Notes under the pieces: model-generated
Database searches by the model: none
Seen by the model: only the letters and a program-made list of their open reading frames with translations
What the model was told of the DNA's origin: nothing
Translations under genes and position numbers: made by a program
Shown: piece after piece, positions 1-58,247 of the stretch
How the letters are laid out: each line of letters starts with the position of its first letter
Numbering within the stretch: position 1 is the first letter of the stretch
DNA from: Bacillota bacterium
GTDB taxonomy: Bacteria; Bacillota; Clostridia; Saccharofermentanales; DTU023
Length of the DNA stretch: 58,247 nucleotides
Direction: 5' to 3'
Assembly (NCBI GenBank): GCA_029570375.1
Contig: JAKPXB010000051.1
Coordinates: forward strand, 1 to 58,247

Positions 1-1304
1 GAGCCCATGACGGCGCCCAGGAAGATGCCGTGCTCCCAGCTGAGGCTCTGATAAACAAGCGGGATGGTGGACGGGCGGCGTCCGCCGACGAGGATCGCGT
101 CGATGGGGACGCCCGCGGGATCGTCCCAATTCGGAGCGATGGACGGGCAGTTGACCGCCGGCGCCGTGAAGCGCGCGTTCGGATGGGCGGCTTTCTCCGC
201 TGTATCCGGCGTCCAGTCCTTCGCGTGCCAGTCGACCAGGTGTTCCGGAGCGGGGTCGTCGATCCCCTCCCACCACACATCGCCGTCGTCTGTCAGCGCG
301 ACGTTTGTGAAGATGGTGTTTTTCTTGATCGACTCCATGGCGTTCGGATTCGATTGATAGGAAGTCCCCGGCGCGACGCCGAAGAAACCGGCCTCGGGAT
401 TGATCGCGTACAGGCGTCCGTCTTCGCCGAAGCGCATCCACGCGATATCGTCGCCGACGGTCTCAACGGTCCAGCCTGGGACGGTCGGCCGCAGCATCGC
501 GAGGTTCGTCTTGCCGCAGGCGGAAGGGAACGCGCCGCAGACATAGTGGACCTTGCCTTCCGGCGAGGTTAATTTCAGGATCAGCATATGTTCGGCGAGC
601 CATCCTTCGTCGCGCGCGAGCGCGGAGGCGATCCGGAGCGCGAAGCATTTCTTGCCGAGGAGCGCGTTGCCGCCGTAGCCCGACCCGTACGACCAGATCT
701 CGCGCGTCTCGGGAAAATGGCTGATGTATTTCTTTTCCATCGGGGCGCATGGCCAGGCAACATCCTTTTCTCCCGGTCCAAGCGGTGCGCCGATGGAGTG
801 GAGGCAGGGGACAAACGCGCCGTCCTCGCCGAGGAGATCGAGCACCTCCTGTCCCATGCGCGTCATGATTTTCATGTTGCATACTACGTAAGAGCTGTCG
901 GTCAGCTCAATGCCGATCTTGGCGGCCGGTGACCCGAGCGGCCCCATGCTGAAAGGAATGACATACATCGTGCGCCCGCGCATCGCGCCGCGATACAGGC
1001 TGCGCATCGTCTCGCGCAGTTCATGGGGATCGATCCAGTTGTTGGTCGGGCCTGCGTCCTCCTCGCTTTCGGAAGCGATGAAGGTGCGCCCCTCGACGCG
1101 CGCGACATCGGACGGGTCACTGCGGAACAGATAACAGCCGGGGCGTTTCTCCTGATCGAGCCTGACCGCCGCGCCGCGCGCGACATTCTCCTCCAGGAGC
1201 CGTTTGTTCTCCTCCTCCGAGCCGTCGCACCAGTGAATCGCGTCCGGTTCGAGCAGCGCCGCCATCTCTTCCACCCATTCCAACAGTTTCTTGTGCTTAA
1301 CCAT
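1..1304 (-). CDS. pckG: Phosphoenolpyruvate carboxykinase (GTP), 3' end beyond window
   Basis: Converts oxaloacetate plus GTP to phosphoenolpyruvate, CO2 and GDP in the cytoplasm. Reading leftward from ATG at 1304, 434 codons are visible without a stop; the family is about 600 residues, so roughly a quarter is missing past the window edge. The family-specific P-loop with the reactive cysteine, FPSACGKTN, lies at about residues 259-267, preceded by the conserved [13 protein letters not shown] segment (114-126) and [12 protein letters not shown] (208-219). The start is fixed by a GGAGGGGG ribosome binding site just upstream. It is divergent from the AAA ATPase at 1781. It could feed carbon from oxaloacetate, including oxaloacetate made by the tartrate dehydratase of this window, into gluconeogenesis; that link is inferred. 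The family identification is firm. Confidence 0.95.
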
Positions 1305-1595
1305 AGATTACCCCCTCCGGTATTCACACGCGCTTTGCCGCGCCGTCCGGCAGACGACAAAACAGCCTATCTTCGACTTAAAGATACTTCCATTGCCTTC
1401 TTTGTGATACTTATGTCCTGGAGCTTCTGTCTCATAGTGTAACACGATCTGTCGATGCGATGAAGCGGACCCCAATCTCTCACATTTGACAAAAAAAGAA
1501 CACCTAATGGCAAGTACGCGGGCTTTCTTCTTTTCGATGCTTCAGCTAACTGTCAAACGTCCGAGAACGCGAAATGAGACAAAAACTGTCAGACT

Positions 1596-1710
1596 GTCTT
1601 GCGAATAGGACGATAACGTTATATAATTGTCTTGTAAATAGGACAGAATTTGCGCAAGTCTGTTCTGTCGGAAAGACGATCTGAGCGTATTATTGTCTTA
1701 CACATAAGAC
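1596..1710. repeat. Four operator-like 16-bp repeats at a 33-bp period
   Basis: Copies start at 1596, 1629, 1662 and 1695, each 33 bases after the last. Copy 1 is GTCTTGCGAATAGGAC, copy 2 GTCTTGTAAATAGGAC, copy 3 (degenerate) GTTCTGTCGGAAAGAC and copy 4 GTCTTACACATAAGAC. Each is an imperfect inverted repeat; copy 4 is the most symmetric (GTCTTA and TAAGAC arms). A period of 33 bases is close to three helical turns, which would put all copies on one face of the DNA. The array overlaps the promoter and the 5' leader of the AAA ATPase gene. An operator array is inferred; no cognate regulator can be named. Confidence 0.65.
1599..1627 (+). promoter_or_regulatory. Sigma-A promoter of the AAA ATPase gene
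   Basis: TTGCGA at 1599-1604 and a perfect TATAAT at 1622-1627 are separated by exactly 17 bases. The -35 lies inside the first of the 33-bp-periodic repeats, and the other copies lie downstream of the expected start site near 1634, so a protein binding the repeats would be placed to block transcription of the gene at 1781. Confidence 0.7.
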
Positions 1711-1780
1711 GACTAGCCTTGCGTTGTCTCGCTGCTAAAACAGACGGCACGCTTTTTCACAGACAAGATGGAGCGGCGAT

Positions 1781-3055
1781 ATGGCGATCAATCCCGATAT
1801 TTTAAAAACAGTGATTGTTGACAGTATCTCGTCAATTAAGAAACTCACCTGTCATGAGCGCGCGATAAGGCTTGAAGAAAATATGCCGTACATATTAACT
1901 GGCGTAAGGCGCGCCGGGAAATCGTTCGTTCTTTATCAGATTATGCATAATCTTGCTCGAAAAGGCTTCTCCTGGGAAGATTTTCTCTATATTAATTTTG
2001 AAGACGAGCGGCTGACAGCGTTTTCCTCTGAAGATTTTAATTCGCTTCTGCAGGCCCATTACACTTTATATCAGAAAGAGGTCATCTGTTTTTTCGATGA
2101 GATTCAGATTGTCGATGGATGGGAAAAATTCGCGAGACGGCTGGCGGATGAAAAAAGGCAGGTCTATATCACTGGCAGCAACGCCAGGATGCTAAGCAAA
2201 GAGATGAGTTCAACGCTTGGAGGCAGATATTTGATAAAGGAGATTTATCCCTATCATTTCCCGGAATATCTGGCCGCGAACGGGGTTGATCTTTCTGAAC
2301 CGGTTCTATTCTCGACCAAAGGCAGGGCGGAACTCGAACGCTGCTTCTCAGACTATTTCAGAACCGGGGGCTTTCCCGAGCTTATCAATTTACAGCTGAA
2401 ACGCGATTATTTAAGCAGTATTTATCAGAAAATCTATCTGGCGGACATCGGTATGCGGCATGGTATTTCAAATCCGAAGGCTCTGGAAATACTCATCAAG
2501 AAGATTGCGGAAAGTGTATGTCATCCGATTTCGTTCTCCAGGCTGACGAATATCGTCAAATCAATCGGAATTCCGGTGGGCAAGAGTACAGTGATTCGCT
2601 ATATTGAATGCGCGCAGGAATCCTTCCTGATTCTGCGGGTTGAAAACTATAGGGCGAGGTTTGTCGAAAGGGAGTCGGAGCCCAAGTATTATTTTATTGA
2701 TAACGGGCTGTTAAATCTGTTCCTGGTTGATCCGGACGCAGCTTTACTGGAGAATCTTGTAGCGGTTAACCTGATTCGGCGCTACGGTATCGACCAAGTT
2801 TTCTACTACAAAAAGAATGTTGAACTTGATTTTTATGTTCCTTCCAAAAGTCTCGCCATTCAGGTGTGCTATTCTCTTGGCCGTAGCGATACCGCCGATC
2901 GGGAAATCTCTTCATTGACAAAAGCGGCCGATTTCCTGAGTGCGGATAATCGCCTGATTATCACTCGTTCAGAAAAAAACCTCATCACAAACAAAGGAAA
3001 AGAAATCCGTGTCATCCCTGCCTCGGAGTGGCTTTTGGGGCTGGAAAGTGAGTAA
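1781..3055 (+). CDS. AAA_14 / DUF4143 family ATPase
   Basis: A 424-residue protein of the common prokaryotic AAA_14-DUF4143 architecture, whose cellular role is unknown. The N-terminal ATPase domain has a Walker A motif GVRRAGKS (residues 41-48), a Walker B CFFDEIQ (about 103-109) and the following YITGSNARML strand typical of this group (about 129-138). The DUF4143 part has the family's winged-helix and nuclease-like features, including YFIDNGLLN and ELDFYV toward the C terminus. ATG 1781 follows GGAGCGG. Codon use is more AT-rich than in the neighbours and the gene stands alone, so recent acquisition is possible. Proposed roles for the family (partner of a toxin or a mobile accessory gene) are not proved here. 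Confidence 0.85.
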   Translation: MAINPDILKTVIVDSISSIKKLTCHERAIRLEENMPYILTGVRRAGKSFVLYQIMHNLARKGFSWEDFLYINFEDERLTAFSSEDFNSLLQAHYTLYQKEVICFFDEIQIVDGWEKFARRLADEKRQVYITGSNARMLSKEMSSTLGGRYLIKEIYPYHFPEYLAANGVDLSEPVLFSTKGRAELERCFSDYFRTGGFPELINLQLKRDYLSSIYQKIYLADIGMRHGISNPKALEILIKKIAESVCHPISFSRLTNIVKSIGIPVGKSTVIRYIECAQESFLILRVENYRARFVERESEPKYYFIDNGLLNLFLVDPDAALLENLVAVNLIRRYGIDQVFYYKKNVELDFYVPSKSLAIQVCYSLGRSDTADREISSLTKAADFLSADNRLIITRSEKNLITNKGKEIRVIPASEWLLGLESE

Positions 3056-3315
3056 GCACGATTCGCCCGGCGGGCAAACAATAAAATCGCCGTTCCAGTC
3101 ATGCGCGAATAACCGCTCGGGAATGCGATTCAAGCCCTGTCCTCCGCGGAAGGCCATGCAAGCAGACGGATTCGTTTCATCTCATGATATGATGAATGCG
3201 AATAATCAATCTGTCGTCAGGGAATCAGAAAGCCCGCCGCACTGCGGCGTCCAGGGAGATCCGAATCCTGCGCGAACCCGGAAATTGCCGACATGGATTT
3301 TTGAAAGGAAAACGT

Positions 3316-4500
3316 ATGATTTCAGACCGTATCCAGCAAATGGCTCCATCGCAGACGCTTGAACTGAACGCGAAAGTCGCGGAGCTGCGCGCCGCGGGGA
3401 AGAGCATCATCGCTCTCAACAGCGGCGAACCGGATTTCAACACGCCGGCGCCCATCATTGAAGCCTCGCACCGCGCCATGCTCGAGGGAAAGACAAAGTA
3501 CACGCAGACACCGGGCATCCTGCCGCTCCGCGAGGCGATCGCGCGCAAGCTGCGGCGGGAGAATAAGATCGAGTACGCGCCGAATGAGATCATCGTCTCG
3601 ACGGGCGCGAAATTCGCGCTCGCGAATGCCTTTCAGGTGATGTGCAATCCGGGCGACGAAGTGATTATCCCGACGCCGTGCTGGGTGAGTTATGTGGAGA
3701 TGGTCAAGCTCGCCGGCGCGATCCCCGTTCTTGTTCCTGTGGCGGAGGATAATAGGCTTGACGCGGGAGCGATTGAGCGCGCGATCACGCCGAAAACACG
3801 CGTGATCCTGATCAATACGCCGAACAACCCGACGGGCGCCGTCTATACGGAAGAGAGCCTGCGGCGCGTGGCGGAGCTTGCCGTCGCGCACGACTGCTAT
3901 ATCATTACCGACGAGGTTTACGAAAAACTGATCTATGGGACGACGCCGCATATCAGCATCGCGTCTTTTTCCCCGGAAGTATGGGAGCGGACACTGACCG
4001 TTAACGCGTTTTCGAAAGCATACGCGATGACGGGGTGGCGCATCGGCTACGCGGCCGGTCCGCGCGAATTGATTAAGGGCATTTCCGCGATTCAGGGGCA
4101 TACGACGTCGAACAGCACATCTTTTGTTCAATGGGCGGCGATTACCGCGCTTGAAGAGTGCGGCGCGTATGTGGAGAATATGCGCAGGGCCTTCGAGGAA
4201 CGGCGCGATTACATGTTCGAACGCGTCAGGAAGCTGCCCGGCTTCCGCTGTCCTTTCCCGGACGGCGCTTTCTACCTGTTCCCGGACGTTTCGGGGACAT
4301 TCGGCAAACGCGCCGGAAGCCGCGTGATCACCGACGCGCCGGCTCTTGCCGGTTATCTGCTCGACGAAGCGGGCGTCGCGCTTGTGCCGGGGAACGCTTT
4401 TGAGGCACCTTCCGCAATCCGGCTGACGTACTCCAACTCGATGGAGAATCTGATCGAGGCGATGGATCGCATTGAAGCAGCCGTTCTGAAGCTGAATTAG
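3316..4500 (+). CDS. Class I PLP-dependent aminotransferase (aspartate-type)
   Basis: A cytoplasmic pyridoxal-phosphate aminotransferase of the aspartate/aromatic subgroup, 394 residues. The PLP lysine is K234 in SKAYAMTGWRIGY; the conserved NTPNNPTG (168-175) and ITDEVYEKL (197-205) cofactor-site segments are present. ATG 3316 is chosen because AAAGGAAA precedes it and the N terminus MISDRIQQMAPSQTLEL matches family starts; an upstream in-frame ATG at 3196 would add a segment with no family resemblance. It appears monocistronic and is followed by a pair of GC-rich hairpin repeats. The substrate cannot be fixed from the sequence; aspartate with 2-oxoglutarate is the default for this subgroup. 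Confidence 0.9.
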   Translation: MISDRIQQMAPSQTLELNAKVAELRAAGKSIIALNSGEPDFNTPAPIIEASHRAMLEGKTKYTQTPGILPLREAIARKLRRENKIEYAPNEIIVSTGAKFALANAFQVMCNPGDEVIIPTPCWVSYVEMVKLAGAIPVLVPVAEDNRLDAGAIERAITPKTRVILINTPNNPTGAVYTEESLRRVAELAVAHDCYIITDEVYEKLIYGTTPHISIASFSPEVWERTLTVNAFSKAYAMTGWRIGYAAGPRELIKGISAIQGHTTSNSTSFVQWAAITALEECGAYVENMRRAFEERRDYMFERVRKLPGFRCPFPDGAFYLFPDVSGTFGKRAGSRVITDAPALAGYLLDEAGVALVPGNAFEAPSAIRLTYSNSMENLIEAMDRIEAAVLKLN

Positions 4501-4517
4501 TTGCTGGCACGGCCCGC

Positions 4518-4612
4518 GTTGTTCCCGCACTTCGCGGGGATGCGGGCGATGCAAGCGGCGAAAATCCGTATTCCCCGGTCGGCGGTTGCTCCCGCCCTTC
4601 GCGGGGATGCGG
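4518..4612. repeat. Two 28-bp hairpin repeats after the aminotransferase
   Basis: Positions 4518-4545 and 4585-4612 are near-identical 28-base units differing at two positions. Each contains a CCCGC / GCGGG stem with a 5-base loop. The second copy is followed by ACCTTTTT at 4613-4620, so it could serve as an intrinsic terminator for the aminotransferase gene. They resemble REP-type intergenic repeats; whether they occur elsewhere in the genome cannot be seen here. Confidence 0.5.
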
Positions 4613-4637
4613 ACCTTTTTATGCAACGGATGAGAGC

Positions 4638-7163
4638 ATGGCGATGCGGTGGAAAAATAAGATAAAAGCGATCGAAGGGGACGGGTTCTGGCACATCAAA
4701 GACTCGCGTCTCCGCTTGTCCGACGGACCGCACGGCGTGAGAAAAGAGACGCCGCACGGAACAGAGCGCGCGACGTGTTTCCCTACGGCGTCGGCCATCG
4801 CCTCGAGCTGGGATGAGAATATAGCGGCGCTTGTCGGCGAATCGCTCGGGACAGAGTGCGTCGCGCTGGACGTCGACGTGCTGCTCGGCCCGGGCGTCAA
4901 TCTTCAGCGCCATCCCGCGTGCGGCCGCAATTTTGAGTATTTTGGCGAGGATCCGCTTCTCAGCGGCAAGATGGCCGCCGCCTATATCCGCGGCGTTCAA
5001 TCGCGAAAAGTCGCCGCCACGCTGAAGCATTTCGCGCTTAATTCGCAGGAGACGGAGCGCTTTGTGTCGGACAGCATCGTCGACGAGCGGGCGCTGCGCG
5101 AACTCTATCTGCTGCCGTTCGAAATCGCCGTGCGCGAGGGGGATCCCTGGGCGGTGATGACTTCCTACAACCGCTTCGAAGGACAGAATACCGGCGAAAA
5201 CAAAAGGCTGTTCGGCATTTTGCGGGAGGAATGGCGCTACGGCGGATGCGTGATGAGCGACTGGGGCAGTGTCGAGGATCGCCTTTCCGGCCTTGAGGCG
5301 GGGATGGATCTCGAAATGCCGGGCGGGTCAAGTCCATCAGGCGCGTTCCTAGCCACAGCGTATCGGCGCGGCATACTCGACGAAGATCTGCTCGACCGCA
5401 GCCTCGCTCATATCCGCGGACTGGAGAAACGCGCGGGTTCGGCGAAAGGGTCGTCACATCTCGGCCATTATGAAACTGCTGTTCTGGCCGCCATCGAGTG
5501 TATGGTACTTTTGAAAAATGACGGTGGCCTACTGCCGCTCAATCCGGCGGAAACAGTAATGCTGGCGGGCGCTGTCGGGGAAACGCAGGTGCAGGGCCTC
5601 GGTTCCTCGCGTGTCGAGCCGCTTATCACGACGACACCGCTCGCGCAGTGGCAAAACAGCCGATATTCTTTCTCCATTGCTCAGGAAAGCAGTGACGCCC
5701 GGAATTCCCGGGAGAGCTGTGATGTCCGTGAAGGCCGTGGTGTCTGCAATGCCCGGAATGCCCGGGATGGCCGCGACGCCCGCGATGCCTGGGATGCCGA
5801 CGATGCCCGCGACGCCCGGGATGGCCGCGTCTGTCTTTATTTCGCGAAGCTTCCGACTGACGCGGAAGGATACGACCGACAATCCCTTGAGTTGACGGCG
5901 GAAGACCGGGCGGAGATCGCGCGGCTGAAAGACAGAGGATTAAAAATCGTTCTGATCTTGCAGACGGGTGCGCCGCTTATCCTGGGCGATGTGCCTGCAG
6001 ACGCCATTTTGCTGATGCACTATGCGGGAGAAGGCGCGTATGAAGCGCTGCAGTCGATCCTGTACGGGGTTCAGAGCCCTTCCGGCAGGCTCTGCGCGTC
6101 ATGGCCGCTTTCCCGGGAAGACATTCCTTCTGAACCGTATTACCTGAAGTATCCGCGGCAGGCACAGTACCGGGAGAGCGTCTTTGTCGGCTACCGCTAC
6201 TATACGACATTTGACAGGCCAGTCGCTTATCCGTTCGGATACGGTCTCACGTACGGCCGCTTCCTGTACGAACGCATGGAAGCCGAGCGTATCGGAGACA
6301 GCGTGTATGTGACCGTCCGTCTGACCAACACGGGGAAGCGAAGGGCGAAAGAAGTCGTCCAGATCTATGTGGCCTGCCCCGGCAGCTCTCTGCTTCGTCC
6401 GTTCATCGAACTGAAAGCGTGGGAAAAAGCGGAACTGCAGTCCGGCGAAACGCGAGAATTGGTGCTGAAGATTCCGTTTGAGCGGCTTCGCTCCTATACG
6501 CCCCGTGGGGAGAAGATCTTCGAGAACGGCCAGTACTATTTCCTCTGCGGTCCGAACTGCAGGGATTTCACGCTCTCCGCCGGTCTTGTTCTCGAGGCGG
6601 ACAGCGCGCATGGCGGAACCGCGATGAAGGCGGCGAATGAGGTGGCCGTCGCGCATGGCGGAACCGCGATGAAAGCAGCGAATAAAGTGGCCAGTGCGCA
6701 TGGCGGAAACAGGATAGTGGCGCGGAATGAAGCGGTCGCGGGCGAAGCGGAGGAGAGAGACACGGTAATCGGGGAAACATCCGAATCCTCTGAATCTTCG
6801 GCCGCCAATATTCGTCGGCGCCATCTGCTTTTCGCCGGCCTGACGGAGGAGAAGGGCATTCCCGCAATTTACAAAACGATGAACCGCCCCGTGACAGAAG
6901 AAGAGTTTGAGCGGCTTCTCGGCCGCCGCCTGCCGGATCCTTCTCCGGCCTCCGGCGTGGACGCGCCGCTATCGGCTCTGCGCGGCCCCCTTCGCCCTCT
7001 GTTTCATCGCATGGCGATCGCGCAGGCGGACGCCATGCCGGGAGACAGAGAGCTCAACAGACAGGCTGTCCTGAGCATGCCACTGCGCGCACTCTCCAGG
7101 CTGAGCGGTGGGAAACTCTCCCCGCGGCTTCTCCGCATACTTGTATGGCTGGGAAGACTGTAG
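4638..7163 (+). CDS. Glycoside hydrolase family 3 (beta-glucosidase-like)
   Basis: An 841-residue family 3 glycosidase, probably hydrolysing beta-glucosides or beta-xylosides from the non-reducing end. The N-terminal TIM barrel (about 1-275) includes LSDGPHGVRKE (28-38), the KHFALNSQE loop (130-138) and the nucleophile aspartate D208 in CVMSDWG. The second alpha/beta domain follows (about 290-520), then a fibronectin-III-like domain (about 545-655) and a short C-terminal region. There is no signal peptide, so it is likely cytoplasmic and acts on imported oligosaccharides. Two insertions are unusual: fifteen DAR-like tripeptides (about 353-397) and three copies of a 15-residue AHGG repeat (about 657-701). 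ATG 4638 has only a weak ribosome binding site (GGATGAG). Family assignment is firm, substrate is not. Confidence 0.9.
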   Translation: MAMRWKNKIKAIEGDGFWHIKDSRLRLSDGPHGVRKETPHGTERATCFPTASAIASSWDENIAALVGESLGTECVALDVDVLLGPGVNLQRHPACGRNFEYFGEDPLLSGKMAAAYIRGVQSRKVAATLKHFALNSQETERFVSDSIVDERALRELYLLPFEIAVREGDPWAVMTSYNRFEGQNTGENKRLFGILREEWRYGGCVMSDWGSVEDRLSGLEAGMDLEMPGGSSPSGAFLATAYRRGILDEDLLDRSLAHIRGLEKRAGSAKGSSHLGHYETAVLAAIECMVLLKNDGGLLPLNPAETVMLAGAVGETQVQGLGSSRVEPLITTTPLAQWQNSRYSFSIAQESSDARNSRESCDVREGRGVCNARNARDGRDARDAWDADDARDARDGRVCLYFAKLPTDAEGYDRQSLELTAEDRAEIARLKDRGLKIVLILQTGAPLILGDVPADAILLMHYAGEGAYEALQSILYGVQSPSGRLCASWPLSREDIPSEPYYLKYPRQAQYRESVFVGYRYYTTFDRPVAYPFGYGLTYGRFLYERMEAERIGDSVYVTVRLTNTGKRRAKEVVQIYVACPGSSLLRPFIELKAWEKAELQSGETRELVLKIPFERLRSYTPRGEKIFENGQYYFLCGPNCRDFTLSAGLVLEADSAHGGTAMKAANEVAVAHGGTAMKAANKVASAHGGNRIVARNEAVAGEAEERDTVIGETSESSESSAANIRRRHLLFAGLTEEKGIPAIYKTMNRPVTEEEFERLLGRRLPDPSPASGVDAPLSALRGPLRPLFHRMAIAQADAMPGDRELNRQAVLSMPLRALSRLSGGKLSPRLLRILVWLGRL
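5694..5828 (+). repeat. Fifteen 9-bp tandem units inside the GH3 gene
   Basis: A 135-base run of nine-base units, best conserved from 5748 (for example AATGCCCGG, GATGGCCGC, GACGCCCGC). The run is exactly in frame and encodes fifteen tripeptides of the type DAR, NAR or DGR. The first six units (5694-5747) are more degenerate. This looks like an in-frame minisatellite that has expanded within a loop between catalytic-domain elements. Confidence 0.8.
6606..6740 (+). repeat. Three 45-bp tandem units inside the GH3 gene
   Basis: Units start at 6606, 6651 and 6696, exactly 45 bases apart. They encode AHGGTAMKAANEVAV, AHGGTAMKAANKVAS and AHGGNRIVARNEAVA. The first two units are nearly identical in DNA, the third is decayed. 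The block lies just after the fibronectin-III-like domain and before the C-terminal segment, where a length change would be tolerated. Confidence 0.85.
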
Positions 7164-7317
7164 TGGAGATGGCTAAAAATGACGCTTTTGCAGCCGTTCT
7201 TTTTCAAAGGTGTAAATTCCGGACAGTTCCGGGGGTTCCGGCGGCGTCTGTGGCCAAAAATGACGTTTCCCCGGCGATCCTTCCTGTAAAAAAATAAGTT
7301 CCGGCAGGCGAGGAAGT

Positions 7318-8139
7318 CTAGAACGCTTCGACTGTCTCCCACGGCGTCTCCGGATAGATGTAGCGGTGGATCGGCGGCATGCAGTTGTACACGCGGTCGA
7401 CATCGACGGCGCCGAAGCATCCTTTTCGGCGGAATGTCCCTTTCAAAAGGACGGCTTCCATATCGAGATTCAGCGCGAAAACGGACGCGCGGCTTCCGTC
7501 CGCGAGGGCGCGGAGCGCGCTTTTGTAAGGGGCCAGGGTGAAGAGGACGCGGCCGGAGGAGACGGATTTTCCCTGAATGACCGGCACGATGCGGGGGTAT
7601 CCGTCCGGATCCGTAAAGCCGAGGAATAGCAGCGTTCCCATCTTTTTTGTATGCGCGCGCGTCCACGCGTTGAACACGTCCCGCGTCTCTCCTTTCAGAA
7701 AAGGCGCGGCGAGGAGAACGCGCGGCATGTTCGCGGCGATCCCCCCGAGGCGCAGGCGTTTCCTGTCGGAAATTTCGCGCAGTCTGGCGTAGTGGACGCG
7801 GCTGATGCCGCAGTACGTGTTGAAGCGGTAGAGGGGCATCTGGTTGTAGGCGATGTACTCCCCGCCCTCCGTTTTGCTGTCATAGAAGTCCATGGTTCCC
7901 GTCCAGAGACGCATGGAGAGATTCATGATTAGAAAACCCGCCTCCGGCCTTTCGTGAAAGAAGCGTTTGCTAAGGCCTTCCACGAACTCGCCGACGACCA
8001 TCTCGTCTTCTCCGCGGTTCATCAAAGAGGAGAGCAGCGTGATATGGACGTCGCCCTGTTCATCGTGGCAGGCGACCAGCGCGACTTTGTAAGGATTCGA
8101 GAAATCTTTGGCGTCTCTTTCCATATTGATTCGGTTCAT
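7318..8139 (-). CDS. Split-barrel FMN-type protein in glycyl radical enzyme operon
   Basis: A 273-residue protein resembling the pyridoxamine-5'-phosphate-oxidase / flavin-reductase split-barrel group. Two halves can be read: an N-terminal barrel (VALVACHDEQGDVHITLLSS, about 19-38) and a second unit starting near GTLLFLGFTDPDGYPRIVP. Flavin binding is inferred from this resemblance; no catalytic residue can be assigned. ATG 8139 is preferred over ATG 8145 because AGGAG ends directly at the upstream ATG and is spaced 6 bases from the downstream one. It is the last gene of the run GRE, activase, this gene, 55 bases after the activase stop. The linkage suggests a role in the same pathway, for example reduction or sensing of the product, but no function is known. 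Confidence 0.6.
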   Translation of the reverse strand: MNRINMERDAKDFSNPYKVALVACHDEQGDVHITLLSSLMNRGEDEMVVGEFVEGLSKRFFHERPEAGFLIMNLSMRLWTGTMDFYDSKTEGGEYIAYNQMPLYRFNTYCGISRVHYARLREISDRKRLRLGGIAANMPRVLLAAPFLKGETRDVFNAWTRAHTKKMGTLLFLGFTDPDGYPRIVPVIQGKSVSSGRVLFTLAPYKSALRALADGSRASVFALNLDMEAVLLKGTFRRKGCFGAVDVDRVYNCMPPIHRYIYPETPWETVEAF

Positions 8140-8194
8140 TGTCATCTCCTCTTCTTCGACGGTCGGTCTGCTTTTTCTCTGAAACTGCGGACTT

Positions 8195-9115
8195 TTATGA
8201 TTCCAGCGCGGTCATGCCGGTGAACTGCGCGCACGTGCAGCCTACGTCATGCGCGATCCCGACCAGCGTTTCCATGCGCTCTTTTGTCATCAGCGGCGTC
8301 TCGGCGAAAGGCCACGTCCGGCCGAGACGCTTGTACTTATCTCTGCCGAGGTTGTTGAAAGCGAGCAGCTCCCAGCGGTCGGCCCGGCCCGCGATGAGGC
8401 GGGCAAGCGCCCGTATATTGTCTTCACGGTCTGTCGCGCCCGGGATGACCGGCGTACGGATCCAGAGAGTGAGGCCGAGCGCTTTTCTTCTGTCGGCGAT
8501 GTATTCGAAATTGGCGAGGATCCGGCTGTTGCCGACGCCGGTCCAGCGGCGGTGGCGGTCGCTGTCGGCGATCTTCAGGTCGTAGAGGACGATATCTGTC
8601 CACGGAAGGACGTGTTCAAAATCCTCCTGCCGGCAGTACCCGCAGGTGTCAACCGCCGTACCGATCCCGTGTTCTTTCAGCATCCGCAGGAGTTCTGCGG
8701 CTTCTTCCGCCAGCGCCATGATTTCTCCCCCCGAGAGGGTGATGCCGCCGTCTTCGCCGAAATAGGCCCGGTCTTTGATCAGTTCCCCGAAGAGGTCGGA
8801 GACAGCGCGCTCCTCCCCCCTCTGTTCGAGCGCGCGCGCCGGACAGGCGCCGGTACAGAGAAGGCAGCGGTCACAGGTGCTCCGGTCGATGGCAAGACCC
8901 TCGCTGCCGAATGCGAGCGCTCCCGCCGGGCAGACCTTTATGCAGGTCCGGCAGCCGATGCAGCGCTCTCCCAGCCATTCGATCTCGGGGAAAGGGGCCA
9001 TGCTCTCCGGGTTGTGGCACCAGGCGCAGCGGAGCGGACAGCCCTTCGCGAACAGGGTGGTGCGAAGTCCGGGCCCGTCTTCCGTCGACATGCGCTGGAT
9101 GTTCAGTATCCGCAT
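8195..9115 (-). CDS. Glycyl radical enzyme activase (radical SAM)
   Basis: A 306-residue radical-SAM enzyme that installs the glycyl radical on the partner enzyme encoded directly upstream. The radical-SAM cluster motif is the C-x3-C-x2-C of GCPLRCAWCHNPE near the N terminus (about residues 26-36). It is followed by an eight-cysteine, two [4Fe-4S] ferredoxin-like insert (CIGCRTCIKVCPAG and CDRCLLCTGACPAR), typical of activases of the dehydratase/decarboxylase subclasses but absent from the pyruvate formate-lyase activase. TLSGGE (SAM-binding region) follows. ATG 9115 has an AAGGGA ribosome binding site. The gap to the GRE stop is about 100 bases, so the two are probably co-transcribed. Confidence 0.93.
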   Translation of the reverse strand: MRILNIQRMSTEDGPGLRTTLFAKGCPLRCAWCHNPESMAPFPEIEWLGERCIGCRTCIKVCPAGALAFGSEGLAIDRSTCDRCLLCTGACPARALEQRGEERAVSDLFGELIKDRAYFGEDGGITLSGGEIMALAEEAAELLRMLKEHGIGTAVDTCGYCRQEDFEHVLPWTDIVLYDLKIADSDRHRRWTGVGNSRILANFEYIADRRKALGLTLWIRTPVIPGATDREDNIRALARLIAGRADRWELLAFNNLGRDKYKRLGRTWPFAETPLMTKERMETLVGIAHDVGCTCAQFTGMTALES

Positions 9116-9221
9116 TGGCTGTCCCTTCTTTTTCCGGCGTTCCGCACGCTGGCTTTCCCGGCTTTCGGCCGTTTTGTTTCGCTGTCCCTTGCGCTCTCAG
9201 CCCTTTTCAGCCGTCCGCCCG

Positions 9222-11708
9222 TCAATACCGCAGGTGGCTCTCGCGGGCGATGATCTCATCCTGGAGCTCGCGTCCGATCGAGGTGAAGTACGCGTTGTAG
9301 CCGGTGACGCGCACGAGCAGATGGCGGTAGTCGCCCGGGTGCGCCTGCGCTTCGCGGAGCACGGCGGGGTCGAGCATATTGATCTGCAGCGCCGTTCCGC
9401 CGTTCTCGGCGTACCCGCGGAGGAACGATTTCAGCTTCGCCTTGTGGCCGGGCGAACGGAGGAGCGATGTGTTGAACGTGATCGTATGGCTCGCGCCGTT
9501 CGGAAGGACGTTGACCGGCGTCCCGTCTTCGCGCCTGCCGCCGAGCGCGGTTCCGACAGAGTTGCTGTTGGCTGTCGGACCGTTCAGATCCGCGCCGTTT
9601 GAGGGGCAGATGGCGTTGGACAGGAACTGGTTTTCATTTCTCCCATTGGCGCTCGCCTTCAGGACGTAGCCGGAGCCGATCCAGTAATTCCACGAGAGCA
9701 TCCCTGGCCGGAATTGTCTGTTCGTCGACTGCGTCTTGTATTTCCAGACCTCATCGGACCAGAGCGCCATGACTTTCTGTGCGAACAGGTCGCTCTCCGT
9801 GTCGTCGCGACCGTACTTCGGCGCGCGGTGGAGCGCTTTCGACTGCAGGATTTCGTAGCCCTTCCAGTCGGCCTTGAGGGCGGCGACGAGCTCTTCCAGC
9901 GTACATTCCTTTTCGTCGTAGACGAGATATTTGACGGCGAGAAGCGAATCGACCGTCGTGGCGAAGGTCACGCCTTCCATTGTCGTGTAAGAGAGTTCCG
10001 CGCCGCCCTGCGTAATGTCGAGGCCTTTCTCCGCGCAGCCTTTGACGAGGATAGAGAGGTAAGGCGTCGGATTATATGCGGCGCGGATGGATTCGCTCAT
10101 CTCGTATGTTTCGACCATCTTACGGATGATGAACCGCGTCTGTTCCGCGTATGCGTCAAAGAACTTTTCCCACGTGTCGAGTTCCGCGAGCGTTCCCGTG
10201 CGCGGGCCTTCCTGTTTGATTTTGCTTGTTTTTCCCGTCATGGGATCGCGGAAGGGGAGCATATCGCATCCGTTTCCGTACACGAGTTCCATCGCTTTCA
10301 GGAGATTGAGGTTGTTGTCGACCGTGCCGGAGCGGTCGTTCCCGACCATCGTGTTTTCGAGGCAGCCGACAGGCGCGTACTCGAACGCGTTGTCCTCGCG
10401 GATGAGCGAGGAGGCGCCGGAGCGCTCGCCCTGGAGGAGCATCCCCGCGATGGAGCGGTCGTCGAAATTGAGAAGGAACGGCGCGCCCTGGCTCGCGGAG
10501 AGCATGTCGACGACTTTGTCCATCAGGCGGTCGGGGCTGTGTCTGTGCAGGCGTACATTCGGCTTCGGTTCGAGGATCGGACTCATGTCGTCGATCACGT
10601 CGAGGAGGAGGTAGGTCAGCTCATTCGTCATGTCCGCGCCGTCTTTTCCGAGCCCGGAGAGGCAGAACAGCTGTCCGAATCCCGCCGTGATCCCCTGGTT
10701 GCCGCCCACGCGCATCTGCGCGTCGTACGCGGTATTGCAGTGGAACCAGAAACAGCCGAGAATGTCTTTCATCTCGTCTTCGGTCATGCCCTCGTCAACG
10801 GATTTTTTGTAATAATGGTACAGATACTGGTCGAGCCTCCCGAAGGAGACGCCCGGCCCCGGGTATTTCTCGTCCGCCATGATCAGCATGTGCGTGAACC
10901 AGAGAGACTGCACCGCCTGGTAGAAATTCTCCGCGCCGTTCCAGGGGACGACGCGCATGTTGGCCGCCATCTTGAGGAGTTCTTCTTTTCGTCCGGCGTC
11001 TGTCTCCTTCGCCGCCAGCCTCTCGCATGTGTCGGCGTATTTGGCCGCGAGTTCCTTCGGCATGAGGCACGCTGTCATCATGGCGCGGAGGACCCCGCCT
11101 TTGCGTCCGTTTTTTTCTTCGGCGGACAGCGAATCGTAGCGGGCTTCGAGCGCTTCCAGCTCTTTGCGGAAGCCGTGCCGCAGGATCTTCGCGTAGTCGG
11201 GGATGAGATGGCCGCTCGTCGCGCCGCAGTTCCCGTACCCGTGATTGTGGAGGAAGAAAACGGCCTCGCGGGCGCGGGAGACGAGCCTGTTCCGCCTCAT
11301 CTGTTCTTTCCTGTTGAGGCACATCGAGTACTGGACGTTGAACTGCGCGCCGCATAAAAGATCGTGGGGGAGGATTTCCACCGGCAGGTGCCGGGTGACC
11401 ACCTCTTTTGTGAACCAGGCTTTTCGCTCCGGGATGGACTGATCGAAGAAATCATCGGGGATGGCGACTTTCTGTGCGCTCTGCCGACAGGAGGCGACGA
11501 AGGGTTTCAGAAAGGCGTATGTCTCCGGGACAATAAAATACGTGATTTCATCGAACTGGACATCCCACGGTGTACCGTTCGTGTAGGCGCAGTACTCGTT
11601 GTTCCAGCGCCGCGCTGTTCCCTGGAAGTAATAGTCCCGCAGCCATTTCACGCGCGGTGACAGCGAGCCGGGCTTTTTAATGCAATCGGTGTATTTCGGT
11701 TCGGACAT
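9222..11708 (-). CDS. Glycyl radical enzyme, substrate unassigned
   Basis: An 828-residue oxygen-sensitive radical enzyme. The C-terminal glycyl radical loop is RVTGYNAYF with G803, and the active-site cysteine is C449 in GCLE, with a glutamate two residues later (E451). Conserved GRE landmarks include GGAELSY (568-574), DSLLAVKYLVYDE (587-599) and the C-terminal NMLD (777-780). The GCLE motif resembles the arylacetate decarboxylases (4-hydroxyphenylacetate decarboxylase has GCLE, as I recall) more than the GCVEP of the diol, choline and hydroxyproline enzymes, but no small decarboxylase subunit lies nearby. It is not pyruvate formate-lyase, which has two adjacent cysteines. ATG 11708 follows GGGAGG at good spacing. 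Substrate candidates are inferred only: an arylacetate or another small organic acid or diol. Confidence 0.92.
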   Translation of the reverse strand: MSEPKYTDCIKKPGSLSPRVKWLRDYYFQGTARRWNNEYCAYTNGTPWDVQFDEITYFIVPETYAFLKPFVASCRQSAQKVAIPDDFFDQSIPERKAWFTKEVVTRHLPVEILPHDLLCGAQFNVQYSMCLNRKEQMRRNRLVSRAREAVFFLHNHGYGNCGATSGHLIPDYAKILRHGFRKELEALEARYDSLSAEEKNGRKGGVLRAMMTACLMPKELAAKYADTCERLAAKETDAGRKEELLKMAANMRVVPWNGAENFYQAVQSLWFTHMLIMADEKYPGPGVSFGRLDQYLYHYYKKSVDEGMTEDEMKDILGCFWFHCNTAYDAQMRVGGNQGITAGFGQLFCLSGLGKDGADMTNELTYLLLDVIDDMSPILEPKPNVRLHRHSPDRLMDKVVDMLSASQGAPFLLNFDDRSIAGMLLQGERSGASSLIREDNAFEYAPVGCLENTMVGNDRSGTVDNNLNLLKAMELVYGNGCDMLPFRDPMTGKTSKIKQEGPRTGTLAELDTWEKFFDAYAEQTRFIIRKMVETYEMSESIRAAYNPTPYLSILVKGCAEKGLDITQGGAELSYTTMEGVTFATTVDSLLAVKYLVYDEKECTLEELVAALKADWKGYEILQSKALHRAPKYGRDDTESDLFAQKVMALWSDEVWKYKTQSTNRQFRPGMLSWNYWIGSGYVLKASANGRNENQFLSNAICPSNGADLNGPTANSNSVGTALGGRREDGTPVNVLPNGASHTITFNTSLLRSPGHKAKLKSFLRGYAENGGTALQINMLDPAVLREAQAHPGDYRHLLVRVTGYNAYFTSIGRELQDEIIARESHLRY

Positions 11709-11731
11709 ATCGGCCTCCCCGCGCCGCTTAT

Positions 11732-11850
11732 CGTATCGGCGCTCTTAGTCTGTTCGGATACGGTTGGTCGCGTATCAGAGCTCTTAGTTCATTCCGGATA
11801 AGGTTGACCGCGTAGCGGCGATCCTTGTCTGTTCCGGGTACGGCTGACCG
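11732..11850. repeat. Three 40-bp tandem repeats upstream of the GRE gene
   Basis: Units at 11732-11770 (39 bases), 11771-11810 and 11811-11850, with the start of a fourth (CGCAGCGGC) after that. Shared blocks are CGTATC or CGTAGC at the start, a CTTAGT/CTTGTCT core, and GGATA...GG(T/C)TG(A/G)(C/T)CG at the end. They lie 24-142 bases ahead of the GRE start codon, within its leader or promoter. A period of about 40 bases is near four helical turns. They may be a regulator binding array; I see no clear promoter hexamers inside them. Confidence 0.6.
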
Positions 11851-11940
11851 CGCAGCGGCTTGTTTTGTTTGCCTGCCTGTTCAGTGCGCATCGCCGGGCT
11901 GCCGCCGTATTCTTCCGAAAAAGAGAGAACGCGCGGGCCA

Positions 11941-12645
11941 CTATGCCTGGCCTGCGGGCTCGAACTGTTCCAGTATCGCGTTTTCGCCGTGCCGCAGAAG
12001 CCTGAGCGTCAGAAGGGATGCCCGGCTTTCATCGGCGCGTTCAATGGCGGTCACGATGTCTCTGTGCATCGCCGTGACGAAAGAGTAAACGTCCGGCTGT
12101 TCGTAGAATCGACGGACGAGGGTATCGATCATCGTCCGCATCGAATTGATAATAATGACATAAGTGATATTGCCGCCCGCCGCGCAGAGATTGACGTGAA
12201 AGAGCCAGTCATTCCGCACCTTATCGTCGATCGAAGCCGCTTGTTCTTCGAGTGCGAGAATTTCTTTCAGCGCGCGGATGTCCGCTTCGCCCGCGTTGAC
12301 GGCGGCGAGTCCCGCGCACTCGCATTCGATAAAACGGCGCGCGTCGAGGAGGTTGGTCAGCGTGGGTAAATCGAGAAGGTCGTGCGCGATCATGGCGTCG
12401 AGAGCGGAGAGCGTGCCCTGTTTTCGCCAGTCTGCGACGATCACGCCCTGCCGCGGATAGACGTTCACAAGGCCTTTGTTTCGGAGCTCGACGACCCCCG
12501 CGTTGATGACGGAACGGCTGAACCCCGTTGAACGGGCGATTTCACGGAGCGGCGGGAGTTTATCGCCCGCCTGATACTGCCCGGAAAAGATCTCTCTTTC
12601 GACCTGAGAAACAAAAAGTGATGTCAGATCGGCACGTTTCACCAC
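11941..12645 (-). CDS. GntR/FadR-family transcriptional regulator
   Basis: A regulator with an N-terminal GntR winged helix (SLFVSQVEREIFSGQYQAGD, then LPPLREIARSTGFSRSVINAGV, about residues 7-50) and an FCD-type C-terminal ligand domain, the domain that in this family binds organic acids, often through a metal. The likely start is GTG 12645, placed 8 bases after AAGGAG; the in-frame GTG 12654 overlaps that site. It is co-oriented with the GRE operon, 232 bases upstream of it, with tandem repeats between. A perfect FadR-class operator lies just upstream of its own start, so autoregulation is likely. It probably controls the GRE genes. Confidence 0.88.
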   Translation of the reverse strand: MVKRADLTSLFVSQVEREIFSGQYQAGDKLPPLREIARSTGFSRSVINAGVVELRNKGLVNVYPRQGVIVADWRKQGTLSALDAMIAHDLLDLPTLTNLLDARRFIECECAGLAAVNAGEADIRALKEILALEEQAASIDDKVRNDWLFHVNLCAAGGNITYVIIINSMRTMIDTLVRRFYEQPDVYSFVTAMHRDIVTAIERADESRASLLTLRLLRHGENAILEQFEPAGQA

Positions 12646-12675
12646 GGGGAACACTCCTTCCGATCGGTCGCCTCT

Positions 12676-12688
12676 GTGGTATTACCAC
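12676..12688. promoter_or_regulatory. FadR-class operator at the GntR gene promoter
   Basis: GTGGTATTACCAC is a perfect inverted repeat and contains TGGT-N3-ACCA, the consensus core of the FadR subfamily of GntR regulators (PdhR, LldR and GlcC use the same core). It lies 31-43 bases upstream of the GTG start at 12645. On the minus strand an AT-rich TATATTAT (-10-like) lies a few bases farther upstream, so binding would cover the transcription start. Confidence 0.7.
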
Positions 12689-12885
12689 GAGGATAATATA
12701 GCGGTTCGTGAGGATGGTTGTCAAGAACGCGGCGACCTTCAGTGGTGTCTTTCAGGAAACACCCGCCCGGAGGAAAATAGCGGAGAAGTGTCCCGGGGGA
12801 GCGGTGCGCGTAAGCCGAAGGCGGCTGTTCCCTGTGCCGCGTGGACACGGCAGGCGGAGCGTCTGAGTTGGTTTTCCTGAGATGA

Positions 12886-13074
12886 GCTTCCGTTTCGGCA
12901 TATGTCAACAGAAGGCGGATTGAAAAAGCCTGTGCTTTGTTGCGCGATGGAAATCTGAAATTCTACGATATCGCGGAACAGGTGGGGATCCACGATCCGA
13001 ACTACTTCAGTTCGCTATTCAGGAAACACATGGGGATGTCGCCGACAGAGTATGTCAAACGGATGATCCGCTGA
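12886..13074 (+). pseudogene. AraC-family DNA-binding domain remnant
   Basis: A 62-codon open stretch ending at TGA 13072-13074 encodes the C-terminal half of an AraC/YesN helix-turn-helix domain: RRRIEKACALLRDGN, then FYDIAEQVGIHDPNYFSSLF and RKHMGMSPTEYVKRM. No start codon with a ribosome binding site, and no upstream regulatory domain, can be found; an in-frame stop lies at 12883. The rest of the region from 12646 to 12885 shows no recognisable coding sequence apart from the operator. This is read as the decayed end of a response-regulator or AraC gene. Confidence 0.7.
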
Positions 13075-13089
13075 GAAGCACGGCGCATT

Positions 13090-13746
13090 TCAATCGTCCA
13101 TGAAACTCATCATCAGGTTTGTCAGGTGCTCTTCAAGCGTTATGGTCGCTTCTTCAATGTCCCGAACGCGTATAGCATTGAGAATGCGCTGGTGTTCCTT
13201 CTGGAGCCGCTTCAGATTTTCCGCGTCAGCCAGCTTCGAAACGGTGAACCAATTGCGCATATTGCACTGCTTCCAGAGTCTCTTAAGCACGACATTGCCG
13301 GTCGCGTCGATGATGGACTGATGAAACGCGGCGTCCGATTCGGTGAAATGTATCAGATCAGCCTGTTCAGCGCAGCGATCCATCTCGTGAAGAACCTGCT
13401 GAAGATGATCGGAGAGGTTCGCCAGATCGGTGTCAGACAGAATCTGGATCGCGTCCCGGATGCTCTTGGATTCGAGACAGATGCGCACTTCGTAATTATC
13501 GATGACATCTTTTCTTGACAGCTTTCTTACTCTGGAGCCTTTGAAAGGAATGGTCTCGACCAGGCCGAGCGCCTCAAGATCCCGTATCGCTTCACGCACA
13601 GGACCCTGGGAGACTCCCAGCTCCTTGGCCCAGAATGTCTCGATAATCCGGTCGCCCGGTTTTAACTCCCCGGAAAAAATGGCGTCACGGATTCGATCGC
13701 GGATCTCTTGGCGGAATACCTGTCTGCGCGGTTTATCTGCTGTCAT
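13090..13746 (-). CDS. GntR-family regulator with FCD domain
   Basis: A 218-residue FadR-subfamily regulator. The winged helix spans about residues 8-75 (IRDRIRDAIFSGELKPGDRI, then WAKELGVSQGPVREAIRDLE), and the helical FCD domain (about 85-210) carries the putative metal-ligand positions D...H in FTESDAAFHQSII and a later histidine pair (KEHQRI, EEHL). ATG 13746 follows TGAGGA. It is divergent from the dehydrogenase operon that starts at 14061, with 314 bases between, and is the obvious candidate regulator of that operon, responding to an organic acid ligand. The ligand is unknown. Confidence 0.9.
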   Translation of the reverse strand: MTADKPRRQVFRQEIRDRIRDAIFSGELKPGDRIIETFWAKELGVSQGPVREAIRDLEALGLVETIPFKGSRVRKLSRKDVIDNYEVRICLESKSIRDAIQILSDTDLANLSDHLQQVLHEMDRCAEQADLIHFTESDAAFHQSIIDATGNVVLKRLWKQCNMRNWFTVSKLADAENLKRLQKEHQRILNAIRVRDIEEATITLEEHLTNLMMSFMDD

Positions 13747-13865
13747 ATACGTTCCTCACCGGTCATGATGCGTCGATATCTGTCCATCTGACATTTGGCG
13801 CCGCCGCATTGTTAGCAGGGGCGGCCGCCTCCATTCAATAGGGTGCAAGTGCGATGATCGACTAT

Positions 13866-13887
13866 TTATTATTGATTCAAATAATAA
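13866..13887. promoter_or_regulatory. AT-rich inverted repeat in divergent regulatory region
   Basis: Arms TTATTATT and AATAATAA are perfect complements around a 6-base centre (GATTCA). It lies between the divergent FCD regulator and the dehydrogenase operon, about 100 bases upstream of the operon's -35, so it is a possible binding site for that regulator or an activator. Only the symmetry is seen; function is inferred. Confidence 0.4.
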
Positions 13888-13990
13888 GCAACGACCGCTT
13901 CAAAATCAAATCGCGTATGACGTGCGCCAGCGGATGATGAAAAGAATACCGGAAAAAACGCAAATAAAATTGATTATTAATAATATATAT

Positions 13991-14019
13991 TTGATAATTG
14001 ATAATTTTAATGTTATGAT
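13991..14019 (+). promoter_or_regulatory. Promoter of the 2-oxoacid dehydrogenase operon
   Basis: TTGATA (13991-13996) and TATGAT (14014-14019) are separated by exactly 17 bases within a very AT-rich stretch. Each hexamer differs from consensus at one position. The operon's ribosome binding site GGAGG lies at 14049-14053, giving a 5' leader of roughly 35 bases. No other comparable promoter is seen until 22833, which suggests a long transcript through the tartrate dehydratase genes. Confidence 0.75.
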
Positions 14020-14020
14020 C

Positions 14021-14034
14021 ATTCTATCTAGAAT
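14021..14034. promoter_or_regulatory. Inverted repeat at the dehydrogenase operon start site
   Basis: ATTCTATCTAGAAT is a perfect inverted repeat with a 2-base centre. It begins one base after the -10 hexamer, so it covers the expected transcription start. This is the position of a repressor operator, most simply for the FCD regulator encoded divergently at 13746. It does not match the common TGGT-N3-ACCA core, so the assignment stays tentative. Confidence 0.5.
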
Positions 14035-14060
14035 CGATAACCAGTGACGGAGGTTTTGTG

Positions 14061-15026
14061 ATGATTGACGAAAAAAAAGCGCTGTGGATCTACAAAACGA
14101 TGAAGGAGATCAGAGAATTCGAAGAGACCGCCTGGACACTGTTCACAGAAAACAAACTGAGAGGTTCTGTTCACCTGTATACAGGCCAGGAGGCTGTGGC
14201 GGCAGCCATATGCTCTCAGCTCACCGATGAAGATTATATTACTTCAACACACAGAGGGCACGGCCACTGTATCGCCAAAGGGGCGCGGCTCGATTTCGCT
14301 CTGGCAGAACTGATGGGCAAGGCGACAGGCTACTGCAAAGGCAGAAGCGGTTCCATGCATATCGCGGATTTCAATAAAGGCAATCTGGGAGCGAACGCGA
14401 TAGTCGGCGGCGGCCTCCCTATTGCAACCGGCGCCGCGCTGGCGCAGAAAATGCAGAAAAAAAATCACGTGACAGTTTGTTTCTTCGGTGACGGCGCGTC
14501 AAATCAGGGGACGTTCCATGAGTCGATTAATCTGGCATCCGTATGGAAGCTGCCGGTGATATACGTCTGTGAAAACAATGAGTTTGGCATGACCGTCCCC
14601 GTCTCGCAGTCCACGTCGGTCAGGAATATTTCCGATCGGGCAAAGGGATACGGAATTCCCGGCGAGACAGTAGACGGCAATGATGTCGAGGCCGTCTTCG
14701 ACGCCTTCGCGCGCGCGAAAGAGAGGGCGCTGCGAGGCGACGGCCCGACGCTGATTGAGTGCAAGACATACCGTTGGAGAGGCCACTGGACAGGTGATCC
14801 GGAAACCTACAGAGACCGTGAAGTCACTGAAGAGTGGAGAGAGAAGAGGGATCCCATCAGCCTATTCAGAACCTGTCTGAAGGCGCGGAATCTCGTGTCC
14901 GATGCCGCGCTCGACGCGGTCGACACGGCTGTGGCGGAAGAAATGCGAAAGGCTGTTGAATTTGCCGAGAGCAGTCCTGAGCCCGATGCGGCCCATGTAA
15001 TGGACGATGTGTTTTACGAAGGTTAG
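14061..15026 (+). CDS. 2-oxoacid/acetoin dehydrogenase E1 alpha subunit
   Basis: The thiamine-diphosphate-dependent E1 alpha subunit (321 residues) of a 2-oxoacid dehydrogenase complex, forming a heterotetramer with the next gene product. The TPP motif runs from GDG (143-145) to the ENN at 171-173, and the GRSGSMH segment (94-100) is typical. Sequence style fits the AcoA/PdhA group (acetoin or pyruvate) rather than branched-chain enzymes. Start at ATG 14061, 7 bases after GGAGG; the GTG three bases earlier is too close. First gene of an operon continuing with E1beta, E2 and E3. Confidence 0.9.
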   Translation: MIDEKKALWIYKTMKEIREFEETAWTLFTENKLRGSVHLYTGQEAVAAAICSQLTDEDYITSTHRGHGHCIAKGARLDFALAELMGKATGYCKGRSGSMHIADFNKGNLGANAIVGGGLPIATGAALAQKMQKKNHVTVCFFGDGASNQGTFHESINLASVWKLPVIYVCENNEFGMTVPVSQSTSVRNISDRAKGYGIPGETVDGNDVEAVFDAFARAKERALRGDGPTLIECKTYRWRGHWTGDPETYRDREVTEEWREKRDPISLFRTCLKARNLVSDAALDAVDTAVAEEMRKAVEFAESSPEPDAAHVMDDVFYEG

Positions 15027-15040
15027 GGAGGGTAATGGAC

Positions 15041-16021
15041 ATGGCTGTAATATCATACGCTCAGGCGATACGCAAGGTAATAGCGGAGGAAATGCGGCGT
15101 GACGAGCGCGTCTTTCTCATGGGTGAAGATGTCGAGAAACTCGGCGGGGTTTTCGGCACGAGCCGCGACCTGTTCAAGGAATTCGGAACAGACCGCATCA
15201 GGAATACGCCGATCTCGGAATCGGCGATTGTGGGAGCGGGACTCGGCGCGGCATGCGCGGGCATGCGCCCCATTGCGGAGCTGATGTATTGGGATTTTGC
15301 TTTTGTATGCGCTGATCAGATTTTTAATCAGGTTTGTAAAACGCGCTACGTCTTCGGCGGCAACGCCATCATTCCTCTGGTGATCAGAGGACAGCAGGGG
15401 ACGGGCCGAGGGAATGCCGCCACGCACTCGCAGAGCGTTGAGAGTATTTTCATGCATATTCCGGGCGTCAAAGTCGCTTGCCCGGCGACGCCCGCGGACG
15501 CGGCGGGGCTTCTTCGCACCGCTATCCGCGACGACAATCCGGTCTGTTTTTTCGAGCACAAGGCTCTGTATATCACCAAGGGTGAAGTGCCCGACGACCC
15601 CGAGTTTTCGATTCCGTTCGGAGAAGCGGTTATCAGGCGCGAAGGATCGGATGTGACGATTGTCGCAAACCTTCTCTATGTGAGCCGCGCTCTCGAGGCC
15701 GCGGATGAGCTCGCGAAAGACGGGATATCCGCCGAAGTGATCGATCCGCGGACGCTCGTGCCGTTTGATTATGAAACAGTCGAAGAAAGCGTCAGAAAGA
15801 CAGGCAGGCTTGTCGTCGTCCACGAAGCCCATCAGGTGAACGGCTGGGGAGCGCAGGTGATTACCGAAGTCGGGAAGAGAGCTTTCCGCTATCTCGACGC
15901 CGCGCCCATTCATCTGGGAGCGAAGAGCTGTCCGCTGCCCTTCAACCTGGCGCTTGAACAAGCCGTGATCCCGAGCGTGAAAGATATCGTCGATGCCTGT
16001 CACGCCGTCTCATACCGTTGA
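15041..16021 (+). CDS. 2-oxoacid/acetoin dehydrogenase E1 beta subunit
   Basis: The E1 beta subunit (326 residues) that completes the TPP site and transfers the acyl group to the E2 lipoyl arm. The N terminus ISYAQAIRKVIAEEM, the GTSRDLFKEFG...TPISE segment and HSQSVESIF are typical of this subunit, and the C-terminal transketolase domain (DPRTLVPFDYETV) is complete. ATG 15041 lies 8 bases after GGAGGG and is preferred to ATG 15035, which is only 2 bases from it. It follows the alpha gene by 14 bases and precedes E2 by 21 bases. Confidence 0.9.
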   Translation: MAVISYAQAIRKVIAEEMRRDERVFLMGEDVEKLGGVFGTSRDLFKEFGTDRIRNTPISESAIVGAGLGAACAGMRPIAELMYWDFAFVCADQIFNQVCKTRYVFGGNAIIPLVIRGQQGTGRGNAATHSQSVESIFMHIPGVKVACPATPADAAGLLRTAIRDDNPVCFFEHKALYITKGEVPDDPEFSIPFGEAVIRREGSDVTIVANLLYVSRALEAADELAKDGISAEVIDPRTLVPFDYETVEESVRKTGRLVVVHEAHQVNGWGAQVITEVGKRAFRYLDAAPIHLGAKSCPLPFNLALEQAVIPSVKDIVDACHAVSYR

Positions 16022-16042
16022 ACACCGGAAGGAGGACGTACG

Positions 16043-17404
16043 ATGGCGCAGATCATAATTATGCCCAAGCAGGGGCTCATGATGGAGGAAGGTCATATTA
16101 CGGAGTGGCTTGTCAAAGAAGGCGGGCGCACAGAAGAAGGTTCACCGCTGTTCGAAATGGAAACGGATAAGCTGACGATCACGATGGATTCCACGGCTAC
16201 CGGTACATTGCTCAAGATCCTGGAGCCTGCCGGAAATATCGTTCCCATTACGAAACCAATCGCGGTCGTCGGGGAGCCGGGAGAGGACATCGCGGCGCTT
16301 CTCTCTTCTCTGTCATCATCCGGGCCGCGCGAGGATGAGGAAAAGGCTGCCGGATCATCGAACCAGGAAACTCCTGCTTTCACTGCCCCGCAGGCCGAGT
16401 CAGGTGAGGCGCAGCCGGGGAGAGTTTTTATTTCGCCGCGCGCGAAACGCCGTGCGGAGGAAGAGGGGCTGGATTACACAAAAATCAGCGGTTCCGGACC
16501 GGAGGGACTCATTATTGACCGCGATATTGACCTGTCCCTGGCGCGTAAAATACCCGTCACCCCGCTGGCTTCCAGAGAAGCCGCCATGAGAGGAATCGAC
16601 CTCGCGGCCGTCTCAGGATCCGGACCTGCCGGTAAAATAACGGTGGGCGATCTCTGTCAGGCCGGGGAAAAGGAACCGGCAGCGGCCGCTTTTGCGCCTG
16701 AGGTTTCGCGAGCGCGCGGTACGCGGAAGGAACCGATGAGCATGATGCGCCGGATGATCTGCAAAAACATGCTCGAAAGCAAAGACAACAACGCGCAGGC
16801 TTTTCATAGAATCTCCGTCGATATGACAGAGGTTACCACCCTCAGAAACCTGTACAAAAAACTGAATAAGAGTATTTCGTTCAACGATATTATCATCCGG
16901 ACCTGTGCCAGGGTGCTGCAGGAATTCCCGATCGTCAACGCGAGCGTCGAGGGAGATCATATTATTTATCACGATTACGTCCATATCGGCACAGCGGTCG
17001 CCGTACCGAACGGCCTGATTGTTCCCGTGATTAAAGACGCCGATTGTCTCAGCCTTGAGAAGATCGCGGCGGTATCATCTGCGCTTGTCGACAAAGCCCG
17101 GTCAGGGAAGCTGGCGGAAGAGGAATACCACGGCGGGACTTTCACGGTGACGTCTCTCGGCATGTTTGATATCGATGATTTTGTGGCCATCATAAACCCG
17201 CCGGAATCAGCCATTTTATCTGTCGGTAAAATCGCGAAACAACCAGTCGTTGAGACAAATGAAAAGGGGGAGGACGTGATCGTCATCAGGCCTGTATGCA
17301 CATTCTGCCTGAGCTACGATCACCGCATTATTGACGGCGCTGTCAGCGCGCAATTCCTGCGCCGGCTGAAGCTCTACCTGCAGTCGCCCGCATTACTCAT
17401 CTGA
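16043..17404 (+). CDS. Dihydrolipoamide acyltransferase E2
   Basis: The E2 core of the complex, 453 residues, moving the acyl group from lipoyl lysine to CoA. Domains in order: one lipoyl domain (about 1-78) with K43 in ETDKLT, a flexible Ala/Glu/Ser-rich linker, then two E3/E1-binding domains in tandem (about 128-165, FISPRAKRRAEEEGLDYTKI, and about 171-207, VTPLASREAAMRGIDLAAV), a second linker, and the trimer-forming catalytic domain (about 228-453) with H427xxxD431G. Most E2 proteins have a single binding domain; two in tandem is uncommon. AAGGAGG precedes the ATG. The acyl specificity (acetyl from pyruvate or acetoin) is inferred. Confidence 0.9.
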   Translation: MAQIIIMPKQGLMMEEGHITEWLVKEGGRTEEGSPLFEMETDKLTITMDSTATGTLLKILEPAGNIVPITKPIAVVGEPGEDIAALLSSLSSSGPREDEEKAAGSSNQETPAFTAPQAESGEAQPGRVFISPRAKRRAEEEGLDYTKISGSGPEGLIIDRDIDLSLARKIPVTPLASREAAMRGIDLAAVSGSGPAGKITVGDLCQAGEKEPAAAAFAPEVSRARGTRKEPMSMMRRMICKNMLESKDNNAQAFHRISVDMTEVTTLRNLYKKLNKSISFNDIIIRTCARVLQEFPIVNASVEGDHIIYHDYVHIGTAVAVPNGLIVPVIKDADCLSLEKIAAVSSALVDKARSGKLAEEEYHGGTFTVTSLGMFDIDDFVAIINPPESAILSVGKIAKQPVVETNEKGEDVIVIRPVCTFCLSYDHRIIDGAVSAQFLRRLKLYLQSPALLI

Positions 17405-17417
17405 GGAGGAAAAAGCG

Positions 17418-18815
17418 ATGCTTAAGTATGACGCGGTCGTTATCGGCGCAGGTCCGGGCGGGTACGAATGCGCGATCCGTCTCGCCCAGAACGGAAAGAA
17501 GACGGCGCTCGTGGAAGAGTGCGAGCTCGGCGGGACATGTCTCAATCGCGGCTGTATTCCGACCAAAGCGCTCCTGCATTCCGCCGATGTGTATGACAAG
17601 GCCAGAAATGCAGACGCGTGCGGTGTCTTCGCTGACAAGGTCACCTTTGATTACGCGAAGATCATCCAGCGCAAGAACGCAATCACAAAAAAACTGAGAA
17701 ATGGCGTGGCTTTTCTCGAGAAAAGCCACGGCGTTGAGGTCATACAGGCCCGCGCCGTTCTGTCGGGAACGCGGCGCGTCAGCCTGTCCAACGGCGAGGA
17801 GCTGGAAGCGGCGCATATTGTTCTCGCGACGGGATCGCTGCCGTCGGCCCTGCCTATTCCGGGAACGGATCTTCCCGGTGTCGTCGATTCCACCGCTCTA
17901 TTAGATATAACAACCTGTCCTCAGCACATCATTATCATTGGAGGCGGTGTGATCGGTGTGGAATTTGCGACCTTTTACAGCCGTCTCGGCGTGAAAGTTA
18001 CCATACTGGAGATGCTGGATCGTATTCTTGAGCCATTCGACAAAGAGCTCGCCCGTCTTGTCTCGGGCAAGCTCGAAGAACAGGGTGTGAGCGTCGTGGT
18101 GAATGCCCGCGTCGAATCCATCGCGGAGGGATTGACGGTCCGCTATACCGACAGAAAAAAGGGGGCGGGCGGCAGCGTCCGGGGAGACCTCGTCCTTGTG
18201 GCCGGCGGAAGGCAGGCGAACAGCCGGGGCATGGGCTTTGAGCAGGCCGGTCTCCGCATGACGCGGGGAGGATTTGTCGAGACGGACGGACTTTGCCGTA
18301 CGAATATACCGAATATTTACGCGATCGGAGACCTAAACGGGAAGATGCTGCTCGCGCACGCGGCGTCCGCGCAGGGACTGATGGTGGCCGATCTGATTGC
18401 CGGAATTCCCCGCCGGGCGATCCATGGAAACCGCATTCCCTCCTGTGTGTACTGCCACCCGGAGCTGGCAATGGTCGGGATGACAGAGGAGAAAGCGCGC
18501 GCCGCGGGAAGGGAGATCGGCACCGGCGCTTTCAATATCGCCGGGAACGGGAAAGCGCTGGCCATCGGTGAGAACGAAGGCATGATCAAGATTGTCTTCG
18601 ATAAGACGAACGGCGAGATCCTCGGCTGTCATATATGGGGGCCGCACGCGACGGATCTTGTGGCGGAAATAGCCGCCGTGATGGAGTGTGAAGGCACGGT
18701 GGATGAGCTTGGAACCACGGTTCATCCTCATCCGACCGTAAGTGAGATTATTCTCGAAGCGGCTCACGACTGCCGCGGGAAATCGGCGAATGCGCCTGCC
18801 CAGAAGCCGCGCTGA
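17418..18815 (+). CDS. lpdA: Dihydrolipoamide dehydrogenase E3
   Basis: The FAD flavoprotein that reoxidises dihydrolipoamide with NAD+, 465 residues. It has the N-terminal FAD motif GAGPGG (10-15), redox-active disulfide C41/C46 in GGTCLNRGCIPTK, the NAD-binding IIGGGVIGVE and the C-terminal active-site HPHPTVSE. The gene follows E2 by 13 bases with AGGAGGAAAAAGCG before the ATG, so the complete complex E1alpha-E1beta-E2-E3 is encoded in order. It has no N-terminal lipoyl domain. Confidence 0.95.
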   Translation: MLKYDAVVIGAGPGGYECAIRLAQNGKKTALVEECELGGTCLNRGCIPTKALLHSADVYDKARNADACGVFADKVTFDYAKIIQRKNAITKKLRNGVAFLEKSHGVEVIQARAVLSGTRRVSLSNGEELEAAHIVLATGSLPSALPIPGTDLPGVVDSTALLDITTCPQHIIIIGGGVIGVEFATFYSRLGVKVTILEMLDRILEPFDKELARLVSGKLEEQGVSVVVNARVESIAEGLTVRYTDRKKGAGGSVRGDLVLVAGGRQANSRGMGFEQAGLRMTRGGFVETDGLCRTNIPNIYAIGDLNGKMLLAHAASAQGLMVADLIAGIPRRAIHGNRIPSCVYCHPELAMVGMTEEKARAAGREIGTGAFNIAGNGKALAIGENEGMIKIVFDKTNGEILGCHIWGPHATDLVAEIAAVMECEGTVDELGTTVHPHPTVSEIILEAAHDCRGKSANAPAQKPR

Positions 18816-18826
18816 GCGGAGAAAAC

Positions 18827-18865
18827 ATGATTGCAAAGAAACGCATAGAGAAATTCAAAAAATAA
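18827..18865 (+). CDS. Possible 12-residue basic peptide
   Basis: ATG 18827 is 5 bases after GGAG and opens a 12-codon frame, MIAKKRIEKFKK, ending at TAA 18863-18865, between the E3 and GAPDH-like genes. The placement of a ribosome binding site and the strongly basic composition make it worth recording, but such a short frame can arise by chance and it may only be a translational spacer. Confidence 0.25.
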   Translation: MIAKKRIEKFKK

Positions 18866-18883
18866 ACGGATAGGAGAAAGAAA

Positions 18884-19909
18884 ATGATAAAAGTCGGAGT
18901 AGCAGGATTTGGTGTCATCGGACAGCGGCTCGTAGACGGCGTCCTTCTGCAAGAGGATATGGAACTTGTCGGGGTGGCGGATTTAGCTCCCACTCTGGCC
19001 ATCCGGGCGCTCAAAGAGAAAGGGATGCCTGTGGATTTATACCTTGTGGAGGGGGCTGACGAGGAAGCGTTTAAGAAGCTGGGGATTCCTGTCGCGGGGA
19101 CTTTCAGCGAGCTGGTCGATAAAGTCGACATCATGCTTGACGCCTCGCCCGGCGGCGTCGGCAAGAAAAACAAAGAACTGTACATGTCGAAAAACCGCAA
19201 AGCGATTTTCCAGGGCGGTGAAAAAAACGACATCGCGGATTGTTTCTTTCACGGCTATGCCAATTATGAGAAGGGGCTCGGGAAAGATTATCTGAAGCTG
19301 ACATCGTGCAATACAACGGGCCTGATCCGCGCTGTCGACTGCCTGGACCGGGCGTTCGGCGTCGAACGTGTGGCGATCACGATTATCCGCCGCGTCGCTG
19401 ATCCCGGCGACTATCACCGAGGCCTGACAAACGCTCTGCAGATCGATAAAGCGCCCAGCCATCAGGCTGTCGACCTCATGACAATCATGCCCCATATCGA
19501 AGCGACCGGTATTCTCGTTCACACGCCTGTGACGCACGGCCATATCATTACCGTTGTCGTTCACGGGAAGAAAAAGATAAGTGCGGAGGGCGCGCTTCGC
19601 GCCTTTGAGTCGCACGACCGCATCCGCCTCGTCAGCATCGACGAGGGATTCCTCGGCAACGCGTCGCTGTTCCGCTACGCGCGTGCGCTCGGGAACCCGC
19701 GCGGCGACATGTATGAGATCGCCATCTGGCGCGACAGCATCGTCGAAACAGGAGACGACCTCATGTTCGCGATCAATATCCCGCAGGAGTCCGTTTCCAT
19801 CCCGGAGACGATTGACGCGGTGCGCGCGGCGCTGGAACTCCAGCCGGATTCGGCGAGCGCCACACAGCTGACGAACAAATACCTGGGAATGGCGAGATGG
19901 AAAAAATGA
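18884..19909 (+). CDS. Archaeal-type (type II) GAPDH homologue
   Basis: A 341-residue NAD(P)-dependent phosphorylating aldehyde dehydrogenase of the type II class, normally found in archaea and unrelated in sequence detail to the bacterial GapA. The Rossmann motif GVAGFGVIGQR (5-15) and the catalytic cysteine C142 in TSCNTTGL are clear, and IIRRVADP matches the archaeal RR-ADP segment. Compared with archaeal enzymes as I recall them, the PSHHGPD segment reads PSHQAVD and the catalytic-domain TTLMH strand reads PVTHGH, so substrate contacts may differ. AGGAGAAAG precedes ATG 18884. It overlaps the PGK homologue by 13 bases, so they act together: aldehyde to acyl phosphate to ATP. Glyceraldehyde-3-phosphate is the default substrate. 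Confidence 0.85.
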   Translation: MIKVGVAGFGVIGQRLVDGVLLQEDMELVGVADLAPTLAIRALKEKGMPVDLYLVEGADEEAFKKLGIPVAGTFSELVDKVDIMLDASPGGVGKKNKELYMSKNRKAIFQGGEKNDIADCFFHGYANYEKGLGKDYLKLTSCNTTGLIRAVDCLDRAFGVERVAITIIRRVADPGDYHRGLTNALQIDKAPSHQAVDLMTIMPHIEATGILVHTPVTHGHIITVVVHGKKKISAEGALRAFESHDRIRLVSIDEGFLGNASLFRYARALGNPRGDMYEIAIWRDSIVETGDDLMFAINIPQESVSIPETIDAVRAALELQPDSASATQLTNKYLGMARWKK

Positions 19910-21135
19910 TGAACTCTCTGGATGCTTTTGATTACTCCGATGCCCTCGTGCTGCTGAGGCTGGATATCAATTGCCCGATCGACCGCGAAACGGGCGCGAT
20001 CGTCAACGATGAGCGGATTGTCCGTTCGCTGCCGACGATCAGGCATTTGCTCAGCCAGAACGCGAAGATTGCCATCCTCGCGCATCAGGGGGATACGCTT
20101 GACTACCATAATCTCATCCCTCTCGAAAAGCATGCGGTTCGACTCGCTGAACGGCTCGGTCACCCCGTCCGCTACATCGATGATGTGTGCGGGCCGGCGG
20201 CTGTCGGGCTTATCCGCGCCATGAAAAGCGGGGATGTCGTGCTCCTGGGCAATCTCCGGTATCTCTGTGAAGAAGTGTCGACCTTCGAGAACGATGTCAA
20301 ACTGACGCCGGAGGCGATGGAAAAGACCTGGCTGGTGAGGACGCTTGCCCCTCTTTTCGACTTTTATGTCAACGAGGCTTTTTCAGCCGCGCACAGAAAT
20401 TGTCCGTCGCAGGTCGCTTTCCAGCGCTGTCTGCCGTCTGCCGCGGGGAGGGTTTTTTTCGAAGAATACGAGGCGCTCAACAAGCTGCTGCATAAGCCCA
20501 TCCGGCCGGCGACATTCATACTGGGCGGAGCGAAGATATCCGACGCCTTCGGCATGCTCGAAGGCGTCCTGAAGAATGGAACGGCTGACCGCATTCTGAC
20601 AGGCGGTGTCACCGGCAATATTTTCCTTCTCGCAGCCGGATTTTCACTCGGCGCGAAAACAGAACAGTGGATCAGAGATCGATCGCTTGAACGCTTTATC
20701 GACCCTGCCCGTCGCTATCTGGAGGATTATCGGGATCGCGTCTATTATCCGTTTGACCTCGCGTATGCCGACGGTGACAGGCGCGTCGAGATCAGCCGGG
20801 ACGCGCTGCCCGCGGAAGACGCACTGCTGGCCGACATAGGGACAAAAACCATTCACTTGTATGAGGATTTGATCGAGTCAGCCGGGAGCGTCTTTGTCAA
20901 TGGCCCCATGGGGATGTATGAAGACAGCCGCTTTGAAAAAGGGACAAAAGCGATCTGGGGAAAAATAGCACAATCGAGCGCGTACAGTGTTCTGGGCGGC
21001 GGCGATTCCGTGACAGCTGGTCAGCGCTTTGGAATGGACGGGATCGACTATGTCTGTACGGCAGGCGGCGCCATGGTTCGCTTTATGGCGGGGAAAACGC
21101 TCCCGCTGATCGACGCCATGGTGCAAAAAAGATGA
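19897..21135 (+). CDS. Archaeal-type phosphoglycerate kinase homologue
   Basis: A 412-residue kinase transferring phosphate from an acyl phosphate to ADP. Archaeal-like landmarks are RLDINCPID (near 24-32, bacterial RVDFNVP), NLRYLCEE, VNEAFSAAHRN, FILGGAKISD, NGPMGMYE and the C-terminal GGGDSVTA nucleotide segment. The HxxR motif that binds the substrate phosphate in known PGKs (HLGR, HQSR or HQGR) reads HQGD here, in LAHQGDTLDY, so a key arginine is missing or moved. The protein may therefore act on another acyl phosphate or be impaired; the second is less likely because the rest is intact and the operon is compact. Start ATG 19897 overlaps the GAPDH homologue; ATG 19906 is an alternative. 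Confidence 0.85.
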   Translation: MEKMMNSLDAFDYSDALVLLRLDINCPIDRETGAIVNDERIVRSLPTIRHLLSQNAKIAILAHQGDTLDYHNLIPLEKHAVRLAERLGHPVRYIDDVCGPAAVGLIRAMKSGDVVLLGNLRYLCEEVSTFENDVKLTPEAMEKTWLVRTLAPLFDFYVNEAFSAAHRNCPSQVAFQRCLPSAAGRVFFEEYEALNKLLHKPIRPATFILGGAKISDAFGMLEGVLKNGTADRILTGGVTGNIFLLAAGFSLGAKTEQWIRDRSLERFIDPARRYLEDYRDRVYYPFDLAYADGDRRVEISRDALPAEDALLADIGTKTIHLYEDLIESAGSVFVNGPMGMYEDSRFEKGTKAIWGKIAQSSAYSVLGGGDSVTAGQRFGMDGIDYVCTAGGAMVRFMAGKTLPLIDAMVQKR

Positions 21136-21148
21136 GAACCGGTTCTCA
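21133..21148. promoter_or_regulatory. Perfect 16-bp palindrome between pgk and ttdA
   Basis: TGAGAACCGGTTCTCA is perfectly palindromic and starts at the PGK stop codon. The centre AACCGGTT resembles operators of LacI-family regulators (centre CG, flanking AA/TT). With no unpaired loop it is better read as a protein site than as an RNA hairpin. It lies about 65 bases before ttdA, so it could give tartrate dehydratase a separate control. No LacI-family gene is in the window. Confidence 0.45.
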
Positions 21149-21210
21149 CAGGAGAACGCGATCGGCTTGAGATGTTCTGAAAGGACATCGCGCCATAAAG
21201 GAGTCAGCTG

Positions 21211-22104
21211 ATGAATGATGTGAAAGAAAAACTAGTCGACCTCCTGGCACAGTTTACGAGGCTGTCGTCTATCCGGCTGCCCGATGACGTGCTGCGGAAA
21301 CTTCACGAATTATCCGGGAGCGAAACATCTGAACGGGCGCGTTTTTTCTACGATGCGATGCTGGCTGATCTCGATATGGCCAGCTCTCTCATGAGGCCCT
21401 GCTGTCAGGATACCGGTATTATCCAATACTTTGTTGAAGCCGGGAGCAAGTCTCCCTATCTCGACCTGTTGGAGGACGCGCTGCGGCAGGCGGTGGTTTT
21501 AGCGACAGACAGAACGCCCCTGCGGCACAACTGTGTGGAAGTGTTCGACGAGAAAAATACAGGAGATAATACAGGGACGAGAATTCCCTGGATTGACTGG
21601 CAGGTGATCCCGGACAATCAGGATCTCTCGATATACATTTATCTTGCCGGAGGCGGCTGCAGCCTCCCGGGCGCCTCGAAAGTTCTGATGCCGCTCGAAG
21701 GCTACGAGGGAGTGCTGCGGTTTGTGTTTGACCAGGTGACCTCGTACGGCATCAACGCGTGTCCGCCGTTGCTCCTGGGAATCGGCATCGCGGGATCGGC
21801 CGAAGTCGCGGCGAAACTGTCGAAGAAAGCGCTTCTGCGGCCGATCGGCTCGGCGAACGGGAACGAGCGCGGCCACGCGCTCGAGGTGAAAATCGAAGAG
21901 GCGGTCAACGCGATCGGCATCGGCCCCGGCGGAACCGGCGGCGCGAAATCGCTGCTCGGCGTTCATGTCGAGCAGGCGGGCCGTCATCCGGCCACACTCG
22001 CGGTCGGCCTCTCAACCGCCTGTTGGGCTCACCGGCGCGCTCACATCATCATCCATCCTGATCTGAGTTGGGAAATGCCTACACATCAAGGAGCGCAGTT
22101 ATGA
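21211..22104 (+). CDS. ttdA: L(+)-tartrate dehydratase alpha subunit
   Basis: The iron-sulfur catalytic subunit of a class I fumarase-superfamily hydro-lyase, 297 residues. It follows the E. coli TtdA sequence closely from memory: RPCCQDTGIIQYFV (about 62-75), TPLRHNCVEVFDEKNTGDNTG, AGGGCSLPGASKVLMP, NACPPLLLGIGIA and TACWAHRRAHI; the cysteines in the first, fourth and fifth of these are the expected [4Fe-4S] ligands. The reaction is L-tartrate to oxaloacetate plus water; a fumarase or another 2-hydroxyacid dehydratase remains possible. AAAGGAG precedes ATG 21211. The stop overlaps the beta-subunit start by four bases (ATGA). Confidence 0.88.
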   Translation: MNDVKEKLVDLLAQFTRLSSIRLPDDVLRKLHELSGSETSERARFFYDAMLADLDMASSLMRPCCQDTGIIQYFVEAGSKSPYLDLLEDALRQAVVLATDRTPLRHNCVEVFDEKNTGDNTGTRIPWIDWQVIPDNQDLSIYIYLAGGGCSLPGASKVLMPLEGYEGVLRFVFDQVTSYGINACPPLLLGIGIAGSAEVAAKLSKKALLRPIGSANGNERGHALEVKIEEAVNAIGIGPGGTGGAKSLLGVHVEQAGRHPATLAVGLSTACWAHRRAHIIIHPDLSWEMPTHQGAQL

Positions 22105-22724
22105 GTATTCATCACCTGAAAACACCGATAAAAGAAGAAGAAATCCGCAGGATCAGGACAGGTGACCTCATTTTCCTTTCGGGAACGCTGGTGACGGCGC
22201 GCGATGACGTGCATCTGCGGCTTGTGAAACAGCAGGATTCTCTTCCGATCGATCTTCGCGACGGCGCTATTTTCCACGCCGGTCCCATCATGGCCGCGTC
22301 GAAGGACCGGCCGGGGCGCTATGAAGTGATCTCGATCGGACCGACCACAAGTATGCGGATGGAGCGGTATGAAAAAGAGTTTATCGAGCAGACGGGCCTC
22401 CGCCTCATCGTCGGAAAAGGCGGCATGGGACGCCGGACGGAAGAAGCCTGCGCCGCCCACGGATGTCTGCACGCTGTTTTCCCGGGAGGATGTGCGGTAC
22501 TCGCCGCCTCTCTGGTTCGCGAAGTCCGTGAAGTCCACTGGCTGGAGCTGGGTATGCCGGAAGCGATGTGGGTGATGGAAGTGGAGAACTTCGGACCATT
22601 GCTCGTGTCGATCGACGCGCAGGGAAATAATCTGTTTGAGCAGCAAAAGGCTATTTACAACGAGAAAAAAGAAGCGGAGCTGCGGGCGCTCAATGCTTAC
22701 ATCGGAGAAGCGTTCCGAATCTGA
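22101..22724 (+). CDS. ttdB: L(+)-tartrate dehydratase beta subunit
   Basis: The C-terminal-type subunit (207 residues) of the same hydro-lyase. Clear TtdB landmarks are LKTPIKEEEIRRIRTGD, GTLVTARDDVHLR, FHAGPI, SIGPTTSMRMERYEKEF and VGKGGMG, followed by FPGGCAVLAAS and VHWLELGMPEAMWV, in the order of the E. coli protein. Start ATG 22101 is preceded by AAGGAGCG and overlaps the ttdA stop, so the two are translationally coupled. It appears to be the last gene of the operon that starts at 14061; a new promoter follows at 22833. Confidence 0.88.
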   Translation: MSIHHLKTPIKEEEIRRIRTGDLIFLSGTLVTARDDVHLRLVKQQDSLPIDLRDGAIFHAGPIMAASKDRPGRYEVISIGPTTSMRMERYEKEFIEQTGLRLIVGKGGMGRRTEEACAAHGCLHAVFPGGCAVLAASLVREVREVHWLELGMPEAMWVMEVENFGPLLVSIDAQGNNLFEQQKAIYNEKKEAELRALNAYIGEAFRI

Positions 22725-22832
22725 TTGAATCCTCAGGAAGGAGCGGGTGTCTTCCGGCGTGGTATCCCGGAGAAACCGGCGCGGCCCCGGCGAAGGCGCC
22801 CGCCCTTTATATGGATTATTCTTAAATCGCGG

Positions 22833-22860
22833 CTGACGGCGGCATTTATCACGGTATAAT
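22833..22860 (+). promoter_or_regulatory. Promoter of the glycerol module
   Basis: CTGACG (22833-22838), 16 bases, then a perfect TATAAT (22855-22860). The start codon at 22878 is close, leaving a leader of about 10 bases that includes the GGAGG site. It separates the glycerol genes from the tartrate operon. Confidence 0.6.
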
Positions 22861-22877
22861 GTCTTCGGAGGCCTACC

Positions 22878-24428
22878 ATGATCTTTGATGTTGCCATTAT
22901 CGGAGCGGGCGTCGTAGGGTGCGCCGTCTCCTATTATCTTTCTCAATATGAACTCAAGACGGCTTTGCTCGAAAGAGAGAACGATGTCGCGATGGGGGCG
23001 TCGCGCGCCAATACAGCGATCATCCACGGCGGATATGATCCGGTTCCGGGCACGTGGATGGCCAGGCTGAATGTGGAGGGGATGCGCCGCTGCTTTGAGC
23101 TTTGCGAGGAGCTGGACGTCGAATGCAGAAAAACCGGTTCCTATGTGATCGCGCTCGAAGATGAGCAGACAGAGACGCTGAAAATTCTGCTTGAGCAGGG
23201 GGTTGCCAACGGCTGCGAAGGCCTTGAGATAATCGACGGCGATGCCTGCCGCGCGCGCGAGCCGCACCTGACAGAGGATGTGGCGGCCGCCCTCTGGGTC
23301 CCCGAATCCGGTGTCATCAACCCGTGGGAATTCGCTCTGGCGATGGCGGAAGTAGCCGTCCGGAACGGCGTCTCTTTTATGCCAAACACGCGCGTATGTG
23401 ACATCGCCTGGGAGGGTGATCACTATGTGATCGGCGCGGCCGATACGCGGGAAAGCTTCGAGCCTCTCGACAGGGATGCCGAGCCGTATGCGGCGGCCGG
23501 CTCCGCCCGGGGTACGGGAGAACAGCCAACAACAGGCGGGGAGCGCGGCAAAACCATGATACGCGCCCGTTATCTGATCAACGCGGCCGGCGTGGAGAGC
23601 GATACCATCCACAATATGGTGGCGCCCCCCTCTTTTGAGATCGTTCCGACAAGGGGTGAGTATTATCTCCTGGACCGGACGGTGGGTCCTCTTGTCAAGT
23701 CGGTTATTTTCGCCTGTCCATCCGCCGCCGGCAAAGGCGTCACTTTTTCGCCGACGATTCATGACAACTTCCTCGTAGGACCGAATGCTGAAGTGATCGA
23801 TGACAGGGATGACACAGCCGTCACACGTGCCGCGCTGGATGATATCGCGCGGAAAGCGTGCCGGATGGTGCCGGATTTCAATCCCCGGACGAGTATCCGG
23901 AATTTTGCCGGCGTGCGCGCGAACAGCACCTGCGGCGATTTTGTCATCGGGAAAGCGGCGGAGAATTTTCTCGATCTGGCGGCGATCAAGTCCCCCGGTC
24001 TCACCTGTGCCCCTGCCATCGCGCGCGCCGCGTTGGATATTCTGCGCGAAGACGGATGGCTTTCTGAGCGGAAAGCGGACTGGCGGGGCGGTCGGCGTGT
24101 TGTCCGCTTCAAGGAAATACCGGAAGAAGAGAGGGCGGCCTTTGTCCGCGACCATCCGCTGTACGGACGGGTGATCTGCCGATGCGAGACGATCACGGAA
24201 GGAGAAATTGTCGCCTCGATGAAGCGTGAGATTCCCCCTGTTTCGATCGACGGCGTCAAAAGGCGTGCCGGGACGGGGATGGGACGCTGCCAGGGCGGCT
24301 TTTGCGGACCGCGTGTCCTCGGGATCATCGCGCGCGAATCGGGACGGGATCCCCTGTCGATTGAAGAAGACGGTGCCGGCAGCAGGGTGCTTGTCAGCGA
24401 AACAAAGAAAGCGGTTCGGAGAGAATGA
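22878..24428 (+). CDS. GlpA-like FAD-dependent glycerol-3-phosphate dehydrogenase
   Basis: A 516-residue FAD oxidoreductase (DAO fold) with a C-terminal BFD-like [2Fe-2S] domain. The FAD motif is GAGVVGCAVSYYL (10-22); the C-terminal domain has CRC, then GMGRCQGGFCGP, giving the four-cysteine pattern. It matches the GlpA-like subunits found next to GlpB-like and DUF1667 genes in anaerobic Firmicutes, oxidising glycerol-3-phosphate to dihydroxyacetone phosphate. A low-complexity insertion of about 30 residues (about 198-228, rich in Gly, Glu and Arg) interrupts the FAD/substrate domain. GGAGG precedes ATG 22878. Glycerol kinase downstream supports the substrate. Confidence 0.85.
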   Translation: MIFDVAIIGAGVVGCAVSYYLSQYELKTALLERENDVAMGASRANTAIIHGGYDPVPGTWMARLNVEGMRRCFELCEELDVECRKTGSYVIALEDEQTETLKILLEQGVANGCEGLEIIDGDACRAREPHLTEDVAAALWVPESGVINPWEFALAMAEVAVRNGVSFMPNTRVCDIAWEGDHYVIGAADTRESFEPLDRDAEPYAAAGSARGTGEQPTTGGERGKTMIRARYLINAAGVESDTIHNMVAPPSFEIVPTRGEYYLLDRTVGPLVKSVIFACPSAAGKGVTFSPTIHDNFLVGPNAEVIDDRDDTAVTRAALDDIARKACRMVPDFNPRTSIRNFAGVRANSTCGDFVIGKAAENFLDLAAIKSPGLTCAPAIARAALDILREDGWLSERKADWRGGRRVVRFKEIPEEERAAFVRDHPLYGRVICRCETITEGEIVASMKREIPPVSIDGVKRRAGTGMGRCQGGFCGPRVLGIIARESGRDPLSIEEDGAGSRVLVSETKKAVRRE

Positions 24429-24530
24429 ACCGGTGGGGCGGGGAAGAATGCGGATCCGGGACGCGATCTTTCCGAGTGAGACGAAAGAGGCCGTGCCGGT
24501 GGCGCGGGCAAAGGAATGCGGGAATTATAA

Positions 24531-25865
24531 ATGCGTGACCATTACCAGTTAATCGTGATCGGGGGAGGTCCTGCGGGGCTCGGAGCCGCTTTCAGCGCGC
24601 GCCGGGGCGGGCTCGATCACATTCTGATCGTCGAGCGCGATGTCGAGCTCGGCGGTATACTGAACCAATGTATACACAACGGCTTCGGCCTGCACTATTT
24701 CGGCGAGGAGCTGACAGGGCCTGAATACGCCGGACGCCTTATCGACCGCCTTGCCGGCCTCGGGATTGATATTCTGTGTGACGCCATGGCCCTTGAGATT
24801 ATGCCGGGGGAACAGGAACATTCGCTCCGGCTCGTCAGCGCGGATGCCGGTTACCGCCTCGTGACCTGTGAAGCGGTGGTGCTCGCGATGGGCTGCCGCG
24901 AGCGGACGCGCGGCGCGATCCAGATACCGGGAACGCGGGCGGCGGGGATTTTCACCGCGGGAACGGCGCAGAGATATGTCAATATAGAAGGCTGCATGGT
25001 GGGCAGGCGCGTCATCATTCTGGGGTCAGGGGATATCGGGCTCATCATGGCCAGGCGCATGACGCTCGAAGGCGCCGAAGTCCTCGCCTGCGTGGAACTC
25101 CTCCCTTATTCGGGCGGGTTGACCCGCAATATTGTGCAGTGCCTCCAGGACTTCAATATCCCCCTCTTTCTTTCGCATACCATCACAAAAATCGAGGGAA
25201 AAGACCGGGTCAAAAGGGTGACAGTCCAGCAGGTTGATGAGAACTTCCGGCCGATCGACGGGACGGAAATGTATTACGATGTCGATACCGTCCTTCTGTC
25301 CGTCGGCCTTATCCCGGAGAACGAACTGAGCCGAGCGGCCGGCGTAGAGATTGATCCGAAGACTTCCGGGCCGGTTGTCTATGAGAACAGGGAGACGAGC
25401 ATCCCCGGCATCTTCGCTTGCGGGAATGTGCTGCATGTGCACGATCTCGTCGATTTCGTGACAGAAGAAAGCGAAAGCGCGGGGGAAGCGGCAGCCGCCT
25501 ATGTTCTCCGGCGCTCCGATACGGATAAAGTCAGGGGAAGGGACGAGGACCACACCGGGAAGTCCGGTGATCCGCGGCAGGCGTCCTGTTTTTCACTTGT
25601 CCCCGATCAAACGATCGCATATACGGTGCCGCAGCGGATTCGGCCTGCCTGCGTCGATAACGTCGTCCGCGTTTATTTCCGCGTGAAAGCCCCTTACAAG
25701 ACGCCGAAGCAGATCGTTTTCCGCGACGGGGAGCGCCGCATTGTGGCGTCCTTCCGGCGCCCATACATGGCGCCGGGGGAGATGGAACATGTCGTTCTGA
25801 AGCGTGCGCTGCTCGATGGCGTGCGGGGCGATCACCTGACGGTTTCTGTGGAAGAGATCAGTTAG
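24531..25865 (+). CDS. GlpB-like FAD/NAD(P)-binding oxidoreductase
   Basis: A 444-residue pyridine-nucleotide-disulfide-fold flavoprotein, partner of the GlpA-like protein. It has an N-terminal FAD motif GGGPAGLGAAFSAR (10-23), a central second dinucleotide site ILGSGDIGLIMARRM and the C-terminal GIFACGNVLHVHDLVD FAD-contact segment, followed by a beta-rich tail. It lacks the CxxxxC redox disulfide of thioredoxin-reductase-like enzymes, as expected for this group. It probably passes electrons from glycerol-3-phosphate to NAD or another carrier; the acceptor is unknown. It follows the GlpA-like gene by 102 bases. Confidence 0.8.
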   Translation: MRDHYQLIVIGGGPAGLGAAFSARRGGLDHILIVERDVELGGILNQCIHNGFGLHYFGEELTGPEYAGRLIDRLAGLGIDILCDAMALEIMPGEQEHSLRLVSADAGYRLVTCEAVVLAMGCRERTRGAIQIPGTRAAGIFTAGTAQRYVNIEGCMVGRRVIILGSGDIGLIMARRMTLEGAEVLACVELLPYSGGLTRNIVQCLQDFNIPLFLSHTITKIEGKDRVKRVTVQQVDENFRPIDGTEMYYDVDTVLLSVGLIPENELSRAAGVEIDPKTSGPVVYENRETSIPGIFACGNVLHVHDLVDFVTEESESAGEAAAAYVLRRSDTDKVRGRDEDHTGKSGDPRQASCFSLVPDQTIAYTVPQRIRPACVDNVVRVYFRVKAPYKTPKQIVFRDGERRIVASFRRPYMAPGEMEHVVLKRALLDGVRGDHLTVSVEEIS

Positions 25866-25868
25866 CGC

Positions 25869-25888
25869 GGCGGCGTGTTCACGCCGCC
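25869..25888. other. Perfect 9-bp hairpin after the GlpB-like gene
   Basis: Arms GGCGGCGTG and CACGCCGCC flank two bases, four bases after the stop codon. There is no T-tract, so it is not a standard terminator; it may stabilise or partly attenuate the transcript inside the glycerol operon. Only the symmetry is certain. Confidence 0.4.
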
Positions 25889-26017
25889 TGCGGATGCCGA
25901 CCGGTTCGTGCGGATCGGATCATACAGGCGGGAGCGGGTCAGGGGGCGAAGCGGCCGGTCTGACACAGGCGGGAAGGGCGAATACATCGGCGGGCGCCGG
26001 GTTGAAGGAGAAAAGAA

Positions 26018-26368
26018 GTGAAGGAATACATCTGCGTCGTCTGTCCGCGAGGCTGTCATCTCTCCGTGGATGAGGAGAACGATTACGCCGTTTCGGGTAA
26101 CAGCTGTCTCCGGGGCGAAGCGTATGGGCGCGGGGAAGCCAAGCATCCGACGCGTATTGTGACGTCGACCGTCCGCGTCAGGAGCGCTGTCCACCCGCGC
26201 TGTCCTGTTAAAACAGACAAGCCGATCGGCAAAGAAGATATGGGAGAGGCGATACGCCTGCTCGATGAAGTGGAACTCATTCCTCCTGTGCGGCGGGGTG
26301 ATATCGTCATCGCGTCGCTCTTTGGGAGCGGGACGAATTTTATCTCGACACGCGATATCGACGAATAA
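26018..26368 (+). CDS. DUF1667 small iron-sulfur-type protein
   Basis: A 116-residue protein of the DUF1667 family, regularly found third after GlpA-like and GlpB-like genes in Firmicutes and Thermotogae. Cysteines in ICVVCPRGCHL (5-15), NSCLRGEAYG and HPRCPVKT suggest a bound iron-sulfur cluster or zinc. It is thought to act in the anaerobic glycerol-3-phosphate dehydrogenase complex in place of GlpC; that role is inferred from gene linkage. The start is GTG 26018, about 7 bases after AAGGAG. Confidence 0.8.
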   Translation: MKEYICVVCPRGCHLSVDEENDYAVSGNSCLRGEAYGRGEAKHPTRIVTSTVRVRSAVHPRCPVKTDKPIGKEDMGEAIRLLDEVELIPPVRRGDIVIASLFGSGTNFISTRDIDE

Positions 26369-26468
26369 GCGCAGAGGCGCGAACCGGGCGGAAGCCGGGA
26401 CAGATAAAAGGATAGCGGGAACAGACGGCGGAAGCCGCCGGCCCATCCACGGTACAGGGAGGTGAGGA

Positions 26469-27959
26469 ATGGCAAAGTATGTCATGGCGCTGGACGCGGG
26501 GACGACAAGCAACCGCTGTGTTCTCTTTGATGAGAAGGGCGGCGTCTGTTCCGTCGCCCAGAAAGAATTCCGGCAGTACTTCCCACAGCCGGGATGGGTC
26601 GAACATGACGCACATGAAATCTGGTCGACGCAGCTGGGTGTCGCCGTTGAAGCTATGCAGGCAATCGGCGCGGGAGCGGAAGATATCGCAGCGATCGGCA
26701 TTACGAATCAGCGCGAGACAACCATACTCTGGGACAAGGCGACGGGTGAACCGGTCTGCCGCGCCATTGTCTGGCAGTGCCGCCGGACATCCGCGATCTG
26801 CGACCGCTTGCGGGAACAGGGCCTGGCGCCGTGGTTCCGGGAGAAAACAGGCCTCGTTATCGACGCGTATTTCAGCGCCACAAAGATCATGTGGATCCTC
26901 GAAAATATACCGGGCGTGCGTGAAAAAGCGAAACGGGGGGAGATTCTCTTCGGTACCGTCGAGACGTGGCTGATCTGGAAGCTCACACGCGGTAAAGTCC
27001 ATGTCACGGATTACTCCAATGCGTCGCGCACAATGCTGTTTAACATCCGAACGCTGACCTGGGATCATGAGATTCTCGAGAAACTCAATATCCCGCCTTC
27101 TATTCTCCCGACACCGGTTCCCTCAAGCCAGCTCTTCGGAGCGGCGGATGAAATATTCTTCGGCGCCCCGATCCTCATCGCCGGCGCGGCGGGAGACCAG
27201 CAGGCGGCGTTGTTCGGAGAAGCGGGCTTTTCCGCGGGAGAAGCGAAAAACACCTACGGGACAGGATGCTTTCTTCTGATGAATACAGGGGAGTCTCCTG
27301 TGTTCAGCAGGAACGGCCTTGTCACGACGATCGCGTGGGGGATCGGCGGCCGTGTCTGTTACGCGCTGGAGGGATCCATTTTCGTCGCGGGGGCTGCCGT
27401 GCAGTGGCTGCGGGACGAACTGAAAGTCATAGAGACGGCCGCTGAATCCGAGACGCTGGCGGCGCAGGTGGAAGATACGTGCGGCTGCTACCTCGTCCCC
27501 GCGTTTACCGGACTTGGCGCGCCCTATTGGAACCAGCACGCCCGCGGGTGTCTGGTCGGCCTGACGCGCGGCGTCAACCGGAAACATCTCGTCCGCGCCG
27601 TGCTTGAATCGATCGCCTATCAGACGGCGGATGTCCTCGCCGCTATGCAGGACGATGCGGGACTCACCTTGTCGGCGCTGAAAGCCGACGGCGGGGCGGC
27701 GAAGAATGACTTTCTGATGCAGTTTCAGTCGGATATCATCAACGCGCCTGTGTACCGGCCCGCGTGCGTGGAGACGACAGCGCTGGGGGCGGCTTATCTC
27801 GCGGGACTGGCGGTTGGTTTCTGGGAGAGTACGGAAGCCCTGAGAAATAACGGGCGCATCGACCGCGTTTTTGAGCCCTCGATGACGGAAGCGGCGCGTC
27901 AGGAGAAAATGAGCGGATGGAAGAAGGCGGTGGCGCGTTCACTCGACTGGTCTGACTGA
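26469..27959 (+). CDS. glpK: Glycerol kinase
   Basis: A FGGY-family kinase of 496 residues phosphorylating glycerol to glycerol-3-phosphate. The N terminus [18 protein letters not shown] (4-21) is the phosphate-binding loop; [30 protein letters not shown], the [12 protein letters not shown] adenosine-site region and [13 protein letters not shown] are all present and typical. GGGAGGTGAGG precedes ATG 26469. It completes the glycerol module: kinase plus GlpAB-like/DUF1667 dehydrogenase. No glycerol facilitator gene is in the window. Confidence 0.95.
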
Positions 27960-28122
27960 AGCGGACCTCTTTGTCCGGACAGACAGAGAGGCGTTTGTTG
28001 ATCAGGAGGCTGAGGAGAGAGGGTCTTCTGACCGGATGCGGAGCCTGCCGCGGGAATGGCGGGGGACCGTCGTCTGTTTTTCTGAATCGGGTAAGTGATT
28101 GATCGAAGAGAGGGAGAATGCC

Positions 28123-29862
28123 ATGGAACACAATCAGTTGAAACATTTGATCGATGTCGCGGCGGGGCGGGTCCCGGCTGATCTCGTCATCAGGAATTGC
28201 CGGATTGTCGATGTCGGAGCGGGTGTCATCCGGGACGGTGACATCGCGGTCGCGGACGGTCTGATCGCCGGAACCGGCTCGTATGAAGGAGAGAAAGAAA
28301 TTGACGCGGGAGGGCTCTACGCGCTTCCGGGGCTGATTGACAGCCATATCCATATTGAATCCGCGTTTGTCACGCCCGAGGAGGTGAGCCGCCTGCTCGT
28401 ACCGTACGGAACGTCGACGATTATCGCCGATCCGCATGAGATCGTGAATGTCGCCGGTCTGGACGGTCTCGCCTACATGCTCGACACCGCGGCGGAAGCA
28501 GCGCTGCACATTGAGTTCATGCTGCCCTCCTGTGTGCCTGCGACTCCTTTCGAGCACGCCGGCGCTGTTATCGATGCGGAGGATATGGAAGCGCCGCTCG
28601 CCGATGAACGCATCCTGGGGCTGGGAGAATTCATGAATTTCCCGGGTGTTGTGTACGGTGATAGCCGGGTACTGGATAAGCTCATCGCAGGCAGGAAGTC
28701 GGGGAAACCGATTGACGGCCACTGTCCCGGACTCGCGGGGCGCGAACTCTGCGCATACGCGAGCGCCGGTATTCTCGCTGATCACGAGTGCTCGACAGCG
28801 GAGGAGATGCGGGAAAGGCTGTCGAATGGGATGTATGTCCTCATGCGCCAGGGTTCCGCGTGTCATAACCTTGAGGATCTGCTGCCCGTTGTCACACCGC
28901 TCAACAGCCGGCGCTGCCTTCTCTGCTCCGACGACCGCCAGCCGAAGACGATTCTGACGGAAGGACACCTCGACGATCACCTCCGCCGCTGTGTCCGGTT
29001 TGGGATTGATCCGGTGACAGCCGTCCAGATGGCGACCTTAAACGCGGCGGAAGCGTTCGGCTTCCGTGACCGCGGGGCGCTGTTCCCCGGCCGCCGCGCG
29101 GATATCAACCTCGTGAACAACCTGCGGGATTTCCGCGCGGAGCGCGTCTTCATCGACGGCGTGGAGGTGGCGCGCGGCGGCCGCTATCTCCCGGAAGTGA
29201 AGCGCGCCGATTACTCGGCCGTTAAAAGCAGCATGCATGTCAGGGATTTTTCAGCCGAAAAGCTGAAACTCCGTCTGAAAAATGACCGCGTCCACGTCAT
29301 CGATATTCTGCCCGGCGGCGTCGTGACGGGGAAGGGCGTCGCGCGCGTGACGCTCGATGAGAATGGTGAGTTTGTCTATTCGCCTGATCAGGATATCGTG
29401 AAGATCGCCGTTGTCGAGAGACATCAGGAGACGGGAAATGTCGCCGTGGCGCTGCTTCGCGGCTACGGAATCAGGCGCGGCGCCGTCGCGCTCTCTATCG
29501 CGCACGATTCGCACAATATTATCACGGCCGGCACGAATGACGCCGATATGGCCTTCGCCGTTGAAGAGCTGATCGCACTGGGAGGCGGCGTCGTGCTTGC
29601 CGCCGACGGGAAAGTGCTGACCTCTCTTCCCCTGCCGGTCGGAGGAATTATGAGCGACCAATCCGGCGAGTGGGTCATGCAGCGGCTGATTGATATCCAC
29701 GATACGGCATGGCATGAACTCGGGGTGGAAGGTGATGTCGAACCGGTCATGACGCTGTGTTTCATGTCGCTGCCTGTCATTCCGGAACTCAAACTGACAG
29801 ATAGGGGCCTTTTCGATGTGACGAAGTTTGACTTCATCACGGTGGAAGCGGATGAAGGGTAG
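28123..29862 (+). CDS. ade: Adenine deaminase
   Basis: A 579-residue amidohydrolase converting adenine to hypoxanthine and ammonia. Metal-site motifs are HIHIES (about 77-82) and the following TSTIIADPHEIVNV; the C-terminal adenine-deaminase domain includes AHDSHNIITAGTND and LPLPVGGIMSD. ATG 28123 follows GAGGGAG at 8 bases; the TTG at 28099 in the same frame is an unlikely start. It lies 163 bases after glpK with no clear promoter, so it may be read through from the glycerol operon or have a promoter I did not recognise. Confidence 0.93.
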   Translation: MEHNQLKHLIDVAAGRVPADLVIRNCRIVDVGAGVIRDGDIAVADGLIAGTGSYEGEKEIDAGGLYALPGLIDSHIHIESAFVTPEEVSRLLVPYGTSTIIADPHEIVNVAGLDGLAYMLDTAAEAALHIEFMLPSCVPATPFEHAGAVIDAEDMEAPLADERILGLGEFMNFPGVVYGDSRVLDKLIAGRKSGKPIDGHCPGLAGRELCAYASAGILADHECSTAEEMRERLSNGMYVLMRQGSACHNLEDLLPVVTPLNSRRCLLCSDDRQPKTILTEGHLDDHLRRCVRFGIDPVTAVQMATLNAAEAFGFRDRGALFPGRRADINLVNNLRDFRAERVFIDGVEVARGGRYLPEVKRADYSAVKSSMHVRDFSAEKLKLRLKNDRVHVIDILPGGVVTGKGVARVTLDENGEFVYSPDQDIVKIAVVERHQETGNVAVALLRGYGIRRGAVALSIAHDSHNIITAGTNDADMAFAVEELIALGGGVVLAADGKVLTSLPLPVGGIMSDQSGEWVMQRLIDIHDTAWHELGVEGDVEPVMTLCFMSLPVIPELKLTDRGLFDVTKFDFITVEADEG

Positions 29863-29876
29863 ATGACGATACGCGC

Positions 29877-29905
29877 GTGAAACGGCCGCGTAAATTCTGT
29901 ATAAT
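29877..29905 (+). promoter_or_regulatory. Possible promoter of the YwaF-like gene
   Basis: A perfect TATAAT at 29900-29905 with a weak GTGAAA 17 bases upstream (29877-29882). The expected transcription start near 29912 lies upstream of GTG 29937, which argues against any longer N terminus for that protein. Confidence 0.4.
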
Positions 29906-29936
29906 ACGATCATTATCAGACCATCAGGGGGGATAT

Positions 29937-30719
29937 GTGTCTTTTTTTCGAAGTTTCTTTTATGGCGTAGAGAGAGCGGAGCCTCTGGCGATCCCGTCGA
30001 TACTCAGGATAGCGCTGCTGCTGTTGTGGCTCGGCGTCATGGTGATGATTTTTATCAATCGGAAACGCCTGATGGCGCGGGAAAATCCATTCCTGCTCGC
30101 GCGAATCGGCGCGATTGTCCTGTTTGTCGACCAGATCGTCCTGTACAGCTGGCAGGTGTTCTCGGGTTATTTCAATGTCCAGATGAGCCTTCCTCTATAT
30201 CATTGCAGGATCGCTGTGCCCTTGATTATTCTTGATGTGATCTTCGGAGTGAAGATCCTGCGGTCAATCTGGATTTACTGGGGAGCCCTCGGATCCCTCT
30301 TCGCGATGGCCTTTATGGATCTCTACCGGTTTGATTTCCCGCATTACACGAATTTTCAGTTTTTCATTGTCCATCTGCTCCTCGGATGGATGATATGTTA
30401 CGCCGTCTTTGTTCTCAATTACCAATTCGATAAAAAAGGACTCAGGCTCGTACTGATCGTCACGCTGGCGTATAACATAGGACTGATTTTCTTCAACGCC
30501 GCCTGCAACGGGACATTCACAGCTTCGGCCGATCTCCTCTTCAATTACGGGTATATGGTTCTGCCGCCGGCGCCTCTGACAAACCTGGCATTGTCGTTCC
30601 CGCCGTATGTCTTTTACGCCATCATGCTCATCGGGTATGAAGCCATGATTCTCCTGCTTTACGCGTTCGGGCGCGGCTTGAACAGGATAAGTGCGAAAAG
30701 GCAGGGGCTTCCGGCGTGA
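29937..30719 (+). CDS. YwaF-like integral membrane protein (TIGR02206 type)
   Basis: A 260-residue polytopic membrane protein of unknown function. About six to seven hydrophobic segments can be read, including LLLLWLGVMVMIFI, ILDVIFGVKIL, FFIVHLLLGWMICYAVFVL and YAIMLIGYEAMILLLYAF. The conserved family features H-C-R in MSLPLYHCRIAVPL and the later FIVHLLLGW histidine are present. The start is GTG 29937, just after AGGGGGG and downstream of a TATAAT. It overlaps the next gene (PAP2 type) and they are co-transcribed, so the pair may act on lipids or cell-wall carriers; that is inferred. Confidence 0.75.
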   Translation: MSFFRSFFYGVERAEPLAIPSILRIALLLLWLGVMVMIFINRKRLMARENPFLLARIGAIVLFVDQIVLYSWQVFSGYFNVQMSLPLYHCRIAVPLIILDVIFGVKILRSIWIYWGALGSLFAMAFMDLYRFDFPHYTNFQFFIVHLLLGWMICYAVFVLNYQFDKKGLRLVLIVTLAYNIGLIFFNAACNGTFTASADLLFNYGYMVLPPAPLTNLALSFPPYVFYAIMLIGYEAMILLLYAFGRGLNRISAKRQGLPA

Positions 30720-31426
30720 TGATGAATCAGGGATCTAAAACATGTTCGGTGGCCGCCGTGCGGCCGCCGCGGACAAAAGCCTGCTATACCGCTTACGCCA
30801 GGAACCACTGGAGGGACTTGCTTTTGGTGGCGCTGTTCTTCCTGTCCTTGTGGGGGATGGAATTATTGAACAGACCGATGGGGACTGTCAGAAGCATCGC
30901 CATCCCGCTCGATGACCGGATCCCGCTGATTCCCTGGACGGTTATTGTCTATAACAGCTGGGCGCCGACGATTATCGTTATTCTCCTCTATTACTTTTTC
31001 TGTGACCGGACGCACATGCGGCGGTATTTCTGGACGATGCAGATCGGGCAGATGATGGCATGGGCGACTTTCCCTTTTTTCCAGACGATCATCCCGAGGC
31101 CCTACGAACAAGTCTACGCGGGGACAGATATATTCTCCAAAATGCTCGCGATTACGTATCGGAACGACAATCATTACTGCGGGTTTCCTTCGATTCATGT
31201 TATTCAGTGCACGCTCACGATTATCTTTATCTGGATGTCTGAAGACGCTCCGAAGTGGTTGAAAATCCTCGTTACTTTTTACTTTGCGTTGATCGCCGTG
31301 ACGACGGTGACGACGAAACAGCACGTTGTACTCGATATCCCCGGCGGCATCCTCTACGCGTTGGTGGCTTTTCTGCTGGCCACGCCCCTCGCCCGCTGGT
31401 ATGAAAGGCGTGTGGCAAAAGACTGA
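30719..31426 (+). CDS. PAP2-superfamily membrane phosphatase
   Basis: A 235-residue membrane protein with five or six hydrophobic segments and the PAP2 phosphatase motifs: GFPSIHV (catalytic serine-histidine region) and TKQHVVLDIPGGI (second histidine and aspartate), both on the expected side of adjacent membrane segments. Substrates are probably lipid phosphates or prenyl pyrophosphates. The first motif KxxxxxxRP is weak (IIPRPYEQ). The start overlaps the YwaF-like stop (TGATG). ATG 30722 is an alternative start. Confidence 0.8.
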   Translation: MMNQGSKTCSVAAVRPPRTKACYTAYARNHWRDLLLVALFFLSLWGMELLNRPMGTVRSIAIPLDDRIPLIPWTVIVYNSWAPTIIVILLYYFFCDRTHMRRYFWTMQIGQMMAWATFPFFQTIIPRPYEQVYAGTDIFSKMLAITYRNDNHYCGFPSIHVIQCTLTIIFIWMSEDAPKWLKILVTFYFALIAVTTVTTKQHVVLDIPGGILYALVAFLLATPLARWYERRVAKD

Positions 31427-31477
31427 ACGCGCGGATTAACGGGTAACGCCAATCCCGAAAATAAGGTGGTGGTCTCA

Positions 31478-32086
31478 ATGAAACGCGGTAAAGCGATGAA
31501 ATCGATCGGTGTCATGGTGTCAGCCTTGCTCTTTGGGTTCGCTGTCATGGGCTGCCGGCCGAAGGTGGTACCCATGCGGTACGATTTGGAATACGACGTC
31601 ACAGCGGAACCTGCGAATGAGTGTGAGATCAGGCCGGGGCTCTATTGCGCCGTGGCTGATCCCAATGAAGAAGGGCTGTTCAATCTTATTGAGCCGCACG
31701 GAGACAGCGCCTATCTCATCCGTTCGCAGTCATTTGATACCGGCGCGTGGGTAGAAGTCAAAGAGGGCGAGCAGCTTCTCATTCTCCGGGCGAAACTCTT
31801 TACCGAAGAGGAAAGGAGAGCGCAGCTCGCCGTATCGAAGCCGACTCCCCGCAATGGCTTCTTCATGGTTGGCGCGGATCTGGCGGAGGGACACCATCTG
31901 GTTCGGGGTCTGGACTCTGGCGAAGAAGGAAAACCGAGCTGCAAAGTCTATGCCGACGCCCACTCTCTGCAGGGGAACCCCGTACGTTCTTATGAAACGA
32001 GTGCCGGTAGTTTTACCGACATCGATGTCGCCAATGGAGAGTTTCTCCTGCTTGAGAACGCGGAGATCTATCTCTGCCAGACCTGA
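31478..32086 (+). CDS. Hypothetical lipoprotein
   Basis: A 202-residue secreted lipoprotein of no recognised family. A basic N terminus (MKRGKAMK), a hydrophobic stretch and the lipobox VMGC with acylated C26 are visible. The mature part is beta-rich and acidic, with ECEIRPGLYCAV and a final YLCQT, and resembles small extracellular domains with a repeated GxxxV/AxxGE pattern (GLYCAVADPNEEG, FFMVGADLAEGHH, FTDIDVANGEF). ATG 31478 follows AAGGTGG; an in-frame GTG at 31466 is less likely. Nearest neighbours are PAP2 and cyclophilin genes, with no functional hint. Confidence 0.6.
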   Translation: MKRGKAMKSIGVMVSALLFGFAVMGCRPKVVPMRYDLEYDVTAEPANECEIRPGLYCAVADPNEEGLFNLIEPHGDSAYLIRSQSFDTGAWVEVKEGEQLLILRAKLFTEEERRAQLAVSKPTPRNGFFMVGADLAEGHHLVRGLDSGEEGKPSCKVYADAHSLQGNPVRSYETSAGSFTDIDVANGEFLLLENAEIYLCQT

Positions 32087-32335
32087 ATGGTCCCTGCCGA
32101 TCCTCAGCGGTAAATGCGGAGGATCCGGTGAACCTGCCGTCGGCGGGTGAGAAACAAGAGACCACGGAAAAGAACGACAAGAAAGATTATAATCAGATAA
32201 ACTACCGCACCTTCGGCGCGGCGTCCGCTTCTGCCGGCATTCCGCGGCAGCGGGACGGGCGGCAGGACAGTTCAGAAAGCTGATCGGAGATGAACCGATA
32301 AAAAGAGTGAAAGAATAGAAGGAAGTGAAGTGACC

Positions 32336-32881
32336 ATGGCAGACAATGCGGCAAGCGGTTATGAGCGTACGGAAGATAAGACAGATTATATTGAAATCGT
32401 CATGGACAGCGGGAACTCAATCGTGATCAGGTTAAGACCCGACAAAGCGCCTCTGACGGTCGCCAATTTTCAGAAACTCGTCAGTGAGAATTTTTATGAC
32501 GGACTGATTTTTCACCGCATTATCAGCGGCTTTATGATTCAGGGCGGCGATCCGGACGGGACCGGCATGGGCGGTTCGAAAGATGCAATCAAAGGCGAAT
32601 TCCGCCAGAATGGTGTCGATAACGACCTCCCGCATAAGAGAGGCGCGGTCTCCATGGCGCGGACGAACGATCCGAACTCCGCGAGTTCACAGTTTTTTAT
32701 CTGCCATGCATCGAGTTCTTTCCTCGACGGCCTGTACGCCGCCTTTGGCGCTGTGGTCGCCGGCATGGAGGAAGTCGACCGGATCGCGGCGCTGCGGACG
32801 GGCTTTCAGGATCGCCCGGTGGAACCTCCCGTGATGACGCGTGTCCGCTTTGTCAGACCGGTCGCGGGCGAGGGGGAATAA
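32336..32881 (+). CDS. Cyclophilin-type peptidyl-prolyl isomerase
   Basis: A 181-residue cytoplasmic cyclophilin that speeds proline isomerisation during folding. Motifs in order: FHRIISGFMIQGGDPDGTGMGG (about 58-79), KRGAVSMARTNDPNSASSQFFI (active-site region, about 98-119) and FLDGLYAAFGAVVAGMEEV. There is no signal peptide. ATG 32336 is chosen over the GTG six bases upstream because AAGGAAG precedes it at about 10 bases. The ATP-grasp gene follows after two bases, so they are translated together. Confidence 0.93.
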   Translation: MADNAASGYERTEDKTDYIEIVMDSGNSIVIRLRPDKAPLTVANFQKLVSENFYDGLIFHRIISGFMIQGGDPDGTGMGGSKDAIKGEFRQNGVDNDLPHKRGAVSMARTNDPNSASSQFFICHASSSFLDGLYAAFGAVVAGMEEVDRIAALRTGFQDRPVEPPVMTRVRFVRPVAGEGE

Positions 32882-32883
32882 CC

Positions 32884-33936
32884 ATGAAAATTCGCAACGG
32901 ATGGCCGTATATCCGGAATGCCTGGCGCGCCGCGAAAAAACAGGCGAAGAGGACAAACCGCTCTTTTCCCGATCTCTTCACAGACATCATGCGCTGTAAG
33001 TTTAAGTACGGCAGCGCGATCAGCGATTATCTTCTGTTCAATTTTATGGAATATACCGACCCGGCCATGCGCCATGATTACATTTTCGCGAAGGAATGGG
33101 TCCAGCTGGTTAACAGCCTTAACCCCCCTAAGGATTCCCCCGGCTTTGTCCAGGATAAGGTGATCGGGTATAAGCGGTATAAAAAGTACTTCTTCCGGGA
33201 TGTGCTGATCGTCGCGGAGTCGACCGACAGCGAAATCCTGGCGTTCCTTGAAAAGCACGGCACGGTCTTCGCGAAGGTCGCGATGAGCTACGCGGGACGT
33301 GATGTCGTGAAAATCAAATATGACCCGGATCACGCGGACGCGATTCTCGCGCGCGTGCGTGAGAAATTCGACATGCTCGAGGAAGAGATCAAGCAGCACC
33401 CGCTCCTCGATACCGTTTCGCCGAGCGCTCTCGCAAGCTTTCGCTTCACGATCCTGAAAGACAAGGGAAAAATTCTGATGCTCCCGCTGTCCGTCCGGAT
33501 CGCGCTCTGGGACGATGTTGACATCATCAAGGTTGGACAGAGCTCTTCCTGTGTTGCCGTTGACGAAGAGGGGCGTTTCATTTCTCCGGCGGTTGTCAAT
33601 GATGCCGTCTTTGACCCCGCGTTTGATACGATTTACGATCGCCATCCGATGACAGGCGTCGCCCTCTCCGATGGCAGTTTCAAGGTTCCGTTCTTCAGGG
33701 AAATGGTCGATATGATGATGGAGATTACGGAAGGAGAAGACGAGTACGGCCATATGGGCTGGGATGTCGCTGTCTCCGAAACGGGACCGTGCGTCATCGA
33801 GGCGAATCCTTGGGGGAGTTTCGATTTCTATCAGTATTACGACCATGTCAAGCGCGTGAATCACGGGATCAGGCCGACGATTGAGGCATTTATGGGGAGC
33901 AGGATCGAGGATCTTCCAAAAAAAGCCGACCGCTGA
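32884..33936 (+). CDS. ATP-grasp protein, sugar-transfer-associated type
   Basis: A 350-residue protein resembling the ATP-grasp group linked to polysaccharide synthesis loci. The ATP-grasp C-terminal metal site is seen in GHMGWDVAVSETGPCVIEANPWGSFDFYQ (E and N ligands, about 297-325), and a lysine-rich N-terminal part precedes a central FAKVAMSYAGRDVVKI strand. It likely joins a carboxylate to an amine or hydroxyl using ATP; the substrates are unknown. GAGGGGGA precedes the ATG. A second, distant relative lies at 47651-48652. Confidence 0.72.
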   Translation: MKIRNGWPYIRNAWRAAKKQAKRTNRSFPDLFTDIMRCKFKYGSAISDYLLFNFMEYTDPAMRHDYIFAKEWVQLVNSLNPPKDSPGFVQDKVIGYKRYKKYFFRDVLIVAESTDSEILAFLEKHGTVFAKVAMSYAGRDVVKIKYDPDHADAILARVREKFDMLEEEIKQHPLLDTVSPSALASFRFTILKDKGKILMLPLSVRIALWDDVDIIKVGQSSSCVAVDEEGRFISPAVVNDAVFDPAFDTIYDRHPMTGVALSDGSFKVPFFREMVDMMMEITEGEDEYGHMGWDVAVSETGPCVIEANPWGSFDFYQYYDHVKRVNHGIRPTIEAFMGSRIEDLPKKADR

Positions 33937-33984
33937 CATCCCTGACTTGTCAGTGCTGTCCGTCATTCTGTTCGTATTGTCGGC

Positions 33985-35229
33985 TTAAGGCTGTATGAAA
34001 TGCATCACCCAGTAATGATAACCGTTGACGACATAGCAGGAGACGCCCGTCTCCGTAAAAATATCTCTCATCATGTTGCGGCGGTGCGCGCTTGAGTTGT
34101 ACCACCCGTTCACGACTCTCTCCGGGGTTGTATACCCCCAGGCGATGATCTCGCTGCAGCGCCGGTAGGGAATCTTGATCGCTGTCCGGTAATAGCTCCC
34201 GTCCGGTCTGTAATGGCCGATTTTTATAGGGAGTTCCGTGGAGCGCACCTCGGCAGATTGAGTGAGACTCTGATTGAGTGACAGGGGGTTAAGCCCCGCC
34301 GCCGCGCGTTTCTCATTGACAAGCCGCAGCACTTCCGCCGCGTAGCCCCGTTGGAATACGCCGTTTAATTTCGTCGTCAGGGATGACTGTGATGACGGGG
34401 GCGCCGTCGTTGTCGCCGAAGGCGGGACTGTCGTAGCCGGCGGGGTGGTTGTCGTTGGCGCCGTCGTTATTTTGGTCGTTTTTGTCGTTGTTTTTGTTGT
34501 GGTTCCTGTTGTGCGTTTCGTCGTGGTCGTCGTCTTCGCGGTTGTTGTCGTTGTGGTCGGAGGTTCTGTCACCGGCCGGTACTTCGTGATGAAGTCGCGG
34601 GAGACATAGCCGATCTCGTAGCCCGCCAGCCTCACTTTGGCCCATTCGCTGTTCAGGCCGATGACGCGCAGCGGCGTCCCGTAATCGAGTTTTCTCAGGA
34701 CAGGAGCTTTTGTAGAAGGCTTCTCGCGCAGGTTCAGACCGTTCTCAGAGTTCGCGTAATAGCGTATATCAACGGATTCGAAAGCCTCAGGGTCGCGCGT
34801 AGTCGTCGTCTTGGAAGTGGTCGCGGCTGTTGTCGTTGTGCCGGACGTGGGTTTAACTGTTGCCGCGGTTGTCGCAGGTTCCGTGGCATCTGTCGCGGCG
34901 GACTCTTCCGTGGTCGGCGCCGTCGTCTCGGCGGATTCTTCTGTCGTTGTCACTTCCGTCTCGGCGGACGCGGCATCGATGTCCGAAGATACCATATCAT
35001 CGACGCGGAAGTAGCGGCGGTCGATCAGCGCGTCTGCCTCGTCTGAGGAGCCTGACTGACCGCTGAAAATCGTGTCCGGTTTCGTCAGGTCGCCAAACGG
35101 AACGAAGACCGCCTGATCCCGGACATCAGAGTTTGTGATGATACGCACGGAAAGCACGACAAGAACGGCTGCCACTAATATGAGGGTAGTCGTCATTAAC
35201 ATAGCGTCCAGGTTACGTCTGCGCCGCAT
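33985..35229 (-). CDS. Secreted CAP-domain protein with SH3 domain and Thr-rich linkers
   Basis: A 414-residue surface protein. Basic MRRRRNLDAM and a hydrophobic stretch (about 14-30) form a signal anchor. After an acidic Thr-rich linker come an SH3b domain (NGLNLREKPSTKAPVLRKLD, about 158-210), a second long Thr/Pro linker (low-complexity DNA at about 34400-34560), and a C-terminal CAP/SCP domain (LRLVNEKRAAAGLNPLSLN, then a late WYNSSAHRRNMM). This domain set fits a cell-wall-bound or secreted factor. ATG 35229 is preferred to the GTG at 35247 since GGAAG overlaps that segment. It is convergent with the ATP-grasp gene. Confidence 0.85.
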   Translation of the reverse strand: MRRRRNLDAMLMTTTLILVAAVLVVLSVRIITNSDVRDQAVFVPFGDLTKPDTIFSGQSGSSDEADALIDRRYFRVDDMVSSDIDAASAETEVTTTEESAETTAPTTEESAATDATEPATTAATVKPTSGTTTTAATTSKTTTTRDPEAFESVDIRYYANSENGLNLREKPSTKAPVLRKLDYGTPLRVIGLNSEWAKVRLAGYEIGYVSRDFITKYRPVTEPPTTTTTTAKTTTTTKRTTGTTTKTTTKTTKITTAPTTTTPPATTVPPSATTTAPPSSQSSLTTKLNGVFQRGYAAEVLRLVNEKRAAAGLNPLSLNQSLTQSAEVRSTELPIKIGHYRPDGSYYRTAIKIPYRRCSEIIAWGYTTPERVVNGWYNSSAHRRNMMRDIFTETGVSCYVVNGYHYWVMHFIQP

Positions 35230-35279
35230 TTGCTTCCTTTCAAACACAAAACAGAAGATTCATCACTTCTTGTAGCGAT

Positions 35280-35308
35280 ATTTTATGACGTTTCCGGAGA
35301 AAAAGCAA
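35280..35308 (-). promoter_or_regulatory. Promoter of the CAP-domain gene
   Basis: On the minus strand TTGCTT (complement of 35303-35308) and TAAAAT (complement of 35280-35285) are separated by 17 bases. The start codon at 35229 lies about 45 bases downstream. Confidence 0.55.
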
Positions 35309-35384
35309 ACAAGGTTCCCGAATAGGCGGAATGGTAAGGCGCCATGTGTTTAAATGCTGTGATAAGATTGTAAAGGTGAAGAGA

Positions 35385-35408
35385 CATTTGCGGCAGCACT
35401 CGCAAATG
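35385..35408. promoter_or_regulatory. Inverted repeat upstream of threonine dehydrogenase
   Basis: CATTTGCG and CGCAAATG are perfect 8-base arms with an 8-base centre, 43 bases before the start codon at 35451. The position fits an operator in the promoter or leader of the gene. No regulator is assigned. Confidence 0.45.
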
Positions 35409-35450
35409 AATAACAATTACACCATATAGCTACAGGTCATGAGGGGGATT

Positions 35451-36401
35451 ATGAGAAAGATTTTGGTCACCGGCTGTCTCGGTCAAATCGGCACGGAATT
35501 AACGCTCAGTTTTCGGAAGGTATACGGCGACGCGAATGTGATCGCGTCGGATTTGATTAAAAAAGATGTTCCCGCGGTCATCGACGGCGGCTGTTTCGAA
35601 CAGCTCGATGTCCTGGATGCCGGGCGGTTGGCTGCCATATGCTCGCAACACAAGATCGATACCATTATTCACCTCGCCGCGATCCTGTCCGCTGTCGGCG
35701 AGGAAAAACCGCAGCTCGCTTTCAATGTCAATTTGAGTGGACTGTATAACGTCCTCGAGGTCGCGAGAGAAAAAAAGATTCAGGTATTTACCCCGAGTTC
35801 GATCGCGGCGTTCGGCCCGTCGACCCCTCCCGACAACACCCCGCAGGATACGATTCAACGGCCTAATACGATTTACGGTGTCACTAAAGTCGCCGGCGAG
35901 CTGCTCTGCGATTATTACTACACGCGTTTTGGCGTCGATACGCGCGGTGTAAGGCTTCCCGGCCTTATCTCCTATACGGCTCTTCCCGGAGGAGGGACAA
36001 CTGATTACGCCGTCCATATCTACTACGACGCCATTCTGCACAACCGCTATGAGAGCTATATCGGCCCGGGTACGCGGATGGATATGATGTATATGCCTGA
36101 CTGCGTGAAAGCGTTCATCACGCTGCTCGAAGCTGACCCTGCCCGCCTTGTGCACCGGAACGCATTCAATATTGCCGCGATGAGCTTCGCGCCTGAAGAC
36201 ATCGCCGCGGAGATCAGGAAGCATCTCCCGGATTTCGAGCTCGTTTACCATGTCGACCCTGTCCGCCAGGCGATTGCCGATTCATGGCCGAACTCAATGG
36301 ACGACAGCTGTGCCCGTCAGGAGTGGGACTGGAAACCGGATTACGATCTCGCCTCGATGACAGCCGATATGCTGGAGCACCTGAAGATCAAACTGGCATA
36401 G
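35451..36401 (+). CDS. L-threonine 3-dehydrogenase, short-chain (epimerase-like) type
   Basis: A 316-residue extended short-chain dehydrogenase/epimerase-fold enzyme. The NAD motif is TGCLGQIG (7-14), the catalytic pair is Y142 and K146 in YGVTK, and FTPSSIAAFGPSTP is a hallmark of the SDR-type threonine dehydrogenases (the group also found in some Bacteroidetes and trypanosomes). It oxidises L-threonine to 2-amino-3-ketobutyrate with NAD+. ATG 35451 follows GAGGGGG. The usual partner, KBL (2-amino-3-ketobutyrate CoA ligase), is not adjacent. Other epimerase activities cannot be excluded. Confidence 0.8.
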   Translation: MRKILVTGCLGQIGTELTLSFRKVYGDANVIASDLIKKDVPAVIDGGCFEQLDVLDAGRLAAICSQHKIDTIIHLAAILSAVGEEKPQLAFNVNLSGLYNVLEVAREKKIQVFTPSSIAAFGPSTPPDNTPQDTIQRPNTIYGVTKVAGELLCDYYYTRFGVDTRGVRLPGLISYTALPGGGTTDYAVHIYYDAILHNRYESYIGPGTRMDMMYMPDCVKAFITLLEADPARLVHRNAFNIAAMSFAPEDIAAEIRKHLPDFELVYHVDPVRQAIADSWPNSMDDSCARQEWDWKPDYDLASMTADMLEHLKIKLA

Positions 36402-36434
36402 TCGCTAAACAAGAAGAACGAGCAGAAATGAGCG

Positions 36435-36512
36435 GGGACGGCTCTTTCGCCTAGACGGCGAAAGAACTGTCCCTGTTATGCGGAAGGCGAGAGAACCGCC
36501 CCTGTTATGCGG
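36435..36512. repeat. Long hairpin and 20-bp direct repeat between convergent genes
   Basis: Positions 36435-36451 and 36457-36473 form a 17-base-pair stem (one mismatch and one G-T pair) with a five-base loop. A GAAC-G-CCCTGTTATGCGG segment then occurs twice, at about 36464-36483 and 36493-36512. This GGGGACGG...CGCC style of hairpin is common as a dispersed element between genes in clostridial genomes, some of them linked to IS200-type transposases; that likeness is from memory. It could also terminate both convergent genes. Confidence 0.55.
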
Positions 36513-37256
36513 CTAAGCGGGAATGATGAGCTGCGGTTCAATCCAGGCGGTTATTTCATCGAGCATGACGAGTGTCGGCACTTCTTCCATATAAATATGG
36601 ATAGGGACGAGTTCGCGGATTTTATCTTCTGACATCCCGGACGCCCCCTCAAGATCTTTGACATAGCCTGCGTAGGACGCGACATCGAAGACCTGCCCCT
36701 TCTGTTTCAGGTATTCTTTCGCCAGCACGCGGAACAGGAATGAATTCCTCCCAAGGTAAAGGATGTGCTGACGGATGGCGCCTTCGTCCATCCCCGGGAG
36801 GCCGAACTCCCTTTGCCCGAGTTCTTCGAGTGTGAGACCCTGTTTTTTCGCGTTCTCCTCGAAAGCTTCAAGCCGCCGCCTGCTCTCGCGCGTCGCTTCT
36901 TCGTCGTTAATCTCAAATGTGCTGCGCTGTACGACCTGAGGCATGACGTAGTTCATGAGTATCATGTGCGATTGCTCGGAAGCGGCGGCGAGCGGGAGCT
37001 CGCGCCGGATCGTTTCGCGGTAGGTGTCAACTGTCGTAACGCCAGGCAGTTCCTCTGCCTGGACCATCTCATCGGTGAGCGCCGGCTCCGCGTCCTCCGG
37101 CAGATCCTGCCCGCTGTGTTTCAAGGCGAGCGTCCGGCATTGCGCGTCGACAAAGGCCTCTACGTCGGGAAGCTGCAATTCGATAAACGGTTTCGGGATT
37201 TCTATGTTCCTGTAATCGTAAATAGTTGTGACTTTTGTAAGCATGGCATATCTCAT
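36513..37256 (-). CDS. Trigger-factor C-domain-like protein
   Basis: A 247-residue, acidic, helix-rich protein that resembles the C-terminal chaperone arm region of trigger factor (RETIRRELPLAAASEQSHMILMNYVMPQVVQRSTFEIND and RQHILYLGRNSFLFRVLAKEYLKQKG are in that style), but it lacks the ribosome-binding tail and PPIase domain. It may be a stand-alone chaperone. Start is uncertain: ATG 37256 or the ATG 12 bases later (MLTKVTTIYDYRN); neither has a strong ribosome binding site. It lies 72 bases after the exporter pair in the same direction and may belong to that operon. Function unproved. Confidence 0.5.
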   Translation of the reverse strand: MRYAMLTKVTTIYDYRNIEIPKPFIELQLPDVEAFVDAQCRTLALKHSGQDLPEDAEPALTDEMVQAEELPGVTTVDTYRETIRRELPLAAASEQSHMILMNYVMPQVVQRSTFEINDEEATRESRRRLEAFEENAKKQGLTLEELGQREFGLPGMDEGAIRQHILYLGRNSFLFRVLAKEYLKQKGQVFDVASYAGYVKDLEGASGMSEDKIRELVPIHIYMEEVPTLVMLDEITAWIEPQLIIPA

Positions 37257-37328
37257 TTCTACTTCATATATCTTATCGGGATCCAGGCCGGGCGGCCCGG
37301 CAAGGCTCCGTACAAACTATAGCACGTG

Positions 37329-39068
37329 TTATCCGCCTGAACAGTTCCCGTTATCACGGACGGAGGGGCCGCCGAAGGCGGTTTCGATTCCATTGCCAGT
37401 GCCGGACAAGGTCACTTTTCCGCGCTTGACTTCAAAAACAGCGTCGTAAAGAGGCGCCGTATCCGTGAAGATGACGTGACTGACAGAGACGACTGTCACA
37501 TCGTCAAGTGAGAAGAGTGTCTTCTCAATGCTTCTCGCGACATCCTCATCGAGGCTCGCGAACGCTTCGTCAAGCAGCAGCAGGTCTGCGTGCGCGATCA
37601 GGCCGCGCGCGACCGCCACGCGGGCGCGTTCCCCTCCGGAGAGATTCTTGCCGTTGTCCCGCAGGACGTGATCCAATCCATCCGGCAGGCCGGCGAGATA
37701 ATCGGTGAGGCCGGCGCCTTCAACCGCCCGTATGATCTCCGCATCGCTGTAGTCCCTGTAGAGCGTCAGATTATTTCGCAGCGTATCGTCGAAGAGGAAA
37801 ACATGCTGTTCGACATTGGCGATATGCCGGTAATAGGAGTCGCGGCGGATCGCGCGCAGATTCTTCCCATCGAGAAGGACAGCCCCCTCATCCGGATTGA
37901 AGTATTTGCGCAGCAGACGGAGAACGGTTGACTTGCCTCCGCCGGAAGGCCCGATCATCAGGTATTTGCCGCCTTTGTTCAATTTGAAGCAGGCGCCGTC
38001 GAGGACTTTATTGTCGCCGTAGGAGAAAGAGACATGGTCGAACGCGAGCTCCCGCTCCAGTCCCTCGCATACGTCGGTCTCGATGCTCAGCTCCCTGTTC
38101 TCGAGATTTTCTTCCATGCGGAAGAAAATCGGGCGTTCCGACGCGATTGTCGGGAGTGATTCGGCGAGCCGGTTGAAGGCTCCCATCACGGTGCCGAATC
38201 CGTTAATCGCGAGCAGGATACCCCCTACCCCGATATATCCTCCGCGGACGGAGAGCATCGCCCATGTCAGTGTCCCCGCGACCAGCAAGCCGAACATCGC
38301 GTTGTTGAGCACCTGGACTACCGTCTCTTTTTTATCGAGCTCATAGCGTTTCATTTGCACATCCGCGCTTCTGCTCTCAAAGTCGGCTTTTGTCTTCGCC
38401 TCCAGGTTGTTGCTCCTGACGATGCGGAACGCGGAGAGGATCTCCATGACATAGACTGTGTATCGTTTGAGGAAACCGGAGCGCTCATCTTCGTGCTTTT
38501 CGAGGGATCTGCCTGAACGCAGCCCGGTAAAAAAGATGATGAGACCGATGGCTATGGCGATCAGCAGTACCCACCAGTTGACGAAAGAAATGACCACAAT
38601 CCCGCCCAGCACCTGGAATGAAGAGGAAAGAACCTGGAAGATGGGGAGAAAGTAGCGCTGCTCGACAGAATTCATGTCATTGGTGATGTTCGAGAGGTAG
38701 AGCGCGTTGTTCTCACTTTGAAACTCGTTGATGTTTTTCTCGAAGACGCGGCCGATATACCGCTGTTTCATCAGCGTGTTCGCCCTGCGGATGTATTGTC
38801 CCTCCATCAGTGCCTGCAGCAGGTCGGAGGGGATAAACAGCGACAGCGCCAGAAAGAACGGGAGCATAATTCCGGATATGTACGCCGACTGTCCCGCGAG
38901 CGCCGCGTCGATCATCCGTTGGAGCAGAATCATCAGATAAATGTTCAAGCCGCGATTGGCCGCGACGGGGAGGGCGGCGGGGAGGAGCATCATCAGCGCT
39001 TTCCGGATTGTTTTCCGAAGGTCGTCCGGCAACGGCCGGCGGGGTGGTTTCACATGTTTTTTCATCAT
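37329..39068 (-). CDS. ABC exporter half-transporter (membrane plus ATPase)
   Basis: A 579-residue type IV (exporter) half-transporter: six-helix membrane domain (about 20-310) and C-terminal ATPase with Walker A GPSGGGKST, Q-loop NVEQHVFLF, signature LSGGERARVAVARGL and Walker B LLLLDEAFASLD. The cargo is unknown. Its start overlaps the stop of the partner at 39070 (TAATG), so the two form a heterodimer. The signature LSGGE is intact; the catalytic glutamate follows the Walker B aspartate (DEA). Confidence 0.9.
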   Translation of the reverse strand: MMKKHVKPPRRPLPDDLRKTIRKALMMLLPAALPVAANRGLNIYLMILLQRMIDAALAGQSAYISGIMLPFFLALSLFIPSDLLQALMEGQYIRRANTLMKQRYIGRVFEKNINEFQSENNALYLSNITNDMNSVEQRYFLPIFQVLSSSFQVLGGIVVISFVNWWVLLIAIAIGLIIFFTGLRSGRSLEKHEDERSGFLKRYTVYVMEILSAFRIVRSNNLEAKTKADFESRSADVQMKRYELDKKETVVQVLNNAMFGLLVAGTLTWAMLSVRGGYIGVGGILLAINGFGTVMGAFNRLAESLPTIASERPIFFRMEENLENRELSIETDVCEGLERELAFDHVSFSYGDNKVLDGACFKLNKGGKYLMIGPSGGGKSTVLRLLRKYFNPDEGAVLLDGKNLRAIRRDSYYRHIANVEQHVFLFDDTLRNNLTLYRDYSDAEIIRAVEGAGLTDYLAGLPDGLDHVLRDNGKNLSGGERARVAVARGLIAHADLLLLDEAFASLDEDVARSIEKTLFSLDDVTVVSVSHVIFTDTAPLYDAVFEVKRGKVTLSGTGNGIETAFGGPSVRDNGNCSGG

Positions 39069-40765
39069 TACACCACCTCTTTGAAGTAATCGCCGATACT
39101 CCAGGGGATCACCGTACCGGATTTTATCTCAAGCACGGTGTCGTATCCCTCTGTGACGCCCTCGTAATACCGGTGCGAAATCGCGATTACGGTCGCGTCG
39201 AGCGACAGAAGCGTCTGTTCGATATGACGGCCGTAGCGCTCATCGAGATTTGAAGTCGCTTCGTCGGCAAGAATGAGCGAAGCTCCCTTGATGACGGCGC
39301 GCGCGATGGAAACGCGCTGGCGTTCACCCCCCGACAGATTCCGGCCGTTTTCTTCGAGCATGGTGTCGAGTCCGGCGGGAAGGCGATCAACGAGATCGGA
39401 CAACCCCGCTTTTTCGACAGCGTCCGTCATCTGCGCATCTGTGTAGTCCTTATAGAGAGCGATGTTGTTGCGGAGCGTATCTTCGAACAGGAAGACATCC
39501 TGATAAATCTCCGCCATCTGACTGTTTTGGGAGGCTGGATTGACAGACCGCAGCTCAGTGCCGTCATAGCGGATGGAGCCCTCGTAATCGGTGAACACGC
39601 CGGCCAGAAGATTCAGAAGAGTGGTCTTTCCCGCACCTGAGACGCCCTTCAGCAGCACTTTCTCGCCCGGCGCGACGGAAAACGTGACGTGGCGAAGCAC
39701 TGTCTTGTCGTCATGGGAGAAAGAGAGTGCCTCGACGTTCAATTCCCGATTAAAGGAGAAAGGTTCATCGCCCGCCGCGAGGTCCATGGTTTCGTCCGGT
39801 TCACCGTTGACGATTTTATCAAAAATGCCGCGTGACGCGGCCAGTTTATTGCGGTGAGGAAAGAGACGCACCATGCTGAACAGGCAATTCTGCGTGATTT
39901 GAGCGATCAGCATGCCACGGACAAGCGTGAGCTGACCCTGCGATATCCTGAGCCCTACGTAGAACAACGACAGAACGGTAAAAATCGTCCCCATTGTCTC
40001 CATGAAGCCCCCCTGGAAACTGTCGAAAATGTTGAATCGGATTTTGATCCGCTCAAGCGCCGCGATCAATTCGTTCGAATTTTTCCGGAACCGGTCTTCC
40101 ACCTGATTCAGTTTCAGTATCTCCAGACCGCTGAAAATATTGGACATCTGCTGCGAAAAATTCTTATTCGCTTCCGATTCTTCCGCCTTGAGCCTTACGA
40201 GTCTTCCTTCGAATAATTTGCCGAGAAAACCGACGACAAAAGTCAGCACAAGGATGACAAGCGCGAAACGCCAATCGATGAGAAAGAGGATCAGCAGACC
40301 GAAAAAAGCGGTGCCGCTGTTGAAGATGACGTTCAGAAACGACAGAAAAAAATCGTTTTCAATGATATTGATGTCGTTGATCAGGTTTGAAAGATAAGCG
40401 TCCCTCGACCGGCGGGCGAATAACTGCACCGGAAGTTCAATGATGCGGCGGAAACTGAGTTTTCGGATATCGAGCAGAATATCGCGCATAAAGCCGATGC
40501 GCATGCGGCGGGAGACATAGTGGAACACAGCCGGAGCCAGAAGGCCGATGAAAAGAACGGCGATTTTCACTAACACTTCTTTTCGCGTGGAGGCGTCAAT
40601 GAGTCCGAATGAATAGCTGAATAGAGCCTGCTGGCTCAGTTCCTGAAAGATCGGGAGGAATGCGGCGACGATATAGATGATAAAACCGCATCGGCGGTTC
40701 CACAGGACATCGCCGAGCGTTACTTTTTTCTTCCCGGTTTCCGTTTTTGACGTATTATTTCCCAT
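39068..40765 (-). CDS. ABC exporter half-transporter, partner
   Basis: A 565-residue exporter half-transporter with six membrane helices (about 25-320) and an ATPase with Walker A GVSGAGKTT, signature LSGGERQRVSIARAV and Walker B LILADEATSNLD. It is first in the pair; both halves carry consensus catalytic sites, so neither looks degenerate. It starts 6 bases after the Maf stop, so the operon runs maf, this gene, partner. The cargo is unknown; a peptide or lipid are the usual options. Confidence 0.9.
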   Translation of the reverse strand: MGNNTSKTETGKKKVTLGDVLWNRRCGFIIYIVAAFLPIFQELSQQALFSYSFGLIDASTRKEVLVKIAVLFIGLLAPAVFHYVSRRMRIGFMRDILLDIRKLSFRRIIELPVQLFARRSRDAYLSNLINDINIIENDFFLSFLNVIFNSGTAFFGLLILFLIDWRFALVILVLTFVVGFLGKLFEGRLVRLKAEESEANKNFSQQMSNIFSGLEILKLNQVEDRFRKNSNELIAALERIKIRFNIFDSFQGGFMETMGTIFTVLSLFYVGLRISQGQLTLVRGMLIAQITQNCLFSMVRLFPHRNKLAASRGIFDKIVNGEPDETMDLAAGDEPFSFNRELNVEALSFSHDDKTVLRHVTFSVAPGEKVLLKGVSGAGKTTLLNLLAGVFTDYEGSIRYDGTELRSVNPASQNSQMAEIYQDVFLFEDTLRNNIALYKDYTDAQMTDAVEKAGLSDLVDRLPAGLDTMLEENGRNLSGGERQRVSIARAVIKGASLILADEATSNLDERYGRHIEQTLLSLDATVIAISHRYYEGVTEGYDTVLEIKSGTVIPWSIGDYFKEVV

Positions 40766-40771
40766 TCGTTA

Positions 40772-41365
40772 TCAGTCTATTTCGTACGCGGAGAGCCGCC
40801 TGAAGACTTCTGAGACCGGTAATCCCATGACGGAGAAGTAATCCCCTTCGATGTGTGAGATCAACAGACCGCCCCGTTCCTGTATTCCATAGCCCCCTGC
40901 TTTGTCGAGGGGTAATCCGCTTTCCGCGTATCGATCGATAAGCGCCTCCGTCGCGGGCGAGAGCGGCTGGAAAGTTACATGCGAGACGCTTGAAAAGAGT
41001 TCGGTTGAGGAGGATGTCAGAATAGCGACCCCTGTATCGACCACATGCGTTCGGCCGGAAAGGGTCCGAAGCATGCTTCTCGCGTCGTCTTTGTCCTTCG
41101 GCTTTCCGTATACGGTTCCATCGAGTGTGACGATCGTGTCGGCGGCGAGGATCAGGCAGCCGGGGTGCTCTTTGAGCGACGCCATCCCCTTTGCGAGGGC
41201 GAGCTTCTCGACCAGACGCCGCTCGTCAAGGTCTGGAATATCGCGCATGAGCCGGGAGAAAACCTGCTCCTCATCGCACGGCGGAGGGACCGCCTCGAAG
41301 GGGAACCCCGTCATGGATAACAATTCATATCTGCGTGGAGACTGGCTGGCTAAAATCAGCTTCAT
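40772..41365 (-). CDS. maf: Maf-like nucleoside triphosphate pyrophosphatase
   Basis: A 197-residue enzyme of the Maf/YhdE family, hydrolysing non-standard or modified nucleoside triphosphates to monophosphates. Family motifs are the N-terminal ILASQSPRRYELL (4-16), the central LILAADTIVTLDGTVYGKPKD, and GGYGIQERGGLLISHIEGDYFSVMGLP. It is the first gene of the operon with the two ABC half-transporters and is divergent from the FBPase gene. Confidence 0.93.
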   Translation of the reverse strand: MKLILASQSPRRYELLSMTGFPFEAVPPPCDEEQVFSRLMRDIPDLDERRLVEKLALAKGMASLKEHPGCLILAADTIVTLDGTVYGKPKDKDDARSMLRTLSGRTHVVDTGVAILTSSSTELFSSVSHVTFQPLSPATEALIDRYAESGLPLDKAGGYGIQERGGLLISHIEGDYFSVMGLPVSEVFRRLSAYEID

Positions 41366-41418
41366 GCTTTCGGTATCATCCTTTTTCCCCTAATCAACAT
41401 AACATGGTTAAAAAGACA

Positions 41419-41446
41419 CATGGAACGGTACTTTTCAGACTATAAT
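41419..41446 (+). promoter_or_regulatory. Possible promoter of the FBPase gene
   Basis: A perfect TATAAT at 41441-41446 with a weak CATGGA (41419-41424) 16 bases upstream. It lies 110 bases before the start codon at 41556. The -35 is poor, so an activator or an alternative spacing may be involved. Confidence 0.35.
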
Positions 41447-41555
41447 GAAAATGATCAGGCGTCAATCAAGCGCCGGGAAGAACGAATGACGCGCAGGGCA
41501 TGATCCCTCAACCGGCCAACCGGACGAGAGTACATTCCGCGGACAGGAGAGACAT

Positions 41556-43514
41556 ATGAGCGATTTAAAATACCTCAGTTTGCTGGCGAAACAGTTCCCG
41601 AACGCGCCGTCGGCGCGGACAGAGATTATCCGTCTCAGAGCGGGGAATGAGCTCCCCAAAGGGACGGAGTATTTCTTCAGCGACCTGCACGGCGAAGACA
41701 CAGGGTTTATCCATCTCCTGCGGAGCGCCTCGGGGAATATCCGCCAGAAGATTTCTGAACTGTACGCCTATGAGCTGACGCATGACGCACAGAATCAGCT
41801 CGCCAACCTCGTCTACGACCCGAAACGCGTTCTGTCTATTCTCAGAGACTCGGGGCGCATCACGAACGACTGGCTCGCGATCACGATTTACCGTCTCGTC
41901 AGCCTGAGCAAATACATCAGTGTCAAATACTCATGGAATGCGATTTCATCGAAGATTCCCGAAGCGTTCAGGGATATCATCACAGAACTGCTCTTCTCTT
42001 CTTACGAGGAAAACAAGAAGAATTATCTGAACAGCATCATCCATTTCATCATTGAAGAGGAAGCGGCATGGGCCTTCATCAGCGCGCTCTGCGAGATGAT
42101 CCAGAATATCTGTGTCAACACGCTGCATGTGATCGGAGATATCTATGACAGGGGCCCGGGACCTCACCGTATCATGGAGGAACTTATGAATTTCCCGCGT
42201 GTCGATATCCAGTGGGGGAATCACGATATCGTCTGGATGGGCGCGGCGGCCGGCAACACGGCCTGCATGGCCAATGTCATCCGCATCGGGATCAGCTACA
42301 GTTCTTTTGATTTTCTGGAAGAGGGTTATGGCATCAACCTGAGACCTCTCTCTTCCTTCGCGGCGAAAGTGTACGCCGATGATCCCTGCACGCGGTTCAA
42401 GACGCACCGTTACGATATCTCCGAATTCGGTTTTATTGACGATCAGCAGGCGGCGAAGATGCACAAAGCGATCTCCATCATCCAGTTTAAGCTGGAAGGA
42501 CAGCTGATTGAGCAATACCCCGCCTGGCAGATGGAGAATCGCGATGTACTGAAGAAGATCGATTTCGCGCGCGGCGTCTATCGGCACGGCGGCGTCGAAT
42601 ATCCTCTGCTGGACACTGTTTTCCCGACGGTCGATCCGAATGATCCGCTGCGGCTGACAGAGGCGGAGGAAGACCTCGTCCGCAGCCTCGAAGCGTCGTT
42701 CAGAAACAGCGAACCGCTGCACCGCCATATCCGTTTTTTATATGCCAACGGTTCAACCTACCGCTGCGTCAATAAGAACCTCCTGTTTCACGGCTGCGTG
42801 CCGATGAACAAAGACGGCTCTTTCCGGGCGGTGCCTGTGGCCGGCAGGACGTGCAGCGGCCGCGAGCTATTCGACCAACTGAATGTTGTGATTCATAACG
42901 CGTATTTTCAGCCCGAAAGCGCGCCGGAGCGGAGAGAAGCCCGCGACTATATGCTGTACCTCTGGTGCGGCGCCCTCTCGCCGCTCTACGGGAAGAGCCA
43001 GATGTCGACTTTCGAGAACTTCTTCGTCGCCGACCCTCTTGTCCGCCGCGAAACGTACAATCCGTACTACGAATTTTCACAGCATGAAGATACGTGTAAA
43101 AAGATACTGGAGAATTTTGGATTAGACCCGGAGACATCGCGCATCGTCAACGGCCACGTGCCCGTCAAATCAAAAGACGGCGAGCGCCCGATCAAAGCCA
43201 ACGGCAAACTCTTCGTGATCGACGGCGGTCTCGCCAAGGCCTATCAGCAGCGGACCGGCATCAACGGCTATACGTTGATTTTTAACTCACACCATCTCGC
43301 TCTCGCGGAACACCACGATTTTGAGATGATAGAAAGCGATATGGGGAGCTATACGCCCCGTGTCTTTATCGTTGAGCCGATGGAGCGGCGTCTGCAGGAG
43401 AAGGACACAGATGACGGCAAAGAAATTGCCGTGAGAATCGGGGAGCTTCGGGATCTGATTCAGGCTTTCAGCCTTGGAACCATCAAAGAGAAAGAGCAAG
43501 GGCGCACGGTCTGA
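41556..43514 (+). CDS. fbp: Fructose-1,6-bisphosphatase class III
   Basis: A 652-residue class III FBPase, the calcineurin-like phosphoesterase form typical of Firmicutes; it dephosphorylates fructose-1,6-bisphosphate in gluconeogenesis. Metal-site motifs are YFFSDLHGED (about 40-49), VIGDIYDRGPGPHRI and WGNHDIVWMGAA (about 217-235), and HVPVKSKDGERPIKANGKLFVIDGG near the C terminus. ACAGGAG precedes ATG 41556. Length fits the family. It agrees with a PEPCK-bearing gluconeogenic organism. Confidence 0.95.
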   Translation: MSDLKYLSLLAKQFPNAPSARTEIIRLRAGNELPKGTEYFFSDLHGEDTGFIHLLRSASGNIRQKISELYAYELTHDAQNQLANLVYDPKRVLSILRDSGRITNDWLAITIYRLVSLSKYISVKYSWNAISSKIPEAFRDIITELLFSSYEENKKNYLNSIIHFIIEEEAAWAFISALCEMIQNICVNTLHVIGDIYDRGPGPHRIMEELMNFPRVDIQWGNHDIVWMGAAAGNTACMANVIRIGISYSSFDFLEEGYGINLRPLSSFAAKVYADDPCTRFKTHRYDISEFGFIDDQQAAKMHKAISIIQFKLEGQLIEQYPAWQMENRDVLKKIDFARGVYRHGGVEYPLLDTVFPTVDPNDPLRLTEAEEDLVRSLEASFRNSEPLHRHIRFLYANGSTYRCVNKNLLFHGCVPMNKDGSFRAVPVAGRTCSGRELFDQLNVVIHNAYFQPESAPERREARDYMLYLWCGALSPLYGKSQMSTFENFFVADPLVRRETYNPYYEFSQHEDTCKKILENFGLDPETSRIVNGHVPVKSKDGERPIKANGKLFVIDGGLAKAYQQRTGINGYTLIFNSHHLALAEHHDFEMIESDMGSYTPRVFIVEPMERRLQEKDTDDGKEIAVRIGELRDLIQAFSLGTIKEKEQGRTV

Positions 43515-43609
43515 ACGACAGAACCGGCGACCTGTTCCGGTCAGTCCGTCTCAGTCGGCCAGGAGCCGGCAGTCCGGGTGTCAGCATTATTGAGATTCTG
43601 TATGTCAAA

Positions 43610-45058
43610 TCAGATGCTGTTTGTTTTGGAGCCGCACTTTGAGATCGCCATGGAGGAGGCGTCGAGGCGGCCGATCAGCGTATGGTCATGGGAAGACAGG
43701 ATCATAGGTATTTTGCCCGCGATCTGACAGACAAGTGCGCGCGACTTTTCTTCCGATACCTCGTCGAGCTCCCTGAAAGCCTCGTCGAGATAGAGAATCT
43801 CTGAATCCGGCGCGAGCGCCCGCGCGAGAGCGAGCCGGCGCTGTTCTCCTCCGGAAAGTGTAGACGCCGGCTGATTCTTTACGGAAGCCAGGCCAAGCTG
43901 TTCGAGCAGCATATCCGCTCTGTTCCCGTCATAACCGGGGAGAACGATTCGGATATTGTCACGCGCCGACAGCTGCGGAAGAAGCCGGTTATCCTGGAAG
44001 ACAAACACCCCGCGTTCCGGCACGCCGGTGATGGTTCCCTCGTCCGGCTTTTCAAGTCCCGCGATGAGCCGGAGCAGCGTCGTCTTGCCTGAACCGGATG
44101 CGCCTGTCAGAATGACGGGCCTGTCGAGACGCAAGACAGCGTTGAAATCTTTAAATACGGCGGATTCGTCGAATTGTTTGCTTAAACCGCGAATGGCAAT
44201 GGTTTTCACCTCGTTCCCGTTTCCATCAGCCTTGCCATCAGTCTGGCAGCCTGCGTTCCCGCGTGAAGGTAAGGGCGTTTTGTTCATACGCGGTCCGGGC
44301 AGCTTCCCGCCAATCCATGTAAGCGTGAGGCGGGAAAAACCGACAATCAGCTTCTCGACCAGGAAGGAGGCGGCCACCAGCACCAGTGTCCACGCGAGCA
44401 GCTTCTCCATATCGAGGTAAAGTTTCGCGTCGTACATATGCCGCCCGATGGTTCCCTTTGAGAACGCGAGCACCTCGGCGGCAACGCCGGCCTTCCACGC
44501 CATACCGATCGCCACGCTGGAAGCCGCCAGGAATTCCTCACGCGACTGCGGGATGATGATATAGCGCAGGATCTCCCTTTTTCTGAAGGCGAAGACGCGC
44601 GCCATCTCCAGAAGTTTTTTATCGACATGGATAAAGGCGGAGAGGAGGTGGTTGTAAATCATGGGGAATACCACAAGCCCTGAGATAAAGAGGGTAAGAA
44701 CTGTCTCCCCCATAAAAAACATCGCGATCAGAATAAAAGAGACAATGGGCACCGCTTTCATGACCTGGACGAGAGGAATCATGACGAAACGGAAGCCTCG
44801 CAACCGCGACGCGCACCAGGCAAAAAGAATGGCGGCGAATGTCGCCGCGAGTATGCTGAGAACAATGCGGGACGTCGAGGAGGCGACGATGAGCCAGCTT
44901 TCTCCTCGTGAGAACATCCTGAAAAGAGTACTCAGAACGCGATGAGGAGGCGGGAGTAAAAACCCCGAGTTTCCGAGGGTGGAGAGGAGCTGCCACAGCA
45001 ACAGCAGCAGCAGCGCTCCTCCAATCGAATAAAGTGTCTTCCGGCTCTTACTTTCCAC
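43610..45058 (-). CDS. Fused ABC importer permease and ATPase (nitrate/sulfonate type)
   Basis: A 482-residue protein joining two parts that are usually separate. The N-terminal permease (about 1-245) has six hydrophobic segments and the EAA-like loop LLEMARVFAFRKREILRYII that contacts the ATPase. A Gly/Asn-rich linker leads to the C-terminal ATPase (about 285-482) with Walker A GASGSGKTT, Q-loop VFQDNRLLPQL, signature LSGGEQRRLALARAL and Walker B ILYLDEAF. The family is SsuB/SsuC/TauB/TauC-like. The start overlaps the stop of the binding protein by 11 bases. The substrate is unknown. Confidence 0.85.
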   Translation of the reverse strand: MESKSRKTLYSIGGALLLLLLWQLLSTLGNSGFLLPPPHRVLSTLFRMFSRGESWLIVASSTSRIVLSILAATFAAILFAWCASRLRGFRFVMIPLVQVMKAVPIVSFILIAMFFMGETVLTLFISGLVVFPMIYNHLLSAFIHVDKKLLEMARVFAFRKREILRYIIIPQSREEFLAASSVAIGMAWKAGVAAEVLAFSKGTIGRHMYDAKLYLDMEKLLAWTLVLVAASFLVEKLIVGFSRLTLTWIGGKLPGPRMNKTPLPSRGNAGCQTDGKADGNGNEVKTIAIRGLSKQFDESAVFKDFNAVLRLDRPVILTGASGSGKTTLLRLIAGLEKPDEGTITGVPERGVFVFQDNRLLPQLSARDNIRIVLPGYDGNRADMLLEQLGLASVKNQPASTLSGGEQRRLALARALAPDSEILYLDEAFRELDEVSEEKSRALVCQIAGKIPMILSSHDHTLIGRLDASSMAISKCGSKTNSI

Positions 45059-46127
45059 CGAAATAGAACTCGTCCCCGGGGAGTTTGCCGCCTACCGACT
45101 GCGGGTTCGCTTCCATCATAAGCTTGAGGAACCCGGACAGCTGTTTATACATCTCGGCGCCGGAAATGTAGCGGATGTTGCAGAAAGGAATCGCTTTCTT
45201 CGCGATCGCCCCTTTGAAAATATCGAGTTCCTCGATCAGCGCGGAAGCCTCCTCCGGTTTTTCGTTTACGAAATTGATACTCGTTTCGTACTGGTTGAGA
45301 AATGCTTCCAGCATTTCGGGGTCCTTTTCGACGACCTCTTTGCGCGCCACCAGCACGCCCATGATAAGGCCGGCGTCCGCAATGGCGCGTTCCCATTCAG
45401 TATTCAGATCGATCGCCAGTCTGAGATCTTTCAGCTGCTGCTGGGCCACCGTCACAAAAGGCTGCGGCATGAGAGCGACCGATCCTTCTTCTTTCGCCGC
45501 CTGGGCGACGACTGCGGAGTGATCGCTCAGCCACTCAAGCTTGACATCTTTGTCCGGGTCGATACCGTTTTTCTCAAGCAGAAGCCGGATCGCGTATTCC
45601 GGGACAGAGCCTTTGCCGGAGGCGTACACTGTTTTCCCGGCGAGATCCTTGAGCGACTGAACGGTATTCCCTCTCTCGACGATATTGAGGATGCCAAGCG
45701 TATTGATGGCGACAACGGCGATTTTCCCTTCTGTTTTATTGTAGAGAACAGAGGCGAGATTGGCCGGAACCGCCGCGAGGTCGACATCGCCGCGGATAAT
45801 CATCGGGACAATCTCTTCCGGTGAAGCGACAAGTTCAAACGTGAGGTCAAAAGCCTCCGTCCCTTTTTTCGCGTCGACGACCAGCGGGGCGAGCCCCATG
45901 CTCGTCGGGCCTTTTAATCCGGCGAGTTTAAAGTGGACGCGCGTCGGATCGGAAAGGGGCGTTGTCTCACCGGATCCCGGTGTTGTGGTATGTTCCGGCG
46001 TCGCGGATGATGTCAGATCAGGTGTTTCTTCAGTCGTTTCCGCAGGGCTGTTCGGCGCGCAGCCTGACGCGATCAGCGAAAGTATCAGCAGGAGCACGAT
46101 CAAGACACTGCTTTTTTTAGTCAGCAT
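45048..46127 (-). CDS. ABC transporter substrate-binding lipoprotein
   Basis: A 359-residue binding protein for the fused transporter. The lipobox is IASGC with C23, followed by a Thr/Glu-rich tether (about 25-60) and a periplasmic-binding-protein fold of the NMT1/SsuA type: LKGPTSMGLAPLVVDAK, DVDLAAVPANLASVL, KTVYASGKGSVPEYAIRLLL. In Gram-positives it would be anchored to the outer face of the membrane. Likely ligands are small organic anions or a thiamine/pyrimidine precursor, but no residue fixes this. No riboswitch was recognised upstream; AAGGAGG precedes ATG 46127. Confidence 0.8.
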   Translation of the reverse strand: MLTKKSSVLIVLLLILSLIASGCAPNSPAETTEETPDLTSSATPEHTTTPGSGETTPLSDPTRVHFKLAGLKGPTSMGLAPLVVDAKKGTEAFDLTFELVASPEEIVPMIIRGDVDLAAVPANLASVLYNKTEGKIAVVAINTLGILNIVERGNTVQSLKDLAGKTVYASGKGSVPEYAIRLLLEKNGIDPDKDVKLEWLSDHSAVVAQAAKEEGSVALMPQPFVTVAQQQLKDLRLAIDLNTEWERAIADAGLIMGVLVARKEVVEKDPEMLEAFLNQYETSINFVNEKPEEASALIEELDIFKGAIAKKAIPFCNIRYISGAEMYKQLSGFLKLMMEANPQSVGGKLPGDEFYFGGK

Positions 46128-46384
46128 TTTCTGTATCCTCCTTACCCTTTATCTTGCAGGGCTCAGTTCATTTCTCAAAGGCTCCCGTGGGAGAGCTGGT
46201 TGAGACAGATGGTTGATGGTGTTTATTATACGCTCCTCTCCGCACGGAGCAGCGTGTAACGCCTGTTCTGTGCCCTTTGTTTCAGATTGACCGCGATGGC
46301 CACGGCGATTTTGCCTAAGCGGCAGATAGGAGACGTGATATGATAAATATATCAGGAGGAAATCTTTTTACAGAGGGATCAGAT

Positions 46385-47509
46385 ATGAATAACATTCATG
46401 GAAAGCGTGCTCTATCGATCATTATGGTCGCCGTCTTTGCCGTTCTTCTTATGATGAGTACAGAACTCTTCCATCCGCTCTATCCGCTTGAATCGGAGAG
46501 TGCGGCGGCGCCGATGAGCGGATCGACCGGTGGGACAGTTCGGGCGGAAACGCGCCCAGCCGGAACGGATCAGACAGCAGAGACCTCCCCTCCGCCGTCC
46601 CGGGCTGATCACTCTGTGAAAACGGCGTCCGCGAGCACCACATCCCGCGAAGAGGCGTCTTCAGCCGGCATGTCGACTTTTCCCGGGGATTCCCGGCCTT
46701 CAGGAGAGTCATCTCCGGACACGGCGACTTCAGCGGGGCATACGGGTGCTTCATCGGGTACAGACAGCGCCACTGTCTCCGGATCCGCCTCTTCCCCTGC
46801 CCATACCACAAAACCAGACGCGACAAAAACAGCGAAAACGAAAACGACGAGCGCTCGAACAACACGGACAAGAGAGCGCACAACAAAACCTCCCGCGACA
46901 CAGCCTAAAGTAAAAGGCGCGATTGCGGTTACTTTTGACGACGGGCCGAGTCCAAACACCGCGCGTCTTCTGGACGCACTGAAGAAATACAACGTGAGGG
47001 CGACTTTTTTTCTGGTGGGGAATAGAGTGAACGGCGGCAAAGGACTGATTCGGCGTATGGTGAATGAAGGGCATGAGGTAGGGAACCACACCTTCAGCCA
47101 TCCCGATCTGCGGAAGCTTTCGGACGCGGACGTGACGGCCCAGCTCGTGAGAACGAACCGGCTGATCGCGGGGATTACAGGGAAAAATCCGGAAGTCATG
47201 CGCCCGCCGTACGGAGCGTTCAACAGCCGCGTGACGGGGTTAGCCAAACAGCAGGGTCTGGCGCTGATTCTCTGGTCGCCGAGCCCTGTCGATTGGAAAT
47301 ACAGGAACGCCAATTACATCTGTGACTATATCCTCAAGAATGTCAAAGCAGGCCATACGCTGTTGCTGCACGACACCTATCCGACATCTGTCGACGGGTT
47401 TCTTCGCGCGCTGCCTGTGTTAATCGAACGCGGCTACAAATTCGTTACGGTCAGCGAGCTTGTCGATCTCCATCCGGGGGATGTGCACCCTTCCTACTGG
47501 AGAAAGTAG
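46385..47509 (+). CDS. Polysaccharide deacetylase with Thr/Ser-rich stalk
   Basis: A 374-residue secreted NodB-homology deacetylase, removing acetyl groups from peptidoglycan or another N-acetylated glycan. A signal anchor (KRALSIIMVAVFAVLLMM, about 7-24) is followed by a long Ser/Thr-rich stalk (about 40-180) and the NodB domain (about 190-372) with motifs TFDDGP, the metal-binding HTFSH, RPPYG, SPVDWK and LLLHD. ATG 46385 follows GAGGGATC; an alternative ATG 46340 follows TAGGAG equally well and would add 15 residues with no signal-peptide character. The gene stands alone. Confidence 0.88.
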   Translation: MNNIHGKRALSIIMVAVFAVLLMMSTELFHPLYPLESESAAAPMSGSTGGTVRAETRPAGTDQTAETSPPPSRADHSVKTASASTTSREEASSAGMSTFPGDSRPSGESSPDTATSAGHTGASSGTDSATVSGSASSPAHTTKPDATKTAKTKTTSARTTRTRERTTKPPATQPKVKGAIAVTFDDGPSPNTARLLDALKKYNVRATFFLVGNRVNGGKGLIRRMVNEGHEVGNHTFSHPDLRKLSDADVTAQLVRTNRLIAGITGKNPEVMRPPYGAFNSRVTGLAKQQGLALILWSPSPVDWKYRNANYICDYILKNVKAGHTLLLHDTYPTSVDGFLRALPVLIERGYKFVTVSELVDLHPGDVHPSYWRK

Positions 47510-47650
47510 CTTCCGCCGGCTGAGATCCACCCATGTGGGGGCGTTCCTCAGCCGCGGCGCGGGGTGAGGGAGAAGCCTTTCTGCGCCGTCCGGCTCTGAT
47601 CATCCGAAGGCGCTTTTCAGCCGCGGTTTCCCGGAGAATATTTCGTCTCG

Positions 47651-48652
47651 CTACCGGAGCTTGATGGACAGCGCTTTTTCGTACGCGTCGACGAGCCCGC
47701 GCCCCGTGTCGGAATGCGCGAATGTCTGAGGGAGGTCGCAGCCCGGCCGCTCATTGGCCTCGATAATGACCGGACCATCGGGCGTAATGGCGACATCCCA
47801 TCCGATATAGCGCGTGCCCGGATTCTTTTTCGCCGCTCGGATGACGAGCTCTTTGACCTGATCGATCATCGGGAGCTGAATGCCCACGAAAGGAAGATTG
47901 GTGTCGGGGTGGTGTGTATAGACAGTCCCGAATCCGACGGCACTGTAACAGGGGTGAATGATGCGTCCATCGTCAGAGAGTTTTGTGTAAAGTCCTCCCG
48001 CGCTCATGTTGTCGACAAAAGAGCTTTTGCGTCCAATGCGGAACACCATATAGAGCACGGTGACATCGCCCTGATCATTGATGCATGTGCAGGTGCGTAT
48101 CGTGTTGACCGAGCTTGCGTTGACAGCGTTCAAAGCGCTGTGCTGTCTGACGACCTCTTCGACGACGACCCGGCCTTCCCGGACGAGGCGGTCGTATTGG
48201 CCTTTTGCTTCATCCCGCGTCAGTCTCTCGATCCCATCCCCGCCGCAGCCGAGCGCAGGCTTGGCGAAGACCTCGTCGAACCGCGCGATGAAACGCTCAT
48301 AATCCTCGCGGTCAGTCTTGCGGAGATCGATATAATCCCGGCCGATAAACTCGCGGTACGCCGCGTTGAAAAGTCCCTTATCCCGGATCGATTCAATGAT
48401 TTCGGGTGCGTTGCACCGGAACATCACCCCGTTATCCTTATATTCTGTCGCGTAGGTATCGCGGATCGCGGGATCCCTTTTCAAATCAAAAGCGAAATTC
48501 ATGTAATTGAACCACGTCGCCCCGCGTTTACGGTAACAGTCGACAAAATCAAAAAAAACAGACGCGGAAGATCGTCCGCTTCGCTTCGCGAGCGCTCTCG
48601 ACATCCCGAATACATTTTTCCACTGGATTGTCATCAGACGGCGAAAAATCAT
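47651..48652 (-). CDS. ATP-grasp protein, sugar-transfer-associated type (second)
   Basis: A 333-residue ATP-grasp protein related in fold to the one at 32884. ATP-site strands are FDEVFAKPALGCGGDGIE (about 143-160) and VVVEEVVRQHSALNAVN (about 178-194), followed by the metal site in GWDVAITPDGPVIIEANERPGCDLPQT. ATG 48652 is chosen over the upstream in-frame GTG 48880 because GGGAGG sits 6 bases before it and the extra 76 codons have no family resemblance. It is divergent from rex; substrates are unknown, probably cell-surface glycan or peptide related. Confidence 0.72.
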   Translation of the reverse strand: MIFRRLMTIQWKNVFGMSRALAKRSGRSSASVFFDFVDCYRKRGATWFNYMNFAFDLKRDPAIRDTYATEYKDNGVMFRCNAPEIIESIRDKGLFNAAYREFIGRDYIDLRKTDREDYERFIARFDEVFAKPALGCGGDGIERLTRDEAKGQYDRLVREGRVVVEEVVRQHSALNAVNASSVNTIRTCTCINDQGDVTVLYMVFRIGRKSSFVDNMSAGGLYTKLSDDGRIIHPCYSAVGFGTVYTHHPDTNLPFVGIQLPMIDQVKELVIRAAKKNPGTRYIGWDVAITPDGPVIIEANERPGCDLPQTFAHSDTGRGLVDAYEKALSIKLR

Positions 48653-48812
48653 AATAGCCTCCCGCTCCGCCGAAGATACGTATGCTGATATACTCAGGCA
48701 TACGCAGAAATTCCCTAATTCAGAAGTATTATATGTCTCCCGTTCAGGCAGCGTCAAACTGTCGCCAAATGCCATAAGGGGGGCGGTATTATCGGCCGGG
48801 CGATACAGCCTG

Positions 48813-48841
48813 TTGACAGAGTAGCGAGATATCGATATCAT
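48813..48841 (+). promoter_or_regulatory. Promoter of the rex-hydrogenase operon
   Basis: A perfect TTGACA (48813-48818), 17 bases and TATCAT (48836-48841). The rex GTG start at 48903 follows after about 55 bases. The whole run rex, hndA, hydB, hydA, hydS and PP2C gene can be driven from here, since no later gap exceeds about 42 bases. Confidence 0.75.
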
Positions 48842-48849
48842 AATATCGA
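48832..48849. promoter_or_regulatory. Inverted repeat over the -10 of the rex operon
   Basis: TCGATAT and ATATCGA are perfect arms around CATA, covering the -10 hexamer and the start site. This is an operator position, but it does not match the Rex consensus (TTGTGA-N6-TCACAA type), and I found no such consensus in 48653-49562. The binding protein is unknown. Confidence 0.45.
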
Positions 48850-48902
48850 TTAAAAGTTGCTCCACGCCTGCCGCAAACACATGCGCAAAAGGAGGATACC
48901 CT

Positions 48903-49529
48903 GTGGAAATACGATCATTTACGATTCAAACGCTTGAAAGGCTTCCCTATTATCTTCACTACATGGAATCACGCGAAACGGAAGATGTCTCGTCGAGAGA
49001 TCTGGCAAACGCACTCGGGCTGAACGAAGTCCAGGTTCGCAAGGATCTTGCCGCTGTCAGCAGCAAAGCAGGCCGGCCGCGCAGAGGATTCGAGCGCAAA
49101 CCGCTCATTCGTGACATACGTGAAGCGCTCGGCTTCGGGCGCATGGATGAAGCCGTTATCGTCGGCGTCGGCCATCTCGGCACGGCGCTCATTAACTACA
49201 AAGGGTTCAGAGAATTAGGACTGCGCATCGTCGCCGGTTTTGATCTGCAAGTTGAGGACGAGATCTGGGTCAACGAGACACCCGTATTTTCATCGGACCG
49301 TCTCAAAAACCTGATCCCGCGCCTGAACGTAAAAATGGCGATTCTCACCGTAAACAGCGAAAACGCGCAGGCCGTCTGCGACGAACTTGTCGCGGCAGGT
49401 ATCCGGGCGATCTGGAACTTCTCGCAGGTGATGCTGAACGTGCCGGACAATGTCATCGTCCGGAATGAAAATATGGCGGCTTCGCTTGCTGTGCTGAGCG
49501 AATATCTTTCTACCGGAAATAATAAATAA
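48903..49529 (+). CDS. rex: Redox-sensing transcriptional repressor Rex
   Basis: A 208-residue NAD(H)-sensing repressor. The N-terminal winged helix holds RETEDVSSRDLANALGLNEVQVRKDLAAVS (about 21-50) and the Rossmann domain starts at IVGVGHLGTALINYKGF (about 83-99); the C-terminal helix contributes to the dimer. Rex releases DNA when the NADH/NAD+ ratio rises. The start is GTG 48903 after AAAGGAGGATACCC. It heads the hydrogenase operon, as in related clostridia, which points to redox control of hydrogen production. Confidence 0.94.
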   Translation: MEIRSFTIQTLERLPYYLHYMESRETEDVSSRDLANALGLNEVQVRKDLAAVSSKAGRPRRGFERKPLIRDIREALGFGRMDEAVIVGVGHLGTALINYKGFRELGLRIVAGFDLQVEDEIWVNETPVFSSDRLKNLIPRLNVKMAILTVNSENAQAVCDELVAAGIRAIWNFSQVMLNVPDNVIVRNENMAASLAVLSEYLSTGNNK

Positions 49530-49562
49530 CAAAACAAAAAAGAGCATACAGGAGGACTTTGG

Positions 49563-50069
49563 ATGAATTCCAGCGTTTCTAATCAGAAATTCAGATGTGT
49601 CTGTGATATTCTTGACCGCTACGAACACAAATCGAGCGCTCTGATTCCGATTCTGCAAGCCATTCAGGAGGTATACGGCTATCTTCCCGAGGACATCATG
49701 ACGTATATCTCGACAGCGCTCAAAATCTCACCTTCGCGGATATACGGCGTCGCCACTTTTTTCACACACTTCACGCTGACGCCTAAAGGACTTCACGTCA
49801 TCAAAATCTGCGATGGAACGGCGTGCCATGTCAACCGCTCGGGTGAAATACTCGAGGCCGTGATGAAGCATCTCAACCTGAGCGACAAAAAGAGAACGAC
49901 GGACGATGGCATTTTTACACTTGAAACAGTCGCCTGTCTCGGCGCGTGCGGACTCGCGCCAGTCATCGTTGTCGATGAAAAAGCGCACGGACAGATGACT
50001 CCGGATACCGCCGTCGCACTGATTGAAGCCATACGTGAGAGCGACCGTGAACAGGAGGCGACCGCATGA
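49563..50069 (+). CDS. hndA: HndA/NuoE-like [2Fe-2S] hydrogenase subunit
   Basis: A 168-residue thioredoxin-like [2Fe-2S] protein, the small subunit of an NAD(P)-linked multimeric [FeFe] hydrogenase. Cluster cysteines are in CDGTAC (C-x4-C, about 80-85) and, later, CLGAC (C-x3-C, about 121-125), as in NuoE. The N-terminal helix bundle includes LIPILQAIQEVYGYLPEDIM. CAGGAGG precedes the ATG. The gene overlaps the next one by 4 bases (ATGA). Confidence 0.92.
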   Translation: MNSSVSNQKFRCVCDILDRYEHKSSALIPILQAIQEVYGYLPEDIMTYISTALKISPSRIYGVATFFTHFTLTPKGLHVIKICDGTACHVNRSGEILEAVMKHLNLSDKKRTTDDGIFTLETVACLGACGLAPVIVVDEKAHGQMTPDTAVALIEAIRESDREQEATA

Positions 50070-51946
50070 CCTACAAACCGCTGGCCGATTTGGCAGAACG
50101 TTACAGAAAAGAAACGGCATGCTATGAACGCACCATCGTCGTCTGCGCGGGAACAGGCTGTCTTGCGAACGGTTCGGGCGAAGTCTATGAGGCGTTTCTT
50201 GATTATGCCGCAAAAAACAGATACCCGCTCACCGTAGCGATGAAAAAAGAAGAAGCGAAAGGGCTTCTGAAACACAGCGGGTGCCAGGGCTTCTGCCAGA
50301 AAGGACCGCTTGTTGAAATATATCCCGAAGGGTACTGCTACACGCACGTTAAACCTGAAGATGTTCCCGAAATCGTCGAGAAGACATTGATAAGGGGAGA
50401 AGTCGTCGATCGACTTACGTTCCACGACGCCGATGGCGCCCCGATCCCGCGGCAGAAGGACATTCCGTTCTATGCGCGCCAGCAGCGGACGACGCTTGCG
50501 TTCTGCGGATCAATCGACGCCACGGACATCGGCGAATACGCCGCGCGCGGCGGTTACGAGGCCGCGGCGAAAGCCGTGCTGGAGATGTCGCCGGAAGACA
50601 TCTGCCAGGCTATGACAGATTCCGGTCTTCGCGGACGCGGAGGCGGCGGATTTCCGACCGGGAAAAAATGGGAGTTTGCCCGGCGCAATGTGTCGGATAA
50701 AAAATACATCATCTGCAACGGTGACGAGGGAGATCCGGGCGCCTTCATGGACCGGTGTCTGATGGAAGGCAACCCTCACAGCATCATCGAGGGCATGACC
50801 ATCGCCGCACAGGCGATCGGCGCCGACGAGGGCTATATTTATGTCCGCACGGAATATCCGCTTGCTGTGAAAAGACTCCGTCTCGCCGTCAAAGAAGCGG
50901 AGACACACGGGTTCCTCGGCGAATCCATCTTCGGATCAGACCGGGCGTTCTTCATTCATGTTTTCGAGGGAGCGGGCGCATTCGTCTGCGGCGAGGAGAC
51001 GGCGCTGATCGCGTCCATCGAGGGAAAGCGCGGCATGCCCATGCCAAAGCCGCCATTTCCCGCATTGTCCGGTCTCTTTGGCAGACCCACCATCATCAAC
51101 AACGTTGAAACGCTGTCGTCCGTTCCCGTCATTCTTCGCATGGGACCGGAAGCGTACGCGAAACGTGGAACGGAAGCGTCTCCCGGAACAAAAACCTTTG
51201 CGCTCACCGGCCACGTCGCCAACACCGGTCTCATTGAAGTCCCTCTGGGCACGACACTCCGTGAAATCATCGGCGAAATCGGCGGAGGTGTTATCTGCGA
51301 CGGCGAGAATGTCGGACTCGACTTCAAGGCCGTTCAGATCGGCGGGCCATCCGGAGGCTGCCTCACATGGAAACACCTTGACATGCCGCTCGACTACGAG
51401 ACGCTCCGCTCCATCGGTGCCATGGTCGGTTCCGGCGGTCTCGTCGTCATGAATCAGAACACGTGTATGGTTCAGATCGCACGCTTCTTCATGCAGTTCA
51501 CGCAAAATGAATCATGCGGAAAATGCACAGTTTGCCGGGAAGGGACGAAGCAGATGCTGAATCTCCTCGACGATATCATCGAAGGGCGCGCGACGATGGA
51601 GACACTCGAACTCCTGGAAGATCTTGCGGAAACGGTGAGTATCGGTTCGCTGTGCGGTCTCGGAAAAACGGCGCCCAATCCCGTGTTGTCCACGCTCCGC
51701 TATTTCCGCGACGAGTATCTCGCCCACGTGGAAAAACGTCACTGCCCGGCAAACGCCTGCAAAGCGCTCGCGCGTTATTCGATTGATAACGATACGTGCA
51801 AACGCTGCGGACTTTGCGCCAGAAAATGTCCTGTAAACGCGATCAGCGGATCCCGCGAGGAAGGTTACGCCATACAGCCGGAGAAATGTATACGATGCGG
51901 TGCGTGTGCCGCGAACTGCCGATTTAAGGCCATCAAGACCGCATAA
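50066..51946 (+). CDS. hydB: NuoF/HydB-like NAD(H)-binding flavoprotein subunit
   Basis: A 626-residue subunit that carries FMN and reacts with NAD(H). Domains in order: an N-terminal thioredoxin-like [2Fe-2S] domain (about 20-110), the NuoF flavin/NADH domain with GLRGRGGGGFPTGKKW (about 188-203) and ICNGDEGDPGAFMDR, the SLBB domain, the NADH-4Fe-4S segment ESCGKCTVCREG (about 483-494) and a C-terminal two-cluster ferredoxin domain (CKRCGLCARKCPVNAI and CIRCGACAANCRFKAI). This architecture is that of the electron-bifurcating/confurcating trimeric hydrogenases; the exact electron coupling is inferred. Confidence 0.93.
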   Translation: MTYKPLADLAERYRKETACYERTIVVCAGTGCLANGSGEVYEAFLDYAAKNRYPLTVAMKKEEAKGLLKHSGCQGFCQKGPLVEIYPEGYCYTHVKPEDVPEIVEKTLIRGEVVDRLTFHDADGAPIPRQKDIPFYARQQRTTLAFCGSIDATDIGEYAARGGYEAAAKAVLEMSPEDICQAMTDSGLRGRGGGGFPTGKKWEFARRNVSDKKYIICNGDEGDPGAFMDRCLMEGNPHSIIEGMTIAAQAIGADEGYIYVRTEYPLAVKRLRLAVKEAETHGFLGESIFGSDRAFFIHVFEGAGAFVCGEETALIASIEGKRGMPMPKPPFPALSGLFGRPTIINNVETLSSVPVILRMGPEAYAKRGTEASPGTKTFALTGHVANTGLIEVPLGTTLREIIGEIGGGVICDGENVGLDFKAVQIGGPSGGCLTWKHLDMPLDYETLRSIGAMVGSGGLVVMNQNTCMVQIARFFMQFTQNESCGKCTVCREGTKQMLNLLDDIIEGRATMETLELLEDLAETVSIGSLCGLGKTAPNPVLSTLRYFRDEYLAHVEKRHCPANACKALARYSIDNDTCKRCGLCARKCPVNAISGSREEGYAIQPEKCIRCGACAANCRFKAIKTA

Positions 51947-51957
51947 GGAGAATGACC

Positions 51958-53964
51958 ATGGAACGATTTTCGATTACGATTGATCAGTGCCAGGTGCCCT
52001 ACGAGGGAGAAAAAAATCTACTCGAAGTTATCCGCAAAGCCAACATCGACCTTCCCACTTTTTGCTATCACAGCGAAATCAGCGTCTACGGCGCATGCCG
52101 TCTCTGCATGGTTGAAGTCGAGGGGCAGGGCACGGTACCCGCGTGCTCGACGCCGGTCCGTGAAGGCATGGTTGTCCATACGAACACAAAACGCCTGCGG
52201 AAAATGCGGAAAATCATCATCGAGCTTATGCTCGCGAGCCATAACCAGTCATGCACGACGTGCGACACCAGCAACGACTGCCGTTTACAGGCAATCGCCA
52301 AACAGCTCGGCGTCCGCGAGGTGCGCTTTAAGCAGAAAAAAGAATTCGCTCCGGTTGACACGACGAGTGACGCCATCGTGCGCGATCCGAGCAAGTGCGT
52401 TCTCTGCGGCGACTGTGTCCGCGTCTGCAACGAGATCCAGTCGGTGGGCGTTCTTGACTTTGCGGACCGCGGCGCGGACGCGCGCGTAGTTGCCTGCTAC
52501 GATAAGGGTATGGGTGAGATCGAATGCGTCAACTGCGGTCAGTGCGTTAAGGTCTGCCCTGTCGGCGCGCTGACCATCAAATCCGAGATTGACCGTGTTT
52601 TTGAAGCCATTGATGACACTTCGAAAACCGTCGTCGTCCAGATCGCTCCTGCCACGCGCGTCGCCATAGGCGAACAGTTCGGCCTCGACTCCGGGCAGAT
52701 CACAACGGGACAGATGATCACGGCGCTCCGCATGGTCGGATTTGATAAAGTGTTCGATACGGCTTACGGCGCCGATGTTACCGTGATCGAGGAGGGGAGC
52801 GAATTCCTGAAACGATACAGGGAAAACCGCGATCTACCGCAGTTCACATCATGCTGCCCCGCCTGGGTAAAATTCGCGGAGCAGTATTGTCCCGACGTTC
52901 TTTCACTTCTCTCTTCCTGTCGTTCGCCTCAGCAGATGTTTGGATCGCTTGCCAAAGACCAGCTGTCGGACACACTGGGTATCCCGCGCGAGGACATCGT
53001 TGTTGTCTCCGTCATGCCATGCACGGCAAAAAAGTTTGAGGCGCGCCGTCCCGAATTTGCCGTCGACGGCAATCCCGATGTGGACTTTGTTCTCACGACG
53101 CGCGAACTGACGCGTATGATTCAGGAGGTCGGCATTGATTTCTCAAAACTGTCTCCGGGTTCCTTTGATATGCCATTCGGCTTCAACACGGGCGCGGGTG
53201 TCATTTTTGGCGCGTCGGGCGGTGTCTCCGAGGCCGTCCTGAGGTACGCCGCGTCCGCGCTCGGCGAGAACGGCGACCAGACCTTTACCCAGCTTCGCGG
53301 AAGCGAAGGTACCCGCGTGACCGAAATAGAAATCGGCGGCGCAACGCTCCGTCTCGCCGTCGTGAGCGGGCTCGCCAACGCGCGCAGGCTGATCGATCGG
53401 ATCCGGAGCGGCGACGCGCACTATGACCTGATCGAAGTCATGGCCTGCCCGGGCGGATGCGTCAACGGAGGCGGCCAGCCTGTTTCCAAAACGCGCGACA
53501 CGGTATATCGGCGCTCACAGGGGCTTTACAACAACGACCGCATGCTGCAGCTTCATGTCTCCGATGAAAACCCCTATCTTCAGAAAATGTACAGCGACCG
53601 GCTGGATGAAACACGCGCGCATCATCTGCTGCATACAACATATCAGAACCGCAAGCGCGTCGCGCTTGACGATGTCCTGCTTTCCGACAGCGATCCGGAG
53701 AATACCGTCGAGCTGAATTTCTGCTTCGGAACAAGCTGCTATGTGCGCGGCGCGCAAAAGCTGTACAACAATGTACTCAAGGCCATCGAGGAAGAGGGAA
53801 TAGGTGAATTTTGCGCCATTCGGGCGTCCTTCTGCGGAGAACGCTGCAAAAACGGTCCCGTCCTCACGGTAAACAACGAAGTCATCGATCACTGTACGGA
53901 AGAAAAAGCGATGGACGCTATACATAAAATCCTCGCGCGAAAAAAACCTGCTCAGCGCGTCTGA
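51958..53964 (+). CDS. hydA: [FeFe] hydrogenase catalytic subunit
   Basis: A 668-residue H2-producing or H2-consuming enzyme. Domains: N-terminal [2Fe-2S] (1-80), His/Cys [4Fe-4S] (CTTCDTSNDCRL region), two [4Fe-4S] clusters (CVLCGDCVRVCNE and CVNCGQCVKVCPV), then the H-cluster domain with TSCCPAW (297-303), MPCTAKKFE (353-361) and MACPGGCVNGGGQP (495-508), all canonical. A small-subunit-like helix is followed by an extra C-terminal thioredoxin-like [2Fe-2S] domain (CFGTSC and later CGERC). ATG 51958 is 7 bases after AAGGAG; ATG 51952 is too close. It forms the trimer with the two preceding subunits. The maturases HydE, HydF and HydG are not in the window. Confidence 0.95.
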   Translation: MERFSITIDQCQVPYEGEKNLLEVIRKANIDLPTFCYHSEISVYGACRLCMVEVEGQGTVPACSTPVREGMVVHTNTKRLRKMRKIIIELMLASHNQSCTTCDTSNDCRLQAIAKQLGVREVRFKQKKEFAPVDTTSDAIVRDPSKCVLCGDCVRVCNEIQSVGVLDFADRGADARVVACYDKGMGEIECVNCGQCVKVCPVGALTIKSEIDRVFEAIDDTSKTVVVQIAPATRVAIGEQFGLDSGQITTGQMITALRMVGFDKVFDTAYGADVTVIEEGSEFLKRYRENRDLPQFTSCCPAWVKFAEQYCPDVLSLLSSCRSPQQMFGSLAKDQLSDTLGIPREDIVVVSVMPCTAKKFEARRPEFAVDGNPDVDFVLTTRELTRMIQEVGIDFSKLSPGSFDMPFGFNTGAGVIFGASGGVSEAVLRYAASALGENGDQTFTQLRGSEGTRVTEIEIGGATLRLAVVSGLANARRLIDRIRSGDAHYDLIEVMACPGGCVNGGGQPVSKTRDTVYRRSQGLYNNDRMLQLHVSDENPYLQKMYSDRLDETRAHHLLHTTYQNRKRVALDDVLLSDSDPENTVELNFCFGTSCYVRGAQKLYNNVLKAIEEEGIGEFCAIRASFCGERCKNGPVLTVNNEVIDHCTEEKAMDAIHKILARKKPAQRV

Positions 53965-54005
53965 ACTGAAAAGCCTGCGCGGCGGATAAAAAGGAAAACG
54001 ACAAA

Positions 54006-55730
54006 ATGGCAGAAGTATTCACAGATCCCGCGGAACAGGACGACAACGTCATCAAGACAAACCCGGCCAACTGTATGGACTGCTACCGCTGTGTGCGCGC
54101 GTGTCCTGTCAAGGCCATCCGCGTCACAGGCGGTTATGCGCGCGTCGAAGCTGAGCTCTGCATTCAGTGTGGACGCTGCGTGCGCGAATGCCCGCAGCAC
54201 GCCAAACTTATCGCGGGTTCGCTTGCTGAAGTCAAAGCTATGATCGCTTCGGGCGAGCGTGTCGCAGCGAGTGTCGCGCCTTCGTTTCCCGCTGTTTTTC
54301 CCGACTGGCGGAGTACCCGCCTGCCTTCGGCTCTCCGCAGGCTCGGCTTTTGTTACGTCGGGGAGACAGCCGAAGGCGCTGAGGCTATTTCACGCGAATC
54401 GCTGAAACATCTGGAAGACGGAAGCATCTTCACGGCGTGTCCCGTCGTCGTACGTTATATTGAGCAGGAACATCCCGAATTCATTGACAGGCTGATCCGT
54501 GTCGCGTCACCGATGATCGGCCACGCCCGTATTCTGCGCAAACGGCTCGGCGACGACATCAGAATCGTCTTTATCGGCCCCTGCGCCGCTAAAAAACAAG
54601 AAATTAAGCGTTTCGAAAACAATGGAAACGTCGATGCCGCGCTGACGTTTAGCGAACTATGCGAATGGTTTGAGGAAGCCGGAATCGATCTTCGCCACTG
54701 TCCGGAAACGCCGTTTGACGGAGAGGGTGGATACGATGTCGCGCGGCTGTTTCCGCTTGAGGGCGGTATGCTGAAAACATGTGGCATTTCAGCCGACGCC
54801 GCGATAGACGACATCATCCATCCATGCGGTCCGCACGCTGTACGCGAACTGTTTCATAGCCCGCCGTCGGCGTGGTCATTCCGCGCGGCGGAACCACTTT
54901 TCTGCGACGGAGGCTGCATCGGCGGACCGGGATTCCCCAATGATACCAATATCTATCAGCGCCGCCGGCAGGTACTCAGCTATGTCCGTAAAAAACAACT
55001 CGGCAAACCGTCGTCAATTCCCGACGACGTCGATCTCGAGGTATTTTTCGAACACAAAAAGCGCTCACTTTCCATAGATGATGTCAGCGAAACGGAGATT
55101 GAATGCATCCTCGCGGCCACGGGGAAAGCTGACAAGAGCCAGCGCCTCAACTGCGGCGCGTGCGGCTACAACAGTTGCCGCGAGAAAGCGGCGGCCGTCG
55201 CGCTCGGCATGGCGGAAGCTTCGATGTGCATTCCTCAGATGCGCCGGCTCGCGGAACGCAAAATTGACCAGATTATCGAGCTGTCCCCTACAGGTGTCGT
55301 TGTCCTCGACGAAGACCTTCACATCGTACAGATGAATCCGGCTTTCCGTGAGATGTTTCTCTGCACCGACCGCGTCATCGGAAGGGAGATCAGTTACCTT
55401 ATCAGCCCGATCAGCTACGAAAAGGCGGCCGAAGGCGCAGAAGATGCGGTTGAGGCTGTGCGGTCGAAATATGGAAAACGTTATCAGGAAATTGTCTACC
55501 GCTCTGAAGACCGAAAACAGTACATCGGCTTTTACATGAATCTTTCCAAAATCAAACTCGACGGCAGCCAGATGAATCTTATCCGCCAACAGACAATCGA
55601 CCAGGCGAAAACACTCTTGAACCATCAGGTTGAATTTGCGCAGAATATGGCACAGTATCTGGGTGAGAGCACGGCAGAAAGCGAAGCACTTCTCAAACGT
55701 ATGATCGACTTTTATGAGGAAAAGGAATAA
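54006..55730 (+). CDS. Sensory [FeFe] hydrogenase with PAS domain (HydS-like)
   Basis: A 574-residue hydrogenase-like sensor. N-terminal ferredoxin domain with C23-C26-C29-C33 and C52-C55-C58-C62; then an H-cluster domain with degenerate motifs: FTACPVVV replaces TSCCP, GPCAAKKQE replaces MPCxxKxxE, and CDGGCIGGPG replaces CPGGCxxGG. A further Fe-S-type segment LNCGACGYNSCREKAAAV (about 380-397) and a PAS domain (about 418-510, ELSPTGVVVLDEDLHIVQ) follow. The lost cysteines suit a sensor rather than a turnover enzyme. AAGGAAAA precedes ATG 54006. The next gene, a SpoIIE-type phosphatase, starts 4 bases later, so the output is probably protein dephosphorylation. Confidence 0.88.
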   Translation: MAEVFTDPAEQDDNVIKTNPANCMDCYRCVRACPVKAIRVTGGYARVEAELCIQCGRCVRECPQHAKLIAGSLAEVKAMIASGERVAASVAPSFPAVFPDWRSTRLPSALRRLGFCYVGETAEGAEAISRESLKHLEDGSIFTACPVVVRYIEQEHPEFIDRLIRVASPMIGHARILRKRLGDDIRIVFIGPCAAKKQEIKRFENNGNVDAALTFSELCEWFEEAGIDLRHCPETPFDGEGGYDVARLFPLEGGMLKTCGISADAAIDDIIHPCGPHAVRELFHSPPSAWSFRAAEPLFCDGGCIGGPGFPNDTNIYQRRRQVLSYVRKKQLGKPSSIPDDVDLEVFFEHKKRSLSIDDVSETEIECILAATGKADKSQRLNCGACGYNSCREKAAAVALGMAEASMCIPQMRRLAERKIDQIIELSPTGVVVLDEDLHIVQMNPAFREMFLCTDRVIGREISYLISPISYEKAAEGAEDAVEAVRSKYGKRYQEIVYRSEDRKQYIGFYMNLSKIKLDGSQMNLIRQQTIDQAKTLLNHQVEFAQNMAQYLGESTAESEALLKRMIDFYEEKE

Positions 55731-55734
55731 CACC

Positions 55735-56874
55735 ATGCTTCACTACGATACCGTCATACGTCAGCGCATCAAGGACGGGCACACCGTGTGCGGCGATCAT
55801 GTCGAATTTTTCAGCTTCAAGGACAGCTACTATTTCGGCGTGTTCGACGGGATCGGATCAGGCGTCTACGCCAATCTCGCCGCTATCGGCAGCGGATGCC
55901 GCTGGCGCACGATGATTCACGAAGGACTGTCGCTTACGGAAACCTGTGAAACCATCGCCGCCGATATGAACAGGGCGCGAAGCGGCCAAGCACCGTTCAC
56001 GGCATTCAACGCGCTCATGCTGACGCGCCACGGCAACGCGCTCGTGTACACATACGAAGCGCCTAAACCTATTATCCGCCGCGCCGGGGTCATTCAGGTC
56101 ATGGAACCGCGTTTTTACACGGCGGGTTACGAGATCATCGGCGAGTCGAAGTTTGATGTGGACTGCGGCGATCTCGTCTGCCTGATAAGCGACGGTGTCA
56201 GCCAGGCCGGTCTTGGAAGAGGATATGTGCTCGGATGGAGCGAACACGGCGCGGCTTCCATGCTGGAACCTCTTCTGAACGAACATACACCCGGGGATGC
56301 CGCAGACGCCATATTGGAGCATTGCCGGAAGATTTCCGGTTTCCGGCACGAAGACGACGCGACGGCGCTTATCATTCAGACCGTCGAGGCCACCCGTCTC
56401 AGTCTTTTCTCCGGGCCGCCGGGAACGCGGGAACGCGACGCGGATTACGTCGACGCTTTCCGGAAGGCATCAGGAACGCGCGTCATCTGCGGTTCGTCAA
56501 CAAGCGGTCTTTTTGCGCGCGAACTTCACACGTCCGTCAGGCTTTTATCAAAGGGTGACGGACTGCAGTCCCCGCCACGTTACACTTTAGAGGGCGCTGA
56601 CCTCGTCACGGAAGGCGCGCTCGTTCTGAACCAGGCTGCCAACCTGATTACTGCCGGCCTTGACACGATTTCCGGCGACACAACACCGGAGATTTTGACG
56701 CGTATGCTCCTTAAAGCAGATGTCATCGATCTCTACGAGGGAACCGCGCAAAATGAGGCGCATCAGATGCAGCTTTTCAAACAGCTCGGCATCCGCCCGC
56801 GCAAGGAAGCGCTGCGCATCATAGAAAAGGCGCTGGAAAAGCGCGGGAAAATGGTGCGCCACCACATGTTTTAA
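55735..56874 (+). CDS. SpoIIE-type PP2C serine phosphatase, hydrogenase-linked
   Basis: A 379-residue protein whose N-terminal part (about 1-220) is a SpoIIE/PP2C phosphatase domain: metal-binding VFDGIGSG (about 34-41), CLISDGVSQAG and the late DDATALI aspartates. The C-terminal part (about 225-379) has a different domain with TRVICGSSTSGLFARELH and LITAGLDTISGDTTPEI that I do not recognise. ATG 55735 follows AAGGAA at 7 bases. It is translated right after the sensory hydrogenase and likely carries its output; the target phosphoprotein is unknown. It ends the operon. Confidence 0.85.
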   Translation: MLHYDTVIRQRIKDGHTVCGDHVEFFSFKDSYYFGVFDGIGSGVYANLAAIGSGCRWRTMIHEGLSLTETCETIAADMNRARSGQAPFTAFNALMLTRHGNALVYTYEAPKPIIRRAGVIQVMEPRFYTAGYEIIGESKFDVDCGDLVCLISDGVSQAGLGRGYVLGWSEHGAASMLEPLLNEHTPGDAADAILEHCRKISGFRHEDDATALIIQTVEATRLSLFSGPPGTRERDADYVDAFRKASGTRVICGSSTSGLFARELHTSVRLLSKGDGLQSPPRYTLEGADLVTEGALVLNQAANLITAGLDTISGDTTPEILTRMLLKADVIDLYEGTAQNEAHQMQLFKQLGIRPRKEALRIIEKALEKRGKMVRHHMF

Positions 56875-57015
56875 TGCCCCAGTGGCGCATTTCCATCCAG
56901 TTATTCTGGCATTCAGCTTTAAGGGAAAAACTTGTTTTTAATGGACCGGCGATTGATAGATACGATTATATAGATACAATTTAACGAATAATTGGTGAAG
57001 AAAATGTAAAGAAAA

Positions 57016-57044
57016 TTGACAACATTCACGGATTATGCTATTAG
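57016..57044 (+). promoter_or_regulatory. Promoter of the cobalamin-type leader
   Basis: A perfect TTGACA (57016-57021), 17 bases and TATTAG (57039-57044), in an AT-rich gap after the phosphatase gene. The expected start near 57051 is just ahead of the first hairpin of the leader. The rest of 56875-57015 shows no coding sequence and no clear terminator. Confidence 0.6.
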
Positions 57045-57059
57045 TAAAGCACAATATAT

Positions 57060-57180
57060 TTTATGCAGCGACGGCTCAGGCCGTCGCGTCCGGAACAGGG
57101 TGAGAATCCCTACGAGCGGGTCACTGTGATGCGGTGAGGTGATAACCGAAGCCGATAAGTCAGATACGGATTGGAACCGA
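57060..57180 (+). ncRNA. Cobalamin-riboswitch-like leader
   Basis: Conserved cobalamin riboswitch elements occur in order: a perfect 8-bp hairpin with a TCAG loop (57068-57087), GGAACAGGGTGAGAATCCC (57092-57110), GGGTCACTGTGAT (57118-57130), and the B12-box-like GAAGCCGATAAGTCAGATAC (57149-57168). The spacing and order fit the class; the B12 box is a variant of the common form, so the exact ligand form is not certain. It precedes an intrinsic terminator, which would be its expression platform, and a secreted protein gene. Confidence 0.8.
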
Positions 57181-57216
57181 AGCTTCCCTCGATCGGAGCG
57201 GTGTTTTGTCTATACG

Positions 57217-57261
57217 GCACACGCGCTGTTTTTCGAAGGATAGCACGTGTGCTTTTTGTTT
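57217..57261 (+). terminator. Intrinsic terminator of the cobalamin leader
   Basis: An 11-bp stem (GCACACGCGCT with AGCACGTGTGC, one mismatch) spans 57217-57252 and is followed by TTTTTGTTT. It lies 37 bases after the B12-box-like segment, so ligand binding could switch it on. Confidence 0.75.
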
Positions 57262-57543
57262 GGGAATGATTTTCACCGACCGGAAGAAGGGGAGGCGGCA
57301 GAACACACATCGGGGCGAACGCCGCGCCCGCGGCATTCGAGGGAACCTGTCAGTTGAAGCGGTCGGATTCGCCGCGGAAAGGAGCAAGGGGAACAATTGG
57401 CTTTGATACAGAATGGACCGGAAGTCATGGTTGCGCGGGAGCGAAAGCCGTCCATCCCCGCGCAGGCCTGAAAACACCAGCCTGACGAAGAAGGCCAGGC
57501 GCAGATCCGCAGATCTTAATTCAAATAAGTAAAAATACACGCT
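57262..57543 (+). other. Long untranslated stretch between terminator and hairpins
   Basis: A 282-base stretch with no frame that combines a ribosome binding site, a start codon and family resemblance. It contains several short GC-rich complementary segments (for example GCCGCG with CGCGGC near 57321-57334), so it may be folded leader RNA. I see no known riboswitch class in it. Confidence 0.4.
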
Positions 57544-57544
57544 A

Positions 57545-57590
57545 AAGGAGGTACAGAGGGCAGACGCGCCAGCTGACCGCCCTCTGTACC
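57545..57590 (+). promoter_or_regulatory. Strong Shine-Dalgarno and 12-bp hairpin with no adjacent start codon
   Basis: AAGGAGGT at 57545-57552 is an ideal Shine-Dalgarno, but no ATG, GTG or TTG follows at usable spacing. Its last three bases open a perfect 12-bp stem, GGTACAGAGGGC (57550-57561) with GCCCTCTGTACC (57579-57590), around a 17-base loop. The next usable start codon, ATG 57634, lies beyond a second hairpin. Confidence 0.6.
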
Positions 57591-57598
57591 GGTCGGAG

Positions 57599-57633
57599 AG
57601 GAGGGCAATCCAGCGTTTGCCCTCCTTTGTTTT
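57599..57633 (+). terminator. Perfect terminator-like hairpin directly before the start codon
   Basis: AGGAGGGCAA (57599-57608) pairs perfectly with TTGCCCTCCT (57617-57626) around an 8-base loop and is followed by TTGTTTT, which runs straight into ATG 57634. It looks like an intrinsic terminator that must be read through or prevented for the downstream gene to be expressed. The 3' arm carries CCTCC, so the ATG has no purine-rich site just before it. Confidence 0.75.
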
Positions 57634-58247
57634 ATGAAAAGGTTGTTTGTCAACAAGATCGTTGTCCTTATTGTTGCCGCGATCATGTGTTTATCATTGC
57701 TGCCATCGCTGTTGTCTGACGTTAAGGCTTTTGATGGCACGTATTATCAAGTATGGTTCACATCAGAAAATGATCCGGATGGTTCAAAACGAGCCGATGC
57801 AATTTCAAAATTAATATCATCAAGCGATAGATATATTTCATCAGATGGGGCGGCGTTAGATAAGTTAGAAAATAATAGAATGTTTGTCTCTTGGCGCCAT
57901 GATAATTGGCCGGAAGGGCTGATCGGTTTCTCGATTACGGGAGGACTTGAAAGCGCGTATTATTTTGATGATATTGAGCTAGGTTCACCACATACCGTTC
58001 TCAAGTTGCCGGACTCGCGCGATCCCAGCAATACAATTGACACATTTGTAGCGAAAACCCCGGTGATGTTTTCCATTGTATTTGGACCCTACTCTGCTCC
58101 AACGGAAGACATCACTATCACGCTGATTTTCAAAGCAGAAGGGGTGACACCGTTGTTCCAGGCGCTCGCCTCAAGTTATTCAGCTAACGGGAGTGCTTCG
58201 GCTGAATTTACCCGCAATGTGGAAGAAAAGAGTGAGTATCATCTCAC
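57634..58247 (+). CDS. Secreted protein under cobalamin-type leader, 3' end beyond window
   Basis: The first 204 codons of a secreted protein of no recognised family. A Sec signal peptide is clear: basic MKRLFVNK, hydrophobic IVVLIVAAIMCLSLLPSLL, and a likely cut after DVKA (about residue 34). The mature part is beta-strand rich and acidic (FTSENDPDGS, FGPYSAPTEDITITL), as in extracellular ligand-binding or cell-surface domains. Codon use is clearly more AT-rich than in the neighbours. A cobalamin-type riboswitch upstream suggests a role in corrinoid capture at the surface; that is inference, since no binding motif is known to me. The start is the only ATG fitting the signal peptide. Confidence 0.7.
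   Translation, partial: MKRLFVNKIVVLIVAAIMCLSLLPSLLSDVKAFDGTYYQVWFTSENDPDGSKRADAISKLISSSDRYISSDGAALDKLENNRMFVSWRHDNWPEGLIGFSITGGLESAYYFDDIELGSPHTVLKLPDSRDPSNTIDTFVAKTPVMFSIVFGPYSAPTEDITITLIFKAEGVTPLFQALASSYSANGSASAEFTRNVEEKSEYHL

Follow-up and report, generated by a model that had tools for sequence, protein, structure and literature searches.

Phosphoglycerate kinase (PGK) is usually regarded as a single-function enzyme. In the classical myo-inositol pathway (IolG-E-D-B-C-J-A), 2-deoxy-5-keto-D-gluconate (DKG) is the product of IolB, reached after the steps of IolG, IolE, IolD and IolB, and IolC is the DKG kinase. In the transketolase route of sulfoquinovose breakdown, a split transketolase cleaves an anionic fructose 6-phosphate analogue whose charged group is a sulfonate, as against the carboxylate proposed here; we know of no PGK-like kinase in that route. 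During L-carnitine breakdown, malic semialdehyde, made via carnitine monooxygenase, is converted to malate, and the abstract mentions neither an acyl phosphate nor an ATP gain for this conversion (PMC11353897). Within PGK, Arg65 together with Arg122 and Arg170 touches the 3-phosphate, and a bridge to Asp218 is formed in the closed form (review, PMC7729029).

We compared with these systems an operon in a 58,247-nucleotide stretch of DNA from a Bacillota bacterium (the whole stretch is hereafter the window). Its gene order is E1 alpha-E1 beta-E2-E3-GAPDH-II-PGKL-TtdA-TtdB, followed by glycerol genes, where GAPDH-II denotes a type II GAPDH homologue and PGKL a PGK-like kinase:

13090..13746, minus strand: divergent GntR/FCD regulator (Pfam FCD, 6e-22; GntR, 8.6e-15)
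14058..15026, plus strand: E1 alpha of a 2-oxoacid/acetoin-dehydrogenase-like complex (TIGR03182, 377 bits, under the cut-off of 393.85)
15035..16021, plus strand: E1 beta of the same type of complex (NF006667, a subfamily model, 354.3; cut-off 321)
16043..17404, plus strand: E2, lipoyl acyltransferase (model match and comparison with relatives)
17418..18815, plus strand: E3, dihydrolipoyl dehydrogenase (TIGR01350, 535.7; cut-off 408.8)
18884..19909, plus strand: type II (archaeal-type) GAPDH homologue, proposed phosphorylating C4-semialdehyde dehydrogenase (TIGR01546, 300.6 bits, cut-off 232.9; NF003251, 394.8, cut-off 185)
19897..21135, plus strand: PGKL, PGK-like kinase of 412 aa, proposed to pass phosphate to ADP from the acyl phosphate of a C4 dicarboxylate (Pfam PGK, 339.5 bits, cut-off 27, E = 3.2e-101, whole length covered)
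19897..19909, plus strand: 13-nt overlap between the start of PGKL (19897) and the end of the GAPDH-II stop codon (19909)
20083..20094, plus strand: HQGD codons (residues 63 to 66), with the Asp66 codon (20092..20094) at the HxxR position by alignment
21211..22104, plus strand: TtdA, alpha subunit of an L(+)-tartrate dehydratase/fumarase-type hydro-lyase (NF006084, 433.9; cut-off 365)
22068..22724, plus strand: TtdB, beta subunit of the same hydro-lyase type (NF006082, 300.2; cut-off 264); the true start probably lies about 33 nt inside the listed TTG start, as the NF006082 match begins at residue 15

The PGKL open reading frame is intact and full length, and both its sequence and its fold place the product in the PGK superfamily. 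Its best sequence match in the PDB is the archaeal PGK of Pyrococcus horikoshii (2cun; E = 2.2e-80), which is also the closest structure to its AlphaFold model (mean pLDDT 92; TM 0.88). PGKL and 2cun are alike in fold, length and catalytic residues, with 37% of residues identical in the structural comparison. Unlike 2cun, PGKL has Asp66 in place of Lys or Arg, always adjoins GAPDH-II, belongs to a catabolic operon and is extra to a canonical PGK. More specifically, the loop reads AHQGDTLDYHNL, and when it is aligned to two PGKs of known structure, from Pyrococcus (2cun) and Geobacillus stearothermophilus (1php), D66 falls where HxxR has its arginine; the loop contains neither Arg nor Lys, so that the possibility of a neighboring arginine occupying the same site was not borne out. 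The basic residue typical of canonical PGKs at this position is thus lacking, while the remaining 3-phosphoglycerate (3PG) and nucleotide residues are kept (equivalents of D23, N25, R38, H62, R122 and R170, the GGAK lysine and the GGG/GGGDS loops). These results confirm the initial annotation as to the HQGD loop, the intact remaining segments and the overlap with the GAPDH gene.

The same annotation held that HxxR is common to all known bacterial and archaeal PGKs, which is not so. The solved Pyrococcus enzyme itself has HQGK, with Lys at the arginine position, and by alignment the canonical PGKs of genomes in which the HQGD or HQG[G/S] family is present as well (26 rows, two of them from one genome) have R in 18, K in 4 and D in 4. 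The four Asp-bearing sequences are from spirochaetes (L192, L193, L194 and L195) and share the loop HLGDP; they show that the textbook motif has natural exceptions and are probably glycolytic. In the complete genome of Breznakiella homolactica, the only PGK match other than the HLGD protein is a member of that family, and hence the HLGD enzyme is probably the glycolytic one. Among the PDB matches there also appears a crystallised R65Q mutant of yeast PGK (1qpg). Because canonical spirochaete PGKs carry Asp as well, Asp at this site is not diagnostic of a new substrate, and we rejected the loss of Arg as sufficient proof of one, given the spirochaete HLGD and Pyrococcus HQGK loops. The loss of Arg65 is consistent with a less charged substrate, without proving one.

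A scan of one genome collection yielded 73 related loci, and together with further genomes 103 PGK sequences were aligned. HQGD was present in 68/68 proteins of one clade (clade A), whereas the sister clade (clade B) carried HQG[G/S] in 12/12 (HQGG in 7, HQGS in 5); the remaining 23, canonical or archaeal, had R in 22 and K in 1. Since Asp is invariant throughout clade A, the motif reflects neither chance nor decay. A maximum-likelihood tree built by a quick method, with SH-aLRT as its only support measure, recovered clade A (100), clade B (97) and their sister relationship (97), and placed both with archaeal PGKs, away from bacterial ones (100). This archaeal affinity is tentative because the branches are long and only three archaeal sequences were included; one truncated clade A member carried the label "canonical" in the tree owing to labelling by motif pattern. 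The window PGKL is the deepest member of clade A and has a long branch. Clades A and B probably share a substrate class, as transketolase and E1-E2-E3 each accompany members of both clades, and the feature common to them would therefore be the loss of Arg rather than the gain of Asp. The family spans Clostridia, Spirochaetes, Chloroflexi and one Synergistes genome. It is present in about 10 of 291 sampled genomes of the window genome's class, the window's own included, with membership called by match score. Each of the 29 genomes tested had two or more PGK matches, as a rule a canonical one plus a member of the PGKL family.

GAPDH-II exceeds the curated cut-off for archaeal type II GAPDH (TIGR01546) and has the catalytic cysteine motif of that family, SCNTTG, which is kept in 81/81 family sequences. 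In contrast, comparison of these 81 sequences with four aligned archaeal GAPDHs revealed that archaeal PSHH is replaced by P[SNT]HQ (PSHQ in the window partner) and archaeal RGPIN by RGLTN in 73/81; a further difference from the archaeal enzymes is that the host bacteria also carry a canonical GAPDH. The PSHQ and RGLTN positions may contact the distal group of the substrate.

The genes flanking the pair were grouped by sequence clustering and named with curated models. Where the pair was flanked by 7 kb or more to either side (41 loci), GAPDH-II was present in 41, a LarA-family gene (malate racemase type) in 34, split transketolase in 26 and malic enzyme in 14, together with IolD in 26, IolE in 25 and IolB in 21. 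About 26 of the 41 share IolG, IolE, IolD and IolB with the classical myo-inositol pathway; unlike that pathway, they have transketolase, GAPDH-II, PGKL and malate racemase instead of an above-cut-off IolC. Indeed, IolC scored above its cut-off in 0/27 pair-bearing genomes, two of them complete, as compared with 3/14 control genomes; these counts cover above-cut-off matches, and weaker matches occur. The LarAH6/Mar2 malate racemase has been characterised by experiment (PMC7583248, PMC11770544), including assays of racemase activity on malate for Mar2 (PMC7583248). The LarAH6 cut-off (500 bits) was passed beside the pair in 6/9 genomes; the representative in L084 fell under it, though LarAH6 was its best model, and one copy matched the solved structure of Mar2 (6d6z) at 1e-125. 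Other arrangements combine the pair with an E1-E2-E3 complex, racemase and malic enzyme (L121, L122 and L047; in L121 all lie together), with a GABA-type transaminase, malic enzyme and racemase (L046), or with IolN and transketolase (L123, L124 and L098). At 13 of the 41 loci, neither transketolase nor E1 was found near the pair, which counts against the route proposed below.

Several further genes recur near the pair. Molybdenum-hydroxylase-like genes (xanthine dehydrogenase type, by eye) lie at 15455-19001 in L121 and 16179-19939 in L047, two of the loci that have the E1-E2-E3 complex, and might be a clue to what compound is degraded there. A conserved protein (MKKRVGVVHTFLYSVEDLKK...), about 220 aa long, adjoins the pair in L065 (8271-8942), L061 (2-664) and L158 (8945-9604); it occurs in loci without inositol genes, and the L065 copy has no NCBIfam match. 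Aldehyde:ferredoxin-oxidoreductase-like genes are found in several loci (e.g., L055, 1056-2942; L065, 5218-7092), and their products might oxidise an aldehyde by-product.

We propose, with a probability of roughly 0.6, that GAPDH-II and PGKL are a dedicated substrate-level-phosphorylation pair for a C4 hydroxy-aldehyde acid with a distal carboxylate, the likeliest being (R)-malic semialdehyde. The reactions and substrates of this scheme are those that we infer from the sequences, their conservation and phylogeny, the gene context and the lack of an above-cut-off IolC. By established chemistry, DKG read from C6 would be a D-threo ketose, the configuration used by transketolase. In most of the relatives, the split transketolase, a TPP enzyme, could therefore take a two-carbon unit off DKG and leave OHC-CHOH-CH2-COOH, i.e., (R)-malic semialdehyde, which would correspond to D-glyceraldehyde 3-phosphate with CH2COO- replacing CH2OPO3. 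GAPDH-II would convert this semialdehyde to malyl phosphate, and PGKL would then convert malyl phosphate and ADP to D-malate and ATP. A product of this kind would explain the malate racemase beside the pair, and the L-malate formed from D-malate by the LarA-type racemase would explain the malic enzyme nearby, which would use it. Other supplies of the semialdehyde, or of its hydroxylated analogue, can be envisaged: the E1-E2-E3 complex accompanied by racemase and malic enzyme; the GABA-type transaminase, for which 4-amino-3-hydroxybutyrate is a conceivable substrate; and the combination of IolN and transketolase, from which tartaric semialdehyde could arise. Taken together, the loci may represent a seemingly undescribed, widespread anaerobic branch of inositol and sugar-acid metabolism, in which TPP-dependent cleavage would give malic (or tartaric) semialdehyde, then malyl (or tartryl) phosphate, and finally the diacid and ATP through an archaeal-related GAPDH/PGK pair; we consider this broader scheme rather probable. 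In the open-access literature that was searched, no inositol route with transketolase, malic semialdehyde or malate racemase was found described, and the novelty of the branch is accordingly provisional.

In the window, the TPP-dependent step would be carried out by E1-E2-E3, and the product of the pair would be handled by the tartrate-dehydratase/fumarase-type enzyme. The complex falls short of an assignment as pyruvate dehydrogenase: E1 alpha misses the equivalog cut-off, and the one cut-off that E1 beta clears is that of a subfamily model. Its E1 subunits resemble those beside the pair in relatives, with identities of 63 to 66% for E1 alpha (L047, L121) and 65 to 75% for E1 beta (L047, L121, L122). 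The divergent GntR/FCD gene is a probable regulator of the operon, and L047 and L065 have a similar regulator close to the pair. PGKL is not the only PGK of the window genome, as a canonical PGK-TIM fusion is encoded on contig C39, and a canonical GAPDH is located elsewhere. Neither IolD nor LarAH6 nor an above-cut-off IolN was found in this assembly (95.6% complete), and we therefore claim no inositol source for the window; these absences and the long branch of its PGKL count against the proposed route. The genome also encodes a split transketolase away from the pair (contig C40; L170, 7172-9045), about 40 to 44% identical to the pair-associated ones; it adjoins a class III aminotransferase-like gene, and inspection of its surroundings indicated no substrate. 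Elsewhere in the window, 8195-9115 and 9222-11708 on the minus strand together encode a glycyl-radical enzyme and its adjoining activating enzyme; the glycyl-radical enzyme is far under every named subfamily cut-off, the best equivalog being hydroxyproline dehydratase (362.6 versus 1100).

For the window itself, it is possible, though rather unlikely, that tartaric semialdehyde (L-threuronate) is the substrate of the pair, such that E1-E2-E3 would cleave a 5-keto-gluconate-type ketose, the pair would yield L-tartrate and ATP, and TtdAB would dehydrate the L-tartrate to oxaloacetate. The adjacent TtdA and TtdB both exceed the L(+)-tartrate dehydratase cut-offs, and their scores point either to tartrate or to a hydro-lyase role on malate, tartrate being at least as good a fit; the window PGKL is also divergent, and the loci combining IolN, transketolase and the pair suggest a related tartrate-type route. 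However, TtdAB was found beside no other copy of the pair, and the 63 to 75% identity of the window E1 subunits to those accompanied by malate racemase and malic enzyme points to malic semialdehyde. We consider it improbable that PGKL is an ordinary PGK isozyme that acts on 1,3-bisphosphoglycerate with its GAPDH partner and is co-regulated with sugar-acid catabolism. Such a role would accord with the retention of every other 3PG-site residue and with the dispensability of R65 in nature, but the genome already has a canonical PGK and GAPDH, GAPDH-II is altered in parallel near PSHH and RGPIN, and neither the repeated presence of malate racemase, malic enzyme and split transketolase nor the absence of IolC would be explained.

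That the pair oxidises succinate semialdehyde, or the malonate semialdehyde formed in the classical inositol pathway, seems very improbable to us. The inositol genes adjoining the pair in many loci and the GABA-type transaminase of L046 might be read in this way, but malate racemase, malic enzyme and transketolase would have no explanation, and, lacking IolC, these genomes do not seem to reach malonate semialdehyde by the classical pathway. The long branch of the window PGKL is what one would expect of a decaying PGK duplicate, to which we assign next to no probability: the motif does not vary among proteins drawn from several phyla, the other key residues are conserved, and decay was rejected on the 68/68 conservation of HQGD. 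The view of the initial annotation that the substrate has changed, as opposed to the gene decaying, is well supported at the family level, by the motif, the separate canonical PGK, the dedicated GAPDH-II and the malate/inositol neighborhood; its derivation from a single residue does not stand. A new substrate is argued for by gene context and not by the residue, because a missing Arg alone proves little, and in our preferred reading, that of a dedicated C4-semialdehyde pair, the new substrate is probably an acyl phosphate that carries no phosphate at its distal end.

If true, this reading would give the PGK superfamily an enzyme with a non-glycolytic substrate and metabolism a new acyl phosphate, and it would mean that the ATP-yielding GAPDH/PGK pair of glycolysis can be re-targeted. 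It would also explain the possible use of inositol by many anaerobes without IolC, and would correct the automatic annotation of the pair as glycolytic GAPDH and PGK.
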